A DNA stretch of 64,000 nucleotides from an uncultured Clostridia bacterium (GTDB lineage: Bacteria; Bacillota; Clostridia; Oscillospirales; Ruminococcaceae), in the NCBI GenBank assembly GCA_947629335.1, contig CANRDI010000003.1, positions 1 to 64,000 of the forward strand, read 5' to 3'. Position numbers and translations under genes: made by a program. Positions 1 through 64,000 of this stretch are shown here, piece by piece. Positions within the stretch are counted from its first letter, which is position 1. The number at the start of each line of letters is the position of its first letter. Under the pieces are notes generated by a model. That model had not been told where the DNA came from and did not search any database. It saw only the letters and a program-made list of their open reading frames with translations.

Positions 1-395
1 CAAGCAAAGCGCATCAGATAAAAAGCCTATGGCTTTTTATCTTGGGTGCGGGGAAAACAAGAGTTTTCCCCGCATTGAGATTTTCAAAATGAAATTTTGA
101 AAATCTCAATCTGCTGGAGGGGGAGCGGGGGAACCGGCAGGTTCCCTCCGCGGTTTGGTTCTTCCACAGTGAGGGGCAAGCGAACCACGAAATTGGCGTG
201 TGCGTATAATTTTAAGACAACGTAATAAATAACGGGAAAACATAATACATCTAACCGTTTGGCTTTCACGCAGTATAAAGTAAACGAAAAATGTAGCGGG
301 CGCGTTCGTTTGAGGCAAAGCAACAAATGACAAAGCAAAAACCACAAGGGGGAAACCTTTTTCAAAAGGTTCCCCCCTTGTGGTTTTGCAGTCAC
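1..395. repeat. Mosaic hairpin repeat cluster 1
   Basis: No gene is credible here. The stretch is a chain of perfect hairpins: ATAAAAAGCC/GGCTTTTTAT near the start, TGCGGGGAAAAC/GTTTTCCCCGCA, a 17-bp stem at 74-110 (ATTGAGATTTTCAAAAT, loop GAA), a GGAACCTGCCGG-type stem, and a long stem at about 334-382 (CCACAAGGGGG...CCCCCTTGTGG). The last could terminate transcription coming from the left. The same modules return at 8700-8870 and, inverted, at 32990-33180. The ORFs called at 84-395 and 106-345 are translations of the palindromes and were left out. Confidence 0.85.
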
Positions 396-439
396 CTTTC
401 TCCCTTATCCTGCATAGTTTGGGGTAAGGGGTGATTTTT

Positions 440-955
440 ATGCTGATCGAAACGGCTTATAACAGAAGAGCCGCGGTAATTTACGCGATTAACTGGGCGT
501 TTGCAAGAAACCCGCGGTTTTATGATTTTTCGGACATTGGCGGGGACTGTACAAATTATATATCACAGTGCTTATATGCGGGCTGTGATGTGATGAATTT
601 TTCGCGCGAAAACGGCTGGTATTACATAAATTCCGACAACAGAGCGCCCGCATGGACAGGGGTAAACTTTCTGCGGGAATTTCTCCTTTCAAACAGAGGA
701 ACCGGCGTTTACGGCGAAGAATCGGAGCTTTCCGATATTCAGCGCGGAGATATTATCCAGCTTATAAATTCCGAGGGAAGATTTTATCATACTGTGATAG
801 TTTCATCTGTGCAATATCCGAAAATTCCTCAGAACATTTTCGTGTGCGCGCATACGGACGATTCACGAAACAGACGTTTGTCGACATATAATTATGCGGA
901 TATTTTTCCTATACATATTGTCGGTGCAAGAAAAGAAATCGTAGTAGAGAGTTGA
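440..955 (+). CDS. Amidase-like (Amidase_6 / NlpC-P60-type fold) protein
   Basis: The 171-residue product resembles the putative amidase domain family (Amidase_6). It has the GGDCTNYISQ motif with a probable catalytic Cys37, a central GDIIQL segment, an FYHTVIV histidine motif and a final CAHTDD motif, in the family's usual order. No signal peptide is evident, so it may act in the cytoplasm or the forespore. The ATG at 440 was preferred over the GTG at 431 because AAGGGG at 426-431 sits eight bases before it. Fifteen bases separate it from the LysM-GH18 gene, so the two are probably co-transcribed and share a wall or spore-cortex role; that role is inferred. Confidence 0.75.
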   Translation: MLIETAYNRRAAVIYAINWAFARNPRFYDFSDIGGDCTNYISQCLYAGCDVMNFSRENGWYYINSDNRAPAWTGVNFLREFLLSNRGTGVYGEESELSDIQRGDIIQLINSEGRFYHTVIVSSVQYPKIPQNIFVCAHTDDSRNRRLSTYNYADIFPIHIVGARKEIVVES

Positions 956-970
956 GCCGGAGGTGTTGTT

Positions 971-2242
971 ATGTTTATTTATACAGTAAAAAGCGGAGAT
1001 ACTTTAAGCGGACTTGCGGGAATGTTCGGCATACCCGCGGGAAGAATTGCCTCAGACAACAGCCTGCGCATAAACAGCGGGCTTGCAGTCGGGCAGAGTT
1101 TGGTTATAATGTCCGACACAATGCGCTATAGGATAAGGGAAAATCAGACGCTGTATTCGATTTCACAGGAGTTTGGCGTTCCGCTTGAAGAACTTATCAA
1201 TGCAAATCCGAATATAAATCCGATAGCGCTCCAGATAGGCGAAACAGTAAATATCCCCGTTTCAAGCGGAGTAGTCCGCAGACCTGCCGTTACAAACGGA
1301 TATGCTTATCCGAATATTTCCGAAACGGCATTAAACTGCGCCGTGCCGTTTTTGACATTTTTAAGCCCGTTTTCGTATTCCGTTACGCCAAGCGGAGAGC
1401 TTATTTCACCACCCGACGAGGACCTCATCTACAGCGCGGTAAGAACTGCGGTAATGCCGCTTATGGTCGTTACAAATATCTATGACGGAACTTTTTCTAC
1501 AGAGGTGCTTTCCGAGATATTAGCTGACGTATCGGCAACGCGGAGGCTGATTGATTCGATAATGTATGAACTTGACCGAAAGGGATATTACGGCGTAAAC
1601 CTTGATATGGAGTATATCGCGCCCGACGACAGGGAGATCTATAACGAGTTTCTGCGCGATCTTTCCGACAGACTTCACAGCGGAAATTATGTGCTTATAA
1701 CCGCCGTTGCTCCCAAATACCGCGCCGACCAGCCCGGCATCCTATACGAGTCGCACGATTATCCCGTTCAGGGCAGATACGCCGATTATGTGATTATTAT
1801 GACTTATGAATGGGGCTACACCTACAGCGCGCCGATGTCGGTACAGCCGATCGAAGAAGTGCGGAAAGTGCTTCGTTATGCAACAAGCGAAATGCCGTCG
1901 GAAAAGGTTATCATGGGAATGCCGAATTACGGATACGAATGGACGCTTCCGTATATGCGCGGTACTGCCGCAAGAAGTATAGGCTTTGCAGAGGCTACGG
2001 AGATAGCCGTAGCGAACAATGCCGAGATACTCTATGATGAAAAAACGCAGACGCCGTATTTTTATTACACGAATAACGGCGTCAGAAAAGTTATCTGGTT
2101 TGACGACCCGCGCAGTATAACTGAAAAGCTTAAACTTGTAGAGGAATTTAACCTCGCGGGAGCGAGCTGGTGGACGATAAACCGCTGTTATGTACCGAAC
2201 AGACTTATAGCACTGAACGCTTTTGACGTTGCAAAGCTCTGA
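971..2242 (+). CDS. yaaH: LysM-LysM-GH18 spore peptidoglycan hydrolase (YaaH/SleL type)
   Basis: 423 residues, close to the usual length of YaaH/SleL cortical fragment-lytic enzymes. Two LysM domains (about residues 1-46 and 51-96) bind peptidoglycan and are followed by a glycoside hydrolase 18 barrel (about 110-423). The catalytic signature is YGVNLDMEYI, with the DxE acid at Asp212/Glu214. The family cleaves N-acetylglucosamine linkages in spore cortex during germination. There is no secretion signal, as usual for spore-coat-targeted members. A GGAGGTG ribosome site lies just upstream. It forms a likely two-gene unit with the amidase-like gene. Family assignment is firm; substrate and timing are from family knowledge. 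Confidence 0.88.
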   Translation: MFIYTVKSGDTLSGLAGMFGIPAGRIASDNSLRINSGLAVGQSLVIMSDTMRYRIRENQTLYSISQEFGVPLEELINANPNINPIALQIGETVNIPVSSGVVRRPAVTNGYAYPNISETALNCAVPFLTFLSPFSYSVTPSGELISPPDEDLIYSAVRTAVMPLMVVTNIYDGTFSTEVLSEILADVSATRRLIDSIMYELDRKGYYGVNLDMEYIAPDDREIYNEFLRDLSDRLHSGNYVLITAVAPKYRADQPGILYESHDYPVQGRYADYVIIMTYEWGYTYSAPMSVQPIEEVRKVLRYATSEMPSEKVIMGMPNYGYEWTLPYMRGTAARSIGFAEATEIAVANNAEILYDEKTQTPYFYYTNNGVRKVIWFDDPRSITEKLKLVEEFNLAGASWWTINRCYVPNRLIALNAFDVAKL

Positions 2243-2276
2243 TACGATTGATCCGTTCTTATCTGTCGTTTATGTT

Positions 2277-2317
2277 AAAAACTCCTTGAAATGCATACGG
2301 TATTTCAAGGAGTTTTC
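2277..2317 (+). terminator. Rho-independent terminator after yaaH
   Basis: A 15-bp perfect stem (AAAACTCCTTGAAAT with its complement, loop GCATACGG and flanking base) ends in GTTTT. It lies 35 bases after the yaaH stop and also faces the minus-strand DUF4363 gene, so it may work in both directions. Confidence 0.85.
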
Positions 2318-2402
2318 GATATTCCGACGAAAAAATAATTTTAATTTATTTAATTGTTTTCAACATTCGTTCAAAAAAATGTTCGGCATTTAATCGGGCT
2401 TA

Positions 2403-2780
2403 TCAGATAATTTTCCAGAATGTCGGTTTTTGCATATCAATATACAGATCTATCTGCGCCTTTGCTCTGTCGCAGGCTGCGTATATCTCGTCGTCCTTGT
2501 CCTGCGCGAAGGATTGTATCTCCGCGATTGACGAGGTTATTTCGACAGCATGACCGAGGTCGTTTATGAGAATAGAATAGTCCACAAATTTTCCCCATTC
2601 GTCTTTGAGCTGCTGAGCGGTATCCTGAGCGGTTTTAAAGTCGTTTTTCTCATAGCTGTCTTCAATTATGTGTATCTGTTCTATAAGTTTTTTTGAAAAA
2701 TCATCTGAAACTTTTACGGAATAAAAACACCCTGCAAACATAACGGCTAAAATAACAATGCTTATAACTATCCGCTTCAT
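2403..2780 (-). CDS. DUF4363 family protein, membrane-anchored or lipoprotein
   Basis: 125 residues. An N-terminal hydrophobic segment (IVISIVILAVMFAGC) ends in a possible lipobox AGC at about residue 17. It is followed by a helical, mostly acidic domain with aromatic residues spaced as in DUF4363. The start ATG overlaps the stop of the DUF421 gene (ATGA), which implies translational coupling. DUF421 and DUF4363 genes are commonly paired in Clostridia; the joint function is not known. I assign the family from this pairing and the general sequence pattern. Confidence 0.65.
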   Translation of the reverse strand: MKRIVISIVILAVMFAGCFYSVKVSDDFSKKLIEQIHIIEDSYEKNDFKTAQDTAQQLKDEWGKFVDYSILINDLGHAVEITSSIAEIQSFAQDKDDEIYAACDRAKAQIDLYIDMQKPTFWKII

Positions 2781-3454
2781 TTTTTCTTCTCGCTTTCAAC
2801 AATATCGTAGTTCCCGTTTTTATCGGCAGTCATAAGGAATATCTGTTTTTCGGAGAGATTTTTTTCACGCAGTATTTTTGTGAGCCAACCTTCTCCGAGA
2901 TTTATTACCTTTAGCTGATCGCTGTCGCGGATACCGTCGCGGATAATTACCGACGGCGGGTTATCCGGAGAGCCGCCCGCTTTTACGTCCTGTTTTTCGG
3001 CGGGCTGATAGTCCTTTTTCAGCAAAAAGTTTATCTTTCCGTTTGTTTCGACGATAGCGTATTGTATCTGGGTTATGTCGAAGATCTGTTGGTTTCTCAT
3101 GGCTTCCGTAAGGTCGTCAACCGAATACCGCAGTTGTTTCATTTCATTCTGGAGTATTTTCCCCTCGCTTATGATAATACGCGGACTTCCTATCATAAGT
3201 TTTCTTATCTTCGCGGATTTCAGCATAACTCCCGACATCACCACATCCAGACATACAAGCGTAAGAATAGGCACTATGCCCATTATCATCGGAATACTGC
3301 TGTCCTCGACGGGTATCGCCGCAATGTTTGAGATGAGTATGGTCACTACAAGCTCGGAGGGCTGAAGCTCTCCGAGCTGTCTTTTTCCCATTAACCTAAG
3401 TGAAAATGTAATAACCACATAAAGAATAACCGCTCTTATTAAAACAATTGCCAT
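2777..3454 (-). CDS. DUF421 / YetF-like membrane protein
   Basis: 225 residues from the ATG at 3454. The longer ORF start at 3550 was rejected because GAGGAAG lies eight bases before the internal ATG and the protein then begins with a normal membrane helix. Three hydrophobic helices occupy about residues 1-80, with the family motif RLMGKRQLGELQPSELVVT. A soluble YetF domain follows, containing the GSPRIIISEGKI segment. B. subtilis YetF-like proteins are linked to sporulation and germination, but the biochemical role is unclear. It overlaps the DUF4363 gene by four bases and is the first gene of this pair. Confidence 0.85.
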   Translation of the reverse strand: MAIVLIRAVILYVVITFSLRLMGKRQLGELQPSELVVTILISNIAAIPVEDSSIPMIMGIVPILTLVCLDVVMSGVMLKSAKIRKLMIGSPRIIISEGKILQNEMKQLRYSVDDLTEAMRNQQIFDITQIQYAIVETNGKINFLLKKDYQPAEKQDVKAGGSPDNPPSVIIRDGIRDSDQLKVINLGEGWLTKILREKNLSEKQIFLMTADKNGNYDIVESEKKK

Positions 3455-3569
3455 AAAAAACACTTCCTCAGTCTGTATAAACAGTCGTTCTCTCCGAAGC
3501 CCGAAAACGAACTTGATACCGTCATACTTCTTTTTGTTTAGTGTGAACATAATTTATTGAAATATTCTC

Positions 3570-3598
3570 TTGAAATTCTTGTTCATTTGTGATATAAT
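3570..3598 (+). promoter_or_regulatory. Sigma-A-type promoter for the isomerase-proS unit
   Basis: TTGAAA at 3570-3575, a 17-bp spacer, then TATAAT at 3593-3598. It lies 27 bases before the start codon of the sugar isomerase-like gene. Confidence 0.8.
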
Positions 3599-3624
3599 AA
3601 TAAAAGTTATGTGAGGTGAATTGT

Positions 3625-4419
3625 ATGAAGATCGGAGTTTCTACTGCGTCGCTTTATCCTCTGCACGTTGAGGACGCTTTCAGAACGCTCTGCGAAATGG
3701 GCGTGAAAACTGTCGAAGTATTCGCAAACAGCACCTGTGAGGGACAAGAACCCTGCGTTTCGGAAATTATAGCTATGCAGAAAGAATACGGCGTTGACAT
3801 AACGTCGTTTCATCCGTTTTCTTCGCCGATGGAGAGCGTTTTCCTGTTTTCAACATACGACAGGAGAATAGAAGAGATGATGACGCTCTACAGAGGCTTT
3901 TTCGGCAGTATGAACAGGCTCGGCGCGAAACTTTTCGTACTTCACGGAGCTATATCGAGTTCAAAGTGTTCTGACGAGCATTATATAAAACAGTTTGAGA
4001 TGCTTTCGGACGCGGGCAGGGAATACGGCGTTACCGTAGCGCAGGAAAACGTCAGCTATTGTCTGAGCGGGAAATTGGAATTTCTCAAAATGATGAAAAG
4101 AGAACTCGGCGATAAAGCAAAGTTTGTGCTTGATCTCAAACAGGCGCGCAGAAGTCACGAAGATCCTCTGAATTATATAAAAGAGCTTGGCGGAAATATC
4201 GCTCATTGTCACATAAGCGACGCCGACAGCGGCCGCGATTGTCTTGCGGTAGGCGCGGGAAGTTTTGATTTTGAAAGGCTTATAAAAGCGCTTATTGACG
4301 AGGGATTTGACGGAAACCTTATTGTAGAACTCTACAGGCAGAACTACGGAGAGTTTTCCGAGCTTAAAACGTCCGCGGAAAATCTTTGTGAAATTGTTGA
4401 TAAAATTAAAATGAAATAA
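3625..4419 (+). CDS. Sugar phosphate isomerase/epimerase-like TIM barrel (AP endonuclease 2 family)
   Basis: 264 residues. The TIM-barrel family is recognised from the start MKIGVSTASLYP, the LFVLHGA strand, the VAQENVS strand with a glutamate metal ligand, FVLDLKQA, HCHISDAD and the closing LIVELYR. These are in the order seen in xylose-isomerase-like epimerases and contain the metal-binding Glu, Asp, His and Glu. The substrate cannot be inferred. The ATG at 3625 has GAGGTG six bases upstream; the GTG at 3616 overlaps that site and was rejected. proS starts 20 bases later, so the two are probably co-transcribed. Confidence 0.75.
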   Translation: MKIGVSTASLYPLHVEDAFRTLCEMGVKTVEVFANSTCEGQEPCVSEIIAMQKEYGVDITSFHPFSSPMESVFLFSTYDRRIEEMMTLYRGFFGSMNRLGAKLFVLHGAISSSKCSDEHYIKQFEMLSDAGREYGVTVAQENVSYCLSGKLEFLKMMKRELGDKAKFVLDLKQARRSHEDPLNYIKELGGNIAHCHISDADSGRDCLAVGAGSFDFERLIKALIDEGFDGNLIVELYRQNYGEFSELKTSAENLCEIVDKIKMK

Positions 4420-4439
4420 AAAACAGGAGATAAAAAACT

Positions 4440-6167
4440 ATGAAACTGGATAAGATGATTGGCGACAGGTTTAAAGAGCGCCCTTCCGACTGTCAGATAG
4501 ACAGCCACGCGCTTATGGTGAGGGGCGGCTACATAAAGTATGTAGCAAACGGGATATTTTCGAGCTTTCCTCCGCTGAAGAGAATTACAACGAAGATAGA
4601 GCGCATTATCCGTGAAGAAATGGACGCGGTTGACGGGCAGGAGGTCATGTTCCCTGTTGTAATGCCCGCTGCGCTTTGGCAGGAAACAGGCAGATATACG
4701 AGCATAGGAAACGAACTTCTGCGCTTTACCGACCGAAACAAACAGCCTATGGTGCTTGGAATGACCCACGAAGAAGCCGCTGTTCAGCTCGTGAGAGAAT
4801 ATGCAAATTCCTACTCGAAATATCCGTTTATGATATATCAGATACAGACGAAATTCCGCGACGAGGCGCGTCCGCGCGGCGGTCTTATCAGAGTGCGTGA
4901 GTTTACCATGAAAGACGCATATTCTTTCCACACCTCGCAGGAAGACTTAGAGCAGTATTACGAGCGCGTCCATAAGGCATACGAGCGTATTTATGAGCGC
5001 TGCGGAGCGAAAAACGTTATCTCCGTAAAGTCCGACAGCGGAATGATGGGCGGAAGCGTTTCGCACGAGTTTATGCTTTTAACTCCGATCGGCGAGGACA
5101 GCATTGCTATCTGCAAAGAGTGCGGATACAGGGCGAATGTCGAAGCGGCAAAGTCGATTGTAGATGAACCGCGTGATGATAATTCCGGCGAGCTTAAAGA
5201 GGTTTTCACAGGTGAAGCTCATACGATAGAAGAGGTCGCGGAGTTTTTGAAAACGTCTCTTAAAAAGTGCTGTAAGGCAGTCGTTTATCAGAAAAATACG
5301 GACGACAGCTTTATCGTTATCTTTACGCGCGGCGACCTTGAAATAAATGAAACGAAAGTCACGAATTTCCTCGGCTGTGATATCCACCCTGCTGTCATCA
5401 CCGAAGAATGCGGGCTGTGCGCGGGATATATCGGACCTGTAGAGCTGAAAGCAAACGGCGCTCTTACGGTGCTTTATGACAGCTCGCTTGAAAATGCGAA
5501 CAACCTTGTCTGCGGAGCGAATAAAAACGAGTATCACCTTACGGGGCTTGATATGAAGCGTGATGTTCAAAATGCAGAATATCATGATTTCTCAAAGATA
5601 ATCGAAGGCGGAATTTGTCCCGAATGCGGAAAGAAGATGATAACTATTTCGCGCGGAATTGAAGTAGGAAACATCTTCCAGCTCGGTACGAAGTATACCA
5701 AGTCCATGAATATGACTTATCTCGACAAAGACGGAAACGAACAAACGCCTATCATGGGCTGTTATGGAATTGGCGTCGGCAGGCTCGCGGCGTCGGTCTG
5801 CGAAAGCTCCCATGATGAATACGGACCTATCTGGCCTATGGCGATAGCGCCGTGGCAGGTGCATTTGTGCGCAGTCCGTTCTGACGACGAGCGCGTAAGA
5901 ACTGCCGCAGACAAGCTGTATAACGACTTGCAGAACGCAGGAGTTGAGGTCATTTACGACGACCGAAACGTAAGAGCGGGAGTTATGTTCTCCGACGCGG
6001 ATCTTATCGGCGTGCCGCTGAGAGTTGTCGTAAGTCCGAGAAATCTTGACGAGGGAATTTACGAGCTTTCTTCAAGAGATAAGACCATCTCCGAAAAGTT
6101 AGTTCCCGAAACTGCTGTAAGCAGGATTAAGGAGCTTATTGAGGAACTGATGAAGCACGGCACATAA
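4440..6167 (+). CDS. proS: Prolyl-tRNA synthetase, bacterial type with editing domain
   Basis: 575 residues, normal for the bacterial enzyme. It charges tRNA-Pro in the cytoplasm. Visible class II signatures are GMTHEE (107-112), motif 2 around FRDEARPRGG (139-148), and motif 3 GCYGIGVGRL (440-449). The INS/YbaK-like editing domain lies between motifs 2 and 3 (about 250-380), and the anticodon-binding domain fills about 470-575. Cysteine pairs CKECG and CPECG flank the insertion and could bind zinc, an extra feature not present in all ProS. An AGGAG ribosome site precedes the start. No T-box leader is seen, so expression likely comes from the promoter at 3570. Confidence 0.97.
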   Translation: MKLDKMIGDRFKERPSDCQIDSHALMVRGGYIKYVANGIFSSFPPLKRITTKIERIIREEMDAVDGQEVMFPVVMPAALWQETGRYTSIGNELLRFTDRNKQPMVLGMTHEEAAVQLVREYANSYSKYPFMIYQIQTKFRDEARPRGGLIRVREFTMKDAYSFHTSQEDLEQYYERVHKAYERIYERCGAKNVISVKSDSGMMGGSVSHEFMLLTPIGEDSIAICKECGYRANVEAAKSIVDEPRDDNSGELKEVFTGEAHTIEEVAEFLKTSLKKCCKAVVYQKNTDDSFIVIFTRGDLEINETKVTNFLGCDIHPAVITEECGLCAGYIGPVELKANGALTVLYDSSLENANNLVCGANKNEYHLTGLDMKRDVQNAEYHDFSKIIEGGICPECGKKMITISRGIEVGNIFQLGTKYTKSMNMTYLDKDGNEQTPIMGCYGIGVGRLAASVCESSHDEYGPIWPMAIAPWQVHLCAVRSDDERVRTAADKLYNDLQNAGVEVIYDDRNVRAGVMFSDADLIGVPLRVVVSPRNLDEGIYELSSRDKTISEKLVPETAVSRIKELIEELMKHGT

Positions 6168-6416
6168 AAGTTTTTTGAAAGGGAAGTCCAGAGGGGAAAA
6201 CTTTTTTTCAAAAAAGTTTTCCCCTCTGGTCGCGGCGAAGCCGCGAAACTTGCGCTTGCTGACGCGTTTGCGGGGGCTGCCGCCCCCGCGCCCCCGTTGG
6301 GGGAAAACTTTTGAAAAAGTTTTCCCCCAAACCCCTTTTCAAAACTTTTATGCGCCCCGCTCGTCAGGCGGTTTTAATCAGAAATGCGCTTTTCCGCTCA
6401 AAACAAATTCTTACCT
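6168..6416. repeat. Mosaic hairpin repeat cluster 2
   Basis: Gene-free. It holds a stem built on CCAGAGGGGAAAACTTTT and its complement, a short GCGGCTTCGCCGC-type stem, a GCGGGGGC/GCCCCCGC stem and the GGGGGAAAACTTTT-AAAAGTTTTCCCCC hairpin shared with clusters 3 and 5. It starts right after the proS stop, so the first hairpins may terminate proS. The ORFs at 6175 and 6311 run through palindromes and are not considered real. Confidence 0.85.
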
Positions 6417-7325
6417 CTAACCGCTTTTTTCTATTAAATCGAGAATATCGGGCGCTGCCGCAAAATGCATTGCCCCGACTGCAACAAAAACCTTATCTCC
6501 GTTTTTAAGCCATTCTGATATTTTTTCAGCCATTTTTTCCTGCCGATTTGTGTACATTGCCGCATAATATTCGGCATAATCGCCGCTCAATTCTTCGGGT
6601 ATCCCGCCGCTTTCAAGCATTTGTTCAAGCGCCGAAATATCTCCCTTGCTCCATGCGCCGTACAGTTCTTTCATCAGCGAAAGCTGTTCGTCATACGGAG
6701 TATTTACCGCGTCATTAAGCGAAAATATCTGTAATTCGAGGCTTTCTTCGGAGTTCATTTTATACTGCTCATAAACGCTCTCAAACTCGTAGATCTTCTT
6801 GTTGTTCTTCATTGCGTACTGAATGACCGCGCGGTCTGTGCCGTTTTCGGAATAATATCCGCAGTCGTCCGCTATTTTGTTTGACAACAGCGAACTCCAG
6901 ACTGTCGGGAGATACTTGTCATAAGCCGCGTTATAAAGCCCTTTGTCAAGGAAAAACGCTTTTATTTTCGCATAATCCTCTCCGAGAATATCGGCTGTTG
7001 TTCCCGATTTACATTCGAGCAGCTTCATTGCGTTATTTACTTCGGCTTGATTTTTGTCGAGCGCGATAAGGTCAACTTCAACCGCTACAGTTTCACATTC
7101 GTCAATTGCCTCGTAAATTTCAGCGGGATATTCAACTCCGTTTTCGGCAACGTGCATTGTTCCCAGCATATAAACAATTCCGCCCGTGTTTTCATCTCGA
7201 ACAGTGAAAAACGGCGGATTTACGGGCTTCGGCTCTTGATTAAAACCGCACCCGCCGAGCAGAAAAACGCAAAACATTGCCGCAAAAACAAGAGCGGCTT
7301 TTTTTATTTTTTCAGCGCACTTCAT
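6417..7325 (-). CDS. TraB/GumN-like lipoprotein
   Basis: 302 residues. A signal peptide ends in the lipobox LLGGC (Cys26), so the protein is probably an extracytoplasmic lipoprotein. The rest matches the TraB/PrgY/GumN family: YMLGTMHVAENG near the start of the domain, AVEVDLIAL with two acidic residues, and the C-terminal VFVAVGAMHFAA. These conserved GxxH and Glu residues suggest a metal-dependent hydrolase of the Tiki-like type; the substrate is unknown. Its first codons overlap the end of the yfcE-like gene by 14 bases, so it belongs to the same minus-strand unit as yfcE and the thiamine pyrophosphokinase. Confidence 0.85.
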   Translation of the reverse strand: MKCAEKIKKAALVFAAMFCVFLLGGCGFNQEPKPVNPPFFTVRDENTGGIVYMLGTMHVAENGVEYPAEIYEAIDECETVAVEVDLIALDKNQAEVNNAMKLLECKSGTTADILGEDYAKIKAFFLDKGLYNAAYDKYLPTVWSSLLSNKIADDCGYYSENGTDRAVIQYAMKNNKKIYEFESVYEQYKMNSEESLELQIFSLNDAVNTPYDEQLSLMKELYGAWSKGDISALEQMLESGGIPEELSGDYAEYYAAMYTNRQEKMAEKISEWLKNGDKVFVAVGAMHFAAAPDILDLIEKSG

Positions 7326-7857
7326 AGCTGTTTATCACTTCTCCGTCAAAATTCTTCCATAAAAACTTCCCGTTTTCAAGCGTCATATAGCCGTTTTCGC
7401 TCCCGTTTTTGGGCAGTGACACCGAGCCGGGGTTCATATAAATATAATCTTCGTGAATATTGCACGCAGGAATGTGCGTATGTCCGCAGAGCAGTATATC
7501 TCCGTTTTTCAGCGGCGGCAGATTTTCCTCGCTGTAATTATGCCCGTGAGCCATGAATATCTCTGCTCCCTCGGCATTTATCAGCGCATACTCCGCAAGC
7601 ACGGGGAATTTAAGCACCATCTGGTCAACCTCTGCTTCGCAGTTTCCCCTTACGCACAGAATATCATTTTTTATGCTGTTCAGCATTTCAATGACGAGCT
7701 TCGGAGCGTATTCTTTCGGCAAATCGTTTCTCGGACCGTGATAGAGCAAGTCTCCGAGCAACAGCAGCCTGTCCGCTTTTTCGCTTTTGTATGCCTCAAG
7801 CATTTTCCCGCACCAGTATGCCGAACCGTGAATGTCCGACGCAATCATAATTTTCAT
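7312..7857 (-). CDS. yfcE: YfcE-type metallophosphodiesterase
   Basis: 181 residues, typical for the YfcE/MJ0936 family. The five metallophosphoesterase blocks are present: ASDIHGS, GDLLYHG, RGNCEAE, MAHGHN and GHTHIP. The family hydrolyses phosphodiesters with two metal ions; the physiological substrate is not known. It sits three bases after the thiamine pyrophosphokinase gene and overlaps the TraB-like lipoprotein gene, so the three genes are one transcription unit. Confidence 0.9.
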   Translation of the reverse strand: MKIMIASDIHGSAYWCGKMLEAYKSEKADRLLLLGDLLYHGPRNDLPKEYAPKLVIEMLNSIKNDILCVRGNCEAEVDQMVLKFPVLAEYALINAEGAEIFMAHGHNYSEENLPPLKNGDILLCGHTHIPACNIHEDYIYMNPGSVSLPKNGSENGYMTLENGKFLWKNFDGEVINSYEVR

Positions 7858-7860
7858 TTT

Positions 7861-8472
7861 TCAGCCTCCGTATTCCTCAACAATCACCGCGCAGCCTTTA
7901 ACCGTTATCTCGGCAAATTCCTCGGTAATTTCGTTGCTTACGCCGAGCGGATAATCGCTTGTGAAAACGCGGTTTTCCGTTTGGTATTTAACGCCGCGCT
8001 CGGTAATCTCAGCCGTATTTTCATACGCGAAAACCGAGAGATAGCCGTTAAACCGCGCAAATTTTTTTGTTTCATTTAACATCAGCTCGACGCGCTCGTG
8101 TTCGCCGTACATTTCCGCGTCAATTCCGCGTTTTTTCAGCCCGTAGAGCATTTGAATATTCGCCAGCGTATGACCGAGCCGCCCGCCCAGAGCGCATAAG
8201 AACCGCAGTTGTTTAAATCCTCGTTCAACCGCGATATTTGCTGCAAGTATCGCGTCGGTGTCGTCTTTTTCAGGGACAGCTCTTATGCAGTCGATATTTT
8301 CGGGGACGGTACAGCCTGCACTGTCAAAATCCCCAACGCAAAGATGGGGGACAATTCCCGCTTTAAGCGCGTAGTCAAGACCCTTGTCCGCAGCGATAAC
8401 AAAGCCGCTTATGAGGTTTTTATCGAGCGCAGCACACGGCGCGCCGCAGATTATTGTGCAGTCAACAGTCAT
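7861..8472 (-). CDS. thiN: Thiamine pyrophosphokinase
   Basis: 203 residues, the usual length. It transfers pyrophosphate from ATP to thiamine to make the cofactor TPP. Signatures seen are FVIAADKGLDYAL, PHLCVGDFDS, PEKDDTDAILA and LGGRLGHTLANI, covering the nucleotide and thiamine sites. The ORF track starts at 8490, but the ATG at 8472 has GGAAAGAGTGA upstream while the longer start runs into a repeat cluster and lacks a ribosome site. In some Clostridia this gene lies after rsgA-rpe; here it heads a separate unit. No TPP riboswitch was seen upstream. Confidence 0.92.
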   Translation of the reverse strand: MTVDCTIICGAPCAALDKNLISGFVIAADKGLDYALKAGIVPHLCVGDFDSAGCTVPENIDCIRAVPEKDDTDAILAANIAVERGFKQLRFLCALGGRLGHTLANIQMLYGLKKRGIDAEMYGEHERVELMLNETKKFARFNGYLSVFAYENTAEITERGVKYQTENRVFTSDYPLGVSNEITEEFAEITVKGCAVIVEEYGG

Positions 8473-8490
8473 TTTGTTCACTCTTTCCAT

Positions 8491-9420
8491 AAGTTTTTTG
8501 CGAATTGTTTTGGAGGAAAACTTTTGAAAAAGTTTTCCCCCAAGCCCCCTTTCAAAACTTTTATGTAACGTGCTGTAAGGGAAAACGTTTTTGCTCTCCG
8601 ACCGCCGCGCAAGCGGCGGTACATAAGTTTTTTGAAGGAGAGTCCGGAGAGGAAACTTTTTTTCAAAAAAGTTTCCTCTCCGGTCGCGGCTTTAGCCGCG
8701 AAACTTGCGCGAGCAAGGCGCTAAAGGGTGCGGGGAAAACAAGAGTTTTCCCCGCATTGAGATTTTCAAAATGAAATTTTGAAAATCTCAATCTGCTGGA
8801 GGGGGAGCGGGGGAACCGGCAGGTTCCCTCCGCGGTTTGGTTTTTCCACAGTGAGGGGCAAGCGGAAAACAAAACGGTTGTGTGGCGAAAGTTTTTGATT
8901 TTTTATTGGGGAAAAACTTTTATGTAACTTGCTGTAAGGGAAAAGCGCTTTTACTCTCCGACTGCCGCACAAGCGGCAGCACATAAGTTTTTTGAATTTT
9001 TTTGGGGAAAAACTTTTGAAAAAGTTTTCCCCCAAACCCCTTTTCAAAACTTTTATGTAACGTGCTGTAAGGGAAAAGCACTTTCACTCTCCGACCGCCG
9101 CGCAAGCGGCGATACATGAGTTTTTTTCGAATTGTTTTGGGGGAAAACTTTTGAAAAAGTTTTCCCCCAAACCCCCTTTCAAAACTTTTATGTAACGTGC
9201 TGTAAGGAAAAACGTTTTCGGTCTCCGACCGCGCAGCAAGGCGCGATACATGAGTTTTTTGCGAATTTTTTTGGGGGGAAAACTTTTGAAAAAGTTTTCC
9301 CCCAAACCCCTTTTCAAAACTTTTATGTAACGTGCTGTAAGGGTAAAGCACTTTCACTCTCCGACTGCCCCACTAAAACTTTTTCTATATTATACCACAA
9401 CCCTCACCGATTGTCAAGAC
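8491..9420. repeat. Mosaic hairpin repeat cluster 3 (about 136-bp tandem units)
   Basis: About 930 gene-free bases between thiN and glnN. The hairpin GGGGAAAACTTTT/AAAAGTTTTCCCC recurs at about 8513, 9003, 9137 and 9274. Each copy is followed by CAAAACTTTTATGTAACGTG, then by CTGTAAGGGAAAA, then by a short GCCGC-GCAA-GCGGC stem. The 9000-9360 copies have a period near 136 bases. Between 8640 and 8880 lie the larger modules shared with cluster 1, including the 17-bp stem at 8756-8792. All ORFs called here (8478-9455) are translations of these units, which explains their near-identical peptides such as KSFEKGFGGKLFQKF. Confidence 0.88.
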
Positions 9421-9450
9421 AAAAAGGGGGCTGCCCGAAAGGACAGCCCA
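9421..9450 (-). terminator. Rho-independent terminator for glnN
   Basis: Read on the minus strand: GGGCTGTCC, loop TTTC, GGGCAGCCC, then CCTTTTTGTC. The 9-bp stem and T-run lie about 100 bases after the glnN stop. A second hairpin (GGCAG...CTGCC with AGCCC...GGGCT) at about 9497-9522 lies between. Confidence 0.88.
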
Positions 9451-9547
9451 AATGAAAAGGGAGCGGGATTATTTACAGACCACAGAAGAAAGGGAAGGCA
9501 GAGCCCTTTTGGGGCTGCTGCCCTCTCGGTGTGATCTGCGATCTGTT

Positions 9548-11638
9548 TTAAACGTTGAACAAAAGCTCGTCATATGTCGGATAAGGCCAGTATTCCTCGC
9601 CAACTATGGTTTCAAGCTCATCTGCTACGGCTCTCAGCGACTGCATGGTGCTGAATACCTCGTCATGATAGCAGCGCGCTTTAGCTTCTTCGCCTTCTAC
9701 TTCCTGAGCCTTTACAACAGCGTCCGAAAGCGCATAAGCCTTTTCGGAGAGCGCGGCGGTAAGGTCGTTTACCTTCTTCGCCATTTCCGTTTCAACTGTA
9801 GGCTCAAGACCTATAGCCTTTTTGCTTGCCGCTATGTCGCATACGTCCTTAGCGAATTTCATGACCGCGGGGAGTATCTCCGTCTTTGCCATGTCCGCGG
9901 CAGTAAGCGCCTCAATATTTATTACTTTCGAGTAGTTCTCGAAAAGTATCTCCTGTCTTGAATGAAGCTCGACTTCGCTGTAAACGCCGAATTTCTTGAA
10001 CAGCGCTATGTTCTTCGGAGAAGTTATGCACGCAACCGCGTCTACAGTTGATTTGAGGTTCGGAAGTCCGCGCTTTTCAGCCTCTACGGGCCATTCGTCT
10101 CCATAGCCGTTTCCGTTGAAGATAACTCTCTTGTGCTCGCTTATTGTCTTTACAAGCAGGTCGTGAAGTGCCTCGTTGAAGTTTTCCGCGCCTTCAAGCT
10201 CGTCTGCAAATTCCGTCAGCGAGTTTGCGACAATTGTATTAAGGATAGTATTAGGACCTGCAATATTGAGGTTAGAACCTACCATTCTGAACTCGAACTT
10301 GTTGCCCGTAAATGCAAACGGAGAAGTTCTGTTTCTGTCCGTGCTGTCTTTCGGGAAGTCGGGCAGCGACGAAACGCCGACATTGAACATCTGTTTTCCG
10401 TTAGAAGTGTATTCCTTGCCCTCAACAAGCGCGTCTACAACGCCCTGAAGTTCTTCGCCAAGGAAAATCGAGATGATAGCGGGAGGCGCTTCGTTTGCGC
10501 CAAGTCTGTGGTCGTTTCCGGGAGAAGCGACTGACATTCTGAGAAGATCCGAATATTCGTCAACAGCCTTGATTATTGCCGCAAGGAACGTCAAAAACTG
10601 CGCGTTTTCCATAGGCGAATTTCCGGGGTCAAGCAGATTCTGTCCGTCGTCTGTAGACAAGCTCCAGTTGTCGTGTTTGCCCGAACCGTTTATGCCCGCA
10701 AAAGGCTTTTCATGCAGCAGGCATACAAGCCCGTGTTCAAGAGCGACCTTTTTCATAAGCTCCATAGTGAGCTGGTTCTGGTCTGTCGCAAGGTTTGCAG
10801 GAGCAAAGATCGGCGCGTTTTCGTGCTGTGCGGGAGCAACCTCGTTGTGCTTTGTCTTAGATGTAATGCCGAGCTTCCAAAGACGCTCGTCAAGGTCTTT
10901 CATATAGTCCGCAACACGATCTTTGATAACTCCGAAGTAGTGGTCGTCAAGCTCCTGACCTTTCGGAGCGGGAGCGCCGAAAAGCGTTCTTCCCGTAAAG
11001 ATAAGGTCCTTGCGCTTGTCGTAATTCTTCTTGTCGATAAGGAAATATTCCTGCTCAGCGCCTACCGTCGCAACAACGCGCTTTGCGGTCGTGTTTCCGA
11101 AGAGCTTTAATATTCTCAGCGCCGCGTCGGAAACTACGTCCATTGAACGCAGCAGAGGGGTTTTCTTGTCGAGAGCTTCTCCCGAATATGAATAGAACGC
11201 AGTCGGAATGTACAGCGAACCGCCCTTTACAAATGCATAAGAAGTCGGATCCCACGCCGTATAACCGCGCGCTTCAAACGTCGCTCTTATGCCGCCCGAA
11301 GGAAAGCTCGAAGCGTCCGGCTCGCCCTTTATAAGCTCTTTGCCCGAAAACTCCATAATTACCGTGCCTTCGTTTGTGGGGGAGATAAAGCTGTCGTGTT
11401 TTTCGGCAGTAATTCCCGTCATCGGCTGGAACCAGTGAGTATAGTGCGTAGCGCCTTTTTCGATAGCCCAGTCTTTCATCGCGTTTGCAACAATGTCCGC
11501 GATAGAACTGTCAAGTTCTTTGCCCTCGGCAATAGTTTTCTTCAGCGTCTTGAAAACATTTTTCGGCAGTCGCTGGCGCATAGTTTCTTCATTGAACACA
11601 TCAATGCCGAATTGTTCTACAACATTAAAATTTTCCAT
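9548..11638 (-). CDS. glnN: Glutamine synthetase type III
   Basis: 696 residues, the size of GSIII enzymes. Type I enzymes are near 440-470 residues, which excludes them. It joins ammonia to glutamate with ATP in the cytoplasm. GSIII-specific segments are clear: [22 protein letters not shown], the [20 protein letters not shown] block, [10 protein letters not shown], the [11 protein letters not shown] loop, and [14 protein letters not shown] with the catalytic region. The long C-terminal helical part is also typical. The ribosome site is AGGAGGAAC before ATG. The gene is monocistronic between a promoter at 11739-11767 and the terminator at 9421-9450. Its leader may be attenuated (see separate entry), which would fit nitrogen control. 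Confidence 0.97.
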
Positions 11639-11671
11639 AGTCCCGTTCCTCCTGAATTATTAAATATAATA

Positions 11672-11724
11672 CGAAAAAACGGCGTCAAGACGCGGAAAAC
11701 CCGCTCTCGAAACGCCGTCGTTTC
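11672..11724 (-). promoter_or_regulatory. Candidate transcription attenuator in the glnN leader
   Basis: In the roughly 95-base glnN leader, minus strand, a first hairpin GAAACG-ACGG-CGTTTC (11709-11724) shares bases with a later terminator-like stem ACGGCGT/ACGCCGT (11712-11718 with 11679-11685) that contains an inner GCGG/CCGC hairpin and is followed by TTTTTT. The two structures exclude each other, as in attenuators. The long terminator loop weakens the case, and the ligand or protein is unknown. The first hairpin does not show a clear ANTAR-type hexaloop. Confidence 0.45.
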
Positions 11725-11738
11725 ATTGCTGTGATTTT

Positions 11739-11767
11739 ATTATAACTCTTTTTTATGCATTTGTCTA
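11739..11767 (-). promoter_or_regulatory. Sigma-A-type promoter for glnN
   Basis: Minus strand TAGACA, 17-bp spacer, TATAAT. Transcription would start near 11732, giving a leader of about 95 bases that contains the candidate attenuator. Confidence 0.7.
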
Positions 11768-12151
11768 CTGGAAATTGAAACAAATAAAGATAACTTTTAA
11801 TGATTTTATTGTATGTTTTAAACAAAAACTATGAAAGTATACACTTTTAAAAATTCAAAACAGGCGGAATATTTTCTAAAACAGTCTAAATTTGCAAGAA
11901 ATTCAGACTTGTCTTTCAAAATTGTTCCTGCATTTTGTTTGATATGATTTTTCACATTATAACTTTGAAAACATATTATGAAATGAGCGCGTTTACACAA
12001 CCGACGGGCGGGCGTACTGCGGCAAATTTCCCGCATTGTTTCGTCAATTTGTATTCGGCATTTTAGGCATTTTAGTTATTTTGCCGAAAGCGGATAATTC
12101 GTGCATTTCGAGCTGTGTGAAACAAGCTCTAAAAAGGAAAAGGGTGATCTT
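11768..12151. other. Gene-free stretch between glnN and feoA
   Basis: About 380 AT-rich bases. The only ORF (11818-12036, minus, 72 residues) has no ribosome site and no recognisable feature. I see no clear Fur-type operator before feoA and no convincing hairpin. Confidence 0.6.
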
Positions 12152-12385
12152 ATGTTAGAATTTCCTCTGTGCTGTCTGGAAATAGGAAAAAGTGCTGTTG
12201 TAAAAAGCCTTTCGTCTCACGGCGCGCTCAGACGGCGGCTTTCGGATATAGGGGTAGTCGAAGGCACTATAATAAAATGTGCAGGCAGAAGTCCTTTAGG
12301 AGACCCTGCCGCGTATGTGATACGCGGCGCAGTTATCGCAATACGCGACTGTGACAGCAGAAGCGTGATTGTAAGGGGGATATAG
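12152..12385 (+). CDS. feoA: Ferrous iron transport protein FeoA
   Basis: 77 residues, a single SH3-like FeoA domain. The pattern LSSHGALRRRLSDIGVVEGT, then SPLGDPAAYVIRG and IAIRDCDS, matches FeoA. The domain is thought to bind the FeoB G domain on the cytoplasmic face. The ATG at 12152 with AAAAGGGTG upstream was preferred; the ORF-track start at 12101 adds an unrelated tail. feoB follows with no gap. Confidence 0.93.
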   Translation: MLEFPLCCLEIGKSAVVKSLSSHGALRRRLSDIGVVEGTIIKCAGRSPLGDPAAYVIRGAVIAIRDCDSRSVIVRGI

Positions 12386-14473
12386 ATGAAGACAAACAAT
12401 AATACTTTTGATAAGACCGTTGCTCTCGCGGGAAATCCGAATGTCGGCAAAAGCACGGTTTTTAATGCGCTTACGGGTCTGCACCAGCACACGGGAAACT
12501 GGGCGGGGAAAACCGTAGAAACCGCGAGCGGCATTTTTAAAACAAACGCTTTCACATATCGTCTGGTCGATATTCCGGGGACATATTCGCTTATAGCTCA
12601 TTCGGCGGAAGAAGAAGCCGCGAGGGATTATATCTGCTTTGGCGGAGCCGACGCAGCTATAGTGGTATGCGACGCGACCTGCCTTGAAAGGGGACTTAAT
12701 CTTGTATTACAGGTCATGGAGCTTTGTCCTAAGACGCTGGTCTGTGTAAATCTGCTCGACGAGGCAGAGCGCGCGAATATAAAGATTGACTTAAAACAGC
12801 TTGAAAAAGAGCTTGGAGTACCCGTAGCGGGAATTACCGCGCATAAAAAGCGCACTCTGAAAAATCTTACCGACAGGCTCGACGAGCTTTGCGCGTCGAA
12901 TGACCCGATAGCTCCGCGCAGGCTTTCGTACATAAAACCTATCGAGGACGCCGCAAAAATAACCGCAAATGCTGTCGAAAACGAACTTAAACTTCCCGTT
13001 CCCGCAAAATGGGCGGCTTTAAGGCTTATTGACGGGACTTTGACAGATGAGATAAACGAATATTCAAAAGCGGATATTCTCAAAAATCCGGAGATCTGCG
13101 GCGCTCTTGAACAGTCGAAAAAATTGCTTTCAGAAAACGGCATAACCGCCGATATAATGCAGGACAGGATAGTCGGCAGTATTTTTAAAAACGCCGAAGA
13201 AATATGTGAAACCGCTGTAAAAATGCCGGCGCGGAATATTTCAAAAGCCGATAAGATACTTACAAGCCGCGCGCTCGGATTTCCCATAATGTTTTTACTG
13301 CTTATTCTTGTGTTCTGGCTAACCATGATAGGCGCAAATTATCCGTCGGAATTTCTCGGCGCGGGATTGTTTAAATTAGGCGACTTGCTTGGAGAGCTGT
13401 TTAAAATGATAAACGCTCCTAATTGGCTTTCAGGAATAATTGTAGACGGAGCTTACAGGGTATTGGCTTGGGTCGTGTCGGTCATGCTTCCGCCGATGGC
13501 AATATTTTTTCCGCTTTTTACGCTGTTAGAAGACCTCGGTTATCTTCCGCGCATCGCGTATAATCTCGACAAGCCTTTTCATAAGTGCAGCGCCTGCGGA
13601 AAACAAGCGCTCTGTATGTGTATGGGATTTGGCTGTAATGCCGCGGGAGTAACGGGCGCAAGAATAATTGACAGCCGCCGCGAGCGTCTTATCGCAATAC
13701 TTACAAATTCGCTCGTACCGTGCAACGGACGTTTTCCGATGATATTAGCGCTTATTTCGGCGTTTTTTGTGAACAGCCTGAGTGGTCAAAGCATTTTGTC
13801 AAGTCTTTTGTCGGCAGTAATTTTCACTTCGGTGATATTGCTCGGAATTTTGATGACATTTTTGGTTTCAAAAATACTCGCAAAAACTTTGCTGAAAGGC
13901 GAGCCTTCTTCATTCACTCTTGAACTTCCGCCGTTCAGAAAGCCGCAGATAAGCAAAATACTTATACGTTCGTGTCTTGACAGAACGATATTTGTTCTCG
14001 GAAGGGCAGCGGCTGTCGCTGCGCCTGCGGGAGCGGTCATATGGCTTTTGGCAAACGTCAGCGTCGGCGGGGGAACGCTTCTTTCATACATCACGGGCTT
14101 TTTCGATCCTTTCGGTCAGCTTTTGGGAATGGACGGCGCAATTATAACGGCATTTTTGCTCGGCATACCCGCAAATGAGATCGTTATACCGCTGATAGTG
14201 ATGATATACGAGCAAAGCGGCGTAATATCGGAAATTTCGACCGAGCAGCTCTACAGTTTGTTTTCGGCAAACGGCTGGACAATTGTCACGGCAATTTGCG
14301 TTATAGTTTTCACTCTTTTTCATTTCCCGTGTTCAACAACTCTCCTTACGATAAAAAAAGAAACAGGCAGCCTAAAGTGGGCGGCGCTTTCGTTCATCAT
14401 ACCACTGCTGATAGGAATTGTCATGTGCTTTGGGATAAATGTATTTGCACAGTTTATAGTGTATAGTGTATAG
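12386..14473 (+). CDS. feoB: Ferrous iron transporter FeoB
   Basis: 695 residues. The N-terminal G domain has G1 GNPNVGKS, G2 region HTGNWAGKTVE, G3 DIPGTYSL and G4-like NLLDE; a helical GDI-like spacer follows to about residue 280. The membrane part from about residue 290 carries the Gate motifs, including CMGFGCNAAGVTGARI, and the second core. It imports Fe2+ across the cytoplasmic membrane. The last codons (FIVYSV and the TAG stop) lie inside an inverted-repeat element, so the native C-terminus may have been replaced there; few residues seem affected. Confidence 0.96.
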   Translation: MKTNNNTFDKTVALAGNPNVGKSTVFNALTGLHQHTGNWAGKTVETASGIFKTNAFTYRLVDIPGTYSLIAHSAEEEAARDYICFGGADAAIVVCDATCLERGLNLVLQVMELCPKTLVCVNLLDEAERANIKIDLKQLEKELGVPVAGITAHKKRTLKNLTDRLDELCASNDPIAPRRLSYIKPIEDAAKITANAVENELKLPVPAKWAALRLIDGTLTDEINEYSKADILKNPEICGALEQSKKLLSENGITADIMQDRIVGSIFKNAEEICETAVKMPARNISKADKILTSRALGFPIMFLLLILVFWLTMIGANYPSEFLGAGLFKLGDLLGELFKMINAPNWLSGIIVDGAYRVLAWVVSVMLPPMAIFFPLFTLLEDLGYLPRIAYNLDKPFHKCSACGKQALCMCMGFGCNAAGVTGARIIDSRRERLIAILTNSLVPCNGRFPMILALISAFFVNSLSGQSILSSLLSAVIFTSVILLGILMTFLVSKILAKTLLKGEPSSFTLELPPFRKPQISKILIRSCLDRTIFVLGRAAAVAAPAGAVIWLLANVSVGGGTLLSYITGFFDPFGQLLGMDGAIITAFLLGIPANEIVIPLIVMIYEQSGVISEISTEQLYSLFSANGWTIVTAICVIVFTLFHFPCSTTLLTIKKETGSLKWAALSFIIPLLIGIVMCFGINVFAQFIVYSV

Positions 14474-14633
14474 CTGCGGTATCCGCCTGCGGCGGATAAT
14501 ATTAGGATTGTTTTTGAATTAAAAGCACTTAGGCTTGAACTCATTTTGGTTCAAGCCTAAAACTTATTCTCTTGAAAACAATCTGAATGATGTCTGCGTC
14601 AGCAGATATCTTGGCTGTACACTATACACTGTC
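14456..14633. repeat. Inverted-repeat element between feoB and a phosphatase gene
   Basis: A 178-base segment bounded by near-perfect inverted ends (ATAGTGTATAGTGTATAGC at 14456-14474; its counterpart GACAGTGTATAGTGTACAGC on the minus strand at 14614-14633). The feoB stop (14471-14473) and the stop of the convergent phosphatase gene (14622-14624) both fall inside the ends. The interior holds the stem TATCCGCC-TGC-GGCGGATA and a perfect terminator stem. A shorter relative lies at 62847-62925. Confidence 0.75.
14529..14560. terminator. Bidirectional terminator between convergent genes
   Basis: A 12-bp perfect stem TTAGGCTTGAAC with its complement and loop TCATTTTG, followed by AACTTATTCT. It lies midway between the feoB and phosphatase stops and can serve both, though the T-runs are short. 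Confidence 0.7.
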
Positions 14634-15245
14634 TGCGAGTGTTATTTTGTTCGTTATCTCGAATGTAGGACCTTTTTGCCATAAAAACGTGTTCAGGGAA
14701 ATTTCAAATCCTTCTCCGGGCGCGCACATATAATCCGCAGGCTTTCCTTTGGGAAGTCCGTATCCGCACAGCAGGTTTGTTATTACTCCCGCGTGGGTGA
14801 TTACCGCGCCGTATTGCAGGTCGTTCTTCATCATATCGCTGAAAACGCTGTCAAGTCCGCTTATACATCTGAGTATGAAATCGCTGTATTTTTCGCCATT
14901 TGGCGGCGCAGAGTCAACCCCGCCTTTAAGCCAGTCCTTGTATTCGCGCAGATCTTGAAGCTGCTCGGCGGATTTGTTTTCAAAATCCCCGAAATTCATC
15001 TCGCAAAGCTCGTCTACAATCATCAGTTTTTGGTCGGGATAGATTATCTCCGCTGTTTCAAGACACCGCGCGAGCGGCGATGAATACACCTTTTCAACTT
15101 CGGGATAAAGCTCGTATCCGCATAAGTTTTCTATCATTTTTCGTCCTTCGGGACATAACGATATATTGGTTTGTCCTATATATTTCCCGTCGAGATTTCC
15201 TTGTGTAATTCCATGACGTATAAGATACAGATAGTAGTTTCTCAT
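14622..15245 (-). CDS. Histidine phosphatase family protein (phosphoglycerate mutase-like)
   Basis: 207 residues. The phosphohistidine motif LIRHGITQGN is at the N-terminus. It is followed by YSSPLARCLETAEIIY, the CEMNFGDFENK segment with the acid residue, and the second histidine in AVITHAGVITNLL. These are complete branch-1 histidine phosphatase signatures. The pattern resembles CobC/GpmB-like small-molecule phosphatases, but the substrate cannot be fixed and there are no cobamide genes nearby. AGGAGGAAA precedes the start. The C-terminal DSV and stop derive from the inverted-repeat element. Confidence 0.87.
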   Translation of the reverse strand: MRNYYLYLIRHGITQGNLDGKYIGQTNISLCPEGRKMIENLCGYELYPEVEKVYSSPLARCLETAEIIYPDQKLMIVDELCEMNFGDFENKSAEQLQDLREYKDWLKGGVDSAPPNGEKYSDFILRCISGLDSVFSDMMKNDLQYGAVITHAGVITNLLCGYGLPKGKPADYMCAPGEGFEISLNTFLWQKGPTFEITNKITLADSV

Positions 15246-15319
15246 ATTTTTCCTCCTATATATAGTATAATTAGGAATTATATCCTATCAAAGTGTCGAA
15301 ATTTTGGTTAATATGCCGC

Positions 15320-15348
15320 TTTACATATCGGAATAAATGTACTATAAT
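15320..15348 (+). promoter_or_regulatory. Sigma-A-type promoter for the XRE regulator
   Basis: TTTACA at 15320-15325, 17-bp spacer, TATAAT at 15343-15348, about 60 bases before the start codon. Confidence 0.75.
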
Positions 15349-15407
15349 ATACTTTGTGATAAAAATAATTTTTAAAATAAATATGTGAAGAATATGGAGA
15401 TTTATAG

Positions 15408-16070
15408 ATGAATAAGGATTTTCCGAGAATATTAAAACTTCTTCGTAAAGAGCGCGGTTTAAGACAGAAAGAAGCCGCGGATCAGCTTGGCGTGGCACAG
15501 GCTCTTTTATCACATTATGAAAACGGAAAACGCGAATGCGGTCTGGATTTTCTTATCCAGGCGGCGGATTTCTATAATGTGTCGGTAGATTACATACTCG
15601 GAAGAAGCAATTCACGAAACGGCGCTGTTGTTACGGAAAACGAACTTTCGGACAGTTCGGTTTTTGAAAGTTCCGCTCCCGACGCCGCTTCCGCAGGTAT
15701 CCTGCTTAGAAAAAAGCTCGTTACAAATGCGCTTGAAATAGTATTCTCGCTGCTTACAAAAGCCAAAAACCAAAGGCTTTCAAAGTCGGTTGGAAATTAT
15801 GTGCTGACCGCGGTTTACCGTGCTTTCAGAATGGTCTACAGCGCGGGCGGAGAAAACGACGAAAATCTGTTTTCAATTCCCCGCGAAAGTCTTTCGGGAA
15901 TTACCCTCGCAAAACTCAGCCTCGAAGAAGTCGCCGCAAATTCTGCCGAAAAAGAGGGAACTTCCGATGAAAAGATCACAAATTCCCGCATAGAGCGCGA
16001 ATATCCTCAGCAAAGTACGGCGCTCTTTTCGGTCATAAACAATGTCGAAAAGGAATTAAAAAAGCTCTGA
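15408..16070 (+). CDS. XRE-family transcriptional regulator
   Basis: 220 residues. An N-terminal helix-turn-helix of the XRE type covers about residues 7-62 (LRKERGLRQKEAADQLGVAQ, then LLSHYENGKRECGLDFLIQAADFYNVSVDYILGR). The remaining 150 residues are mainly helical with no domain I recognise and may mediate oligomer formation or ligand sensing. GGAG lies ahead of the ATG. It is divergent from the histidine phosphatase gene and could regulate itself or that neighbour; no operator was identified. Confidence 0.88.
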   Translation: MNKDFPRILKLLRKERGLRQKEAADQLGVAQALLSHYENGKRECGLDFLIQAADFYNVSVDYILGRSNSRNGAVVTENELSDSSVFESSAPDAASAGILLRKKLVTNALEIVFSLLTKAKNQRLSKSVGNYVLTAVYRAFRMVYSAGGENDENLFSIPRESLSGITLAKLSLEEVAANSAEKEGTSDEKITNSRIEREYPQQSTALFSVINNVEKELKKL

Positions 16071-16170
16071 ATTACAGAACATATAGTTTTCAGCAGACTG
16101 TATAAAATGTCAGCCAAGAAATCCCGCTGTGCTTCAAAGTAAGTTCACGGCACAAACAAAGAGCTGTCGG

Positions 16171-17073
16171 CTATTCGTCGGCGATGTTGTTGTCGGTGAT
16201 GAAACGCTCGTTGTCGCGCCAGTTTTCCTTTACCTTTACGAAAAGCTGAAGATTTACCTTTGCGTCGAGCATTTCTTCTATATCCCTGCGCGCGAGAGAA
16301 CCTATTTGTTTGAGCCGTTCGCCGCCTTTGCCTATTATCATTCCCTTGTGGGAGGTCTTTTCGCATATTATTACCGCGCCGATGTCGATTATTTCGGCGC
16401 CGTTTTTGTTTGTGCGCGAGGAAAAGTTTTCAATGTCAACGGCTGTTCCGTGCGGGATCTCCTGCTGCATAGTCCAAAGGAGCTTTTCGCGTATTATTTC
16501 GCTGCACAAAAACCTCTCCGTGCGGTCTGTCGCAATATCGTCGGGGAAGAAATGTTCTCCCTCGACCGCGTATTTTTCGAGCGCAGGCATAATAAGCTCG
16601 GTATTTATGCGCTTTTTGACGCTTATCGGAATGACCTCGGCAAAGTTGTAGAGCTTGCTGTATTCGCTTATCAGCGGCAAAAGCTCCTCCTTTGACTTTA
16701 CGAGGTCGATTTTATTCAGCAGCAGCACCACTTGCGTTTGGTGAGAAGCAAACGATTTTATAAGCGCCTGTTCAACAGCGGAGATCTTTTTTGTTGCGTC
16801 AGCCATAAGTATCGCGCAGTCCACGTCGTCCACGCTTGTCCTTACCGCCTTTGCCATATGCTCTCCGAGCTTTGTGCGGGGCTTTAAAAAGCCCGGCGTA
16901 TCAATAAACACAAACTGCGTTTCGCCCTTTGTAAGCACGCCGTTTATGCGGTTTCGCGTTGTCTGGGGCTTTTCGCTTACGATTGAAATTTTCTCTCCCA
17001 CAAGCAGATTTGTAAGAGAACTTTTTCCCGCGTTCGGTCTGCCTGTAATTGCAATAAAAGCGTTTTTAGTCAT
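16171..17073 (-). CDS. era: GTPase Era
   Basis: 300 residues, normal length. It is a GTPase that binds the 3' end of 16S rRNA during 30S maturation. The G1 motif GRPNAGKSS, G2 region TTRNRINGV, G3 DTPGF and G4 LNKIDL are intact. The C-terminal KH domain carries GMIIGKGGERLKQIG. Its start overlaps the trmD end by eight bases. It is the last gene of the rimM-trmD-era string, which suits a ribosome and tRNA maturation operon. Confidence 0.97.
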   Translation of the reverse strand: MTKNAFIAITGRPNAGKSSLTNLLVGEKISIVSEKPQTTRNRINGVLTKGETQFVFIDTPGFLKPRTKLGEHMAKAVRTSVDDVDCAILMADATKKISAVEQALIKSFASHQTQVVLLLNKIDLVKSKEELLPLISEYSKLYNFAEVIPISVKKRINTELIMPALEKYAVEGEHFFPDDIATDRTERFLCSEIIREKLLWTMQQEIPHGTAVDIENFSSRTNKNGAEIIDIGAVIICEKTSHKGMIIGKGGERLKQIGSLARRDIEEMLDAKVNLQLFVKVKENWRDNERFITDNNIADE

Positions 17074-18028
17074 TGTTTTCTTCCTTTTTCGGTTTGTAGA
17101 TAAGCCTGAACTTTACAAAATTTCCCGTTTTTCCCGTTATCAGTATTATAAATTTCGGTATGCCGAGCGTATCGGTCAGGATAACGTATTCTCCCTTGTT
17201 TTTTTCAGCTTTAAACATCCTCATTTTCCCGCGCTTTACATATTTCAGTTCTTCGTCGGTCATTTTAAGCGTAGAAAATTTTTCGGCATTATAAAGCGTT
17301 TGCGCTTTCTTAAACTCGCGGATAAAGCCTGCGGTCTGTTTTCTGATGTACGCTCTGTACAGGTCGGGGCGTTTTCTTTTCGTCACTTCGAGCGACATTT
17401 TACGCTGCCATTCCGACACCAGCTTATGGTCGCCCGAAAGAAGCACTTTCGGCACTTTCCTGCCTTTCCAGACTTCGGGTCGGGAATACTGGGGATATTC
17501 CAAAAGTCCGCTGAAATGGCTTTCAATGCTGTATGCGTCCTCGTTCGGCAGTACCCCCGCCTGTAATCTCGCAACAGCGTCCGTCAGTATCAGCGCAGGC
17601 AGTTCTCCGCCCGTAAGCACATAATCTCCTACGGAAATTTCCTCGGCGCAAAGCTCTTCTATTACTCTCTCGTCCACGCCCTCGTAATGTCCGCAGATAA
17701 GTATCAGCCCGTTTTCCTGTGCAAGCTCTCTTACTGTTTCCTGAGTAAGAGTTTTGCCCTGCGGAGATAAATATATAATGCGCGGAGGGGTCTTATGCAG
17801 AGCGGAGATTGCTTTTACACAGTCATATATAGGCTGAGCCTGCATGACCATTCCCGTGCCGCCGCCGAAAGCCTTGTCGTCAACGTTTTTGTGCTTATTT
17901 TCGGAATAACCGCGGATATTGTGCGCATAAATTTCGATAAATCCGTTTTTAATTCCCCGCCCGACAATGCTCTCATTAAAAACTCTCTCGCACATTTCGG
18001 GAAACAGCGTCGCAATGTCAATCCTCAT
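17066..18028 (-). CDS. trmD: tRNA (guanine37-N1)-methyltransferase with C-terminal extension
   Basis: 320 residues. The first 240 or so form a normal TrmD: MRIDIATLFPEMCE, the AFGGGTGMVMQ motif, YLSPQGKTLTQ, ICGHYEGVDERV and SVGDYVLTGGELPALILTDAV, which build the trefoil-knot SAM site. It methylates G37 of tRNAs to prevent frameshifting. About 80 further residues (from FIREFKKAQTLYNAEKF) are not part of canonical TrmD, which averages about 240-250. They contain beta-prone segments such as GEYVILTDTLGIPKFIILITG and no recognised domain. The ATG at 18028 has GAGGG upstream and overlaps the rimM end; the start at 18079 adds an unrelated tail. Confidence 0.96.
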   Translation of the reverse strand: MRIDIATLFPEMCERVFNESIVGRGIKNGFIEIYAHNIRGYSENKHKNVDDKAFGGGTGMVMQAQPIYDCVKAISALHKTPPRIIYLSPQGKTLTQETVRELAQENGLILICGHYEGVDERVIEELCAEEISVGDYVLTGGELPALILTDAVARLQAGVLPNEDAYSIESHFSGLLEYPQYSRPEVWKGRKVPKVLLSGDHKLVSEWQRKMSLEVTKRKRPDLYRAYIRKQTAGFIREFKKAQTLYNAEKFSTLKMTDEELKYVKRGKMRMFKAEKNKGEYVILTDTLGIPKFIILITGKTGNFVKFRLIYKPKKEENND

Positions 18029-18527
18029 CAAATAATCCCTCAAGCGGCACAATAAGCATTTCTCCCGCGTCTGTGTCAATGCTTTTCACAATGTCGTCGA
18101 TATACGGAAACATAAGCTCGCGTCCGTTTTCTTTTTTTATTGAATAAACGTCAGTCGCGCCGTTCTGGTAAACGTCCGAGATTTTCCCGTAAACTTCGCC
18201 CGTGTTGAAATCTTTTACGGTCATACCTATTATGTCCTGGATAAAATAAGTTCCTTCGGGCAGCTCTACATCATCTCTGTCCATATACAGAATTTTCCCG
18301 ATAAGTTTTTGCGCGTCCTCAATGCTGTCCACGCCTTCTATTTTCAGCACCACAACGTTTTTATGCACATACGCTCTTGTAATTCTGACAGGCGTTTTTC
18401 CCTTGTCAAAATAAAGCGTTTCAAACTCGCACAGAATATCGGGAGAATCACAGTAATACTGACACCTTACCTCGCCGCGTATTCCCTGTGTAGAAACTAT
18501 CTTAGCTGTTTCGAGAAACTGTTTCAT
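18018..18527 (-). CDS. rimM: Ribosome maturation factor RimM
   Basis: 169 residues. The N-terminal RimM domain starts with AKIVSTQGIRGEVR and the C-terminal PRC barrel contains GTYFIQDIIGMTV, with the final LMFPYIDDIVKSID pattern. It assists 30S head assembly with ribosomal protein S19. Its start lies inside the flippase 3' end (26-base overlap) and its end overlaps trmD by 11 bases, so translation is likely coupled. rpsP and the ffh genes that often precede it are absent. Confidence 0.95.
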   Translation of the reverse strand: MKQFLETAKIVSTQGIRGEVRCQYYCDSPDILCEFETLYFDKGKTPVRITRAYVHKNVVVLKIEGVDSIEDAQKLIGKILYMDRDDVELPEGTYFIQDIIGMTVKDFNTGEVYGKISDVYQNGATDVYSIKKENGRELMFPYIDDIVKSIDTDAGEMLIVPLEGLFDED

Positions 18528-19959
18528 CTTTCTTTTCCTTTTTTTTGTTTAAGATAAGCTTTATCGCCTGGATACAGGTCTTAAAGTTTATTGCCGCAAT
18601 CACAATAAAAATGACGGAATTTATAACGTTCTGCAAAAGTCCGTATTCAAGAAACATTATCGAAAGCGCCATTCCCGTAAGAAGCGCTATGTTTACCGTT
18701 ACCTTTACCCAGTATATCGTCATATAAAGCAGCTTTTTCGTGTCGATAACACGGTAGATAAAAACCAAAAGATAGCTTGCGAGCGTCGCCACAGCCGCTC
18801 CCGATATGCCCATAACGGGTATCAGCAAAAGGTTCAGCACAATATTTGCTCCCGCGCCGATAGCCGAAGATATAAGCGCATGGGTAGTTTTTCTCGACGC
18901 CTCGTAAATGCTCGAAAGAAAGTTGTTAAAGCACTGAAATATGACCGCTCCGAGAAGTATCGGCACATAAAAATATGCCGGCGCAAACGCTTCTGTTCCG
19001 AAAAACGGCATTATCACAGGTCTTAAAATAAGCATTATCCCCGCGCACGCAATAAATACCACCGTCTGCATCATACTGAAAATGTTCGAGTAAAAATTCG
19101 ACACAGTGCGCGAGTTCCTTTCGGTAATAGCCGACATATGCCAAGCCTGAGCGAAAATCCCGACTATGACCGCCGCAAGGTTCGGGAATTTATAGGCAAA
19201 TCCGTAAATTCCGTTTGCGTCGCTTCCGATAAATGAAGTCACCATAAAGCCGTCCGACATATTGATTATCCACCACATTATTGTCGTCGGCATAAGCGGT
19301 ATGCTGTATCTCATCATTGAGATATAAAGCTGTTTGTCGTTTCTGAGCGGTCTGTACTGTTTGTAAAGGCGCGCGGTTATGTTTAAAAATACTATCGACG
19401 CGAGATTGCTGAGTACTACCGACCATATATATCCGTTTATCCCCAGACCGAAGATGCCGAGAAGAACGAGATTGAAGATTATCATTGAAACGGTCGTTAT
19501 AATTCCGTCTATCGCAAAAAGTTTTACGGAAATTCTTGCTCTCACATAAATTCCGCAGACCTCTTTCAGCGCGCCCGCTAAAACGTAGATGAAAAGCATC
19601 CACTCATAGCCTTTAAGCATCGGTATAAGTCCCACGAGCGGCACAAACGCCGCAAATACCACGCACCCGCAGACCGCGACGTTTATTCCGATAGAAAAGA
19701 CCATTTTGCCGTTATTATTTCTTTCGAGTGCAAAACGCAGAACGCCCTCCGCAATGGACAGCGAAAAAACCGATATAAGAAGCGAACCCGCGTTTATGAT
19801 ATTCGTCATATCGCCATAGCCCGCAGTTCCGAGCATACTTGTGTAGAATTTCAGCATTACATACACAAGTAGCTTTGAGCTGAACTGACCTATGCCTAAA
19901 ATGACGATATTTCCCGCTAAGGTTCGGTATCTGTTCTGTGAATTAGGCTTTACACTCAT
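18502..19959 (-). CDS. Polysaccharide/lipid-linked oligosaccharide flippase (MATE/MOP superfamily)
   Basis: 485 residues with about twelve to fourteen hydrophobic helices, starting with the family-typical RTLAGNIVILGIGQFSSKLLVYVML segment. The N-terminal motif, SLSIAEGVLRFALERN and the VYVRARISV-like loops match Wzx-like polysaccharide biosynthesis proteins. Such proteins move lipid-linked sugars across the cytoplasmic membrane. A lysine-rich tail KKKEKKDE ends the protein. No glycosyltransferases are nearby, so the cargo is unknown. Its placement among RNA-modification genes is likely just operon packing. Confidence 0.88.
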   Translation of the reverse strand: MSVKPNSQNRYRTLAGNIVILGIGQFSSKLLVYVMLKFYTSMLGTAGYGDMTNIINAGSLLISVFSLSIAEGVLRFALERNNNGKMVFSIGINVAVCGCVVFAAFVPLVGLIPMLKGYEWMLFIYVLAGALKEVCGIYVRARISVKLFAIDGIITTVSMIIFNLVLLGIFGLGINGYIWSVVLSNLASIVFLNITARLYKQYRPLRNDKQLYISMMRYSIPLMPTTIMWWIINMSDGFMVTSFIGSDANGIYGFAYKFPNLAAVIVGIFAQAWHMSAITERNSRTVSNFYSNIFSMMQTVVFIACAGIMLILRPVIMPFFGTEAFAPAYFYVPILLGAVIFQCFNNFLSSIYEASRKTTHALISSAIGAGANIVLNLLLIPVMGISGAAVATLASYLLVFIYRVIDTKKLLYMTIYWVKVTVNIALLTGMALSIMFLEYGLLQNVINSVIFIVIAAINFKTCIQAIKLILNKKKEKKDETVSRNS

Positions 19960-20035
19960 TCTGATGTTATTCCCCGATCAAAGTTTACAGGCTGTCGATA
20001 AAGCCTGAGTTTTGACTTTTATAGCAAGTAGTAGT

Positions 20036-20494
20036 TTATCGTCTGCGCAGATCCTGAAAAAAATCCGAAAGTATCTTCCCGCATTTTTCTTCGAGTACTC
20101 TGCTTTTTACTCGCGGAATATGCGTGAATTTTTCGTCAAAAAGCGCCGTTACAGACGCCAGAGCGCCGTTTTTTTCGTCGAACGCTCCGTAAACTACCCG
20201 CTTTATGTCTGCATTTATAGCCGCCCCCGCGCACATAGGACACGGTTCGAGCGTTACATAAAGCGTGCAGTCCGAAAGCCTTCTGCTTTTAAGATGTTTC
20301 GCGGCGCGCTCTATCGCAAGTATCTCCGCGTGAGCGGTAGGGGAGATAAGTTTTTCGCGCTCGTTAAAAGCCTCTGCGATTATCTCGCCGTCTTTGTCAA
20401 CGACAATTGCTCCCACGGGAATTTCCCCCATTTCGGCAGCTTTTCCCGCAAGCGCAAGAGCCTTTTCCATATATTCCTCGTCAGTAAATGTCAT
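20036..20494 (-). CDS. tadA: tRNA-specific adenosine deaminase TadA
   Basis: 152 residues from the ATG at 20494, which overlaps the stop of the upstream gene (ATGA). It converts A34 to inosine in tRNA-Arg. The zinc and catalytic motifs are complete: TAHAEILAI with the proton-shuttling Glu, and LEPCPMCAGA with the two Cys ligands. The EIPVGAIVVDKDG start segment is typical. The longer ORF start at 20560 lies inside the previous gene and was rejected. Confidence 0.96.
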   Translation of the reverse strand: MTFTDEEYMEKALALAGKAAEMGEIPVGAIVVDKDGEIIAEAFNEREKLISPTAHAEILAIERAAKHLKSRRLSDCTLYVTLEPCPMCAGAAINADIKRVVYGAFDEKNGALASVTALFDEKFTHIPRVKSRVLEEKCGKILSDFFQDLRRR

Positions 20495-23442
20495 AACCGC
20501 TTTATAAACGGAACTGCGACGGTAACGACAGCGCTTATCACGCCGTACAGCAGTATCCACAGACCGTTGAACATACTGTACTGTTTAAACAGCATAAATA
20601 TCACCGCGAGCAGTATTCCCAGCGCCACAGTACAAATTTGTACTATTGAGCCTATATTGATCTTTGCGCGGAGTTTTTTTGCTGCGGAAATGCCTTCTGC
20701 AAACGACGAGAACGTTCCGCCGAGAGAAAGACCCGCGTTTCCGCTCGAAATAAACTTTGTACATTCGTTAAAGTTGTCGTGGCTTTCAAAAGGAATGACC
20801 TTTACAAGATCTTCGGGTATATCAAATATATTTGCTATGGAAGAGCCGGTGATGATACCGTCAACAGTTTTTACTATTATAGTTACATCTTCCGAAACAA
20901 GTCTTTGTACTTCGGCTTTTATCTTTTGGTCGGCAGTTACCGAAACGAAAAACAAAAGGCATACTTCTCCGCCTACGGCAAGATAAATAACATTGTCATT
21001 CTTCGGGTTTGCGGCGGTCTCTTTTTTGATGCTCGGAACGGAGATTTCATGCGCCATCATATGCTCGCGTGTTCCTAAAAGTACTCTGCGTCTGTCTATC
21101 CAGCCCATAACGCCGAGGTTGTTTTCATAGACTGTTCCGTTTACAGGCTTTAAAAGCTCAGGTTTATAGTCGAGCATATTGAAAAGTGCGTCGGAGAGTA
21201 TGCTTCCCGAAGCATATGCAAGGCTTGCGCCGAGAATGATAGCCTCGTCGATATTTACTTTTCCGTCGCCGCGGTTTGAGGGCTTGTCATAGCCGCAGAT
21301 GTTGTCTATAACGACGTTTGACGGAGGAAAGAGCGCCGAAGCCTCTGCGAGAACGGAGTTTGTGTCGCTGAAATTTTCTACGGCTTCATAGCCCAAGATC
21401 GCAAATTTTTCTTTTCTGCCTTTTATTGAGGCGAGCAAAAGCGGTATCGTCACAGTCATTGAACAGGACATCGCCGCCCCCAGACAGCAAACCGCCGAAA
21501 ACACGGTAAATGCCCATGAGAGATTGTTCTGCCAGAAAGAAGCGTCGCCGTTTGTAAAAAATGCAATTACTGCCGCAATGACAGCCGTTATAAGCGTCGC
21601 CACAGCGGTCTTGCCCGAAATCCTGTCGGACGCGTCCTCACAGTATGTCGAGATGATAAAATCTTTAAGCATCTCGGTCTTTCTCATAGCCGCCGTTACA
21701 GGAACGCCTGAAACAGAGCCTTTTGAGAGCTGTTCGGCGCTTCCCTTATCGCAGATATCGGCGAAATATTTTGCCCCGTCAGCCGAAACAAACGCAAAAT
21801 TTCTTTGAGCGGTCTTTACTGCAATAAACTTTGAAAGGGTATTGAAGCACAAAAGCGCGAGCGAGACCACAAGATAAACGTGTGATTTGGCGTGCTGGAT
21901 ATATTCAATTCTCAAGAGATAGGGAATTATCGACACTATCGCCGCTATATGCGCGACAGCACACAGCGTATCTCCGTCGGGACGCAGCCTGAAAAGTCTC
22001 GAAAAGCCGTTTGAAATAACAGAAGAACAGCTTCCGAACGACAGAACTCCGATCGTCAGCATACAGTAAAGATAGTTTTCCGAATAAGTTTGTATATTTA
22101 TGATAGTTCCGAGAGGACCTAAATTTTGAGCCCCTGAGGTTATCAGAATACCTATGATAAGCGTTACTAAAAACAGAACGCCCGTAATTATCAAGCGCCA
22201 GAAAAGTCCCTTTGCAGAGCGGCTTAGGCGTTCGCGTATAACGTTTTCATCGTCGAGGTCGATAGTTTCTTCTTCCTCTTCTTGCTGTTGTTTTGTATCG
22301 TCGTCATAGCTCGTTTCGGATCTGAATTCATCTTCTTCTTCGCTCGGATTTTCGAGGATAAAGTTTGCGATCCTGCGTTTGCGTTTCTGCGCAAGCTCGT
22401 TCGCTGTACGGATCTTTTCGAGTTCTTCGTCCTCGTCTGTCTGTTCCGATATTAAGTTTATTTTTTCCGAGCCTGTTTCGCCGGTGGGGTATTCCATATT
22501 TTCGGGAGTTTTTATGGTATACGACTTTTGCTCGTTTTCGGTGGCAATTTTCTTTTCAAGCGCGTCGGTTATAGAATTTCCGATATGAAGCTCGCTCATT
22601 TGTCTTCCTGCCGGAGCAGGCGTATCTGCCGCGCTGTCTTTTCTGCGCGTAGAGGGCTTATATTCTATAACGTGGTCTTCTTTCCCGATCTTTTTGAAAT
22701 CATTTCCCGCAATAGCGAGCGTGTCGGTCGTTTCATCGTCAAGTCTCAGCATATCCGCAACCTTTTCACGCTTTGCCGCAGGGTTCAGAAGATCGAGCAT
22801 TTCGTCCGGACTTTGCGCTTCGCTGTCGGCTTTCAGAAGGGCTTGGTTTATTTCGTTGATACGCTGTTGTTTGCGCATCTGCATTGTTTCTGTCGTAACG
22901 AGATCGCCGCGCGTATGGAAAATAATATCGTCGTTTTCCCCCGCAACATCGGGTTTTGTAAACGGTTTTACAAACTCGCTTTCCGAAGTATCGCCGTTTT
23001 GAGAAAAAGCGTTATTTTTTTCCGTTTCGCCGTTCATGACCAGAGTATTTGTATCGAAAGTAAGTTTTTGATTATAGCCGTTCGGAACAAATTTAAGCTC
23101 GTCGTCAAAAAGACGTTTTCTCCTTTCCGACTCTATGGCTTCCGAAATTTTCTCGCTGCGGCGAAGATCTGTCTCGCTTTCGGTAAGCTGTCTGGCGGAA
23201 ACGTTATCCCGCTTGTCGGAATACTGGTTTATAAGCTGTGTAACGCTTAGATCGGGCTTTTGTTTTCCCGCTTTGGTTTTCTTTTTCTGAGAGCCGGCGT
23301 GAAGAAGTTTGTCGAGATCGTTTTGATTGATTATATCGGTAACGCTCCCGTTATATTGATCGTTCATTTCTTCCTCGTCTTCTGTACGAAGATCGTCAAC
23401 TTCTTTTAAAATGTTTTCAATATCGTAGTTCTTGCTTGACAT
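20491..23442 (-). CDS. P-type-ATPase-like membrane pseudoenzyme
   Basis: 983 residues, not a family I can name. Residues 1-410 are polar and probably disordered, with repeated short motifs SVTDIINQ and SVTQLINQ and an acidic run EEEEET near 390. From about 415 there are eight hydrophobic segments in a P-type order: four up to about 545, two at about 613-677, and two at about 937-983. Between the sixth and seventh lies a region with the layout of P1-type pumps: GYEAVENFSDTNSVLAEASALF where the phosphorylation motif DKTGT would be, an N-domain-like DRRRVLLGTREHMMAHEISV, and a P-domain-like VIYLAVGGEVCLLFFVS. DKTGT, TGES, TGD and GDGxND motifs are all missing. The ATG at 23442 has AAGGAGAAG upstream. 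It sits between rlmB and tadA. Confidence 0.65.
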   Translation of the reverse strand: MSSKNYDIENILKEVDDLRTEDEEEMNDQYNGSVTDIINQNDLDKLLHAGSQKKKTKAGKQKPDLSVTQLINQYSDKRDNVSARQLTESETDLRRSEKISEAIESERRKRLFDDELKFVPNGYNQKLTFDTNTLVMNGETEKNNAFSQNGDTSESEFVKPFTKPDVAGENDDIIFHTRGDLVTTETMQMRKQQRINEINQALLKADSEAQSPDEMLDLLNPAAKREKVADMLRLDDETTDTLAIAGNDFKKIGKEDHVIEYKPSTRRKDSAADTPAPAGRQMSELHIGNSITDALEKKIATENEQKSYTIKTPENMEYPTGETGSEKINLISEQTDEDEELEKIRTANELAQKRKRRIANFILENPSEEEDEFRSETSYDDDTKQQQEEEEETIDLDDENVIRERLSRSAKGLFWRLIITGVLFLVTLIIGILITSGAQNLGPLGTIINIQTYSENYLYCMLTIGVLSFGSCSSVISNGFSRLFRLRPDGDTLCAVAHIAAIVSIIPYLLRIEYIQHAKSHVYLVVSLALLCFNTLSKFIAVKTAQRNFAFVSADGAKYFADICDKGSAEQLSKGSVSGVPVTAAMRKTEMLKDFIISTYCEDASDRISGKTAVATLITAVIAAVIAFFTNGDASFWQNNLSWAFTVFSAVCCLGAAMSCSMTVTIPLLLASIKGRKEKFAILGYEAVENFSDTNSVLAEASALFPPSNVVIDNICGYDKPSNRGDGKVNIDEAIILGASLAYASGSILSDALFNMLDYKPELLKPVNGTVYENNLGVMGWIDRRRVLLGTREHMMAHEISVPSIKKETAANPKNDNVIYLAVGGEVCLLFFVSVTADQKIKAEVQRLVSEDVTIIVKTVDGIITGSSIANIFDIPEDLVKVIPFESHDNFNECTKFISSGNAGLSLGGTFSSFAEGISAAKKLRAKINIGSIVQICTVALGILLAVIFMLFKQYSMFNGLWILLYGVISAVVTVAVPFIKRL

Positions 23443-23462
23443 AAAATGCACTTCTCCTTGAA

Positions 23463-24197
23463 TTATTTCCTGTATTTAATTATTTCGTACATCAGAATTC
23501 CCGCTGAAACTGAGGCGTTCAGCGAATTTACCTTTCCGTTCATGGGCAGCGAAACTATAACGTCGCAGTTTTCTCTTACGAGCCTTGAAAGTCCGAACCC
23601 TTCCGACCCGACAACTATCGCCGCTCCGCCCGAAAAATCGACTTTATCATATGGTTCGCCGTCGGCTTCCATTCCATAGACCCAGATGTTGTTTTTCTTG
23701 AGAGTTTTTATCGTGTCCACGAGATTTGATACTCTTGCGACCTTTATCCATGCCGCGGCTCCCGCAGATGTTTTATAAACGGTAGAATTAAGTCCCGCCG
23801 AGCGCCTTTTCGGGATTATAACGCCGTCTGCACCCGCCGCTTCGGCTGTTCGGATAATAGCGCCGAGGTTATGAGGGTCGGCTATTTCGTCGGCAATTAT
23901 GATAAAAGGCGGTTTTCCTCTTTTTTCCGAAACGCCGAGAATGTCCGAAAGCTGAGCATATTCTGCTGCGCAAAGCTCTGCGCATACGCCGCCATGTTTT
24001 TGCGTTTTTGCAAGAGAGGCAATTTTTTCCGCGCTCACGGTTTTGACGACCGCGCCGCGTTCTTTTGCGAGAGCCGAAATGCTTTCGATTTTGATATCCT
24101 TTTGAATGAATATTGTATCTATTTCTTTATCCGAGCGAAGAGCTTCAATAACGGCGTTCCGTCCGAAAATTATCTGTCTTTCCGTATTATTTTCCAT
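23463..24197 (-). CDS. rlmB: 23S rRNA 2'-O-methyltransferase, TrmH/RlmB family
   Basis: 244 residues. An N-terminal L30e-like domain starts at IIFGRNAVIEALRS. The SpoU methyltransferase domain follows, with motif 1 DEIADPHNLGAIIRTAEAAG, motif 2 IVVGSEGFGLS and motif 3 LPMNGKVNSLNASVSAGI forming the SAM-binding knot. RlmB methylates G2251; this family also includes other 2'-O-methyltransferases, so the exact site is inferred. The ATG at 24197 has GAGGA upstream; the track start at 24233 adds an unconvincing hydrophobic tail. It heads the minus-strand cluster, 20 bases before the P-type-like gene. Confidence 0.9.
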   Translation of the reverse strand: MENNTERQIIFGRNAVIEALRSDKEIDTIFIQKDIKIESISALAKERGAVVKTVSAEKIASLAKTQKHGGVCAELCAAEYAQLSDILGVSEKRGKPPFIIIADEIADPHNLGAIIRTAEAAGADGVIIPKRRSAGLNSTVYKTSAGAAAWIKVARVSNLVDTIKTLKKNNIWVYGMEADGEPYDKVDFSGGAAIVVGSEGFGLSRLVRENCDVIVSLPMNGKVNSLNASVSAGILMYEIIKYRK

Positions 24198-24320
24198 TTT
24201 TTTCCTCAATATAATTAAGATATAACAATACATTATTTATTATATCACAAATTAAAATATTTTTCAATAACAAAATCTCGGCAAACTGATAAAATTTCGT
24301 AAAAAATAATGTCATAACCG

Positions 24321-24349
24321 TTGCAATTTATACAAAAATATGGTACAAT
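24321..24349 (+). promoter_or_regulatory. Promoter of the palindromic element upstream of comM
   Basis: TTGCAA at 24321-24326, 17-bp spacer, TACAAT at 24344-24349 with a TG two bases before the box (extended -10). The palindrome AATAATTGC, AGA, GCAATTATT begins inside the -10 box, so start-site DNA is palindromic. Confidence 0.7.
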
Positions 24350-24475
24350 AATTGCAGAGCAATTATTATAGATTTAAATGCCTTGCGCATACGCAAAATT
24401 TTTTTCAAAATTTTGCTCCGCGCATATCGGCAAATTATATCATAAATTCTTGCGAATTTATGATATAATAAAAAA
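24347..24475 (+). repeat. Palindromic promoter element, single divergent copy (comM leader)
   Basis: It shares its plan with the 106-bp units at 46191-46627: palindrome with AGA centre (24347-24367), TAGATTTAAATGCC, an inner hairpin, ATCGGCAAA, then the stem TTATATCATAAATTC-TTGC-GAATTTATGATATAA. The inner hairpin here is GCAAAATTTT/AAAATTTTGC instead of the sequence in the array, and each stem is perfect although its sequence differs. It probably forms the 5' leader of comM. Confidence 0.75.
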
Positions 24476-24631
24476 ATGGAAAGCAATTTTCAGACTGCCG
24501 ATATGACCGCGCGTATGGTGAAAGAAGGCTGTCGGCAGCCTTCAAAAATATAACACAAAAACACTGTCAGCGCCGCTTTTTTCGCTTTTGATGAAAGGTC
24601 TGATCATTTGTTTGAAGATGAGAGGTAAATT

Positions 24632-26158
24632 ATGTTCAGCAAGATAAACAGCGTAGGTCTTTTCGGTCTTAACGCTTTTCCGGTCACGGTAGAAGCGAGC
24701 ATTTCCATGGGACAGCCTGTTTTTGACATTGTGGGGCTTCCCGATATAGCTGTACAGGAAAGCAAGGCAAGAATACGCGCTGTTCTCGGACAACTCGGTC
24801 TAAAGCTGCTGAATGGGAGAGTTACGGTAAATTTAGCTCCCGCGAGCGTAAAAAAGATAGGTTCTATGTTTGATTTGCCGATAATGATTGCACTTATGAA
24901 ACTTGGCAGAGTGATAGACTGTGATCTTGAAGATTCGGCGTTTATTGGTGAGATGTCGCTTGACGGGAGAATTGCGCATATAAACGGCGCTCTCAGTATG
25001 ACTTTGACCGCCGCACAAAACGGCATAAAGCGCCTTTTTCTCCCTAAAGCAAACGCAAAAGAGGCTTCTGCGGCGGACGGTATCGAGGTCTACGGGATTG
25101 AACACATAACCGAGATCATCGACTTTTTCTGCGGCAGCAAAACGCTTACGCCCGAACCGCGATACATTCCGACAGCGGAAAAACTTGTATATCGTGAGGA
25201 TTTTGCAGATGTAATGGGGCAAAGTGCCGCGAAAAAAGCTATAGAGGTTGCAGCCGCGGGTTCTCATAACATTCTTATGCTCGGACCGCCCGGTTCGGGA
25301 AAGTCGATGCTCGCAAAGCGCATACCCTCGATACTTCCGAGAATAACCTTTGAAGAGAGCATTGAAACGACGCAGATACATTCCATAGCCGGCATTATAA
25401 ATCCCAAAGACCCTCTTGTGACAACTCGTCCTTTTCGTCCCGTAAGCCATACGATAAGCGGCGCAGGACTTATCGGAGGAGGAACTGTTCCGCGTCCCGG
25501 CGAAATATCTCTCGCACATAACGGGGTTTTATTCTTGGACGAGCTTCCGGAATTTGACCGAAGAACACTTGAAACTTTAAGACAGCCTCTTGAAAACAGC
25601 GAGATCGTCATTTCACGCGCGAGCGGTTCTGTAAGATATCCGTGCGACGTTATGCTTGTGGCGGCGATGAACCCTTGTCCGTGCGGAAATTTCGGCAATC
25701 CGAAAAAGAAATGCACCTGTTCGGAAAAAGCGGTCACGATGTACTTAAACAAAATTTCACAGCCTGTTCTTGACAGAATTGACATTCAGATAGAGATAAA
25801 ACCCGTAGAGTATGATGAACTTTCAAACCGCCGCGCACAAGAGACCTCGGCGCAGATTGCCGAAAGGGTACAGCGCGCCCGCGATATACAGGCGGAGCGC
25901 TTTAAAGGAACGGGTATAAAATCCAACAGCCGCATAACTTCCGATATTATTGCCGAGGTGTGTCGGCTTACACCTGACGCGGACGAGATGATGAAAGCGG
26001 CGTTTGATAAGCTCGGTCTTTCGGCACGCGCCTACGACCGAATTTTAAAGGTCGCAAGAACATGCGCCGATCTTATTGGAGAAAAAGATATAGACAGATC
26101 AAGTATTTCTCAGGCAATAAGTTTCAGAAGTTTGGACAGGAAGTACTGGAACAGGTAA
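24632..26158 (+). CDS. comM: YifB/ComM-family Mg-chelatase-like AAA+ ATPase
   Basis: 508 residues, the usual size. The N-terminal S5-like domain starts at KINSVGLFGLNAFPVTVEA. The AAA+ Mg-chelatase core has Walker A GPPGSGKSMLAKRIPSIL, the FLDELPEF Walker B block, and the AMNPCPCGNF zinc-like motif. The C-terminal domain ends with SYSQAISFRSLDR-like residues. ComM is a hexameric helicase that promotes branch migration during natural transformation; in non-competent bacteria the role is unsettled. GAGAGG precedes the ATG. It is driven by the unusual palindromic promoter about 290 bases upstream. It stands alone here; dprA and topA, its frequent neighbours, are absent. Confidence 0.94.
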   Translation: MFSKINSVGLFGLNAFPVTVEASISMGQPVFDIVGLPDIAVQESKARIRAVLGQLGLKLLNGRVTVNLAPASVKKIGSMFDLPIMIALMKLGRVIDCDLEDSAFIGEMSLDGRIAHINGALSMTLTAAQNGIKRLFLPKANAKEASAADGIEVYGIEHITEIIDFFCGSKTLTPEPRYIPTAEKLVYREDFADVMGQSAAKKAIEVAAAGSHNILMLGPPGSGKSMLAKRIPSILPRITFEESIETTQIHSIAGIINPKDPLVTTRPFRPVSHTISGAGLIGGGTVPRPGEISLAHNGVLFLDELPEFDRRTLETLRQPLENSEIVISRASGSVRYPCDVMLVAAMNPCPCGNFGNPKKKCTCSEKAVTMYLNKISQPVLDRIDIQIEIKPVEYDELSNRRAQETSAQIAERVQRARDIQAERFKGTGIKSNSRITSDIIAEVCRLTPDADEMMKAAFDKLGLSARAYDRILKVARTCADLIGEKDIDRSSISQAISFRSLDRKYWNR

Positions 26159-26348
26159 TAATATTCTGCTGAACTAAGAATTTTTATTCAGTATAAAAAA
26201 CTGTCGATAATTGACAGTGTATGCTGTTTCGGCGCATCGGGTCAGCAGACGAACATATTTTTGCACTTGGCGGCAATGGTTTTTTCAAACAGCTAAAAGT
26301 GCGGAGACCAAAAGAAAATTGCCGAATAAAAAATTATTGCAGATAGGG

Positions 26349-26850
26349 GTCGCGCCGCGAGAGCCGTTCCTCGCTCCGCTTTCACTTCGTTCAAGCGGGA
26401 ACTCGTCACGGCGTGCCTTTTTCAGCAGAGCTGAAAAAGGCACAGCAGGTGAACAGAAAAAAATCATACAGAAATGGTTGCGCCGCGAAAGCCGTTCCTC
26501 GCCCCGCTTTCACTTCGTTCAAGCGGGAACTTGTCACGGCGTGCCTTTTTCAGCAGAGCTGAAAAAGGCACAGCAGGCGAACAGAAAAAATCATACAGAA
26601 ATGGTCGCGCCGCGAAAGCCGTTCCTCGCCCCGCTTTCACTTCGTTCAAGCGGGAACTCGTCACGGCGTGCCTTTTTCAGCAGAGCTGAAAAAGGCACAG
26701 CAGGCGAACAGAAAAAATTATACAGAAAGTGTCGCGCCGCTAAAGCCGTTCCTCGCCCCGCTTTCACTTCGTTCAAGCGGGAGCTCGTCACGGTGTGCCT
26801 TTTTCAGCAGAGCTGAAAAAGGCACAGCAGGCGAACAGAAAAATTTATAT
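26349..26850. repeat. Four tandem copies of a 127-bp repeat before malQ
   Basis: Units begin at about 26349, 26477, 26604 and 26731 (spacings 128, 127, 127). Each contains the stem CCCGCTT/AAGCGGG and a 14-bp perfect hairpin GTGCCTTTTTCAGC, loop AGA, followed by AACAGAAAAA. Copies differ at few positions. The related single module is present twice at 37236-37540. ORFs at 26211-26924 are repeat translations. The rest of 26159-26348 shows a half copy of the short inverted repeat (GACAGTGTATGCTG at about 26213) and nothing else. Confidence 0.92.
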
Positions 26851-26889
26851 TGAAAAAAATAAATTATAAACATTTTAAGGGGTGCTTTT

Positions 26890-28368
26890 ATGGATAAAAG
26901 AAGCTGCGGAGTTTTGATGCACATAACGTCGCTTCCGTCGAAATACGGAATAGGAACTCTCGGAAAAGAAGCGGAAAAATTTGCGGAATGGCTTAAAAGC
27001 GCGAGTCAGACCTACTGGCAGGTGCTTCCGATAGGACCAACGGGATATGGCGATTCGCCGTATCAGCCTTTTTCGTCATTTGCGGGAAATCCGCTGTTAA
27101 TTGACCTTGACGAGCTTTGCGAACAGGGATTGCTTTCAAAAACCGACTGTGAAAACGCCGATTACGGGGCAGACCCGCTCATGGTCGATTATGAAAAGGT
27201 GACAAATACCCGCTCGGAGCTTTTGCATAAAGCGTTCGCAGGATTTACAGATGATGTGGGATTTACGGGATTTATGGTCGAACAGAAAGAATGGCTCGAT
27301 GATTACGCGCTGTTTATGGCGGTAAAAAAAGAGTTTGGCGGAAAACCGTGGACAATGTGGGACGACGACATAAAATTCCGCCGCGCCGACGCGATAAAAA
27401 AATATTCCGAAAAACTTTCGGATGAAATACGTTATAATAAATTCTGCCAGTATATTTTCTTCCGCCAGTGGACAAGATTTCATAATTACTGCGCGAACAA
27501 GGGCATAAAAATAATCGGCGACATACCGATTTACGTTTCTCCCGACAGCTCGGACGTATGGGCAAATACAAACCTCTTCGAGCTTGACGAGCGCTTAAAT
27601 CCGAAGCGCGTCGCGGGAGTTCCGCCCGATTATTTCTCAAAGACCGGACAGCTCTGGGGAAATCCGCTTTATGATTGGGCAGCTATGAAGATGAACGACT
27701 ATGCGTGGTGGGTAAAGCGCGTAGAAAGATCCGCAGAGCTTTTCGATATGCTGAGAATTGACCATTTTCGAGCGTTCGACACATATTATGCAATTCCTTT
27801 CGGAGAAAAGACAGCCGAACACGGAAACTGGGAAAAAGGTCCGGGAATGAACTTGTTCAACATTATTGCGCAGAAAGTTCCGAACGCGGATATAATTGCC
27901 GAGGATCTCGGAGATATTTTTGACAGTGTTAAACAATTGCTTTCGGACAGCGGTTTTCCGGGAATGAGAGTATTACAGTTCGGTTTCAATCCCGAAAATG
28001 CCGACAACGACCACCTTCCGCACAATTACCCGAAAAACTGCGTTTGCTATACGGGAACGCACGACAACGCGACATTTATGCAGTGGTATTCGGAAGCTGA
28101 TATGAAAACCAAATCAATGTGCAGAAATTATCTCGGAAAGCTGATGGGCATTCCGCTGAGCAGATACGCTGTCCGCGCGGCATATGCAAGCGCGGCGAAC
28201 CTTGCGATAATACCGCTTCAGGACATTTTGGGACTTGGGAAAAAGGGAAGAATGAACATTCCTTCAACGCTCGGCGGAAACTGGTGTTGGAGAATGAAAA
28301 AGAAAGCAATTAAAAACAAACATACAAAAATGCTTAAAAGCTTTGCCGAAATATATATGCGCATATAA
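26890..28368 (+). CDS. malQ: 4-alpha-glucanotransferase (amylomaltase, GH77)
   Basis: 492 residues, normal for bacterial MalQ. It moves alpha-1,4-glucan segments between maltodextrins. Signatures: GVLMHITSLPSKYGIG at the start, WQVLPIGPTGYGDSPYQ, the IPIYVSPDSSDVWAN strand, the catalytic nucleophile region MLRIDHFRAFD, ADIIAEDLGD with the acid and YTGTHDNATFMQW. AAGGGG lies before the ATG. It heads a four-gene run with a TtcA-like gene, a pullulanase and a peptidase, so glycogen or maltodextrin breakdown is the probable theme. Confidence 0.96.
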   Translation: MDKRSCGVLMHITSLPSKYGIGTLGKEAEKFAEWLKSASQTYWQVLPIGPTGYGDSPYQPFSSFAGNPLLIDLDELCEQGLLSKTDCENADYGADPLMVDYEKVTNTRSELLHKAFAGFTDDVGFTGFMVEQKEWLDDYALFMAVKKEFGGKPWTMWDDDIKFRRADAIKKYSEKLSDEIRYNKFCQYIFFRQWTRFHNYCANKGIKIIGDIPIYVSPDSSDVWANTNLFELDERLNPKRVAGVPPDYFSKTGQLWGNPLYDWAAMKMNDYAWWVKRVERSAELFDMLRIDHFRAFDTYYAIPFGEKTAEHGNWEKGPGMNLFNIIAQKVPNADIIAEDLGDIFDSVKQLLSDSGFPGMRVLQFGFNPENADNDHLPHNYPKNCVCYTGTHDNATFMQWYSEADMKTKSMCRNYLGKLMGIPLSRYAVRAAYASAANLAIIPLQDILGLGKKGRMNIPSTLGGNWCWRMKKKAIKNKHTKMLKSFAEIYMRI

Positions 28369-28377
28369 GTGAAAAAT

Positions 28378-29196
28378 ATGAATGAAAATAATTATCTGAA
28401 CTGCCTCAATAAAGAATTTGCACGACAGCTCACAAAGCCTTTCTACAAAGCAATCGATGAGTACAGGCTTTTAAAAAGCGGAGATAAGATCGCCGTCTGC
28501 GTTTCGGGAGGAAAGGATTCGCTTTTGCTTGCGGCTTTATTCAGGGAATATGAGATGTACGGGAAAATTCCCGTATCGGTGAGATTTCTTATGATGGACG
28601 CGGGATTTTCCGAAAAGAGCCTGACGGTTATAAAACAAAATGCAAAGAAGCTGAAAATTGAACTTGAGATATTTAAGAGCAATGTTTTCAGCATCGTAGA
28701 GCATGAAAAAAATCCGTGTTTTTTATGCTCGAAAATGCGCAGGGGACTGCTGTATAAAAAGGCCGAAGAAATTGGCTGCAACAAAATAGCTCTCGGACAT
28801 CATTTCGACGACGTTATAGAAAGCATTCTTATGGGAATGTTGTACGGCGGTCAGGCTCAGACAATGCTCCCGCGCGTAAAAGCGCAGCATTTCACGGGAA
28901 TGGAACTTATACGACCGCTTTATTTTATAAGGGAAAGGGATATTATAAGTTGGGCGGGGGCTTCGGGCATAGCGAAAACAGACTGCGACTGCGCGCTTAA
29001 AGACCGCGAAAGCGGCTCAAAACGCGCCTTTGTAAAACAGCTTATAGCAGAGCTTCGTGAAGAAAACCCGCAGGTTGAAATGAACATTTTCCGAAGCGTC
29101 CATAATGTTCGGCTCGACAGAATTATTTCCTATAAGGACGAGGAAAAAACCCATAACTTTCTTGAAAAATTTGAACGGTATGATGACGAAAATTGA
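28378..29196 (+). CDS. TtcA-like tRNA sulphur-transfer PP-loop ATPase
   Basis: 272 residues. The PP-loop AVCVSGGKDSLLLA activates the tRNA base with ATP. CFLCSKMRRGLLY is the CxxC motif of TtcA, and a third cysteine pair is in KTDCDCALK. GHHFDDVIESILM also matches. TtcA makes 2-thiocytidine at tRNA position 32 using an iron-sulphur cluster; whether this one does so or belongs to a related group (such as TtuA) cannot be settled. The start is uncertain: the GTG at 28369 directly follows the malQ stop, the ATG at 28378 lacks a strong ribosome site, and coupling to malQ is likely. Confidence 0.8.
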   Translation: MNENNYLNCLNKEFARQLTKPFYKAIDEYRLLKSGDKIAVCVSGGKDSLLLAALFREYEMYGKIPVSVRFLMMDAGFSEKSLTVIKQNAKKLKIELEIFKSNVFSIVEHEKNPCFLCSKMRRGLLYKKAEEIGCNKIALGHHFDDVIESILMGMLYGGQAQTMLPRVKAQHFTGMELIRPLYFIRERDIISWAGASGIAKTDCDCALKDRESGSKRAFVKQLIAELREENPQVEMNIFRSVHNVRLDRIISYKDEEKTHNFLEKFERYDDEN

Positions 29197-30967
29197 TTTG
29201 GAAAAAGCCGAAAAAAATTATTTCCGCGGAAAACTCGGAGCAATTTATTCTCCGAAGAAAACTCTGTTCAGGCTTTGGAGACCATTCGCGCAGAAGGCGT
29301 TTTTACGGCTCTATAATGCCGAAAACGAGCTTGTTTTATCAAAACGGATGAAGCGCAGGAAAAGTATATTTGAGATTTCAGTTTCGGGAGATTTACAGGG
29401 TTTTCGGTATGATTTTTCGGTTGTTGCAAACAGCGAAACGCGCGAGTTTGCCGACAGCTATTCGAGCCTTGTAAATTCGGCGGGAACGCGCGGGATAGTC
29501 GCAGATATGCGAAAAAACGCGCCCGTCGGGTGGGAGAACGACAAGTCCGTCCGCGCCGAAAATCCCGTTGTTTACGAGCTTTCCGTCCGCGATTTTTCAA
29601 TGGACAAAAGCGCGGATTTTTCCGCGCGCGGAAAGTTTTCGGCATTTTGTGAGGTCGGCGTAAAAAACAAGTTCGGCGATATCTGCGGGCTTGAATATAT
29701 AAAGTCCCTCGGCGTTACGCATATACAGCTTATGCCCGTTTTTGACTTTGACAGCGACGGGAGCATCTATAACTGGGGCTATAATCCGCGTTTTTTCAAC
29801 GCTCCGAGCGGATATTATTCATGTGAAAACGGAATATTCGAGCTGCGTTCGCTCGTAATGTCCGCGCATAAAATGGGAATGGGAGTTATAGCGGACGTTG
29901 TTTACAATCATGTTTACGACGCGGGAAATTCCGTTTTTGAAAAGCAGTTTTCGGGGTATTTCTTCCGCGGAGAAGAAGAGTTTTCAAACGGTTCGGGGTG
30001 TGGAAACGAGTTTGCGAGTGAACGGAAAATGGCGCGTAAATTTATTCTCGACAGCTTAGAGTTTCTCGAAAGAGAATACCATTTCGACGGATTTCGTTTT
30101 GATCTTATGGGACTTATCGATATTGAGACCATTCGTCGGGCGGAGTTGAAATTAAGGAAAATAAATCCCGAAATACTGCTTTACGGAGAAGGTTGGACGG
30201 GCGGCGAAAGCGCGCTTTCGGAAAAGTTTCGCGCTGTGCAGAAAAACGCGCGAAAGTTACAGGGCGTTGCTTTTTTTAACGACAGTTTCCGCGACGCTGT
30301 GAGAGGAAACGTTTTTGATGTTTATGACAAAGGATTTGTCAGCGGAGATGTTCGGAAAATTGAACCGATAAAGCGCGCGATAACGGGAAAATATCCCGAA
30401 AACACGAATATTCCCGCACAGACGGTGAATTATGCCGAATGTCACGACGATCACACGCTTTATGACAGGCTGAGGATTTCGCTTAAAAGAGCGGGAAAAG
30501 ATAAAATAATGAGAGCGGAAAAAATGGCGGGAGCGCTTTTGATGCTGACATCGGGCATTGTGTTTATCCATGCGGGGCAGGAGTTTTTGAGGACTAAAAA
30601 TTTTTCTTCAAACAGCTATTCTCTCCCCGACAGCGTAAATTCGATAAAGTGGGATTTGATTTCTAAAAACAGCGCGCTTGTCGATTATTACCGAGGGCTG
30701 ATAAAATTCAGAAAACGGTATTTAAACGAGCTTTGCAGCGGAGAATTTTCGGAAGTCAGCGGCATATTTATTTTGAAAAACAGTCGGTTTTTGGTGTTGA
30801 TAAATCCTGCAAACAATGATAAGACGCTTGATTTCGGCGAAGAATATGAAATTTACGCTGATGAAAATTCCGCGTCGGACAGCCCGCTTTATATTACTAA
30901 ACGGCTGTGCTGTGTGAAATTCAGCGTTTTAATTGCGAGGTGTAAAACTGTTGAAAAAAGAAATTGA
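29180..30967 (+). CDS. pulA: Type I pullulanase-like glycoside hydrolase (GH13)
   Basis: 595 residues from the double ATG at 29180, which overlaps the TtcA-like gene by 17 bases. A beta-sandwich (CBM48-like) domain occupies about residues 20-110. The GH13 barrel has YNWGYNPRFFNAPSGYYS, the DVVYNHVYD region I, GFRFDLMGLID with the nucleophile Asp, LLYGEGWTGG with the acid Glu, and AECHDDHTLYD with the third Asp. YNWGYNP and the FDLMG form mark type I pullulanases, which cut alpha-1,6 bonds in glycogen and starch. No signal peptide is seen, so it is intracellular and would work with MalQ. The ORF-track start at 29105 lies in the previous gene. Confidence 0.93.
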   Translation: MMTKIDLEKAEKNYFRGKLGAIYSPKKTLFRLWRPFAQKAFLRLYNAENELVLSKRMKRRKSIFEISVSGDLQGFRYDFSVVANSETREFADSYSSLVNSAGTRGIVADMRKNAPVGWENDKSVRAENPVVYELSVRDFSMDKSADFSARGKFSAFCEVGVKNKFGDICGLEYIKSLGVTHIQLMPVFDFDSDGSIYNWGYNPRFFNAPSGYYSCENGIFELRSLVMSAHKMGMGVIADVVYNHVYDAGNSVFEKQFSGYFFRGEEEFSNGSGCGNEFASERKMARKFILDSLEFLEREYHFDGFRFDLMGLIDIETIRRAELKLRKINPEILLYGEGWTGGESALSEKFRAVQKNARKLQGVAFFNDSFRDAVRGNVFDVYDKGFVSGDVRKIEPIKRAITGKYPENTNIPAQTVNYAECHDDHTLYDRLRISLKRAGKDKIMRAEKMAGALLMLTSGIVFIHAGQEFLRTKNFSSNSYSLPDSVNSIKWDLISKNSALVDYYRGLIKFRKRYLNELCSGEFSEVSGIFILKNSRFLVLINPANNDKTLDFGEEYEIYADENSASDSPLYITKRLCCVKFSVLIARCKTVEKRN

Positions 30968-32708
30968 GAGCATGATGGAAATAATGCGCAAAAAGGAAAT
31001 TTACGCAATTATAGTCCCTACAAGTGATTTTCACAATTCCGAATACGTTGGCGCTCATTTTAAGCTCCGCGAGTATCTGAGCGGGTTTACAGGCTCTGCG
31101 GGAACTCTCGTCGTGACGCTCGACAATGCCGCGCTGTGGACGGACGGACGGTATTTTTTACAGGCGGAGCGCGAACTTTCACAAAGCGGTATAATGCTTA
31201 TGAAAATGGGTGAGAAAGGAACGCCTTCGATTGAAAAATTTCTGCGCGAAAAAATGCCTGACAGTTCAGCGCTTGCTTTCGACGGGAGAACTCTTTCCTA
31301 TGAGTTTGCAGATAGGCTTCGTAAAGCGCTTTCGGAAAAGAATATACAGTTTTTGACGGAAATCGATTTCGGAGAGCTTTTGTGGAAAGAACGTCCGCCG
31401 CTTAGTGCAGAGCCTGTTTATGAGCTGCCGAAAGAATACTGCGGTATAACGCGCTCCGAAAAGCTCTCGCTTATACGAGGAAAATTGAAAGAAGATAACG
31501 CGGATTGTCTTGTGATATCTGCGCTTGACGAGATTGCATGGACGCTTAATCTTCGCGGAAACGACATAGAATATTGCCCGCTTTTTTTGGCGTTTATGCT
31601 GGTTTTTTGCGACAGCTCAAAGTTGTTTATAAATAAAACTTGTTTAAGCGCCGATATAGCGGAAAAACTTCGTGCGGACGGCATTGAAATATGCGGTTAC
31701 AACGCCTTTTACAGCGCGCTTGCCGACTTAAACTGCACGGTGCTTGTAAACAAGAAAGCGTCAAACTTCCAGCTTGTTTCGTCGCTAAAAAACGCGAAAA
31801 TAATTGATAAGCAAAGTCCTATAGAGCTTATGAAAGCTGTCAAAAATCCGACAGAAATTCTCTGCGAGAAAAACGCGCATATCCGTGACGGAATAGCTGT
31901 AACGCGCTTTATCAAGTGGCTTAAATCGGCTGTGAAAAGCGAGAAAGTGACCGAAATTTCCGCCGCGGAGAAGCTCGAAGAATTCCGCAAGCTCGGCGAA
32001 AACTATCTTGGGCAGAGCTTTGCGCCGATAATGGCTTACGGAGAGCACGGGGCTGTTGTGCATTATTCCGCGACCGATGAAACAAACGCAGTTTTAGAGC
32101 CGCGGGGAATGTTGCTTTCGGACACAGGCGGGCATTATCTTGACGGAACGACAGACATCACTCGGACGGTTGTTCTCGGCGATATGACCGAGGAAGAAAA
32201 GCGTGCATTTACGCTCGTACTTGCGGGGCATTTAAATCTTCTTGCAGCAAAGTTCCCCAAAGGCACGCGGGGAAGTACCATTGATTATGCTGCGCGTGAA
32301 CCGCTGTGGCAGAACGGTCTTGATTTCAATCACGGAACAGGTCACGGGGTAGGTTTTCTGCTTAATGTTCACGAAGGACCGCAGCGCATAAGCTGCCGTG
32401 CGTTAAATGACGCGCCCATGCAGGCGGGAATGATAACCTCTGACGAACCGGGCTTTTATGAAGCGGGGAAGTTTGGCGTTCGGCACGAGAGCCTGTTGTT
32501 ATGCGAAAAAGACGAAAAAAGCGGATTTCTGCGGTTTTGTCCGCTTACGCTTGTTCCGTTTGACCGCGAGGGGATTGACAAAAAATACCTGACCCAAAAG
32601 CAGCTCGAAATTCTGAACGATTATCACAAGCTGGTTTACGACACGCTTTCGCCAAGGCTTAGCGATGAAGAGAAAATCTGGCTTAAAGCTGCGACTGAAC
32701 GAATTTAG
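30951..32708 (+). CDS. Xaa-Pro aminopeptidase, M24B family
   Basis: 585 residues. Two creatinase-like N-terminal domains (about 1-130 and 145-300) precede a pita-bread M24 domain. The metal ligands are visible: DTGGHYLDGTTDITR (two Asp), HGTGHGVGF (His), SDEPGFYEAGKFGVRHES (two Glu). This long, XPNPEP1-like form removes N-terminal residues before proline. The start was placed at the TTG at 30951 because AGGTG lies nine bases before it; the ORF-track TTG at 30933 has no such site. It overlaps the pullulanase end by 17 bases. Confidence 0.92.
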   Translation: MKKEIESMMEIMRKKEIYAIIVPTSDFHNSEYVGAHFKLREYLSGFTGSAGTLVVTLDNAALWTDGRYFLQAERELSQSGIMLMKMGEKGTPSIEKFLREKMPDSSALAFDGRTLSYEFADRLRKALSEKNIQFLTEIDFGELLWKERPPLSAEPVYELPKEYCGITRSEKLSLIRGKLKEDNADCLVISALDEIAWTLNLRGNDIEYCPLFLAFMLVFCDSSKLFINKTCLSADIAEKLRADGIEICGYNAFYSALADLNCTVLVNKKASNFQLVSSLKNAKIIDKQSPIELMKAVKNPTEILCEKNAHIRDGIAVTRFIKWLKSAVKSEKVTEISAAEKLEEFRKLGENYLGQSFAPIMAYGEHGAVVHYSATDETNAVLEPRGMLLSDTGGHYLDGTTDITRTVVLGDMTEEEKRAFTLVLAGHLNLLAAKFPKGTRGSTIDYAAREPLWQNGLDFNHGTGHGVGFLLNVHEGPQRISCRALNDAPMQAGMITSDEPGFYEAGKFGVRHESLLLCEKDEKSGFLRFCPLTLVPFDREGIDKKYLTQKQLEILNDYHKLVYDTLSPRLSDEEKIWLKAATERI

Positions 32709-33675
32709 AGGCAAGAAAAAAGTCGGACAACGTATCCATTACTGCACGTTACATAAAAGTTTTGAAAAGGGGTTTGGGGGAAAACTTTTTTAAAAGTTTT
32801 CCCCCAAAAAAATTCAAAAAACTTATGTACCGCGCCTTACGGCGCGGTCGGAAAATGGAAGCGCTTTTCTCTTACAGCAAGTTACATAAAAGTTTTGGAA
32901 AAGGGGTCAAGGGGGAAAACCTTTTTTAAAAGGTTTTCCCCCTTGCGGTTTTTTGCTTTGTTATTTGTTGCTTTGCTCCAAACGTACGCACCCGTTTAAT
33001 TTTCCGTTTACTTTATACTGTGGGAAAACCAAACCGCGGAGGGAACCTGCCGGTTCCCCCGCTCCCCCTCCAGCGGATTGCCGTTTCAAAACAAGGTTTT
33101 GAAACGGCAATGCGGGGAAAACTCTTGTTTTCCCCGCACCCAAGATAAAAAGCCATAGGCTTTTTATCTGATGCGCTTTGCTTGCGCAAGTTTCGCGGCT
33201 TCGCCGCGACCAGAGGGAAAAACTTTTTTGAAAAAAAGTTTTTCCCTCTGGACTCTCTTTTCAAAAAACTTATGTATCGCGCCTTGCGGTGCGGTCGGAG
33301 AATGGAAGCGCTTTTCTCTTACAGCACGTTACATAAAAGTTTTGAAAAGGGTCTTGGGGAAAAACTTTTTTAAAAGTTTTCCCCCAAAAAAATTCAAAAA
33401 ACTTATGTATCGCGCCTTACGGCGCGGTCGGAGAATGGAAGCGCTTTTCTCTTACAGCACGTTACATAAAAGTTTTGAAAAGGGGTTTGGGGGAAAACTT
33501 TTTTAAAAGTTTTCCCCCAAAAAAATTCAATAAACTTATGTACCGCGCCTTGCGGTGCGGTTGGAGAATGGAAGCGCTTTTCCCTTACAGCAAATTACAT
33601 AAAAGTTTTGGAAAAGGGGTCAAGGGGGAAAACCTTTTTTAAAAGGTTTTCCCCCTTGCTACAACTTCACTATAA
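32709..33675. repeat. Mosaic hairpin repeat cluster 4 (inverted relative to cluster 3)
   Basis: Nearly a kilobase without a gene. Units with GGGGGAAAACTTTTT/AAAAGTTTTCCCCC, CTTATGTACCGCGCC, GCGCTTTTCTCTTACAGCA and GTTACATAAAAGTTTTG repeat from 32740, 32880, 33240, 33350, 33460 and 33590. The 32990-33240 part is cluster 1 in reverse, but the stem that reads ATTGAGATTTTCAAAAT there is replaced at 33077-33111 by ATTGCCGTTTCAAAAC and a perfectly matching partner. Both convergent neighbours (peptidase and telA) end against it, and several hairpins could act as terminators. Confidence 0.88.
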
Positions 33676-34845
33676 TTATGCCTTCATTTTCTTCTTGTAT
33701 TCCGCCGTTATTTGTTCAAGCGCGGCAGAATCCGCTTTGCGCTTTTCACGAGCCTGATCCTGAATAGCTTGAACCTCGTCGATGCCGTTTACTATTGTCT
33801 GCCATGTCTGCTGGAGCGTTTCAACCTTGATAGAAGAAGTAGCGGACATTCCTGCAATCATCTTAGACTGCTCAACAGTATTCTGCGCGTTCTTCAACAG
33901 CATTTCGTTTGTCTTTTCATCAAGCGCCGCAAGACTTTCCGCTTGTATCTTCTGGCGTTTAAGCATGATAGCCTGTGATAGAGCCTGCTTGAATACAGGC
34001 ATTGTGATAATAAATGCCGAATTTATCTTGCGTACAAGATTGAGATTTGAGTATTCCATTGTCTTGAGCATCGGAACTGTCTGGAGAGCCACGTTCTCCG
34101 CAACTTTAAGATCCATAACTCTCTGGTCAAGAATTTCACGCATCTGCTGAAGATTTGACAGATCCATACGGATAGTTCCGTCGTCGGGATTTTCCGCAAC
34201 CTTTTTCTGATAGTCCTCGATAAATGCGTCAAACTCTTTTACTCCCTGTTCGCCCGCCATAATATACTTTACGAGCTGCTGATAGAAACCGATATTTGCG
34301 TCATACATTTCGTCGAGCTTTTTGTTGGACTGCTCGATTTCGGTTTCATACTGCTTTAACTGGACATAAATCTTATCGATTTCCTTGCCCATAGTGTCGT
34401 ATTTGTTGAGTATCTTTTCGAGCTTCTTTTTCAGATTGCCGAAGAAACCGGGCTTGTCGTCCTGGATTTCTTTAATATCAAACTGATCCATTATTGCCGC
34501 AAGATTTTTGAGCATAACTCCCGTGTCGTTTATCTGGTTTATGCTCATGGAATTAAGCACCTGATCTGACGCCTTTGAAATTTCGTCAGCAGCTTCCGCA
34601 CCGAATTTTACTATCGTACTGCTGTCGTTTACGTTGATTGTCGAAACAAGCTTGTCGATTTCGTCGCTTGTGGCAAGCTGCTGCTTTATCTCGTCGGTTT
34701 TAACAACGATATTGAAGTTTTTAGCTTCCTCGATTTTAGCGTCGAGTACTGCGTCTGCGGCAGGAGCTGCCGTTACTGTTTCAGCGGTAGTCTGAACCGT
34801 CTGAGGCTGAGCCTGAGCTGAGCCGGGGGTGAATTGAAGTCCCAT
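33676..34845 (-). CDS. telA: TelA-family toxic anion resistance protein
   Basis: 389 residues, the normal length. TelA/KlaA is a mostly helical coiled-coil protein. Recognisable parts are an N-terminal low-complexity AQPQTVQTTAETV, DEIDKLVSTINVND, SDQVLNSM, MLKNLAAIMDQFD, the central FFGNLKKKLEKIL hinge and the long C-terminal helices with LAALDEKTNEMLLKNAQNT. It confers resistance to tellurite and other stress, mechanism unknown; in B. subtilis the counterpart YceH ends the yceCDEFGH stress operon. AAAGGAAAT precedes the ATG at 34845. It is the last gene of the Ter operon, 18 bases after the YceG-like gene. Confidence 0.92.
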   Translation of the reverse strand: MGLQFTPGSAQAQPQTVQTTAETVTAAPAADAVLDAKIEEAKNFNIVVKTDEIKQQLATSDEIDKLVSTINVNDSSTIVKFGAEAADEISKASDQVLNSMSINQINDTGVMLKNLAAIMDQFDIKEIQDDKPGFFGNLKKKLEKILNKYDTMGKEIDKIYVQLKQYETEIEQSNKKLDEMYDANIGFYQQLVKYIMAGEQGVKEFDAFIEDYQKKVAENPDDGTIRMDLSNLQQMREILDQRVMDLKVAENVALQTVPMLKTMEYSNLNLVRKINSAFIITMPVFKQALSQAIMLKRQKIQAESLAALDEKTNEMLLKNAQNTVEQSKMIAGMSATSSIKVETLQQTWQTIVNGIDEVQAIQDQAREKRKADSAALEQITAEYKKKMKA

Positions 34846-34863
34846 AGTGATATTTCCTTTCAA

Positions 34864-37041
34864 TCAGTGTTTTCCAAACAGCTTTCCGAAAAAACCGCTG
34901 TTTTTATCTTCGGAGGGTATTTTGAATTTCGGAACCTCCGTGCTGTACAAAAACTGGTTCATTATATGCTCCTCGAAAGCGTCATTTTTAACGTATGTTT
35001 CGAGATTTTTGTAGCCTGAGGGAGTAAATATAAGCACATCAAAGCCTATCAGATTGCATAAAACGGTTTGTATACATTCTTCAAGAGTGAACGTGTCCTC
35101 TATAGCGTCGATGTAGATAAGTTTCGGTATCTTTCTTGTAAAATCAAAGCGCTGTATTATCTGCGAAAACTCCTTGCTCAAATTCATTCCAAAATGAATG
35201 ACCGAACACATTAGCTCGTCGCCTTCAAGTTTTAAAAATCTGCTCTGACAGGTTTCCTGAAGTTTATAAAACAGCATATCCTGTATTCTGTCGGGGAGGT
35301 AGCTGTACTTGTTGAGCGTGCTGTTTTTGAGCTTTTCGGTATCAATTTCGCCGTTTCGGTAAAACTGTCTGTAGACCGACAAGTCGTCCGATGAGGAATT
35401 TGTTCGGTTTGGCTGTTTTACGATAAGAATTGTTTCGGGAGTAAGTTTGTCGCGGACATTATCCCAGTATTTTCCGATGTCTCCGTCCTCAACTCCGCTT
35501 ATTTTTGCGAAAATATTCGGCACGGAAACAAGATTTCCTGATGTCGCAAAACCGGGTCTGAAACGCGCTTCCTGCTTCCAAAGAATAGAAATTTCCTCGT
35601 ATGTGGTTTTTAGCGTGACGCTCTGGCTGTTCGGAAACTGAAAGCTGCGGTATATTCCTGTGTCGCCGTTATACAGCATTGTGTCAAGGTCGCGCTCGGC
35701 ATTGTATGCAACAGTCGAAACCTTCATCTTTACAGCTTTTTTCGGATATTCTCCGCTTTCTTTGCTTTGAGGAAGAGTAAATATCTGTATTCTTCCGTCA
35801 AGGTTTTTTTCGGCAGTTGTCTGCTGATTATTAAGGTTCGGAGAAATATAAACGACGTCGAACCCGCATCTTGACATAAAAATCAGAAAATAAACTTCGG
35901 ACTGTGAAATGTCGCCGTAGTAAAGCAAAACAGGAATATCCTCGTAAACGACCGAATACTTTCTCGCCTGAGTGCAGCGGTACAGCCACGACACTAACTT
36001 CATCGCGTAATTGAACACAACCGTCTGGTTTGAAGTGGACATTCCCGAAAGCATATCTTTAAGCGCTTTTCTTGCAAGAGCCGTTCTTATGCTGTCGCCT
36101 GTGAGATTTATCTGCATAGCCATTGCATCGATCATTTCGGCGGTGCTTGTTCTGGTGACAGAACCGATAGCCTTTACCTCTTCGGCGTTTGGATTTGACA
36201 TGGGCTTTTCTATAAAGATAAGCTGTTTTTTAAGTCCTGCGAAGCTCTCTTTAAATTTTACAAGCATATTTGTATACACGTCTTCGTTTTCATACCCTAA
36301 AAGCGCCGCGCAGTATACGGGAATATCCCCGTCCTCGGTGTAAACTCCGCCGTTTTTTACGACGCGGGTTTTGCGGTCAACAAGAATGTCCTCAAAAATC
36401 CCCGCCGCAGATGTAGAAAGGCATTTAACAAGTCCGCTGACGCGCTCGCCTTCGGCTCTCATCTTAGCCAGAGCCGCCTCTTTTGAAAGGTCTATCTTAC
36501 TGAAATCTATCTGAATGGGAGCATTTATCCTGCCGCTTTTAACTGTAATCCTGTTTTTAAACTCGCCGAGTTTTACATAATCTTTATCCAGCCCGTAGCT
36601 GACGAGCGTAACTTTTACGCCCGCCGCGCTCATCATAAGCAAAAAATACAGCTCTTTAAGCGAAGCGCCGCCGACATATAATAACGTAGTCGGTCTTGTG
36701 CCGAGATATTTCATAAGCCAGCAGAAGAAAACGAAATAGTTGTTTTTCTTATTCACGCCGCACTCCGCCACAGCTTTTGTCATTATTTCGGCTAATTCGG
36801 CGCTGTCACAGGGGATATTCGTGTCATGAAGCCACATATCGATACTTTTTTTAATGTCGCTTGCATTGTCGAAACTTGCCGAAGTATAAGCAGCCGCTTT
36901 GGATATCTCGTCCATTGAAGCTGTCGGCAGTTTTTCTTTAAAGAAAAGTCCGTTTTTCTGCGAAGTCGTGAATTTTTCAATCAGGATCCCCCGAAAGCTG
37001 TCGGCATCGTCATACCCCACATATCTCGTAAATTCCTGCAT
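34864..37041 (-). CDS. YceG-like protein of the Ter biosynthetic module
   Basis: 725 residues from the ATG at 37041. The protein resembles B. subtilis YceG (PF14266): an N-terminal domain with repeated Rossmann-like strand patterns (TTLLYVGGASLKELYFLL, IPVLLYYGDISQSEVYFLI, each followed by VTLVSYGLDKDY-like or DVVYISPNLNN) and the C-terminal marker LIFTPSGYKNLETYV. The two halves look like an internal duplication. The protein has been proposed to help make a nucleoside-like product in Ter systems (Anantharaman, Iyer and Aravind, from memory). The ORF-track start at 37281 reads through a repeat and was rejected; the ATG at 37041 has AAAGGA some 12 bases upstream. Confidence 0.82.
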   Translation of the reverse strand: MQEFTRYVGYDDADSFRGILIEKFTTSQKNGLFFKEKLPTASMDEISKAAAYTSASFDNASDIKKSIDMWLHDTNIPCDSAELAEIMTKAVAECGVNKKNNYFVFFCWLMKYLGTRPTTLLYVGGASLKELYFLLMMSAAGVKVTLVSYGLDKDYVKLGEFKNRITVKSGRINAPIQIDFSKIDLSKEAALAKMRAEGERVSGLVKCLSTSAAGIFEDILVDRKTRVVKNGGVYTEDGDIPVYCAALLGYENEDVYTNMLVKFKESFAGLKKQLIFIEKPMSNPNAEEVKAIGSVTRTSTAEMIDAMAMQINLTGDSIRTALARKALKDMLSGMSTSNQTVVFNYAMKLVSWLYRCTQARKYSVVYEDIPVLLYYGDISQSEVYFLIFMSRCGFDVVYISPNLNNQQTTAEKNLDGRIQIFTLPQSKESGEYPKKAVKMKVSTVAYNAERDLDTMLYNGDTGIYRSFQFPNSQSVTLKTTYEEISILWKQEARFRPGFATSGNLVSVPNIFAKISGVEDGDIGKYWDNVRDKLTPETILIVKQPNRTNSSSDDLSVYRQFYRNGEIDTEKLKNSTLNKYSYLPDRIQDMLFYKLQETCQSRFLKLEGDELMCSVIHFGMNLSKEFSQIIQRFDFTRKIPKLIYIDAIEDTFTLEECIQTVLCNLIGFDVLIFTPSGYKNLETYVKNDAFEEHIMNQFLYSTEVPKFKIPSEDKNSGFFGKLFGKH

Positions 37042-37186
37042 CTCAAACGACCGTCCTTTGCCATTAAATAGAATATAAATATTATTTTCAGCTTTATAAA
37101 ACCTCTTTGAAAATGAGATTTTTCTCGGAGGCTGTGTATTCCGCCCAAACAGGTAAATAAGCTTCTTAACCTCAAACGTTCTTAAA

Positions 37187-37558
37187 AATCTCAAAAGCCG
37201 AGTTTTCCGTATTCCGAAACATTTCGCTTTACCAAAACATCTTTCATAAGCCGCTCCTCGCCCCGCTTTCACTTCGTTCAAGCGGGAACTCGTCGCGGCG
37301 TGCCTTTTTCAGCGCAAACTGAAAAAGGCACAGCAAAAGCAAAAGTTATTCTTCTACCTGATTAAAACCAAACTTTATTAAAATTCTCAAAAGCCGAGTT
37401 TTTCGTATTCCGAAGCATTTCGCTTTACCAAAACATCTCTCATAAGCCGCTCCTTGCCCCGCTTTCACTTCGTTCAAGCGGGAACTCGTCGCGGCGTGCC
37501 TTTTTCAGCGCAAGCTGAAAAAGGCACAGCAAAAGCAAAAAGTTATTCTTCTACCTGA
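37187..37558. repeat. Two 196-bp tandem copies between the YceG-like gene and the TerD fusion
   Basis: The segment with TCAAAAGCCG, CCGAAGCATTTCGC, the CCCGCTT/AAGCGGG stem and GTGCCTTTTTCAG recurs after 196 bases. The second copy ends in the last codons of the TerD-fusion gene (TTATTCTTCTACCTGA), and the same bases stand at the end of the first copy as a non-coding remnant. The duplication therefore took in the gene's 3' tail. The stem-loop core matches the 127-bp repeats at 26349-26850. About 145 bases (37042-37186) beyond the units show no feature. Confidence 0.85.
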
Positions 37559-38799
37559 ATACCGCAGGACTCGCAAAGTCTTGCCATACCGTCACGAAAG
37601 CCCGAACCTACGGCAGAAATTTTCCAATCGCCTTTGTAGACATAAAATTCGAGAGCTACAACAGTTGTAACGTCATTAAGTCCGTTCATGACAAATGAAA
37701 CACGCTCTGTATTTGTCCAAAGACTGACACGGGGAGCGGTTACTTTTGAGAAGTTCTGAGAGGAATTGCCCGCGTAAATTGAATAGGCGAGAGTGATTTT
37801 CTTTATCCTGCTGTCAGCTTTCGCAAGGTTTATTTCAATATGCCCGTCTTTTGGAAAGTACAGACATTCTCCGTTATCCGAACGCTCGTTTCCGAAGAAT
37901 ACAAGAAAGCTGTCCGCGGGGGCTTTCCCGTTTTCGTCGAGCAGAAAAACATACGGGTCAATATCCATATCATTCGGAATATTATTGCAGCTAAAGAAAA
38001 CTTTAAATTCCGTGCCTAAGTATTTTTTCAGAGGAATTCTCATTCCGCGCGTCATATCCGGTTTTTCGAGCGACATATCCCTGCTGTCCGACATGGAGAT
38101 AATATCGCTTTTCTGCTCGGAAGCGGAGGGTGAAGAAACATTTGCGCCTGTTGATGAAAAATCCGATGAAAAATCTCTGGGAGGCGCTTCATAAATGAGC
38201 TTGTTTTCTGCTTGCGGAGCAGTTTTTGCGGGTCTTCCCAAGAGATAGGCTCTTCTGGTAAATTTTGATTTGAACAGTACCTCGGCGTATAAGTATGTTT
38301 GAAGGGAGATACCGCTGACTTTTACGGTGACTTCATTTTTCCCGCGCGAAAGAATTTTCGGCTCGAACACAACTTCTCTTACGCCGCAGAATATTTCTGT
38401 CTTGTCGGGAACATTAAGGGTCATTCTAAACGAATTTTCCTCTTCAAAAAGAAATTCGCCGAGATCAATTGTCCGCGGAACATCGAAAAAACCGTCCTCG
38501 TTTCCAAATCCGCTTACAGTTCCCAATACCTCAATATTTTTGACGTCACAGGGATATTCCGCACGAATTACGGCGTCCTCCGTACTTGCTTCGGTAAGCT
38601 CCGCTCTGAGGTTTTCGAGGGTAACTCCAATGGATTTTACAACTATCGCGGGAGATCTTTTTGCCCAGACAGTAGTTGTGTTTCCGATTATTTTAAGCGG
38701 TTTTTCAATCGTAATCGGACCTTCAAATTCTCCCGACGGAAGAGTTATCTCGGTATTGGGGCGCGCTCTGTCGATAATCTGATTTAAATTCTCGCTCAT
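37543..38799 (-). CDS. TerD-domain protein with N-terminal beta-rich domain
   Basis: About 418 residues. The first 100 residues (ITLPSGEFEGPITIEKPLKIIGN, then VTLENLRAEL and a VKNIEVLGT strand) have the repeated short strands of pectin-lyase-like beta-helices. A middle beta region ends near residue 215. After an acid- and serine-rich linker, a TerD/cAMP-binding-like domain spans about 255-418, with DMDIDPYVFLLDENGKAP, the DNGE calcium-type acidic loop and the ALEFYVYKGDWKISAVGSGF ending. TerD domains bind Ca2+. The fused N-terminal part could bind carbohydrate or envelope; this is inferred. The start is ambiguous between ATG 38799 and TTG 38808. Confidence 0.82.
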   Translation of the reverse strand: MSENLNQIIDRARPNTEITLPSGEFEGPITIEKPLKIIGNTTTVWAKRSPAIVVKSIGVTLENLRAELTEASTEDAVIRAEYPCDVKNIEVLGTVSGFGNEDGFFDVPRTIDLGEFLFEEENSFRMTLNVPDKTEIFCGVREVVFEPKILSRGKNEVTVKVSGISLQTYLYAEVLFKSKFTRRAYLLGRPAKTAPQAENKLIYEAPPRDFSSDFSSTGANVSSPSASEQKSDIISMSDSRDMSLEKPDMTRGMRIPLKKYLGTEFKVFFSCNNIPNDMDIDPYVFLLDENGKAPADSFLVFFGNERSDNGECLYFPKDGHIEINLAKADSRIKKITLAYSIYAGNSSQNFSKVTAPRVSLWTNTERVSFVMNGLNDVTTVVALEFYVYKGDWKISAVGSGFRDGMARLCESCGIQVEE

Positions 38800-38842
38800 T
38801 TCGCTCAAAGCGCCCCCATTCCGTTAATTATTTCTGTAATTG

Positions 38843-39427
38843 TCAGACATTTACGCCATAGCTTCTGCAAAGCGCTTCAAGTCCGCCCTGATAACCCGCC
38901 GCAACAGCATTGAACTTCCAGTCGCCGTTATAGCGGTAGATTTCGCAAACAACAAGAGCCGTTTCAATTGAAAACTCCTCAACCAGATCGAAGCGCAGAA
39001 CTTCCTCGCCGTTTATGTCATCGGGATTGTCGATTTTAACAACGCGAACATAGGAGTTTGAAACCTGTCCGAAGTTCTGGTTTCTCTGCTGAGCCTCGAA
39101 AATCGTTACAGTAACGGCAATCTTTTCAATTTCCGCAGGAATTTTCGTAAAGTCAATTATGATAGCCTCGTCATCTCCGTCGCCGTCGCCCGTGCGGTTG
39201 TCGCCCGTGTGAACGACTGCGCCGTTTCTGCCGTTCAGGTTGTTGTAGAATATAAAGTCCTCATCTCTAAGAACCTTTCCGTCCTTTCCGAGCAGGAAAA
39301 CGCACGCGTCAAGGTCGAAATCCTGTCCGCCGTCATAGCGGTTTGTGTCCCAGCCCAAGCCTATTCTTGCCATTGTAACAGATTTGTCGAGAGAAACTCT
39401 CTGTCCTTTTGAAAGATTAACTGCCAT
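38843..39427 (-). CDS. terD: TerD family calcium-binding stress protein
   Basis: 194 residues, the full TerD length. It starts [14 protein letters not shown], has [22 protein letters not shown], the FYNNL loop, [18 protein letters not shown] with the calcium-binding acidic residues, and the typical ending [16 protein letters not shown]. TerD domains bind Ca2+ and are needed for tellurite and phage resistance and general stress tolerance. It lies between the calcium ATPase gene (18-base gap) and the TerD-fusion gene. Confidence 0.96.
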
Positions 39428-39445
39428 AATTAAGCCTCCTGTATA

Positions 39446-42196
39446 TTATTTGTTTTTTGAAGAACTGCCTGCAATTGCTTTTCTGATAAGGTCTATCGGT
39501 ATTATCGAAATTCCGAGAACCAGAACCACAAGCCATTCCGTAACGTTCAATCCCCAGCCGTTCAAAATATCTCCGCCGACATAGGTCATAACTATCTGCA
39601 CGATTGCGATAATTCCGAATACCGTCAAAAAGCCCTTGTTTTTGCCAATGTTGTCAAAGAGGTTCATCTTTTCGGTGCGCGCGTTAAATGCATTGAATAC
39701 GGCAATGAAGATAAAGAACGCAAAGTATGCCGTGTGGAGTATCGCGTGGTGTCCGTCAAGCTCCAGCGCATTTCCCGTTGCCTCTCTCATTAAGCCCCAG
39801 CTTTCGAGGTAGCTTGTGTCATTGCCAAGCGGCGAGTAGTTTCCGAGAATGAGCATTGCAAGCGACAATACGAACGTCCAGCCTGCGCCTACAATAATTT
39901 CCGACATCATATTCTTGCTGATGATCGGCTCTGTCCTGCGCTTTGGCTTTTCGTGCATATAGCGGCTGAGCGCAGGCTCTCCGCCGAATGCAAGCGCCGC
40001 CAAGGTATCCATAACGAGGTTTACCCAGAGTATCTGGATAACGTCGAGCGGGTTCGCCAGACCGATAAGCGGGCAGATAAACGAGATAAGAACCGCCGCA
40101 ACATTTATCGTAAGCTGGAATACTATAAACTTTCTGATTGAATTGAATATCGTGCGTCCGTAGAGGATAGCGCGGTCAATCGAGTTGAAGTTGTCGTCAA
40201 GGATAACAATATCCGAGGCTTCTTTTGCAACTTCCGTTCCGCCACCCATTGCAAAGCCGACGTCGGCTTTTTTCAGTGCAGGGGAGTCGTTTACGCCGTC
40301 GCCCGTCATTCCCGCAACGAGGTCAAGATCCTGCGCGAGCCTTACAAGGCGGCTCTTGTCCGAAGGAAGCGCACGCGCGATAACTCTGATGTCCTTTAGC
40401 TTTGCTTTTATTTCCTCGTCGGACATCTTTGAAAGCTCGTCGGAGGTGAGCATAAGATTTGTCTTTTCGTCGTCAATAAGTCCCGCTTCTTTCGCTATTG
40501 CAACAGCGGTTTCGCGGCGGTCGCCCGTTATCATGACGACCTGAACTCCCGCGCCCTTGACTTCCTTTATTGCCGTAACGGATTCGGGGCGAACCTCGTC
40601 GCGTATTCCGAGACACCCGATAAGCGTCCAGTTATTTCCTTCTGGAAGCGCATCCTCGCCGAGCGCGTCCTCGCTTGTCGCAAGCGCTAAGACGCGTATC
40701 GCGCGGTTTGCAAGCTCGTCTATCTTCGCATTCAGCTTAGACATATCAAAAGCCTGTTTTTCGCCGTTTTCATCATAATAGTGCGAACATCTCTGCAAAA
40801 TCTTTTCGGGAGCGCCCTTAATGAGCGTCAGGTTGTATTCTCCCTCTACCTGTGTAGCGGAATATTTGTTTGTAGAGTTGAACGGAATGTTTTTAACTGC
40901 CTTTACGTCGGCGTTTGAAATGTTGTCTATTCCGTAGCCCAAAATAGCGCGTTCTGTAGCGTTTCCGCCGAGAACTCTGCGGTTATTGCCCTCGCCGCTT
41001 ATCATAGAGAGCGTGTTTTTGTGGATAGACAATGACAGAAGCTCTTTGAGCTTTCCGTTTATTTCGTTCATTGTCTTATGCTCATTTACCGCGCCGTCAA
41101 TAAAGTTTATCGCTTCGAGCTTGCCTTTGGTTATCGTTCCCGTCTTATCCGAGAAGAGAATGTTGAGCGAGCCTGCGGTTTCAATTCCCGCTACCTTGCG
41201 CACAAGAACGTTGTCTTTAAGCATTTTGCCCATATTCTGCGCGGAAACTATCGCTATCATAAGCGGAAGTCCTTCGGGAACTGCCATAACTATGATAATA
41301 ACTGCAAGCATTACCGCCTGTATTACCGCCTCGATAAGCGCCATCCACCGAAATGCGCCGTCCGCAAAGAAAAATACTGCGGGGTTGAAGCCCGTGTCGA
41401 ACAAAATGATTTTCGCAAGCATTGCAATTGCGATTGCAACGCCGCCTATATAACCGAATTTTGAAATACCGTTCGCAAGTTTTCCGAGCTTTAATTTAAG
41501 AGGAGTTTCTCTGTCGTCGTCGGTCTGGAGTTCGCTCGCTATCTTGCCGTAAACGGACTTATCGCCGACTACGGTTACTTGCATAACAGCATTTCCCGAA
41601 CAAACGACCGCGCCTCTGAATACTTTATATTCGTTGTCGAAATTTGTGTTTTCGTCAGTATCGGTCCAACCGTCGGGAATTGCCTTTTTCTTTGCCTCGC
41701 GGCTTTCGCCGTTAAGCACCGACTGGTCAACTTTAATGTCGCCGTCAATTATAATGCCGTCCGCGGGTATCTTATCTCCCGACTGGAGCAGTATAGCGTC
41801 TCCGACAACTATATCGTTTATTGCAACTTCCGCTATAACGCCGTTGCGGTAGGTCTTTACCATAATTCTCGAAGCCTCTTCCTGAAGCTTCTGGAAAGCG
41901 TTTTCGTTTCTGTATTCGGAGAATGTCGAAACGAGCGTCGCAAGACATATAGCAATGAAAATTCCGAGAGGCTCGTACCATTCGGGCGCGCCCTCTTTTA
42001 TAACGCCGGTAATTCCGAGAACAGCCAGTACAACGTTTATCAGCAGCGCGACGATAAGAATTTTAATCATCGGGTCGCCGAGGTTTCCTTTGAGCTTATC
42101 CCAAAAACTTTCGTGAGCCTGTTCAGTCATAGAGTTGTCGCCGTATTTTGCTTTGCTTTCGGCAACTTCCGCATCAGTAAGTCCAAATTTCTTCAT
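39446..42196 (-). CDS. P-type calcium-transporting ATPase (P2A-like)
   Basis: 916 residues from the ATG at 42196 with AAAGGAAAACC upstream; the track start at 42235 is rejected. All P-type signatures are intact: an actuator-domain loop NGESREA, PEGLPLMIAI in M4, the phosphorylation site SDKTGTITKGK, KGAPEKIL in the nucleotide domain, MITGDRRETAV, and TGDGVNDSPALKKADVGFAM. M5-M6 residues NVAAVLISF and NLVMDTLAALAFG match calcium pumps. Ten membrane helices are expected. It would export Ca2+ from the cytoplasm. Its place inside the Ter operon, between the kinase and TerD, links calcium export with Ca-binding TerD proteins. Terminal cation type is inferred. Confidence 0.93.
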   Translation of the reverse strand: MKKFGLTDAEVAESKAKYGDNSMTEQAHESFWDKLKGNLGDPMIKILIVALLINVVLAVLGITGVIKEGAPEWYEPLGIFIAICLATLVSTFSEYRNENAFQKLQEEASRIMVKTYRNGVIAEVAINDIVVGDAILLQSGDKIPADGIIIDGDIKVDQSVLNGESREAKKKAIPDGWTDTDENTNFDNEYKVFRGAVVCSGNAVMQVTVVGDKSVYGKIASELQTDDDRETPLKLKLGKLANGISKFGYIGGVAIAIAMLAKIILFDTGFNPAVFFFADGAFRWMALIEAVIQAVMLAVIIIVMAVPEGLPLMIAIVSAQNMGKMLKDNVLVRKVAGIETAGSLNILFSDKTGTITKGKLEAINFIDGAVNEHKTMNEINGKLKELLSLSIHKNTLSMISGEGNNRRVLGGNATERAILGYGIDNISNADVKAVKNIPFNSTNKYSATQVEGEYNLTLIKGAPEKILQRCSHYYDENGEKQAFDMSKLNAKIDELANRAIRVLALATSEDALGEDALPEGNNWTLIGCLGIRDEVRPESVTAIKEVKGAGVQVVMITGDRRETAVAIAKEAGLIDDEKTNLMLTSDELSKMSDEEIKAKLKDIRVIARALPSDKSRLVRLAQDLDLVAGMTGDGVNDSPALKKADVGFAMGGGTEVAKEASDIVILDDNFNSIDRAILYGRTIFNSIRKFIVFQLTINVAAVLISFICPLIGLANPLDVIQILWVNLVMDTLAALAFGGEPALSRYMHEKPKRRTEPIISKNMMSEIIVGAGWTFVLSLAMLILGNYSPLGNDTSYLESWGLMREATGNALELDGHHAILHTAYFAFFIFIAVFNAFNARTEKMNLFDNIGKNKGFLTVFGIIAIVQIVMTYVGGDILNGWGLNVTEWLVVLVLGISIIPIDLIRKAIAGSSSKNK

Positions 42197-42237
42197 AGGT
42201 TTTCCTTTCTTATTATATAAGCGGTATGCCCGCATAT

Positions 42238-43719
42238 TTAACAGTTATTTACCGTTACCTCGCATAAAAGCCCGTTTTCCTTTGCTGACATTCTGAAAAC
42301 TGCTCTGTCTTTGAGTTCTACCGCGCTGCCTTTTGGAACAAGCCTTCCCGACGGCGACATCATGCCTTCCGCGCCGCTGTTGACCAAGAGCCACATTCCG
42401 TTATGAAACGCGACATATGCCCTCATCTGCGGGTCGGCTTTCTCATCGTTGTGTACATTTGAAAAAATATGCCAGTCGAAGAGCGGCATTCTGTCAAAAA
42501 CAGCAGCCTCGCCTTTATCTCTGTAAACGCCCTTTTTTCCGGGCATTTCTCTTTTAAAGCTCAGGATAATTGTCCTGTCTGACGCTTTTTTCCCGCAGAA
42601 CGGACAAACGGTGTTGTTGTCGTCGCGCAGAATAAACCATTTCTTTTCGCAGTTCGGGTTTGCGCACGGAACGAGCTTATCCCATGCTCTCAAAAGCTCG
42701 CGTTCCCATTCCATTGCCGTCGGTCTTTCCGAGGGGTTATGAAGTCCGTCCACAAACGCCCTTAAAAACAGCTTTTCAAGTCCCTTTGACAGAGAGTTTA
42801 TGGTAATTTTCAGATCGGGCGGTCTGTTCGAGGTGTCGTTCGGGTTTTCGATAAAAGTCGCCATAGATCCGAGCGCGAGGAAATCGTCCTCTTCGGCGCT
42901 CGCCTTGCTGTAAATCTTAGGACCGATAAGCGGGTGGCGGCAGAACAGATATTCATAAATAAGCACAGGCAGCGCGTGAAGATCCGTCTGCACGCACGGA
43001 AGCGCCCTGTTCGGGTCTCCGAAATCAAGTCCCATTGTCGAAAGGACTTCCGGCGCGATATATCCGCGCGTTCCGACAACTTCCGGCGCATATTTGTTCG
43101 GCACGACAAGACTGTCTATATCAATTACGACCGCCGAACCTGTCCTTGGGTCGATAAGAACGTTGTTGCACGAAAGGTCGGAGTGTGCAAGCCCCGCTTG
43201 GTGCATTCTTCTTATCGAGCGGCAAAGGCTTATCGCCGTTCCAAGCATTGTACGAAAATCGCCGCGCTCTGCGGTGGTGAGATATTTGCGGTTTCGCCCC
43301 GTAAACCAGTTCGATTTTTTGTCCTTTCCCTTTAGATTAAGGACAGTTGACGCGTCCGAGCCGAAAAAGAAATTCTGCGGATAAGTCGGACATACAATGC
43401 CGAACTCCGGATATTTCACAATTGCCACCGGCCAGCAAAACCGTTGTCTGAAATATTCCGCGGTTTTCTCGGTATTTCCGATCGCCCCTCCGTCAGCCTC
43501 CGAAACGGTCGGGTTATATATCCCCGTAATAGTCCTTATGCGGTCTTGAAGCAGCGGGTTTCGCGCGTCTTTCGGCTCGTTAAAAAACTGTACCGCATAT
43601 TTTCGGTCGGGGGTAAAAAATGTGTGCTTCATACCGCCGCGCGGAGCGTTTGCATCGAAAACAAATTCTATATTCGCTCCGTTTTCAAGCACGGCGGAAA
43701 TAACTTCTCCGCTTCGCAT
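42238..43719 (-). CDS. Ser/Thr protein kinase of TerY-P type with C-terminal zinc ribbon
   Basis: 493 residues. The kinase fold covers about residues 15-300. The catalytic loop reads HSDLSCNNVLID (HRD replaced by HSD, with Asp and Asn kept) and DFG is replaced by DID; APE is kept as APE in GYIAPEV. A Cys4 ribbon CANPNCEKKW...CPFCGK follows at about 350-385, then a small beta domain. The kinase, a PP2C and a TerY-like VWA protein form the TerY-P triad described for Ter systems. The enzyme is probably active since the catalytic Asp, Asn and Asp remain. It begins directly after the PP2C stop. Confidence 0.88.
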   Translation of the reverse strand: MRSGEVISAVLENGANIEFVFDANAPRGGMKHTFFTPDRKYAVQFFNEPKDARNPLLQDRIRTITGIYNPTVSEADGGAIGNTEKTAEYFRQRFCWPVAIVKYPEFGIVCPTYPQNFFFGSDASTVLNLKGKDKKSNWFTGRNRKYLTTAERGDFRTMLGTAISLCRSIRRMHQAGLAHSDLSCNNVLIDPRTGSAVVIDIDSLVVPNKYAPEVVGTRGYIAPEVLSTMGLDFGDPNRALPCVQTDLHALPVLIYEYLFCRHPLIGPKIYSKASAEEDDFLALGSMATFIENPNDTSNRPPDLKITINSLSKGLEKLFLRAFVDGLHNPSERPTAMEWERELLRAWDKLVPCANPNCEKKWFILRDDNNTVCPFCGKKASDRTIILSFKREMPGKKGVYRDKGEAAVFDRMPLFDWHIFSNVHNDEKADPQMRAYVAFHNGMWLLVNSGAEGMMSPSGRLVPKGSAVELKDRAVFRMSAKENGLLCEVTVNNC

Positions 43720-43721
43720 TT

Positions 43722-45242
43722 TTACACGTCCTCATTTAGATCTATAATGACGAGCGTTCTGTCGTCGAAACTTGTGCGCTCGTTATAGTTGTCGAGCCAT
43801 ACTCTCAGTCGTTCTTTCGGAGTATCGCCGATATTTATTCTGAACGCTTCGAGCGAATGGCATTTAAGCGCCCCGCGCTTTTCCCAGAGCGCCTTCATAC
43901 TTTCGGGCGAACTGTCGGAAAGTAGCTGTTTTGAATATTGAAGCGCGACGCTCTGCCTGCTCATAGAAACGGACTTAAATCTTATCGGCGCAGGGTCTTC
44001 GGCCTGAGAAGCGTCGCCTTTCATCGGGATTATCCCGTTAAGTCCGAGATCGAGATACAATCTCTGCATCATCGGAACGGCGGGGAAATAATCGTCCGCA
44101 ACTCCGTCCGTCATCAGCATTATAATATCCGAACAGCCTCTGCTTACTCGCGTTTTTGCGGCAATAGCGGCGTCGACCGTGTTTTTTGAAGAAAGAAAAT
44201 CGGTTTCGCTCGAAAACTTTCCGCTGTCCGCTTCGCCCATAAGTTTTACGGAGTGATCGGCGTCCTCACGGCTGTTTATTGCGCAGATACAGCCGTCGCC
44301 TATCTGTACGCAGGCGATAAACTGCTGTTTTTCGCCGTTTATCGGAATAGGCAGGTCAACTACCACCGCGGCTAAGAACGTTGTTGAAAGATCTGCGATA
44401 ACGGGCTTTCTTCCGAGCGCTTTAAGATAGATTTCGTCGTTTTCAAGTTTAGCCAGCTCGTCGTTCTGCGCTTTGAGCGCCTCTCTTGCCGACATTTGTA
44501 CAAGCTCCGCAATTTTTTTGCATGCGCCCATAAATTCAGCCGAGTTAAGCTCCGCGCAAAGACATTCTTTCAGTTTTTTATCACTGCTGAACAGCGCCGA
44601 AAGTTCTTTTTTAAGAAATTCCACGGCACTCTGCGCGCTTACTCTCGAACCTATCCTCGAAAGCGGTTTTGAGCCTGCTCCGTCGCACACCGCCGCAATT
44701 GCGAAATCGTCCGTGAAAGCCGTTTCAAAATAGTCGTCGCAGTTTGTTCCGTTGTGCTTATGCGCTTTTCCGCGGACTCTTGCGCCTGTTATCCTGCCGA
44801 ACGGCATTTCGGAGCTTTTTTCATGATATTCGCTGTGCATTTCCGTTCCGTTGTCAACGATATCCATATATTGCCAGATGTTTGAAGTGTGCTCCATAAC
44901 TTCCATATCCGACAAATGTTTTTCGCTCGCGGAAGACTTTTCGTCTGCGGAAATTTTTTCGCTTGCGGAAGATTTTTTGATCTCCGAAACTTTTTCTTTG
45001 TCCTTGACGTCGGAGAGGTCGCTTGCCGCGTCAATAACGGCTTTTATATCCCCGCTGTTGTCCGCGGTTTTATTTTCGGCAATTTTTGCGGCAGTTTTTT
45101 CGGCAATATCGGCTGATTTTCCTGCATTTGCCGCAATTTCGCGTATATCCTCGTCGCTTACCAAAACCGAAAGCTGAGCCTCGTTAAATTCGTCAGGTAA
45201 TTCTTCAGAACTTGAAGATTTTTTAGGAAAACCGTTTTCCAT
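43722..45242 (-). CDS. PP2C-type Ser/Thr phosphatase of the Ter operon
   Basis: 506 residues. The first 140 or so are acidic, serine-rich and probably disordered helix (SEEL, KSSASEK repeats). The PP2C domain follows: FAIAAVCDGAGSKPLSRIGSRVS with the metal-binding Asp, ACVQIGDGCI, MLMTDGVADDYF, and DDRTLVIIDL at the end. It would remove phosphates from targets of the adjacent kinase. A GGGGGAG ribosome site precedes the ATG. The VWA gene ends 18 bases upstream and the kinase gene follows with two bases between. Confidence 0.92.
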   Translation of the reverse strand: MENGFPKKSSSSEELPDEFNEAQLSVLVSDEDIREIAANAGKSADIAEKTAAKIAENKTADNSGDIKAVIDAASDLSDVKDKEKVSEIKKSSASEKISADEKSSASEKHLSDMEVMEHTSNIWQYMDIVDNGTEMHSEYHEKSSEMPFGRITGARVRGKAHKHNGTNCDDYFETAFTDDFAIAAVCDGAGSKPLSRIGSRVSAQSAVEFLKKELSALFSSDKKLKECLCAELNSAEFMGACKKIAELVQMSAREALKAQNDELAKLENDEIYLKALGRKPVIADLSTTFLAAVVVDLPIPINGEKQQFIACVQIGDGCICAINSREDADHSVKLMGEADSGKFSSETDFLSSKNTVDAAIAAKTRVSRGCSDIIMLMTDGVADDYFPAVPMMQRLYLDLGLNGIIPMKGDASQAEDPAPIRFKSVSMSRQSVALQYSKQLLSDSSPESMKALWEKRGALKCHSLEAFRINIGDTPKERLRVWLDNYNERTSFDDRTLVIIDLNEDV

Positions 45243-45260
45243 TCAAAGCTCCCCCGAAAA

Positions 45261-45902
45261 TTATGGTACAATAACAAATCCCTGAGGAGGCGGCGGGAGC
45301 TGTATAGCTTCTCCCGGTTTTGCATCGATGCTCTTTGAGGAGACCTGTATAGAGCTTGACACCCACGCAAAGAACTGCGCCATATCGCCCGCCGTGAGAT
45401 TGTTCATCATCAAAACGTTGTTGGTTATCTTTTTCAGAGAATTAGCGTTGGCATTTGCGCCCGCTCCGCAGGCGATTATGTTGCCCGTGGAAACGCGTTT
45501 AAGCGCGTCAATGCCCTCGTCAAGATTGTCCGTCGGCGCGCCGTCCGTCATAAGAAATACCAGCGGCTTCCAGTCGCCCTTCTGCGTAGCTGTCGATACC
45601 CGTACCTCGTTTTTTATACAATCCGCGAGGACCTTGAGCGCTCCGCCTAAAGCCGTTGCTCCGCCCGCGCTTATTTGCGGTTCTTTGAACAGCATAAGCT
45701 CTGTGAGCGGACATATCTGCCTTGCGGAGCTGTCGAAAGTTATGATAGACAGATAAGCTGTTTCGAGAGCCTGAGGGTCGCCTTTAAGTTCTGATAAAAG
45801 CGTTTTTAGTCCCTGTTTTACCGCTTCAATAGGTTCTCCCGCCATAGAGCCGCTACAGTCTAAGAGCAGATATACGGGAAGGCGTCTGATATAGTCCGAC
45901 AT
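45261..45902 (-). CDS. terY: VWA-domain protein, TerY-like
   Basis: 213 residues: a single von Willebrand A domain with a complete MIDAS (LLDCSGSMAG, then the GGATALGGAL threonine and VFLMTDGAPTD). The proline-rich tail PPPPQGF may bind partners. TerY-type VWA proteins bind Mg2+ or Ca2+ and act with a PP2C and a kinase. GGAGG precedes the ATG. It is the first gene of the Ter operon, transcribed from the promoter at 46096-46124. Confidence 0.92.
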   Translation of the reverse strand: MSDYIRRLPVYLLLDCSGSMAGEPIEAVKQGLKTLLSELKGDPQALETAYLSIITFDSSARQICPLTELMLFKEPQISAGGATALGGALKVLADCIKNEVRVSTATQKGDWKPLVFLMTDGAPTDNLDEGIDALKRVSTGNIIACGAGANANANSLKKITNNVLMMNNLTAGDMAQFFAWVSSSIQVSSKSIDAKPGEAIQLPPPPQGFVIVP

Positions 45903-46095
45903 TTTGATGATCCTCCGTCCGGATAAATTTAAAATATTCCTGCAAAAAGAAATCCGAATAAAGCCGATTTGTAAATAAACAGGAAGTTTTTCTTAATACC
46001 GAAAAATCCCGCGCATATAAAAGCGTGCCAAGCATGTCAAAAACTAAGCAAGCTGTTTACAGGGCGTATATAAGACATTATCGGCATACAAATAT

Positions 46096-46124
46096 ATTAT
46101 AACCGAAAATAATATTTCTGTCAA
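46096..46124 (-). promoter_or_regulatory. Consensus sigma-A promoter of the Ter operon
   Basis: Minus strand TTGACA, 17-bp spacer, TATAAT: the best match to consensus in this window. It lies about 195 bases before the terY-like start. The region between (45903-46095) has no other feature; operators for stress control are not visible. Confidence 0.85.
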
Positions 46125-46164
46125 TAGTTTTAATAAATTTTTACAGATATAACGACAAAAAGGG

Positions 46165-46193
46165 TTGATTTTTTTTTAACAATATGATAAAAT
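46165..46193 (+). promoter_or_regulatory. First promoter of the palindromic array before the GtrA gene
   Basis: TTGATT at 46165-46170, 17-bp spacer, TAAAAT at 46188-46193 with TG in the extended -10 position. It is back-to-back with the Ter promoter, about 40 bases apart. The first palindrome of the array starts inside its -10 box. Confidence 0.7.
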
Positions 46194-46627
46194 AATCGCA
46201 GAGCGATTATTTTAGATCTAAATGCCTCGCACATTCGTTCGCTCCGCTCACTCCGTGCGTATCGGCAAATTATATCATATCCTGCGGATATGATATAATA
46301 ATCGCAGAGCGATTATTTTAGATCTAAATGCCTCGCACATTCGTTCGCTCCGCTCACTCCGTGCGTATCGGCAAATTATATCATATCCTGCGGATATGAT
46401 ATAATAATCGCAGAGCGATTATTTTAGATCTAAATGCCTCGCACATTCGTTCGCTTCGCTCACTTCGTGCGTATCGGCAAATTATATCATATCCTGCGGA
46501 TATGATATAATAATCGCAGAGCGATTATTTTAAATCTCTAAATGCCTCGCACATTCGTTCGCTTCGCTCACTCCGCGCGTATCAGCAAATTGTATCATAT
46601 ACTGCGGAGTATGATATAATAATAAGT
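46191..46627 (+). repeat. Four-unit, 106-bp tandem array of palindromic promoter elements
   Basis: Units start at 46191, 46297, 46403 and 46509, exactly 106 bases apart, with a closing part at 46618. Each unit is: palindrome AATAATCGC, AGA, GCGATTATT; TTTAGATCTAAA (palindrome); a GCC-GCAC...GTGC-GGC stem; then the 13-bp stem TTATATCATATCC-TGC-GGATATGATATAA. Each unit ends in TGATATAAT, an extended -10 box, immediately before the next palindrome. The last closes as GTATGATATAATAATAAG with no palindrome and reads toward the GtrA gene. Whole units are conserved, so it is not a CRISPR array. Confidence 0.9.
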
Positions 46628-46738
46628 TTCTTGGGCAGACGAAATTTTCTTCAAGAATTTTTGCAATCAAACGGTATAATAATGCCACCAATTTTTTCAT
46701 AATAAATATTATTTTAAATTCAGCAGGAAGTGATAATT

Positions 46739-47293
46739 ATGCAGTCTGAAAAAGACGGCTTGGGAAAGATAATTTCTATGATAAAAACGCGCGAGGGAAG
46801 GCGCGAGCTTTTCCGCAAATACCGCGAAGTTATAATGTATTTGATTTTCGGGGCATTGACGACCGTAGTGTCGATAATAAGCTATGTGGTTTTCCGCGCG
46901 TTTTTCCCGAATGCCGAGAGTGTTCCGCCGTGGCTTTCGTGGATATTTACTTTTACGCTTCGTTTCGGCATAGAAAGCAATACCATTCTGCCGAACATTC
47001 TCTCTTGGATAATTGCAAGCACGTTTGCGTTTGTCACAAACCGTGTTATAGTTTTTAAAAGCGAAAACAGAACGTTCGGAAAGATACTTCTTGAAGCGCT
47101 GAGGTTTTACGCTTCGAGGATATCGACGCTTATCGTGGATATTCTGATGATGTTTTTGCTTGTTGATCTTACGGGATTTCATGCGGGCTGGTATGAACTT
47201 TCGGCAAAGATATTGACAAATATCGTCGTGATAATTTTAAATTATGTTTTCAGCAAGATATTTGTGTTCGGAAAGTCCCGAAAAAAGGCTTAA
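46739..47293 (+). CDS. GtrA-like small membrane protein
   Basis: 184 residues with four hydrophobic helices (IMYLIFGALTTVVSIISYVVF, then NILSWIIASTFAFVTNRVIVF, STLIVDILMMFLLVDL, LTNIVVIILNYVFSKIFVF). The NRVIVFKSE and NYVFSKIFVF patterns are GtrA family hallmarks. GtrA-type proteins are thought to carry lipid-linked glucose or other sugars across the membrane for cell-surface modification. The ATG at 46739 has AGGAAG upstream. Its promoter region is the tandem palindromic array, an unusually large control region for one small gene. No gtrB-like glycosyltransferase is near. Confidence 0.88.
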   Translation: MQSEKDGLGKIISMIKTREGRRELFRKYREVIMYLIFGALTTVVSIISYVVFRAFFPNAESVPPWLSWIFTFTLRFGIESNTILPNILSWIIASTFAFVTNRVIVFKSENRTFGKILLEALRFYASRISTLIVDILMMFLLVDLTGFHAGWYELSAKILTNIVVIILNYVFSKIFVFGKSRKKA

Positions 47294-47336
47294 AATTCCG
47301 AAGAAAATATCCGGCCGTCTGCCTTTGGATAAAATT

Positions 47337-47381
47337 AAAAAATACGTCTTTATTTATGCGGAAAAGGCGTATTTTTTATTT
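47337..47381 (+). terminator. Rho-independent terminator after the GtrA gene
   Basis: AAAAAATACGTC pairs with GGCGTATTTTTT (12 bp, one G-U), then TTATTTCC. The remaining 47382-47647 is AT-rich, with a small GCGG/CCGC stem near 47573, no CtsR or CIRCE operator seen before the Clp gene. Confidence 0.8.
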
Positions 47382-47647
47382 CCTATTTTCTGCATTAAAA
47401 TAAGGGTAAAAAATACTGTAATTTTTTAATAAAAATTATTGCAAAAAATACCCTTAAAAAATACCCGAAAAACCGTCCGAAAACAACCTCGGAAATTGCC
47501 CGAAAAAAATTAAAATAATTATATCATATTTTAAAAAAAGTCTGAAAAGATCGAAAAATCCCGTGGATTTAAATGCGGTTTTCCGCATAACTTTTCAATA
47601 GGCGGCTCATAATAGAATTATCCAATTTTTTCAAGCGAGGTGTTTTT

Positions 47648-49945
47648 ATGGGAAATTCTGATACGCCTGCTTTTTCGGCAGAGGCGGCGGGCGCATTGTC
47701 GAGCGCCATAGCGATAGCGGGTCAGATGGGTCACAAATATGTCGGCAGCGAGCATCTGCTCTGCGCGCTTGCGAAAAACCCCGAAAGCGCGGCGGGAGTA
47801 GCTCTTGCGCGCGAGGGAGTACAGTTTCGGACGCTCGTCATGGAGCTTAAAGAACGCGCAGGATTTTCACAGGCTTCACAGCTTTGCGAAAAGGATTTTT
47901 CTCCAAGGCTCAGAAAGCTCTTGAATAATGCCAGAACGAGCGCTTCTTCGAGAGGCGATGTGATAGTCGGTACAGAGCATATCCTGATAGCGATGCTGTC
48001 TGACCGCGACTGCGCGGCATATTCGATATTGTCTGAACAAGGTGTGAAATTCTGTGCGGAGATGAACGCTAAAAAATATGAGCCGCCCTGTTTTGACCAG
48101 CAGGAAAATAAAACCAAAAAATCCGACCGAAAGGGCGACCTTCCCGCTCTTTGTAAATATGGTACAGAGCTTACGGCTTTGGCGAAAGAAGGAAAGTTAG
48201 ATCCTGTCGTAGAGCGCGACGCGGAAATAGAGCGCCTTGTGCAGATACTGCTGAGAAGAAGCAAAAACAACCCCTGTCTTATCGGAGAAGCGGGAGTTGG
48301 AAAGACCGCAGTTGTCGAGGGATTTGCACAGAGGATCGCGTCGGGGTGTGTACCGGATGAGCTTTTGGACAAGAGAGTGTTCAGCGTTGACTTGGCGGCT
48401 TGTCTTTCGGGAGCAAAATACCGCGGAGATTTCGAGGAAAGGCTGAAGAGCATACTTGACGAAGCGTCGGCAAATACGGGCGTAATACTGTTTATTGACG
48501 AAATTCACATGATAGTCGGCACGGGCGCGGCAGAGGGCGCGATAGATGCGGCGAGCATATTAAAGCCCCAGCTTGCGCGGGGAAAAATAACGCTTATCGG
48601 AGCAACAACTACCGATGAATACCGCCGCTTTATAGAAAAAGACAGCGCACTTGAACGCCGTTTTCAGCCGATTTGCGTCGAACAGCCGAGCGAACATCAG
48701 ACAATTCACATTCTGAACGGTTTAAGACCGCGCCTTGAAGATCATCACCGCGCTATTATAACCGACCGCGCAGTCGAAGCTGCCGTAAGGCTGTCGGAGC
48801 GGTTCATAAACGACAGAAAACTTCCCGATAAAGCCATAGACCTGCTTGACGAGGCGGCAGCTTCCGCAAGAACTCATAAGCAGAATGAAAAGCCTACGCT
48901 TTTCCGCGCCGTTAAAGAACAGATAAGGCGCGAGCGGGTGGTAGTAGATGAAAACGATGTTGCGCGCGCTGCGGCTATGATAACGGGCATACCCGCCGAA
49001 AGGCTGAACGAGGACGAGAGCGCAAAGCTCAACAACCTCGAAAATATGCTCTCCGAAAGAGTTATAGGACAAGAACGCGCCGTATCTCTCGCCGCAAAGG
49101 CTATCCGCCGCGGAAGAGCGGGACTTTGCGACCCGAACCGCCCGATCGGTTCATTTTTCTTTCTCGGACAGACGGGCGTAGGAAAGACCGAGCTTTGCAA
49201 GGCGCTTGCCGAGGCAGTATTCGGCGACGGAAAAAGGCTTTTGCGGTTTGATATGTCCGAATTTGCCGAGAGCCATTCCGTGTCGAAGCTGATAGGTTCT
49301 CCTCCGGGATATGCGGGCTGTGAACAGGAGGGCAGACTGATAAAGGACGTTCGCTCAAATCCGTATTCGGTCGTACTTTTTGATGAAGCGGAAAAGGCTC
49401 ATCCCGATGTTCTGAATGTACTTTTGCAGATATTGGAGGACGGAAGGCTTACTGCGGCGGACGGCAGAAGCGCTGATTTTACAAACACTATAGTTATCCT
49501 TACGGGAAATATAGGCGCGCAGGAGCTTACAAAAAAGCCTTTGGGATTTGGGAAAAATACTTCCGAAAGCTCGGATGTCATAAAGGCGCTAAAAAAACAG
49601 TTCCGCCCCGAACTTCTTAACAGGATAGACAACATCATAGTATTTGAAAAGCTTACGACCGATGATATGGAAAAAATATGCCGAAAACTTCTTAAAGGCG
49701 TTTCTCAGAGGGCAATGCTCCGCGGGATAGAGCTTTCGTTCGACGAAAGCGCGGTAAAGGCTCTTTGCCGAAAGTCGCTCGACGAAAATATGGGCGCAAG
49801 ACCTCTGCGCAGAGAAATTACGGCAAAGATCGAGGATATGCTCGGAGGTAAAATAATTTCGGGAGAAATTCCCGAAAGATCAAAAGCCGAGATCTTCGCT
49901 GACGGCGAAGATTTCGGCGTAAGAATATTGACTAAAAGCAGATAA
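47648..49945 (+). CDS. clpC: Clp protease ATP-binding subunit, ClpC/ClpA type
   Basis: 765 residues. Two Clp_N repeats (about 10-70 and 85-145) are followed by AAA+ domain 1 with GEAGVGKT and the [12 protein letters not shown] block, a short linker, and AAA+ domain 2 with [10 protein letters not shown] and [13 protein letters not shown]. The KKPLGFG loop (LGF) near residue 630 fits the ClpP-binding loop, so it probably unfolds substrates for ClpP. The middle domain is too short for ClpB and I see no UVR motif, so it is nearer ClpA in length than typical 810-residue ClpC. The name is therefore approximate. It converges with spoIVB, stops four bases apart. Confidence 0.85.
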
Positions 49946-49949
49946 ATCT

Positions 49950-51080
49950 CTATTCAAGAGCTTCATTCAGCATATTTTCCGCGAATATTGCATATCCGCG
50001 CGTCGGGTCGTTTACGAGAACGTGCGTAACCGCTCCGACAAATTTTCCGTCCTGAATGATAGGCGAACCGCTCATTCCTCTGACGATACCGCCTGTTTTT
50101 TCGAGCAGTTCAGCGTCGGTTATCTTTATGACCATGCTCTTTGAACCTTCAAGCTCAAGAAGATTTATGCGTTCTATTTCTATCGAATACTCCTTTGGAG
50201 TGTTTCCGTCAATAGTCGTGAGGACTGTAGCCTCGCCTGTTCTGACTTCCTGTCTGAATGCGGCGGGGTATTTATCCCCGTAAATTTCACCGCAGTATTC
50301 GCCGAAAACGCCTACTTCCGTATTAGAACCGATATTTCCCGTTTCTTTGTCGGGGAATATCAGTCCGCAAAGTTCGCCTGCGTTTCCGCTTTTGCCTTTT
50401 ACAATGCCGAAAATTTCGGCTTTGGTTATTTCGCCGCTCGCAAGAGGAACGGTTTCACCTGTTGTAACGTCGCTTATTGAATGACCGAGACCTCCGAATG
50501 TCTTGCTGTTCGGTTCGATAAACGTCAGCGTTCCGACGCCCGCCGCACTGTCTCGGACAAAAATTCCCATTTTAAGACCGTCCTCTTCGCGCTTTGGCGT
50601 AAACTGAAAACTCATTTCTCTGTCAGAGCGTTCGAGAACAACGCAGGTCATATCGGAATTTAGCTGTACCGCACGGGAAATATCGCTGTTTGTGCGGACG
50701 GCTTCTCCGTTTACCGATTTAATAATGTCGCCCTCTTTTATACCTGCATTTTTTGCGGGGGAAAGATCGGCGGTCTTTACTACCATTACGCCGTCGGACT
50801 TTATTTTAATGCCGAAAGGCGTTCCGCATAAAATAACCGATTTTCTCTGAGTTTCAACGACCTCGGCGCTCTTTATCGGAAGATCGGCTATATAATACGC
50901 ATATCCGTTCGGGGTCTGACGGATAGTTGTTCCCGGAAATCCCGATCCCGAAACAGAACTGTCCGGAGAATAGCTTATAACACACGGAAGCGCCGTTCGG
51001 TATATCCCGAAAAAAACCGCTAAGCTAAAAAGCAGGGCGGCTGTCGCTCCCGAAAAGATCTTTGGATAAATTTTTTTCAT
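49950..51080 (-). CDS. spoIVB: SpoIVB serine peptidase
   Basis: 376 residues. One N-terminal membrane segment or signal (IFSGATAALLFSLAVFFGIY), a PDZ domain (about 85-165, VVKTADLSPAKNAGIKEGDII) and the S55 peptidase domain follow. The catalytic serine is in GGIVRGMSGSPIIQ and a histidine in GGLGHSISD. SpoIVB is made in the forespore and cleaves SpoIVFA to switch on sigma-K in the mother cell, so the organism should make spores. The likely promoter (sigma-G type) could not be picked out. A hairpin-rich leader lies upstream. Confidence 0.95.
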   Translation of the reverse strand: MKKIYPKIFSGATAALLFSLAVFFGIYRTALPCVISYSPDSSVSGSGFPGTTIRQTPNGYAYYIADLPIKSAEVVETQRKSVILCGTPFGIKIKSDGVMVVKTADLSPAKNAGIKEGDIIKSVNGEAVRTNSDISRAVQLNSDMTCVVLERSDREMSFQFTPKREEDGLKMGIFVRDSAAGVGTLTFIEPNSKTFGGLGHSISDVTTGETVPLASGEITKAEIFGIVKGKSGNAGELCGLIFPDKETGNIGSNTEVGVFGEYCGEIYGDKYPAAFRQEVRTGEATVLTTIDGNTPKEYSIEIERINLLELEGSKSMVIKITDAELLEKTGGIVRGMSGSPIIQDGKFVGAVTHVLVNDPTRGYAIFAENMLNEALE

Positions 51081-51111
51081 TTTTATACTCTCAGATACCT
51101 TTTCCTTTTTA

Positions 51112-51185
51112 AAACAGCGCCGCGCAAAAAGACCGCATTTCGGCCGTGCGGCGTATAGCGCCGTGTTTTCTGCGCGGTACTGTTT
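51112..51185. other. Symmetric multi-stem structure upstream of spoIVB
   Basis: AAACAG and CCGCGCA on one side pair with TGCGCGG and CTGTTT on the other, enclosing either CCGCA/TGCGG or GGCG-TATAG-CGCC hairpins. The two inner stems share bases and could switch. It lies 31 bases before the spoIVB start and does not end in a T-run on either strand. The rest of 51186-51450 contains no recognised feature. Confidence 0.4.
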
Positions 51186-51451
51186 AAAAGATCCTTAAAA
51201 GTCTTTGGAGAAATTTTATTCGACGGTATGCCGTAAAGGAAAAAGGTACAATAAGGCGTTGCCGCCTTCTGCCTTTCATTATGGTATGCCGAAAAATCGG
51301 CACGCGGCAAGTAGACCCTGCCGCAAAATATATATTTCGCAAAACCGCCGTTCAATATCAAAGGAAATTACAAACGGAGAAAACAAGTTATGCCTTATTT
51401 TCAGGAAACCGAAAATTTTGTCTGACCGTTATGCGAAGGCAGAAAATGTAC

Positions 51452-51480
51452 TTGACTTTTTTGGAAAAATGAGTTATAAT
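51452..51480 (+). promoter_or_regulatory. Sigma-A-type promoter for rnj
   Basis: TTGACT at 51452-51457, 17-bp spacer, TATAAT at 51475-51480. The leader to the ATG at 51778 would be about 290 bases, and includes a GCAAAG/CTTTGC hairpin directly ahead of the ribosome site. Confidence 0.8.
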
Positions 51481-51777
51481 AAAAAGGTATATATTTGGGA
51501 ATTTGGGCGAGAGCCTTTTTATAAAATTTTATTTTTTACTGACATTTTTTGGTTCGCACCGTTTTGCGCTTAAAATAAGTCAGTAAGAAAACAACATTAT
51601 TTTTTGCCGAAAATCCATATCTATAAGCCGCGGAATATTTTTTGCATATGTAAATTATGTCTTTTATTTTTCCAGCATCATTCGCGGTTACATATTCTGT
51701 GCTGTTTTGTAAAAAAGAAAAAAACGGATCTTTGGCGCTTGCAAAGGCGTTTTTGCGCTTTGCAGAAAGGAAAATTT

Positions 51778-53676
51778 ATGGGATTATTGTCAAACAACAA
51801 GCTGCTTAGCGAAACGGAAAAAATTTCAAAAAAAACATCCGTCGAAAAGCAGAAAAATTCTGCGGCAATAAAAAAGTCCGGATCGTCCGAAAGGATCCGC
51901 AGAAGCTCTCCTGTGCTCCGGGGAAATCCCGTGCTTCAGGATAAAAGGTCTCAAAAGGACGCCGTTCTCAGCAGAAGCAAGACTTATGTGCAGAAAAAAC
52001 CGCGCGATATACCGCGCTCCGCGCCCGTCAGATTTATTGCTCTGGGCGGTCTTAACGAAATAGGAAAAAACCTTTATGTTTACGAATGTTCAAATGATAT
52101 GTTCATAGTTGACTGCGGAATAGCGTTTCCCGATGAGGAGATGCTCGGAGTAGACCTTGTAGTTCCGGATTTCAGCTATATTGAAAAAAATAAGGAAAAA
52201 CTCAGGGGAATTGTCATAACCCACGGACACGAAGACCATATCGGCGGACTTCCGTATCTGCTGAAAAAAATAAATGTTCCCGTTTACGGTACAAGGCTTA
52301 CACTCGGACTTGTAGAGGGAAAGCTGAAAGAACACGGGCTTCTTTCGTCCGTTTCGCTCAATGTGGTTGAACCGAGACAGAACGTGAGAATGGGCTGTAT
52401 GAGCGTAGAGTTTATCCGCGTAAATCATTCAATCCCCGACTCGTGCGCTATGGCTATCCACACTCCTGCGGGAGTTATCGTCCATACGGGCGATTTCAAG
52501 GTCGATTATACGCCCATAGAAGGGGGAATTATTGATCTTGCAAGATTTGGCGAACTTGGAAACAGGGGCGTTTTGGCGCTGATGTCCGAAAGCACAAATG
52601 TTGAGCGTCCCGGATATACGAAAAGCGAACGTTCTGTAGGAGAGAGCTTTCACGGGCTTTTCGACAGGGCAGAGGGCAGAAGGATAATTATTGCGACATT
52701 TTCGAGCAATATCCACAGAATACAGCAGATAATAAACGAAGCCGTTCGTCACGGACGCAGGGTCGCAATTTCGGGCAGAAGCATGACAAACGTTATTGCG
52801 AAAGCTGTCGAGCTTAATTATATAAGAGTTCCCGACAACACCCTTATAGACATTGAGGATGTAAACAAATACGACCCCGAAGAGCTTGTCATTGCGACGA
52901 CGGGCAGTCAGGGAGAACCGCTTTCCGCGCTTTCGAGAATGTCGAGCGGCGACCACAGACAGGTGACGATTACTCCAAACGATTTTATAATTATCTCGGC
53001 AAATCCTATCCCCGGAAACGAAAAGCTCGTGACAAAGGTCGTAAACGAGCTTATGAAGCAGGGAGCGGAGGTCATTTACGAAAGTATGTACGAGGTACAC
53101 GTTTCGGGACACGCTTGTCAGGAAGAGCTTAAAATGATGATCTCGCTTACAAAGCCGAAATTTTTTGTGCCGATACACGGAGAGTATAAGCACCTTAAAA
53201 AACACACTATTCTTGCTCAGGGAATGGGTATCCCCGAAAATAATACATTTATTGCGGGACTCGGAGACGTTATTGAAACGGACGGAGTGGAGATGAAGTT
53301 TGCGGGAACAGTTCCGAGCGGAATGGTAATGGTAGACGGTTCGGGCGTGGGAGACGTCGGAAGCGTCGTTCTCCGTGACAGAAAACATCTTTCCGAGGAC
53401 GGCGTTATAATTGTTGTCGCAACAATCGACCGCGAAAGTGGAAAAGTTGTCGCGGGTCCCGATATTGTTTCAAGAGGATTTGTATATGTACGCGAGAGCG
53501 AAGAACTTTTAGACGAGGCAAGAGAGGTTGTTAAAAATGTTATGGACGACCTTGACGAAAGAAACGTGCGCGAATGGGGAAATATAAAGTCCGCAATGCG
53601 CGACGGGCTTTCGGAGTATATTTATTCAAAGACAAAGAGAAGTCCGATGATACTTCCCATTATTATGGAGATATAG
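51778..53676 (+). CDS. rnj: Ribonuclease J
   Basis: 632 residues, counting from the ATG at 51778 (AGAAAGG eight bases upstream). The first 80 residues are basic and probably disordered. The core has VRFIALGGLNEIGKNLYV, the metal motif VITHGHEDHIGG, HTGDFKVDYTP, the beta-CASP domain SGRSMTN and ATTGSQGEPLSALSRM, and FVPIHGEYKHL. It acts as a 5'-3' exoribonuclease and endonuclease in mRNA decay and RNA maturation. RNase J often controls its own leader, and the long leader here would suit that. The longer ORF start at 51604 lacks a ribosome site. Confidence 0.96.
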   Translation: MGLLSNNKLLSETEKISKKTSVEKQKNSAAIKKSGSSERIRRSSPVLRGNPVLQDKRSQKDAVLSRSKTYVQKKPRDIPRSAPVRFIALGGLNEIGKNLYVYECSNDMFIVDCGIAFPDEEMLGVDLVVPDFSYIEKNKEKLRGIVITHGHEDHIGGLPYLLKKINVPVYGTRLTLGLVEGKLKEHGLLSSVSLNVVEPRQNVRMGCMSVEFIRVNHSIPDSCAMAIHTPAGVIVHTGDFKVDYTPIEGGIIDLARFGELGNRGVLALMSESTNVERPGYTKSERSVGESFHGLFDRAEGRRIIIATFSSNIHRIQQIINEAVRHGRRVAISGRSMTNVIAKAVELNYIRVPDNTLIDIEDVNKYDPEELVIATTGSQGEPLSALSRMSSGDHRQVTITPNDFIIISANPIPGNEKLVTKVVNELMKQGAEVIYESMYEVHVSGHACQEELKMMISLTKPKFFVPIHGEYKHLKKHTILAQGMGIPENNTFIAGLGDVIETDGVEMKFAGTVPSGMVMVDGSGVGDVGSVVLRDRKHLSEDGVIIVVATIDRESGKVVAGPDIVSRGFVYVRESEELLDEAREVVKNVMDDLDERNVREWGNIKSAMRDGLSEYIYSKTKRSPMILPIIMEI

Positions 53677-53761
53677 AAAAAAGCCTTTAGATCGGACGGC
53701 GGGAAAAGTCGGACTTTCGAGAAATTATATATAGTGACAATATCCGAAAGGTGGTGGAGCT

Positions 53762-55825
53762 ATGAGAAATTTTTACAGAAGCAATGTCTTGCTTATTTCG
53801 GTGAGCGTGCTTATACTTGCGGTGATAGTGATAGACATTTATGTTTTCCGAAACGAACCGCTTATTTTCTGGGTATCTCTGCCGATATTGCTTTGCATTT
53901 CAGGTATCGCGCTCGGAAAGCTGCTTCAGATAAGGAAAAGCGAATATTGGTATTTTGAACAGCTTTCGGAGGAAATAAAGGGAAATCAAAGAAACTCTTT
54001 GGTAAATTTCCCTATGCCTATGGCTATAGTTGACAACAACAGAAGCGTTATCTGGAGCAACGACAGTTTTAACGAAGTGTTTTTTACACCGAACGAAGAA
54101 CAATGTTCTATAGACGACGTTACGGAAATGCCGCTCGCGCTGTTCGGCTCGGAGGGACGGGAAATACACTTTGAAGATAAATGGTTCAGAGTATATTCAA
54201 ATCCTCACAGCTATGATATAGGAAAGAAAATTCTGAATACACAGTTCTTTTCATCAGAACAGTCCGATCAGGAAAGCGAAACCATAACAATGCTTATTTT
54301 CCGCGATATAACCGACTTTAAAAAGCTCAAAAAGACGTATGAAAAGTCAAAGCCTGTCGTAATGATAGTTATGGTGGACAACTATGAAGAGCTGCTTTCG
54401 GGGGCAAAAGAGAGCGAAAGAGCATATGTTACTATTCAGGTTGACAGGCTTATAGAAGAATATTTTGCCGAAAAACACGCAGTACTGAAGAAAATAACAA
54501 GCGATAAATTCCTTATAGTTCTTGAAAGACAGTACCTTGACGAGATGATAAGCGAAAAGATGTCGCTTATAAACAAAGCTCACGAGATAATCGTACGAGA
54601 GAGAGCGGCAGTAACGCTTTCCATTGGCGTAGGCGATACGGCGGAATCTTTGGCTCAGGGCGAACGGTTTGCGAGCGAGATGATAGAAAAAGCGCTCGAA
54701 AGAGGCGGCGATCAGGCGCTTATAAAGACCGCAAACGGCTTTAACGCATTCGGCGCGGCTTCTCCCGGAAGAGAACGCACGGGAAAGGTAAAGATAAGGC
54801 TTGCGGCGGAGAATATCAAAAGTCTCATCAGCACCGCTGATACTGTGTACATAATGGGACACAGCTATGCGGATTTCGACAGCGCCGGCTCGGCGATAGG
54901 TCTTACCTGCGCGATCAGAAGAATGGGTATTCCCGCGTATACGGTCGCGCGGTTCAGAGATGAAACGAAAACAAATGCAAAAGCTCTTTTTGATATGTTT
55001 GAAAATTATGATACAGCTGTTGCAATAGAGCCTGAAGAAGCTAAAAATTGGGTCACGGACAAATCCGTCCTTATAGTTGTAGACACGCATATCCTCAAAA
55101 AGCTCGAAGATAAAGAGCTTTACGAGATGACAAAGAAAAACCGCGTCGTTATTGTCGATCACCACCGATTGAGCGCGGGAGCTATAACAGAGTTCGGCGT
55201 CAGGTGTCAGGAAAGCAACGCGTCGTCCGCCGCAGAGCTTGTAACGGAGCTTATACAGTATTTCAGCGCCGATTCGCTTATAAACGCGCGCGAGGCGGAG
55301 GCTCTGCTTGCGGGTATAATGCTCGATACAAAAGATTTCGTTATGCGGTCGGGCGTTTCAACGTTTGAGGCTGCCGCTTATCTGAAAAAACAGGGCGCGG
55401 ATACTGTCGCGGTAAAAAAGCTTTTTGACACTTCGATTGAAAACAAAATGCGAAAAGCCGAGATCATTTCTTCTGCGGAAATTTACAGAGGAAAATGCGC
55501 AATAGCAAAGGTTGAGGACAGCTTTTCGGGGCTGCGCATAGTATGTGCGCAGGCTGCCGACGAAATGCTTTATATAAAAAATGTTGACGCGGCATTTACG
55601 ATATATCCTATCGAAAACGGCTGGGGAGTGAGCGCGAGGTCGTTCGGAAAGATAAATGTTCAGATCATTATGGAAAACTTAGGGACAAATCCCGACGACG
55701 GCGGCGGACATCAGTCCATGGCGGGAGCGCAGCTTTACGAATGTACGATCGACGAGGCTTATGAAAAGCTGGAAAAAGCCATTGACGCATATTTTATGAA
55801 TGTGCCGGAAGAATCGGGGAAATAA
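53762..55825 (+). CDS. gdpP: GdpP-type cyclic-di-AMP phosphodiesterase
   Basis: 687 residues. Two N-terminal membrane helices (residues 8-28 and 33-52), a PAS-like domain (about 80-155, FPMPMAIVDNNRSVIWSND), a degenerate GGDEF domain (about 195-330) and DHH-DHHA1 domains (about 350-675) match GdpP/YybT. Active-site residues are seen in MGHSYADFDSAG, VVDTHILK, IVDHHRLS and the GGGHQSMAG loop. It hydrolyses c-di-AMP and controls potassium and wall stress. GGTGG precedes the ATG; rplI follows 34 bases later, the usual order. Confidence 0.95.
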   Translation: MRNFYRSNVLLISVSVLILAVIVIDIYVFRNEPLIFWVSLPILLCISGIALGKLLQIRKSEYWYFEQLSEEIKGNQRNSLVNFPMPMAIVDNNRSVIWSNDSFNEVFFTPNEEQCSIDDVTEMPLALFGSEGREIHFEDKWFRVYSNPHSYDIGKKILNTQFFSSEQSDQESETITMLIFRDITDFKKLKKTYEKSKPVVMIVMVDNYEELLSGAKESERAYVTIQVDRLIEEYFAEKHAVLKKITSDKFLIVLERQYLDEMISEKMSLINKAHEIIVRERAAVTLSIGVGDTAESLAQGERFASEMIEKALERGGDQALIKTANGFNAFGAASPGRERTGKVKIRLAAENIKSLISTADTVYIMGHSYADFDSAGSAIGLTCAIRRMGIPAYTVARFRDETKTNAKALFDMFENYDTAVAIEPEEAKNWVTDKSVLIVVDTHILKKLEDKELYEMTKKNRVVIVDHHRLSAGAITEFGVRCQESNASSAAELVTELIQYFSADSLINAREAEALLAGIMLDTKDFVMRSGVSTFEAAAYLKKQGADTVAVKKLFDTSIENKMRKAEIISSAEIYRGKCAIAKVEDSFSGLRIVCAQAADEMLYIKNVDAAFTIYPIENGWGVSARSFGKINVQIIMENLGTNPDDGGGHQSMAGAQLYECTIDEAYEKLEKAIDAYFMNVPEESGK

Positions 55826-55859
55826 GTGATAATAAAGACAGTTGAAAGGAATTGAAATT

Positions 55860-56312
55860 ATGAAGGTCATTTTGCTTGAAGACGTTAAAGGAACAGGAAA
55901 AAAGGGAGAAATAAAAGAGGTAAAGGACGGCTATGCAATAAACGGACTTATCAGAAAAGGTCTGGCTCAGGAGGCGACCGCCAAAAACCTTAATATTCTT
56001 CAGGGACAAAAGGATTCCGCACAGCACAAAATCGACGTTGAAGTTGCAAATGCAAAGGCTGTGGCGGAAAAACTTGAGGGAAAGACAGTTTGTGTAAAGG
56101 CAAAAGCAGGACAGAACGGAAGACTTTTCGGAACGGTCACTTCAAAAGAGGTTTCGGCAGAAATAAAGAAATCGCTCGGTCTGGACGTTGAAAAGAAAAA
56201 AATAAATATCCCGATGAAGATAGAGGGATTTGGAAAGTTTTCGGCTGAGGCAAAACTTTACGCGGGAATTTCCGCTAAGTTTTTCGTAGAAGTCTCGGAG
56301 GACGAAAACTGA
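55860..56312 (+). CDS. rplI: 50S ribosomal protein L9
   Basis: 150 residues: N-terminal [21 protein letters not shown] with [13 protein letters not shown], a long connecting helix, and the C-terminal domain ([13 protein letters not shown]). It binds 23S rRNA. The ATG at 55860 has GAAAGGA upstream. Its stop shares one base with the dnaB start (TGATG), so translation is coupled. Confidence 0.97.
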
Positions 56313-57688
56313 TGTCGGCGGCTGATTTTGAGGGTATAAATCTGCCGTGCAATATCGGCGCGGAAAGGTCTGTACTCGGATGTGTTTTTGCCGATAATGC
56401 CCGGAAGGGCGTTCTCGGAGAGGTCATAAGCTCGCTTCGCGCAGAGCATTTTTATCTCGAACTTCATGCAGGAATCTACAGCGTTATGGCGAGACTTTAC
56501 CTTTCGGGAACAAGGCTCGATACGGTCGTTATTCTTAACGAATGCCTAAGAGAAGGCATTTTCGCGGACGAGGCAGAGGCGGCGGAATGCGCAAAAGAGC
56601 TTATGGACGACGCGCCGAGCTCTTCGGCAATTGCGGCTTACGCTAAGATAGTCATCGAAAAGTATATGCTCAGAAGCCTTATCTTAGCGGCAAATGATAT
56701 TATAAGAAACGCGTCGTCGGAAACTGACGACGCGGAAAAAGCGCTCGATTTCGCCGAGCGCAGGATATACGAGATAAGACAGGGCGAAGAGGACAGAAGC
56801 CTTACACATATAAGCGGGGTCGTTTTCGAGAGAATAAAAGACCTGACCGAACTTGCCAAAGAAGCGGCAAGAAACAACGGAAAACCCGTTTTGAGAGGAA
56901 TGGAAACGGGATTTACGGAGGTTGACAGAAAGATACTCGGACTTAAAGCGTCAGAGCTGCTTATAATCGGCGCAAGACCCGGTATGGGCAAAACCTCTTT
57001 CGCAATGAATATCGCGGCGAATATTGCGAAAAAATATCGTGATAAGGCTGTCTGCGTTTTCAGCCTCGAAATGTCAAAAGAAGAAATAGTTTCCCGAATG
57101 TTATCCTCCGAGGCGCTTATTACATCAGAAGCAATGACGACGGGTTGTGTTGCAAATGAACAGTGGGGCAGTATCACGGAAGCGGCGGATATTTTGTCCC
57201 AGCTTCCCATTTATATTGACGATACTCCCGCATGCAGCGTTACGTCTATAAAGTCAAAGCTCAGGAGAATGAAAAATCTCGGCTTGGTTATTGTCGATCA
57301 CCTCAACCTGATGACCTCGATAAACGATTATCACGGAAACAGGGTGGCGGAGATCTCTGAAATAACGAGAGAATTTAAGGTCCTTGCGAAAGAGCTTAAT
57401 GTTCCGGTGGTAGTTCTTTCACAGCTTTCAAGAGGCTCTGAAAAGCGCGAAGACAAGCGCCCTCTGCTGTCGGATCTGAGAGATTCGGGTTCAATAGAGC
57501 AGGACGCGGACGTTGTTATGTTTTTGCACAGAAACAGCTATTATGACAAGACCGATCCGAATAAAGAGCTTTGCGAGTGCAATGTCGCAAAAAATCGTCA
57601 CGGCGAAACGGGCGTTGCAAGAATAGGCTGGAAGGGCGAATATACAAAGTTTGTAAATGTTGAATTTAAACAAACAGAGAATTATTGA
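56312..57688 (+). CDS. dnaB: Replicative DNA helicase DnaB
   Basis: 458 residues. The N-terminal domain begins at NIGAERSVLGCVF. A RecA-like helicase core follows with Walker A ARPGMGKTSF, Walker B LVIVDHLNLM, the VVLSQLSRGSEKR loop and the DVVMFLHR strand. It forms a hexamer and unwinds the fork. Gene order gdpP-rplI-dnaB is classic for Firmicutes. It overlaps tilS. Confidence 0.97.
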   Translation: MSAADFEGINLPCNIGAERSVLGCVFADNARKGVLGEVISSLRAEHFYLELHAGIYSVMARLYLSGTRLDTVVILNECLREGIFADEAEAAECAKELMDDAPSSSAIAAYAKIVIEKYMLRSLILAANDIIRNASSETDDAEKALDFAERRIYEIRQGEEDRSLTHISGVVFERIKDLTELAKEAARNNGKPVLRGMETGFTEVDRKILGLKASELLIIGARPGMGKTSFAMNIAANIAKKYRDKAVCVFSLEMSKEEIVSRMLSSEALITSEAMTTGCVANEQWGSITEAADILSQLPIYIDDTPACSVTSIKSKLRRMKNLGLVIVDHLNLMTSINDYHGNRVAEISEITREFKVLAKELNVPVVVLSQLSRGSEKREDKRPLLSDLRDSGSIEQDADVVMFLHRNSYYDKTDPNKELCECNVAKNRHGETGVARIGWKGEYTKFVNVEFKQTENY

Positions 57689-57693
57689 TAAAA

Positions 57694-58683
57694 ATGGATA
57701 TTATAGACAGCGTAAGAACGGCGATCTCGGAAAACAATATGCTCTGCGGCGAAAAAACGGCGGTCTGTGCGCTTTCGGGCGGCGCGGACAGCGTTGCGCT
57801 TCTGCTGGTCATGAAAGAGCTTTCGGTACAATACGGCTTTAAGCTCGGCGCTTGTCATTTAAACCACGGGCTTCGCGGCGAGGACAGCGACGCGGACGAA
57901 ATTTTTTGCGTGCAGTTGTGCGAAAGGCTCGGCATTGAGCTTTACAGAAAGAAGATAAGCGTTCGTGAATATTCTCAAAAGCATGAAAGCCTCGAAGAAA
58001 CTGCTCGGAAGATACGCTACCGATTTTTTGAGGAGGCAAGAGAACATTTCGGCGAAAATTCGGTAACTGCCACTGCGCATAATGCGAACGACAGCGCTGA
58101 GACCGTACTGCTGAACATCATCAGAGGAACGGGACTTAAAGGCTTGTGCGGGATACCGCCAGTAAGGGATAAAATAATAAGACCGCTTATTTATACACAG
58201 CGAAGCGATATTGAGAAATTTCTTAAAAGTAAAAATCAGCCGTTTGTTACAGATAAAACAAATTTTTCCGAGGAGTACACAAGAAACAGAATAAGACATA
58301 ATATACTCCCCGAAATGATAAAGATAAATCCGTCCGTTATCAAAACTATCTCTCGAATGTCCGAAAATCTCCGCCGCGACAGCAGCTATCTCGAAGAAAT
58401 TTCCGAAAGCGCATTATTAAGCGCCGAGCGTGAAAACGGATATGAAGCGTCAGAAATAGATAAGCTCTGCGAGCCGATTAAGAGCAGAGCCGTGAGGAAA
58501 ATTCTGATAAAAGGCGGCGTAGAGCCGTCGGAACTGAGGATAAAAACCGCCGTTTCGCTTCTTTCAAAACGCAGTGCAAGATATAATCCTTGTAAGAATA
58601 AATTTTTTACAATAAGAAAGGGAATTTGCTTTATAGAAAATATTGAGCAGAAATTCGGCGGTTTTAACGAAAAACACGAATGA
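57694..58683 (+). CDS. tilS: tRNA(Ile)-lysidine synthetase
   Basis: 329 residues, short compared with the 430-460 of many TilS but matching the shorter type. The PP-loop ALSGGADSVALLL adenylates C34, HLNHGLRGEDSDADE and the CHLNHGLRG-type block and TATAHNANDSAETVLLN follow. The C-terminal domain is brief, ending after KNKFFTIRKGICFI. It makes lysidine at position 34 of tRNA-Ile. The ATG at 57694 was preferred to the TTG at 57685 inside the dnaB stop; neither has a strong ribosome site. Confidence 0.93.
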   Translation: MDIIDSVRTAISENNMLCGEKTAVCALSGGADSVALLLVMKELSVQYGFKLGACHLNHGLRGEDSDADEIFCVQLCERLGIELYRKKISVREYSQKHESLEETARKIRYRFFEEAREHFGENSVTATAHNANDSAETVLLNIIRGTGLKGLCGIPPVRDKIIRPLIYTQRSDIEKFLKSKNQPFVTDKTNFSEEYTRNRIRHNILPEMIKINPSVIKTISRMSENLRRDSSYLEEISESALLSAERENGYEASEIDKLCEPIKSRAVRKILIKGGVEPSELRIKTAVSLLSKRSARYNPCKNKFFTIRKGICFIENIEQKFGGFNEKHE

Positions 58684-58740
58684 GTGTTGAAAACTATTGT
58701 CGCAAATAAGGAAATTTCAGCAAAAATTCATAAAATAGGT

Positions 58741-58800
58741 TTGCAATTTTGAATTTAATATGATATAATAATCGCAGAGCGATTATTAAGCGATTATTAT
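58741..58800 (+). promoter_or_regulatory. Palindromic promoter element upstream of hpt-ftsH (short form)
   Basis: TTGCAA at 58741-58746, 17-bp spacer, TATAAT at 58764-58769 with TG two bases before the -10 box, then the palindrome AATAATCGC, AGA, GCGATTATT at 58767-58787, beginning inside the -10 box. The remainder of the 106-bp unit is absent; only a second GCGATTATT copy follows. The layout equals those before comM and the GtrA gene. Confidence 0.75.
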
Positions 58801-58841
58801 ATGTTTTCAATACTTCTTTAGAGATAGGAGTAATAAAGAAT

Positions 58842-59369
58842 ATGTATTTTCCGAATGAGGTCGAAAGAGTTCTTATCACGGAGGAACAGATAAAGGAACG
58901 CGTAAAACAACTCGGCGAAATGCTTACAAAAGAATATGACGGCAAAAATCCGCTGTTTTTATGCGTGCTTCGGGGCGCAAATGTTTTTCTGAGCGATCTT
59001 ATCAGAAATGTCGAATGTCCGCTTGAAATAGATTTTATCAGAGTTCACAGCTATGTTGGGACAAGTTCGAGCGGCGAAGTAAAGATAGAGGGAAATTTCC
59101 CGGACGTATCGGGGCGCGATGTTCTGATTGTCGAGGATATTATAGACACGGCGAGGACGCTTTCAAAACTAAAAGAGCTTTTGCTGAGCAAAGAGCCTAA
59201 GTCGCTTAAAACAGCCGTTCTTCTTGATAAGCCTTCGCGCAGGGTCGTCAAAGGATTTAAGGCGGATTTCACGGGCTATGAGATAGAAGATCTGTTTGTG
59301 GTAGGATACGGTCTCGACTGTGACATGAAATTCAGAAATCTTCCGTATATCGGAGTTTTAAAGGGATAA
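58842..59369 (+). CDS. hpt: Hypoxanthine phosphoribosyltransferase
   Basis: 175 residues. The PRPP motif VLIVEDIIDTARTL is at about residues 92-105, and LRGANVFLSDL, DFIRVHSYVG and VGYGLDCDMKFRNLPYIG complete the purine site. It salvages hypoxanthine and guanine. Firmicutes often have tilS-hpt-ftsH in this order. Here it has its own palindromic promoter rather than direct coupling to tilS. Confidence 0.96.
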   Translation: MYFPNEVERVLITEEQIKERVKQLGEMLTKEYDGKNPLFLCVLRGANVFLSDLIRNVECPLEIDFIRVHSYVGTSSSGEVKIEGNFPDVSGRDVLIVEDIIDTARTLSKLKELLLSKEPKSLKTAVLLDKPSRRVVKGFKADFTGYEIEDLFVVGYGLDCDMKFRNLPYIGVLKG

Positions 59370-59439
59370 GTACATATAATTATGTATGGCGTAAATGCTT
59401 AAAAATAAGTTTTGCTTTTGAGCATACGGCGATATTTTA

Positions 59440-59502
59440 CGGTAAAGTGCATGAGCTCCTATTTAAGCGGGATTTGCCCGCGAACTTATTTACCGAAACT
59501 TT
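59440..59502 (+). other. Hairpin in the ftsH upstream region
   Basis: CGGTAAA and TTTACCG bracket an inner stem GCGGG-ATTTG-CCCGC with flanking TTAAG/CTTA pairing. Further upstream is the perfect palindrome TACATAATTATGTA at about 59370-59383. They lie in the 218 bases between hpt and ftsH. A cis-regulatory role is only a possibility. Confidence 0.4.
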
Positions 59503-59587
59503 TCTCTAAATATTTTAAAAGTACTGCGGTTTTCTGCGGTTAAATATAAATATAATAATTCACGCATTATGCGGAAAGGCGGTTTAA

Positions 59588-61579
59588 ATGAAGAAAAATA
59601 AGCTGACGGGCGTTATCGTTTACTTCCTTATCATCTTTGCGCTGATATTCGGAGTTGTAATGGTCCTGAATATGGCAGGCTCAGGTACGGGAAAGGAAGT
59701 TCCTACCTATTCCGATATTATTTCCGAATTTGACGAGCTTAATGTTTCAAAATATGAGCTTGACCTCGGAAGCGGACTGTTAAAGTACTATATAAAGGGT
59801 ACTGAAAACGATCCGAAGCAGATGAAAACGTATAGCGTTCCGAACGTAAACATTTTCATAAACGACATTAACAGCGGATATACTTCCGACGGAAAAATGG
59901 CGAATTACCGCGTTAGATATAACGAGGCAAATCCCGATAATCCGCTTGTGGAAAACTATATCCCTATCTCGGATAATTCGTTCTGGCTGAATTTGCTTCC
60001 GTATCTGTTTCTGATACTTGTAATGGTGGTATTTACCGTCGTTATTTTCAGACAGACAACGGGCGGCGGAAAGATAAACTCTTTCTCCCGCGCGAATGTT
60101 CGGCAGATGACAGGAAAGAAGGTCACGTTTGCAGATGTCGCGGGTGCTGACGAGGAGAAGCAGGAGCTTGTAGAAATAGTGGATTATCTGAAAAATCCCG
60201 GCAAATACCGCGAAATAGGCGCAAGAGTTCCGAAAGGAGTTTTGCTCGTAGGTCCTCCCGGAACAGGTAAAACATTGCTCGCTAAGGCTGTAGCGGGTGA
60301 GGCTGACGCACCGTTTTTCTCGATTTCGGGTTCTGATTTTGTTGAAATGTACGTCGGCGTAGGTGCGTCGCGTGTGCGCGATCTGTTCGATCAGGCTAAA
60401 AAGCACACTCCCTCCATTATCTTCATTGATGAGATAGACGCGGTAGGACGTCAGCGCGGCGCGGGTCTTGGCGGAGGTCATGACGAGCGCGAGCAGACAT
60501 TGAACCAGCTTCTTGTAGAAATGGACGGATTTACCGAAAACGAGAACATCATTGTTATGGCGGCTACAAACAGACGCGATATCCTTGACCCTGCGCTTAT
60601 GCGTCCGGGACGTTTCGACAGACAGGTCGTAGTAGGCTATCCCGATATAAAGGGACGCGAGGAGATATTAAAGGTTCACACAAGAAATAAAAATATCGGG
60701 CCGGACGTTGACCTTAAAACAATTGCCGCTACAACGGCGGGCTTTACGGGAGCAGATCTTGAAAACCTCGTAAACGAGGCGGCGCTTCTTGCGGCAAGAA
60801 AGAACAAAAAAGCTATCACAAAAGAAGAAATTGAAGAAGCGACAATAAAAGTTGTAGCAGGACCTGAGAAGAAGAGCAAGGTCGTTTCCGAGGAAGAAAA
60901 GCGCCTTACCGCTTATCACGAGGCGGGTCATGCTATCACAACTTATTTCTGCACGACGCAGGATAAAGTACACCAGGTCTCGATAGTTCCGCGCGGTTCT
61001 GCAGGCGGTTTTACAATGCACCTTCCCGAAAAGGACAGAAGTTTTATCTCAAAAACTTATATGGAAGAAGAAATAATCGTTCTGCTCGGAGGACGTGTAG
61101 CCGAAAAACTTATTCTTGACGACATCTCTACGGGCGCATCAAACGATATTGAACGTGCGACGGGAGTTGCGCGCGATATGGTAATGCGCTACGGTTTTTC
61201 CGAAAAGTTAGGTCCGATACTTTACGGAAACGCAAGCCACGAGGTATTTCTCGGCAGAGATTATTCTCAGGGAAAGAACTATTCGGAAAATGTCGCGTCC
61301 GAGATTGACGCGGAGATAAGAGAGCTTATTGAAACTGGTTATGAAAAGGCAAAGGATATTCTTACTATCCATTCCGATATGCTCGAAAAATGCGCTCAAT
61401 ATCTGATGAAGCACGAAAAGATCACCGGTCCCGATTTCTATAAACTTATGGCGGGGGAAATAACCGTTGACGGCGACATAGTAGATCTTTCAAAGAATGA
61501 AAGTTCCGAGATGTCCTATGATGAAAAATCGGAAACCGACGGACGCAGTGAAGAAGACAAAACTGACGGCGAAGAATAA
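59588..61579 (+). CDS. ftsH: ATP-dependent zinc metalloprotease FtsH
   Basis: 663 residues. Two membrane helices (about 8-27 and 135-155) flank an extracytoplasmic loop. The AAA+ domain has [18 protein letters not shown], the [13 protein letters not shown] block and [19 protein letters not shown] with the arginine finger. The protease domain carries HEAGHA with the zinc ligands and a later acidic ligand in ASNDIERA. It degrades membrane and regulatory proteins. The 60-residue acidic tail ([10 protein letters not shown]) is likely unstructured. It follows hpt by 218 bases; AAAGG precedes the ATG. Confidence 0.97.
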
Positions 61580-61651
61580 TTGTTTCGGAGCTAATGGGCT
61601 GAAATACGCTCATTAACTCCGAAATTGTTTAAAAAAATTCAAGAGGAAATT

Positions 61652-62071
61652 ATGATAGAATACATAGACGAAGCGCCTACGCTCGAAGAGTATAAAGCTA
61701 TGAGAAAAGCGGTAAATTTTATGCTGCTTTCGGACAGGATCGCCCAAAACGCGCTTAATAACGCGTTTCACATAACGACTGTCCGTGACGACGGAAAAGC
61801 CATCGGAATGATAAGAGTACTTTCTGACGGAAGCTATGCAAATTTCATCACAGATGTAATGGTCATTCCCGAATATCAGCATAAGGGAATAGGTACGGAA
61901 ATGATGAGAAGAACGGTCGCATATATGAAAGGAACGCTCGAAAAAGGCGAAACAATAGTTCTTTATCTTATGTCGGCAATAGGAAAAGAACCGTTTTATA
62001 AGCAGTTCGGCTTTCGTGAGCGCCCGAATGAGGTCTGGGGCGCAGGAATGAGCCAGTGGATCTCAAAGTAA
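61652..62071 (+). CDS. GNAT family N-acetyltransferase
   Basis: 139 residues, a standard GNAT domain. The acetyl-CoA loop is VMVIPEYQHKGIGTEMM (with the Q/RxxGxG/A motif QHKGIG), followed by the VLYLMSAIGKEPFYKQFGF C-terminal strand-helix. The substrate is not known. The ATG at 61652 with AGAGG upstream is the likely start; the track start at 61625 lacks a ribosome site. Confidence 0.88.
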   Translation: MIEYIDEAPTLEEYKAMRKAVNFMLLSDRIAQNALNNAFHITTVRDDGKAIGMIRVLSDGSYANFITDVMVIPEYQHKGIGTEMMRRTVAYMKGTLEKGETIVLYLMSAIGKEPFYKQFGFRERPNEVWGAGMSQWISK

Positions 62072-62107
62072 AGGAGCAAAATATTATTTATAAAGGAGAG
62101 GTAAATT

Positions 62108-62572
62108 ATGGAAAGATTTTGTTCAAGATGCGGTTCTCTTGTTGAAGGAAACGGCGAGTTTTGCCCGACCTGCGGCGAAAGGCTCAGCTCGGCGGTAAAT
62201 CTCGAAAAGCCTGCGGCAGAAAACAATAATGCAAATTTTTATCCAAATCAAAACGCTGCTTCGGGCATGGGTACTCAAAACAGCAATTATTCCGCAATGC
62301 CTAATTATCCGCAGGTTTATAACACCGTGAACTCAAATCCCGCAGGATCAATGTCCGTGGGACAATGGGTGCTGACGATATTTCTCTCGTCGCTCGGTTT
62401 TATCGGATTAATTTTGCTTATTGTGTGGGGATTTGGTTCTGACGTAAATTCGCCGAGGCGAAATTATGCTCGTGCAATGCTTATCATTGATGTGATTGCC
62501 ATAGGGATTGCGATCTTGTTGAGTATATTGTTCATTCTTGCAGGAATAAATTTTGATGAATATCTTTTTTAG
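62108..62572 (+). CDS. Zinc-ribbon membrane protein
   Basis: 154 residues. An N-terminal zinc ribbon CSRCGSL...CPTCGER is followed by an Asn/Gln-rich, probably disordered stretch (NNNANFYPNQNAAS). Two hydrophobic helices close the protein (WVLTIFLSSLGFIGLILLIVWGF and LIIDVIAIGIAILLSILFILAGI). The function is not known. GGAGAGG precedes the ATG. It is 36 bases after the acetyltransferase gene. Confidence 0.85.
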   Translation: MERFCSRCGSLVEGNGEFCPTCGERLSSAVNLEKPAAENNNANFYPNQNAASGMGTQNSNYSAMPNYPQVYNTVNSNPAGSMSVGQWVLTIFLSSLGFIGLILLIVWGFGSDVNSPRRNYARAMLIIDVIAIGIAILLSILFILAGINFDEYLF

Positions 62573-62606
62573 AAATACTAATTGACGCGTCATATTTTTG
62601 TTTACT

Positions 62607-62642
62607 AAGACCCGCTTTCGGATATCGAGGGCGGGTCTTTAA
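62607..62642 (+). terminator. Terminator after the zinc-ribbon gene
   Basis: AAGACCCGC pairs with GCGGGTCTT over a 15-base loop, followed by TAATTATTAA. The T-run is short, so strength is moderate. Confidence 0.65.
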
Positions 62643-62654
62643 TTATTAACAACA

Positions 62655-62830
62655 TAAGCTGTTTCGGCATAAAATATCTTGCGGAAACCCGAACGGGAGA
62701 ATTTTGTGCCCTGTTAAAGAGCCGAGTTCTGTTCGGATTTGCGCGGGGTAAAAACCACAGCCGCGCCGATGGTGGCAGAGCTTGTGCAATGCCCGCGAAT
62801 AGCCGGAGGCTCATAACGGCTGTTTGAAAT
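62655..62830 (+). ncRNA. Candidate structured RNA, unassigned
   Basis: Four or more hairpins in about 175 bases: GGCATAAAAT pairing with ATTTTGTGCC (62666-62710, one G-U, inner CCCG-AA-CGGG); CCGA/TCGG (62722-62736); GCGCGG/CCGCGC (62741-62766); AGCCG/CGGCT (62801-62821). The segment resembles no RNA family I know (not tmRNA, RNase P, SRP or 6S by the motifs I can check). The minus-strand ORF at 62605-62814 has no ribosome site and is not supported. No convincing promoter or terminator was found. Confidence 0.35.
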
Positions 62831-62846
62831 ACCCAAAGGCGCTGTT

Positions 62847-62925
62847 GACAGTTTACGGTGTACAGTTTACGGTATGCAGTGATTGCTCTGACTTAATAAA
62901 AGTTTGCTGTACACTGTATACTGTC
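62847..62925. repeat. Short inverted-repeat element, relative of the feoB element
   Basis: GACAGTTTACGGTGTACAG at the left faces CTGTACACTGTATACTGTC at the right (16 of 19 positions complementary), 79 bases in all. The ends match those of the 14456-14633 element. A second hairpin GCGAGGGAA/TTCCCTCGC sits just outside at about 62943-62973. Confidence 0.7.
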
Positions 62926-63015
62926 GGCTGCCAACAGGGAGAGCGAGGGAATCCCGTCGGGGGTTCCCTCGCAATCTGTTATAAGGAAAATTGAAAACAT
63001 TTTATCCTAATAAAT

Positions 63016-63072
63016 ACCGCCCTTTGTATCGTCAGTTGTCAGCTGACGAAATAAAAGGGCGGCATTTTTTAT
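63016..63072 (-). terminator. Rho-independent terminator for the small protein gene
   Basis: CCGCCCTTT/AAAGGGCGG with inner CGTCAG/CTGACG, reading on the minus strand directly after the stop of the 43-residue ORF. The T-run (TATTTATT) is modest on the minus strand and stronger on the plus strand. Confidence 0.75.
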
Positions 63073-63200
63073 TGTCTGATATAAATTCCCTGTTCTTCCA
63101 TATAGTCCTCAAGCTCCTGCTTCATATCGCGGATCTTTTCTTCGTCCTGTTTTACCTGTTCATTCTGCTTTTGCTCGGCGGTTTTTTCTTTATCGTCCAT
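63069..63200 (-). CDS. Small acidic coiled-coil-like protein, 43 residues
   Basis: Not in the ORF track. The product starts MDDKEKTAEQ and ends EEQGIYIRQ, is nearly all charged or polar, and has heptad-like Leu/Ile/Met spacing in IRDMKQELEDYM, so a single helix or coiled coil is likely. A strong GGAGGTG ribosome site lies nine bases before the ATG, and a terminator follows the stop. No function is known. It sits between ppk1 and the structured region. Confidence 0.7.
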   Translation of the reverse strand: MDDKEKTAEQKQNEQVKQDEEKIRDMKQELEDYMEEQGIYIRQ

Positions 63201-63289
63201 AATATAATTCACCTCCAAAGCTCCCTATTAAAATTATACAACATTTTTGCGCGTTTGTAAAGAGCAGTTTGACTTTGTTTCAGATTTTT

Positions 63290-64000
63290 TTATTTCCTTA
63301 TTTTTCTTATTTTTACTCTGACAGGAATTGACGTATCGTCTGACGCGGTTTGCCCCGGCGAGTTGTCGGTATTCTGCGCGTTATTATAAGCCAGCTCGTA
63401 AAAATATATCTGCGAGTTAAGCAGAGCGCCGTCTTGCGGAACTCTGCGATAATGCCCGTCGGACATAAGCTCGCGCGCCTTTACGTTGTCTTTCATACAA
63501 GTGTTGAAGATGTTGCATACCCTGTCGGCAAGCGCCTTGTCAAGAACAGGCGCGGCAACTTCAACTCTCCGCTCGGTATTTCTCGTCATAAAGTCCGCGC
63601 TTGAAATATAAACTCTCCTGCGGTCGTTTTTACCGAAAATGTAAATTCGGCTGTGTTCAAGAAAACGCCCGACAATCGAAATCACGCGGATATTCTCGGT
63701 TTCGTTCGGAATACCCGGAATAAGACAGCATATCCCTCTCACCACAAGCTCGATCTTAACTCCTGCGCGCGACGCTTCGGCGAGCTTTTCGATAAGGTCT
63801 TTATCCGTAAGCGAGTTTATTTTTATCGCTATATAGCCGTCCTTGCCGTATGTTATCTCGTTGTCGATAAGCTCGACAATGCGGCTCTTTAAGCCCTTTG
63901 GCGCGACAAGCAGCTTATTTGTGCTTTCGACCGTGCTTGCTTCGGTGAGCGCATTGAAAACAACCGACGCGTCCGCGCCTATCTCTTTATCTGCGGTCAT
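63290..64000 (-). CDS. ppk1: Polyphosphate kinase, C-terminal part (cut by window edge)
   Basis: The visible 236 residues are the C-terminal half of PPK1; the N-terminal part lies beyond 64000. Recognisable parts are PKGLKSRIVELIDNEI, AIKINSLTDKDLIEKL, VRGICCLIPGIP, VGRFLEHSRIYIFG with the active-site His, and VYISSADFMTRNTERRVEVAAPV. It makes inorganic polyphosphate from ATP. The C-terminal tail RVKIRKIRK is lysine-rich. The ORF-track start at 64000 is only the window edge. Confidence 0.93.
   Translation of the reverse strand: MTADKEIGADASVVFNALTEASTVESTNKLLVAPKGLKSRIVELIDNEITYGKDGYIAIKINSLTDKDLIEKLAEASRAGVKIELVVRGICCLIPGIPNETENIRVISIVGRFLEHSRIYIFGKNDRRRVYISSADFMTRNTERRVEVAAPVLDKALADRVCNIFNTCMKDNVKARELMSDGHYRRVPQDGALLNSQIYFYELAYNNAQNTDNSPGQTASDDTSIPVRVKIRKIRK

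Follow-up and report, generated by a model that had tools for sequence, protein, structure and literature searches.

A three-hairpin repeat inserted behind promoter -10 boxes in Oscillospirales, examined at comM

Upstream of a comM-like gene, the window (the whole stretch of 64,000 nucleotides that was analysed) carries a series of palindromes. The locus raises the question of whether these palindromes serve the regulation of comM or were inserted there as mobile DNA.

The comM copy and its host promoter

The first-pass annotation took 24321-24475 for a diverged copy of the unit that is repeated in an array elsewhere in the window, driving comM and carrying compensating changes in every stem. 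The comM copy and the array are indeed members of the same family, and all three stems of the comM copy are perfect, as claimed, at the positions given in Table 1. The first hairpin (H1) also differs between the two, reading AATAATTGC/GCAATTATT at comM and AATAATCGC/GCGATTATT in the array. Other parts of the description need adjustment. The last stem, in hairpin H3, differs from the array in its loop-proximal part, but its outer 9 bp (TTATATCAT/ATGATATAA) are identical to those of the array. The inner hairpin, regarded as new, is perfect but not specific to comM; it marks a second subfamily (AAAATTTT) found at several other loci of the window's genome, including L013, L016, L023, L028, and L030. 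Moreover, positions 24321-24349 (TTGCAA, 17 bp, TACAAT) are the native comM promoter and lie outside the element.

Folded as single-stranded DNA, the comM stretch forms exactly H1, H2, and H3, with an energy of -32.8 kcal/mol against -14.5 +/- 2.8 for shuffled sequences (z -6.6). The 3' arm of H1 terminates in ATTATA (24365-24370), which is complementary to TATAAT. The right end of the element, termed X, regenerates an extended -10 box and supplies a new TGNTATAAT.

Table 1 Features of the comM locus and of related loci in the window
Feature	Position	Strand	Remark
Native comM promoter, -35 box (TTGCAA); not part of the element	24321..24326	+	Promoter shared by element-free relatives
-10 box of the native comM promoter (TACAAT), left partner of H1	24344..24349	+	
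Inserted element, 120 bp, AAAATTTT inner-hairpin subfamily	24350..24469	+	Missing at comM in relatives; repeat-family match 74%
Hairpin H1, AATAATTGC-AGA-GCAATTATT + ATA	24347..24370	+	Stem proper 24347-24367
Core with hairpin H2 (TGCC...GGCA)	24379..24432	+	Inner GCAAAATTTT/AAAATTTTGC at 24393-24416
Hairpin H3: X' ATTATATCATA 24434-24444, loop, X TATGATATAAT 24459-24469	24434..24469	+	Stem TTATATCATAAATTC-TTGC-GAATTTATGATATAA perfect at 24435-24468
comM-like Mg-chelatase/AAA+ gene, downstream of the element	24632..26158	+	ORF; orthologues in 30/31 genomes
Promoter TTGATT-17-TAAAAT before the array	46165..46193	+	
Four tandem units from the other subfamily of the element, ahead of a GtrA-like gene	46194..46620	+	Array 46182-46623
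hpt promoter TTGCAA-17-TATAAT	58741..58769	+	
Decayed element remnant in the hpt leader, H1 only	58770..58803	+	Decayed-copy match 58758-58787

The comM orthologues and their upstream regions were gathered from relatives for an empty-site comparison. In at least nine genomes of the genus (G006, G013, G002, G005, G007, G010, G016, G018, and G011), the comM promoter is free of the element: only a short leader separates the promoter (e.g. TTGCAATTCATACAAAAATATGGTAAAAT in G006) from comM. In the window's genome, 120 bp separate the comM -10 box from that leader. The TTGCAA-17-TAxAAT promoter is conserved in the relatives without the element, the closest of which have TAAAAT as the comM -10 box. 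Since the promoter is present without the element, it belongs to the host: the element has entered a conserved promoter directly behind its -10 box, and the comparison does not support the proposal that it drives comM. The extended -10 box at the right end (TATGATATAAT) could, judging by its sequence, act as a second start for comM.

In G001 (L095) and G009 (L096), a different palindromic repeat (GACTGTCGATAAAGCC / TTAGGCTGTCGATAAAGCC...) is located upstream of comM, directly behind the same -10 box. At L095 it comes after an H1-like remnant, indicating that the comM -10 box has been struck more than once.

Insertion directly 3' of promoter -10 boxes

The element family occupies about 25 loci in the window's genome, with many decayed copies, and is present in 16 of 24 genus relatives and in one genome of another family. 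In GTDB genomes, a pattern consisting of the -10 box and H1 had more than 118 matches, which by their titles come almost entirely from Oscillospirales or other Clostridia; most of them have the same three-hairpin layout. Two Anaerotruncus genomes contribute 77 and 101 matches, the 77 being in the complete genome of A. colihominis DSM 17241. The family is therefore widespread in Oscillospirales. Among 2.9 million viral contigs there was one match, which gives no indication of phage carriage. Rfam 15 returned no match in the window at the gathering score, and a tRNA scan was negative.

The joined flanks of eight further element loci were searched against ten genomes, and five further promoters with empty sites were found, with 94-100% identity at the clearest. 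The typA empty site has 99.2% identity over 130 bp and is element-free in G002, and also in G000 (the window's genome) and G006. The empty site at an aminotransferase gene is 100% identical in G002 and 95-98% identical in two other genomes; that at smpB is 94% identical, and two more promoters range from 83 to 94%. The empty sites are precise at typA and the aminotransferase gene and near-precise at the others, with the insertion point 3' of one short, constant sequence. Where the comparison is clean, the insert starts right after TATAAT and finishes with TATAAT, with no bases lost. The element thus enters existing sigma-A promoters immediately 3' of their -10 box and leaves a -10 box on both sides, although the left and right copies often differ. 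H1 always adjoins the -10 box, so the orientation is fixed relative to it. Clear terminal inverted repeats are absent at the insert ends defined by the empty sites. Copies identical over 120 bp are present at different promoters in G005 and in G007/G010. Because copies with 100% identity occupy different promoters in close genomes, the movement is recent.

In the genus, most invaded sites have the layout of a working promoter. Counted by hand, with mirror-image matches left out and with at least four of six bases required for a -35 box, 27 of 32 leftmost units in the genus have a -35 box in non-repeated DNA, separated from the -10 box by exactly 17 bp, compared with 13 of 87 TATAAT in the window. 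In a wider set of 67 units, partly pattern-selected with TGNTATAAT, the -35 box is found at a spacer of 17 in 31, and in at most 6 at any other spacing. What matters seems to be a working promoter rather than one hexamer, given that the invaded -10 box is TACAAT at comM and ssrA and TAAAAT at the array. However, TGNTATAAT is in itself nearly always a promoter, and in Anaerotruncus a good -35 box is present at 17 bp in 5 and at 16 bp in 3 of 19 listed units, which include a few mirror-image or internal ones. With this weaker -35 signal, the target in Anaerotruncus may simply be TGNTATAAT, and targeting may be by sequence alone.

In the window's genome, 22 of 23 loci are upstream of a co-oriented gene. 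The invaded genes are unrelated (comM, hpt, typA, smpB, ssrA, groES, and a tRNA). At ssrA, which encodes tmRNA, several genomes carry the element behind the -10 box (L060, L072, L263, and L266). Two further loci, L053 and L069, share the H2 core but have much different, longer H1 and H3 palindromes and apparently other target sequences; they are possibly relatives with a different target.

Symmetry of the stems and match with the target

In accordance with the proposal that the pairing or symmetry of the stems is under selection, a covariation check over 44 distinct copies from many genomes indicates that pairing is kept through changes on both sides. The script that chose the copies required complementary TATAAT ends, and most loci had been found with a pattern in which part of H1 was fixed. 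In this alignment, 97.3% of the cells in H1 and H3 are paired, and 13 of 24 pairs have changed on both sides. There are 85 double-changed cells, compared with 20.3 +/- 4.3 in shuffles that ignore the relatedness of the copies (0 of 500 shuffles reach 85) and at most 14 in slid controls. Two H1 pairs that the pattern leaves free are Watson-Crick in 78 and 84 of 91 cases, against 36.6 and 56.3 after shuffling. One-sided (G-U) changes amount to 3 cells, all at one pair, leaving 23 of 24 pairs with none. Selected RNA stems normally show G-U intermediates. In addition, the 5' arm of H1 includes the host -10 box, which makes up half of H1 and lies upstream of the expected transcription start. The symmetry is therefore maintained, but it acts at the level of DNA, and a selected RNA structure is not indicated.

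Directly beyond the left end of the element lies the -10 box, to which the 3' arm of H1 (ATTATA and its neighbours) is complementary; at the right end, TATAAT has its complement in X', the first arm of H3. Of 67 units, 45 show agreement between the H1 arm and the left flank in the base preceding TATAAT (28.7 expected). The left and right X agree at this base in 57 units (33.5 expected), and agreement within H3 is seen in 66. Because the relatedness of the units confounds these figures, the arm-target count was repeated within two groups. In the clade of G002, G005, G007, and G010, 4/4 non-G targets are matched by the arm, with 0/7 G targets deviating (p 0.003); in Anaerotruncus, the values are 4/7 and 0/36 (p 0.0003). 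Both counts contain linked entries (L271 and L274 are one site, and three L112 entries are one locus), without which the matches become 3/3 and about 2/5.

The typA locus illustrates the match. Its target TTGTATAAT is older than the insertion, as it is present in the element-free genomes, and the H1 arm, X', and right X of the inserted element all bear the change that matches it. There is no arm-target match at L276, L155, L176, and L188, and in the subfamily of the window's genome the arm usually continues after ATTATA with GATTT regardless of the neighbouring base. Within species, then, the H1 arm tends to match the base adjoining the invaded -10 box, in the manner that a DNA guide would. 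The match could also have been produced after insertion, by repair of imperfect palindromes.

Explanations and the search for a mover

We consider the comM feature to be probably a copy of a non-autonomous mobile element that targets -10 boxes and measures about 85-120 bp, with three hairpins. The hairpin arms would act as guides that, in DNA that is single-stranded or extruded, pair with both copies of TATAAT and thereby set the cleavage points. The excised piece would have the right TATAAT joined to its left end and would enter a new -10 box matching the arm, perhaps while RNA polymerase melts the -10 region. A recombinase acting in trans would move it. Since the right end restores TATAAT, an insertion would do little harm, and the next copy could insert behind it, so that tandem arrays arise.

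Several known systems resemble the element in part. As in IS200/IS605 members (IS608 and ISDra2) and PATEs, the left flank keeps a short constant sequence with the insertion immediately 3' of it, both ends carry subterminal hairpins (here H1 and H3), and the orientation is fixed. In IS608, guide sequences pair with the cleavage sites, decide the target, and can be re-programmed (PMC5934647). The DNA of our element is likewise complementary to its target. Unlike in IS200/IS605, the target is a promoter -10 box, the right end repeats the target sequence, and the arms form one continuous stem with the target sequence. The element would work like an IS200/IS605 member, but we do not assign it to that group, because the decisive component, the Y1 transposase (PF01797), is absent from most carriers; the genomes without it are G002, G005, G007, G010, G012, G016, G030, A. 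colihominis DSM 17241, and JM4-15. The three PF01797 copies in the window's genome have ends unrelated to those of the element, and IS200 was rejected as a partner.

In IS110/IS1111 with bridge RNA, the element sequence is complementary to target and donor, insertion is one-way, and the joined ends form a promoter-like junction. Our element is similar in its target and donor complementarity and in its one-way insertion, and its joined ends would likewise give such a junction. However, an RNA guide of this type is less likely because there are almost no G-U pairs. Transposase_20 (IS110, DEDD) is absent from 11 of 13 genomes tested, and IS110 was rejected as the mover, as the element-bearing G000, G002, G005, G007, G010, G012, and G030 lack it; a reverse transcriptase was rejected likewise, being absent from G002, G005, G007, G010, G012, and G030. 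REP sequences are short palindromes moved in trans by the Y1-type RAYT proteins. Their GTAG/CGTC tag was not seen at the element ends, and most carriers have no Y1 protein. A transposase gene flanked by the ends of our element was not found, and neither excision nor a circular form was observed. A script that looked for unpaired ends, a left and a right one separated by 250-3500 bp as in a longer autonomous version, returned nothing but a tandem array.

Correia elements of Neisseria carry sigma-70-like promoters, according to passages of the MITE literature (PMC10969869; PMC2229807). In such passages, Correia elements, RUP, and BOX (pneumococcus) resemble ours in being non-coding, multi-copy, mostly 100-200 bp long, and often upstream of genes. 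Most of them combine terminal inverted repeats with a TA motif and a target duplication. Unlike them, our element has promoter-specific one-way insertion and no clear terminal repeats. The same review passages mention promoter-carrying elements but none that inserts specifically at -10 boxes (PMC10969869; PMC2229807).

A serious rival is template switching, in replication or repair and without any transposase, between -10 boxes that share 8-11 identical bases (TGNTATAAT). The hairpin unit would be copied from a donor promoter, with stalling at the hairpins driving the switch and a switch back at the right TATAAT, and template-directed repair of imperfect palindromes would keep the stems perfect. 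The element boundaries coincide with short homology on both sides, as this scheme predicts; most genomes in which copies are recent lack Y1, IS110, and reverse transcriptase; the left and right X share their variable base more often than expected; and the upstream similarity of the typA and L278 targets extends beyond the -10 box. However, the identical copies at the aminotransferase gene and L262 share little beyond the -10 box, the matches in the two Anaerotruncus genomes are many for rare accidents, and a preference for functional promoters with a -35 box over other TATAAT is not predicted. We regard template switching as unlikely, but as a rival to be taken seriously. An ordinary MITE moved by a DDE transposase, with TATAAT as a 6-bp target duplication, would be short, non-coding, and multi-copy, with precise empty sites and TATAAT on both sides, all of which are observed, and the end hairpins in Anaerotruncus are weakly similar (CCGCAAAGCGG / CCGCGAAGCGG). 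It is nevertheless improbable, given the lack of clear terminal inverted repeats, the fixed orientation to the -10 box, and the frequent difference between the left and right copies (TACAAT/TATAAT at comM, where relatives have TAAAAT; TGA/TGG at L063). A simple target duplication is disfavoured on the same ground, left and right X being too often different. A structured cis-regulatory leader or operator, kept to regulate comM and other genes, is very improbable. It would account for the location of nearly all copies between promoter and gene, for the stable fold, and for the covariation, but orthologous promoters mostly lack the element (comM and others are empty in close relatives), the downstream genes are unrelated, many copies are decayed, G-U intermediates are almost absent, the 5' arm of H1 is in the -10 box, upstream of the expected start, and the window has no Rfam match.

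Returning to the mobile element, we can only tentatively suggest that it represents a new class of mobile DNA, one that integrates between the -10 box and the start, picks its targets by DNA-DNA pairing between arm and -10 box (perhaps melted by the polymerase), regenerates the -10 box, and is moved by a recombinase other than Y1, IS110, or reverse transcriptase. No description of the element was found in open-access full text, a search that does not in itself prove novelty. Integration specific to -10 boxes would be an unusual way of choosing targets, one by which the host gene is spared. In the common gut bacteria where it is abundant, the element lengthens the leaders of many genes, among them comM, typA, smpB, hpt, groES, and ssrA, and adds -10 boxes; it could thus influence expression and mislead predictions of promoters or riboswitches. 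The question of the mover can be addressed directly in carriers such as A. colihominis DSM 17241.

Other repeats were observed as well. All three IS200-like tnpA genes of the window's genome (L109, L110, and L111) are interrupted by one and the same small palindrome (GCATTATTCGCCTGCGGCGAATAACGC), apparently with a broken reading frame as the result. The window contains four more tandem-repeat arrays (8913-9369, 26348-26843, 33260-33655, and 37173-37558) with units of 127-196 bp, some with GGGGAAAACTTTT...AAAAGTTTTCCCC palindromes; they are other dispersed repeat families of the window's genome. In a tandem array at L198 (6215-6790, reverse strand), the internal right ends read TGGAATAAT instead of TGGTATAAT and the last one is intact, indicating that the internal -10 boxes are damaged.
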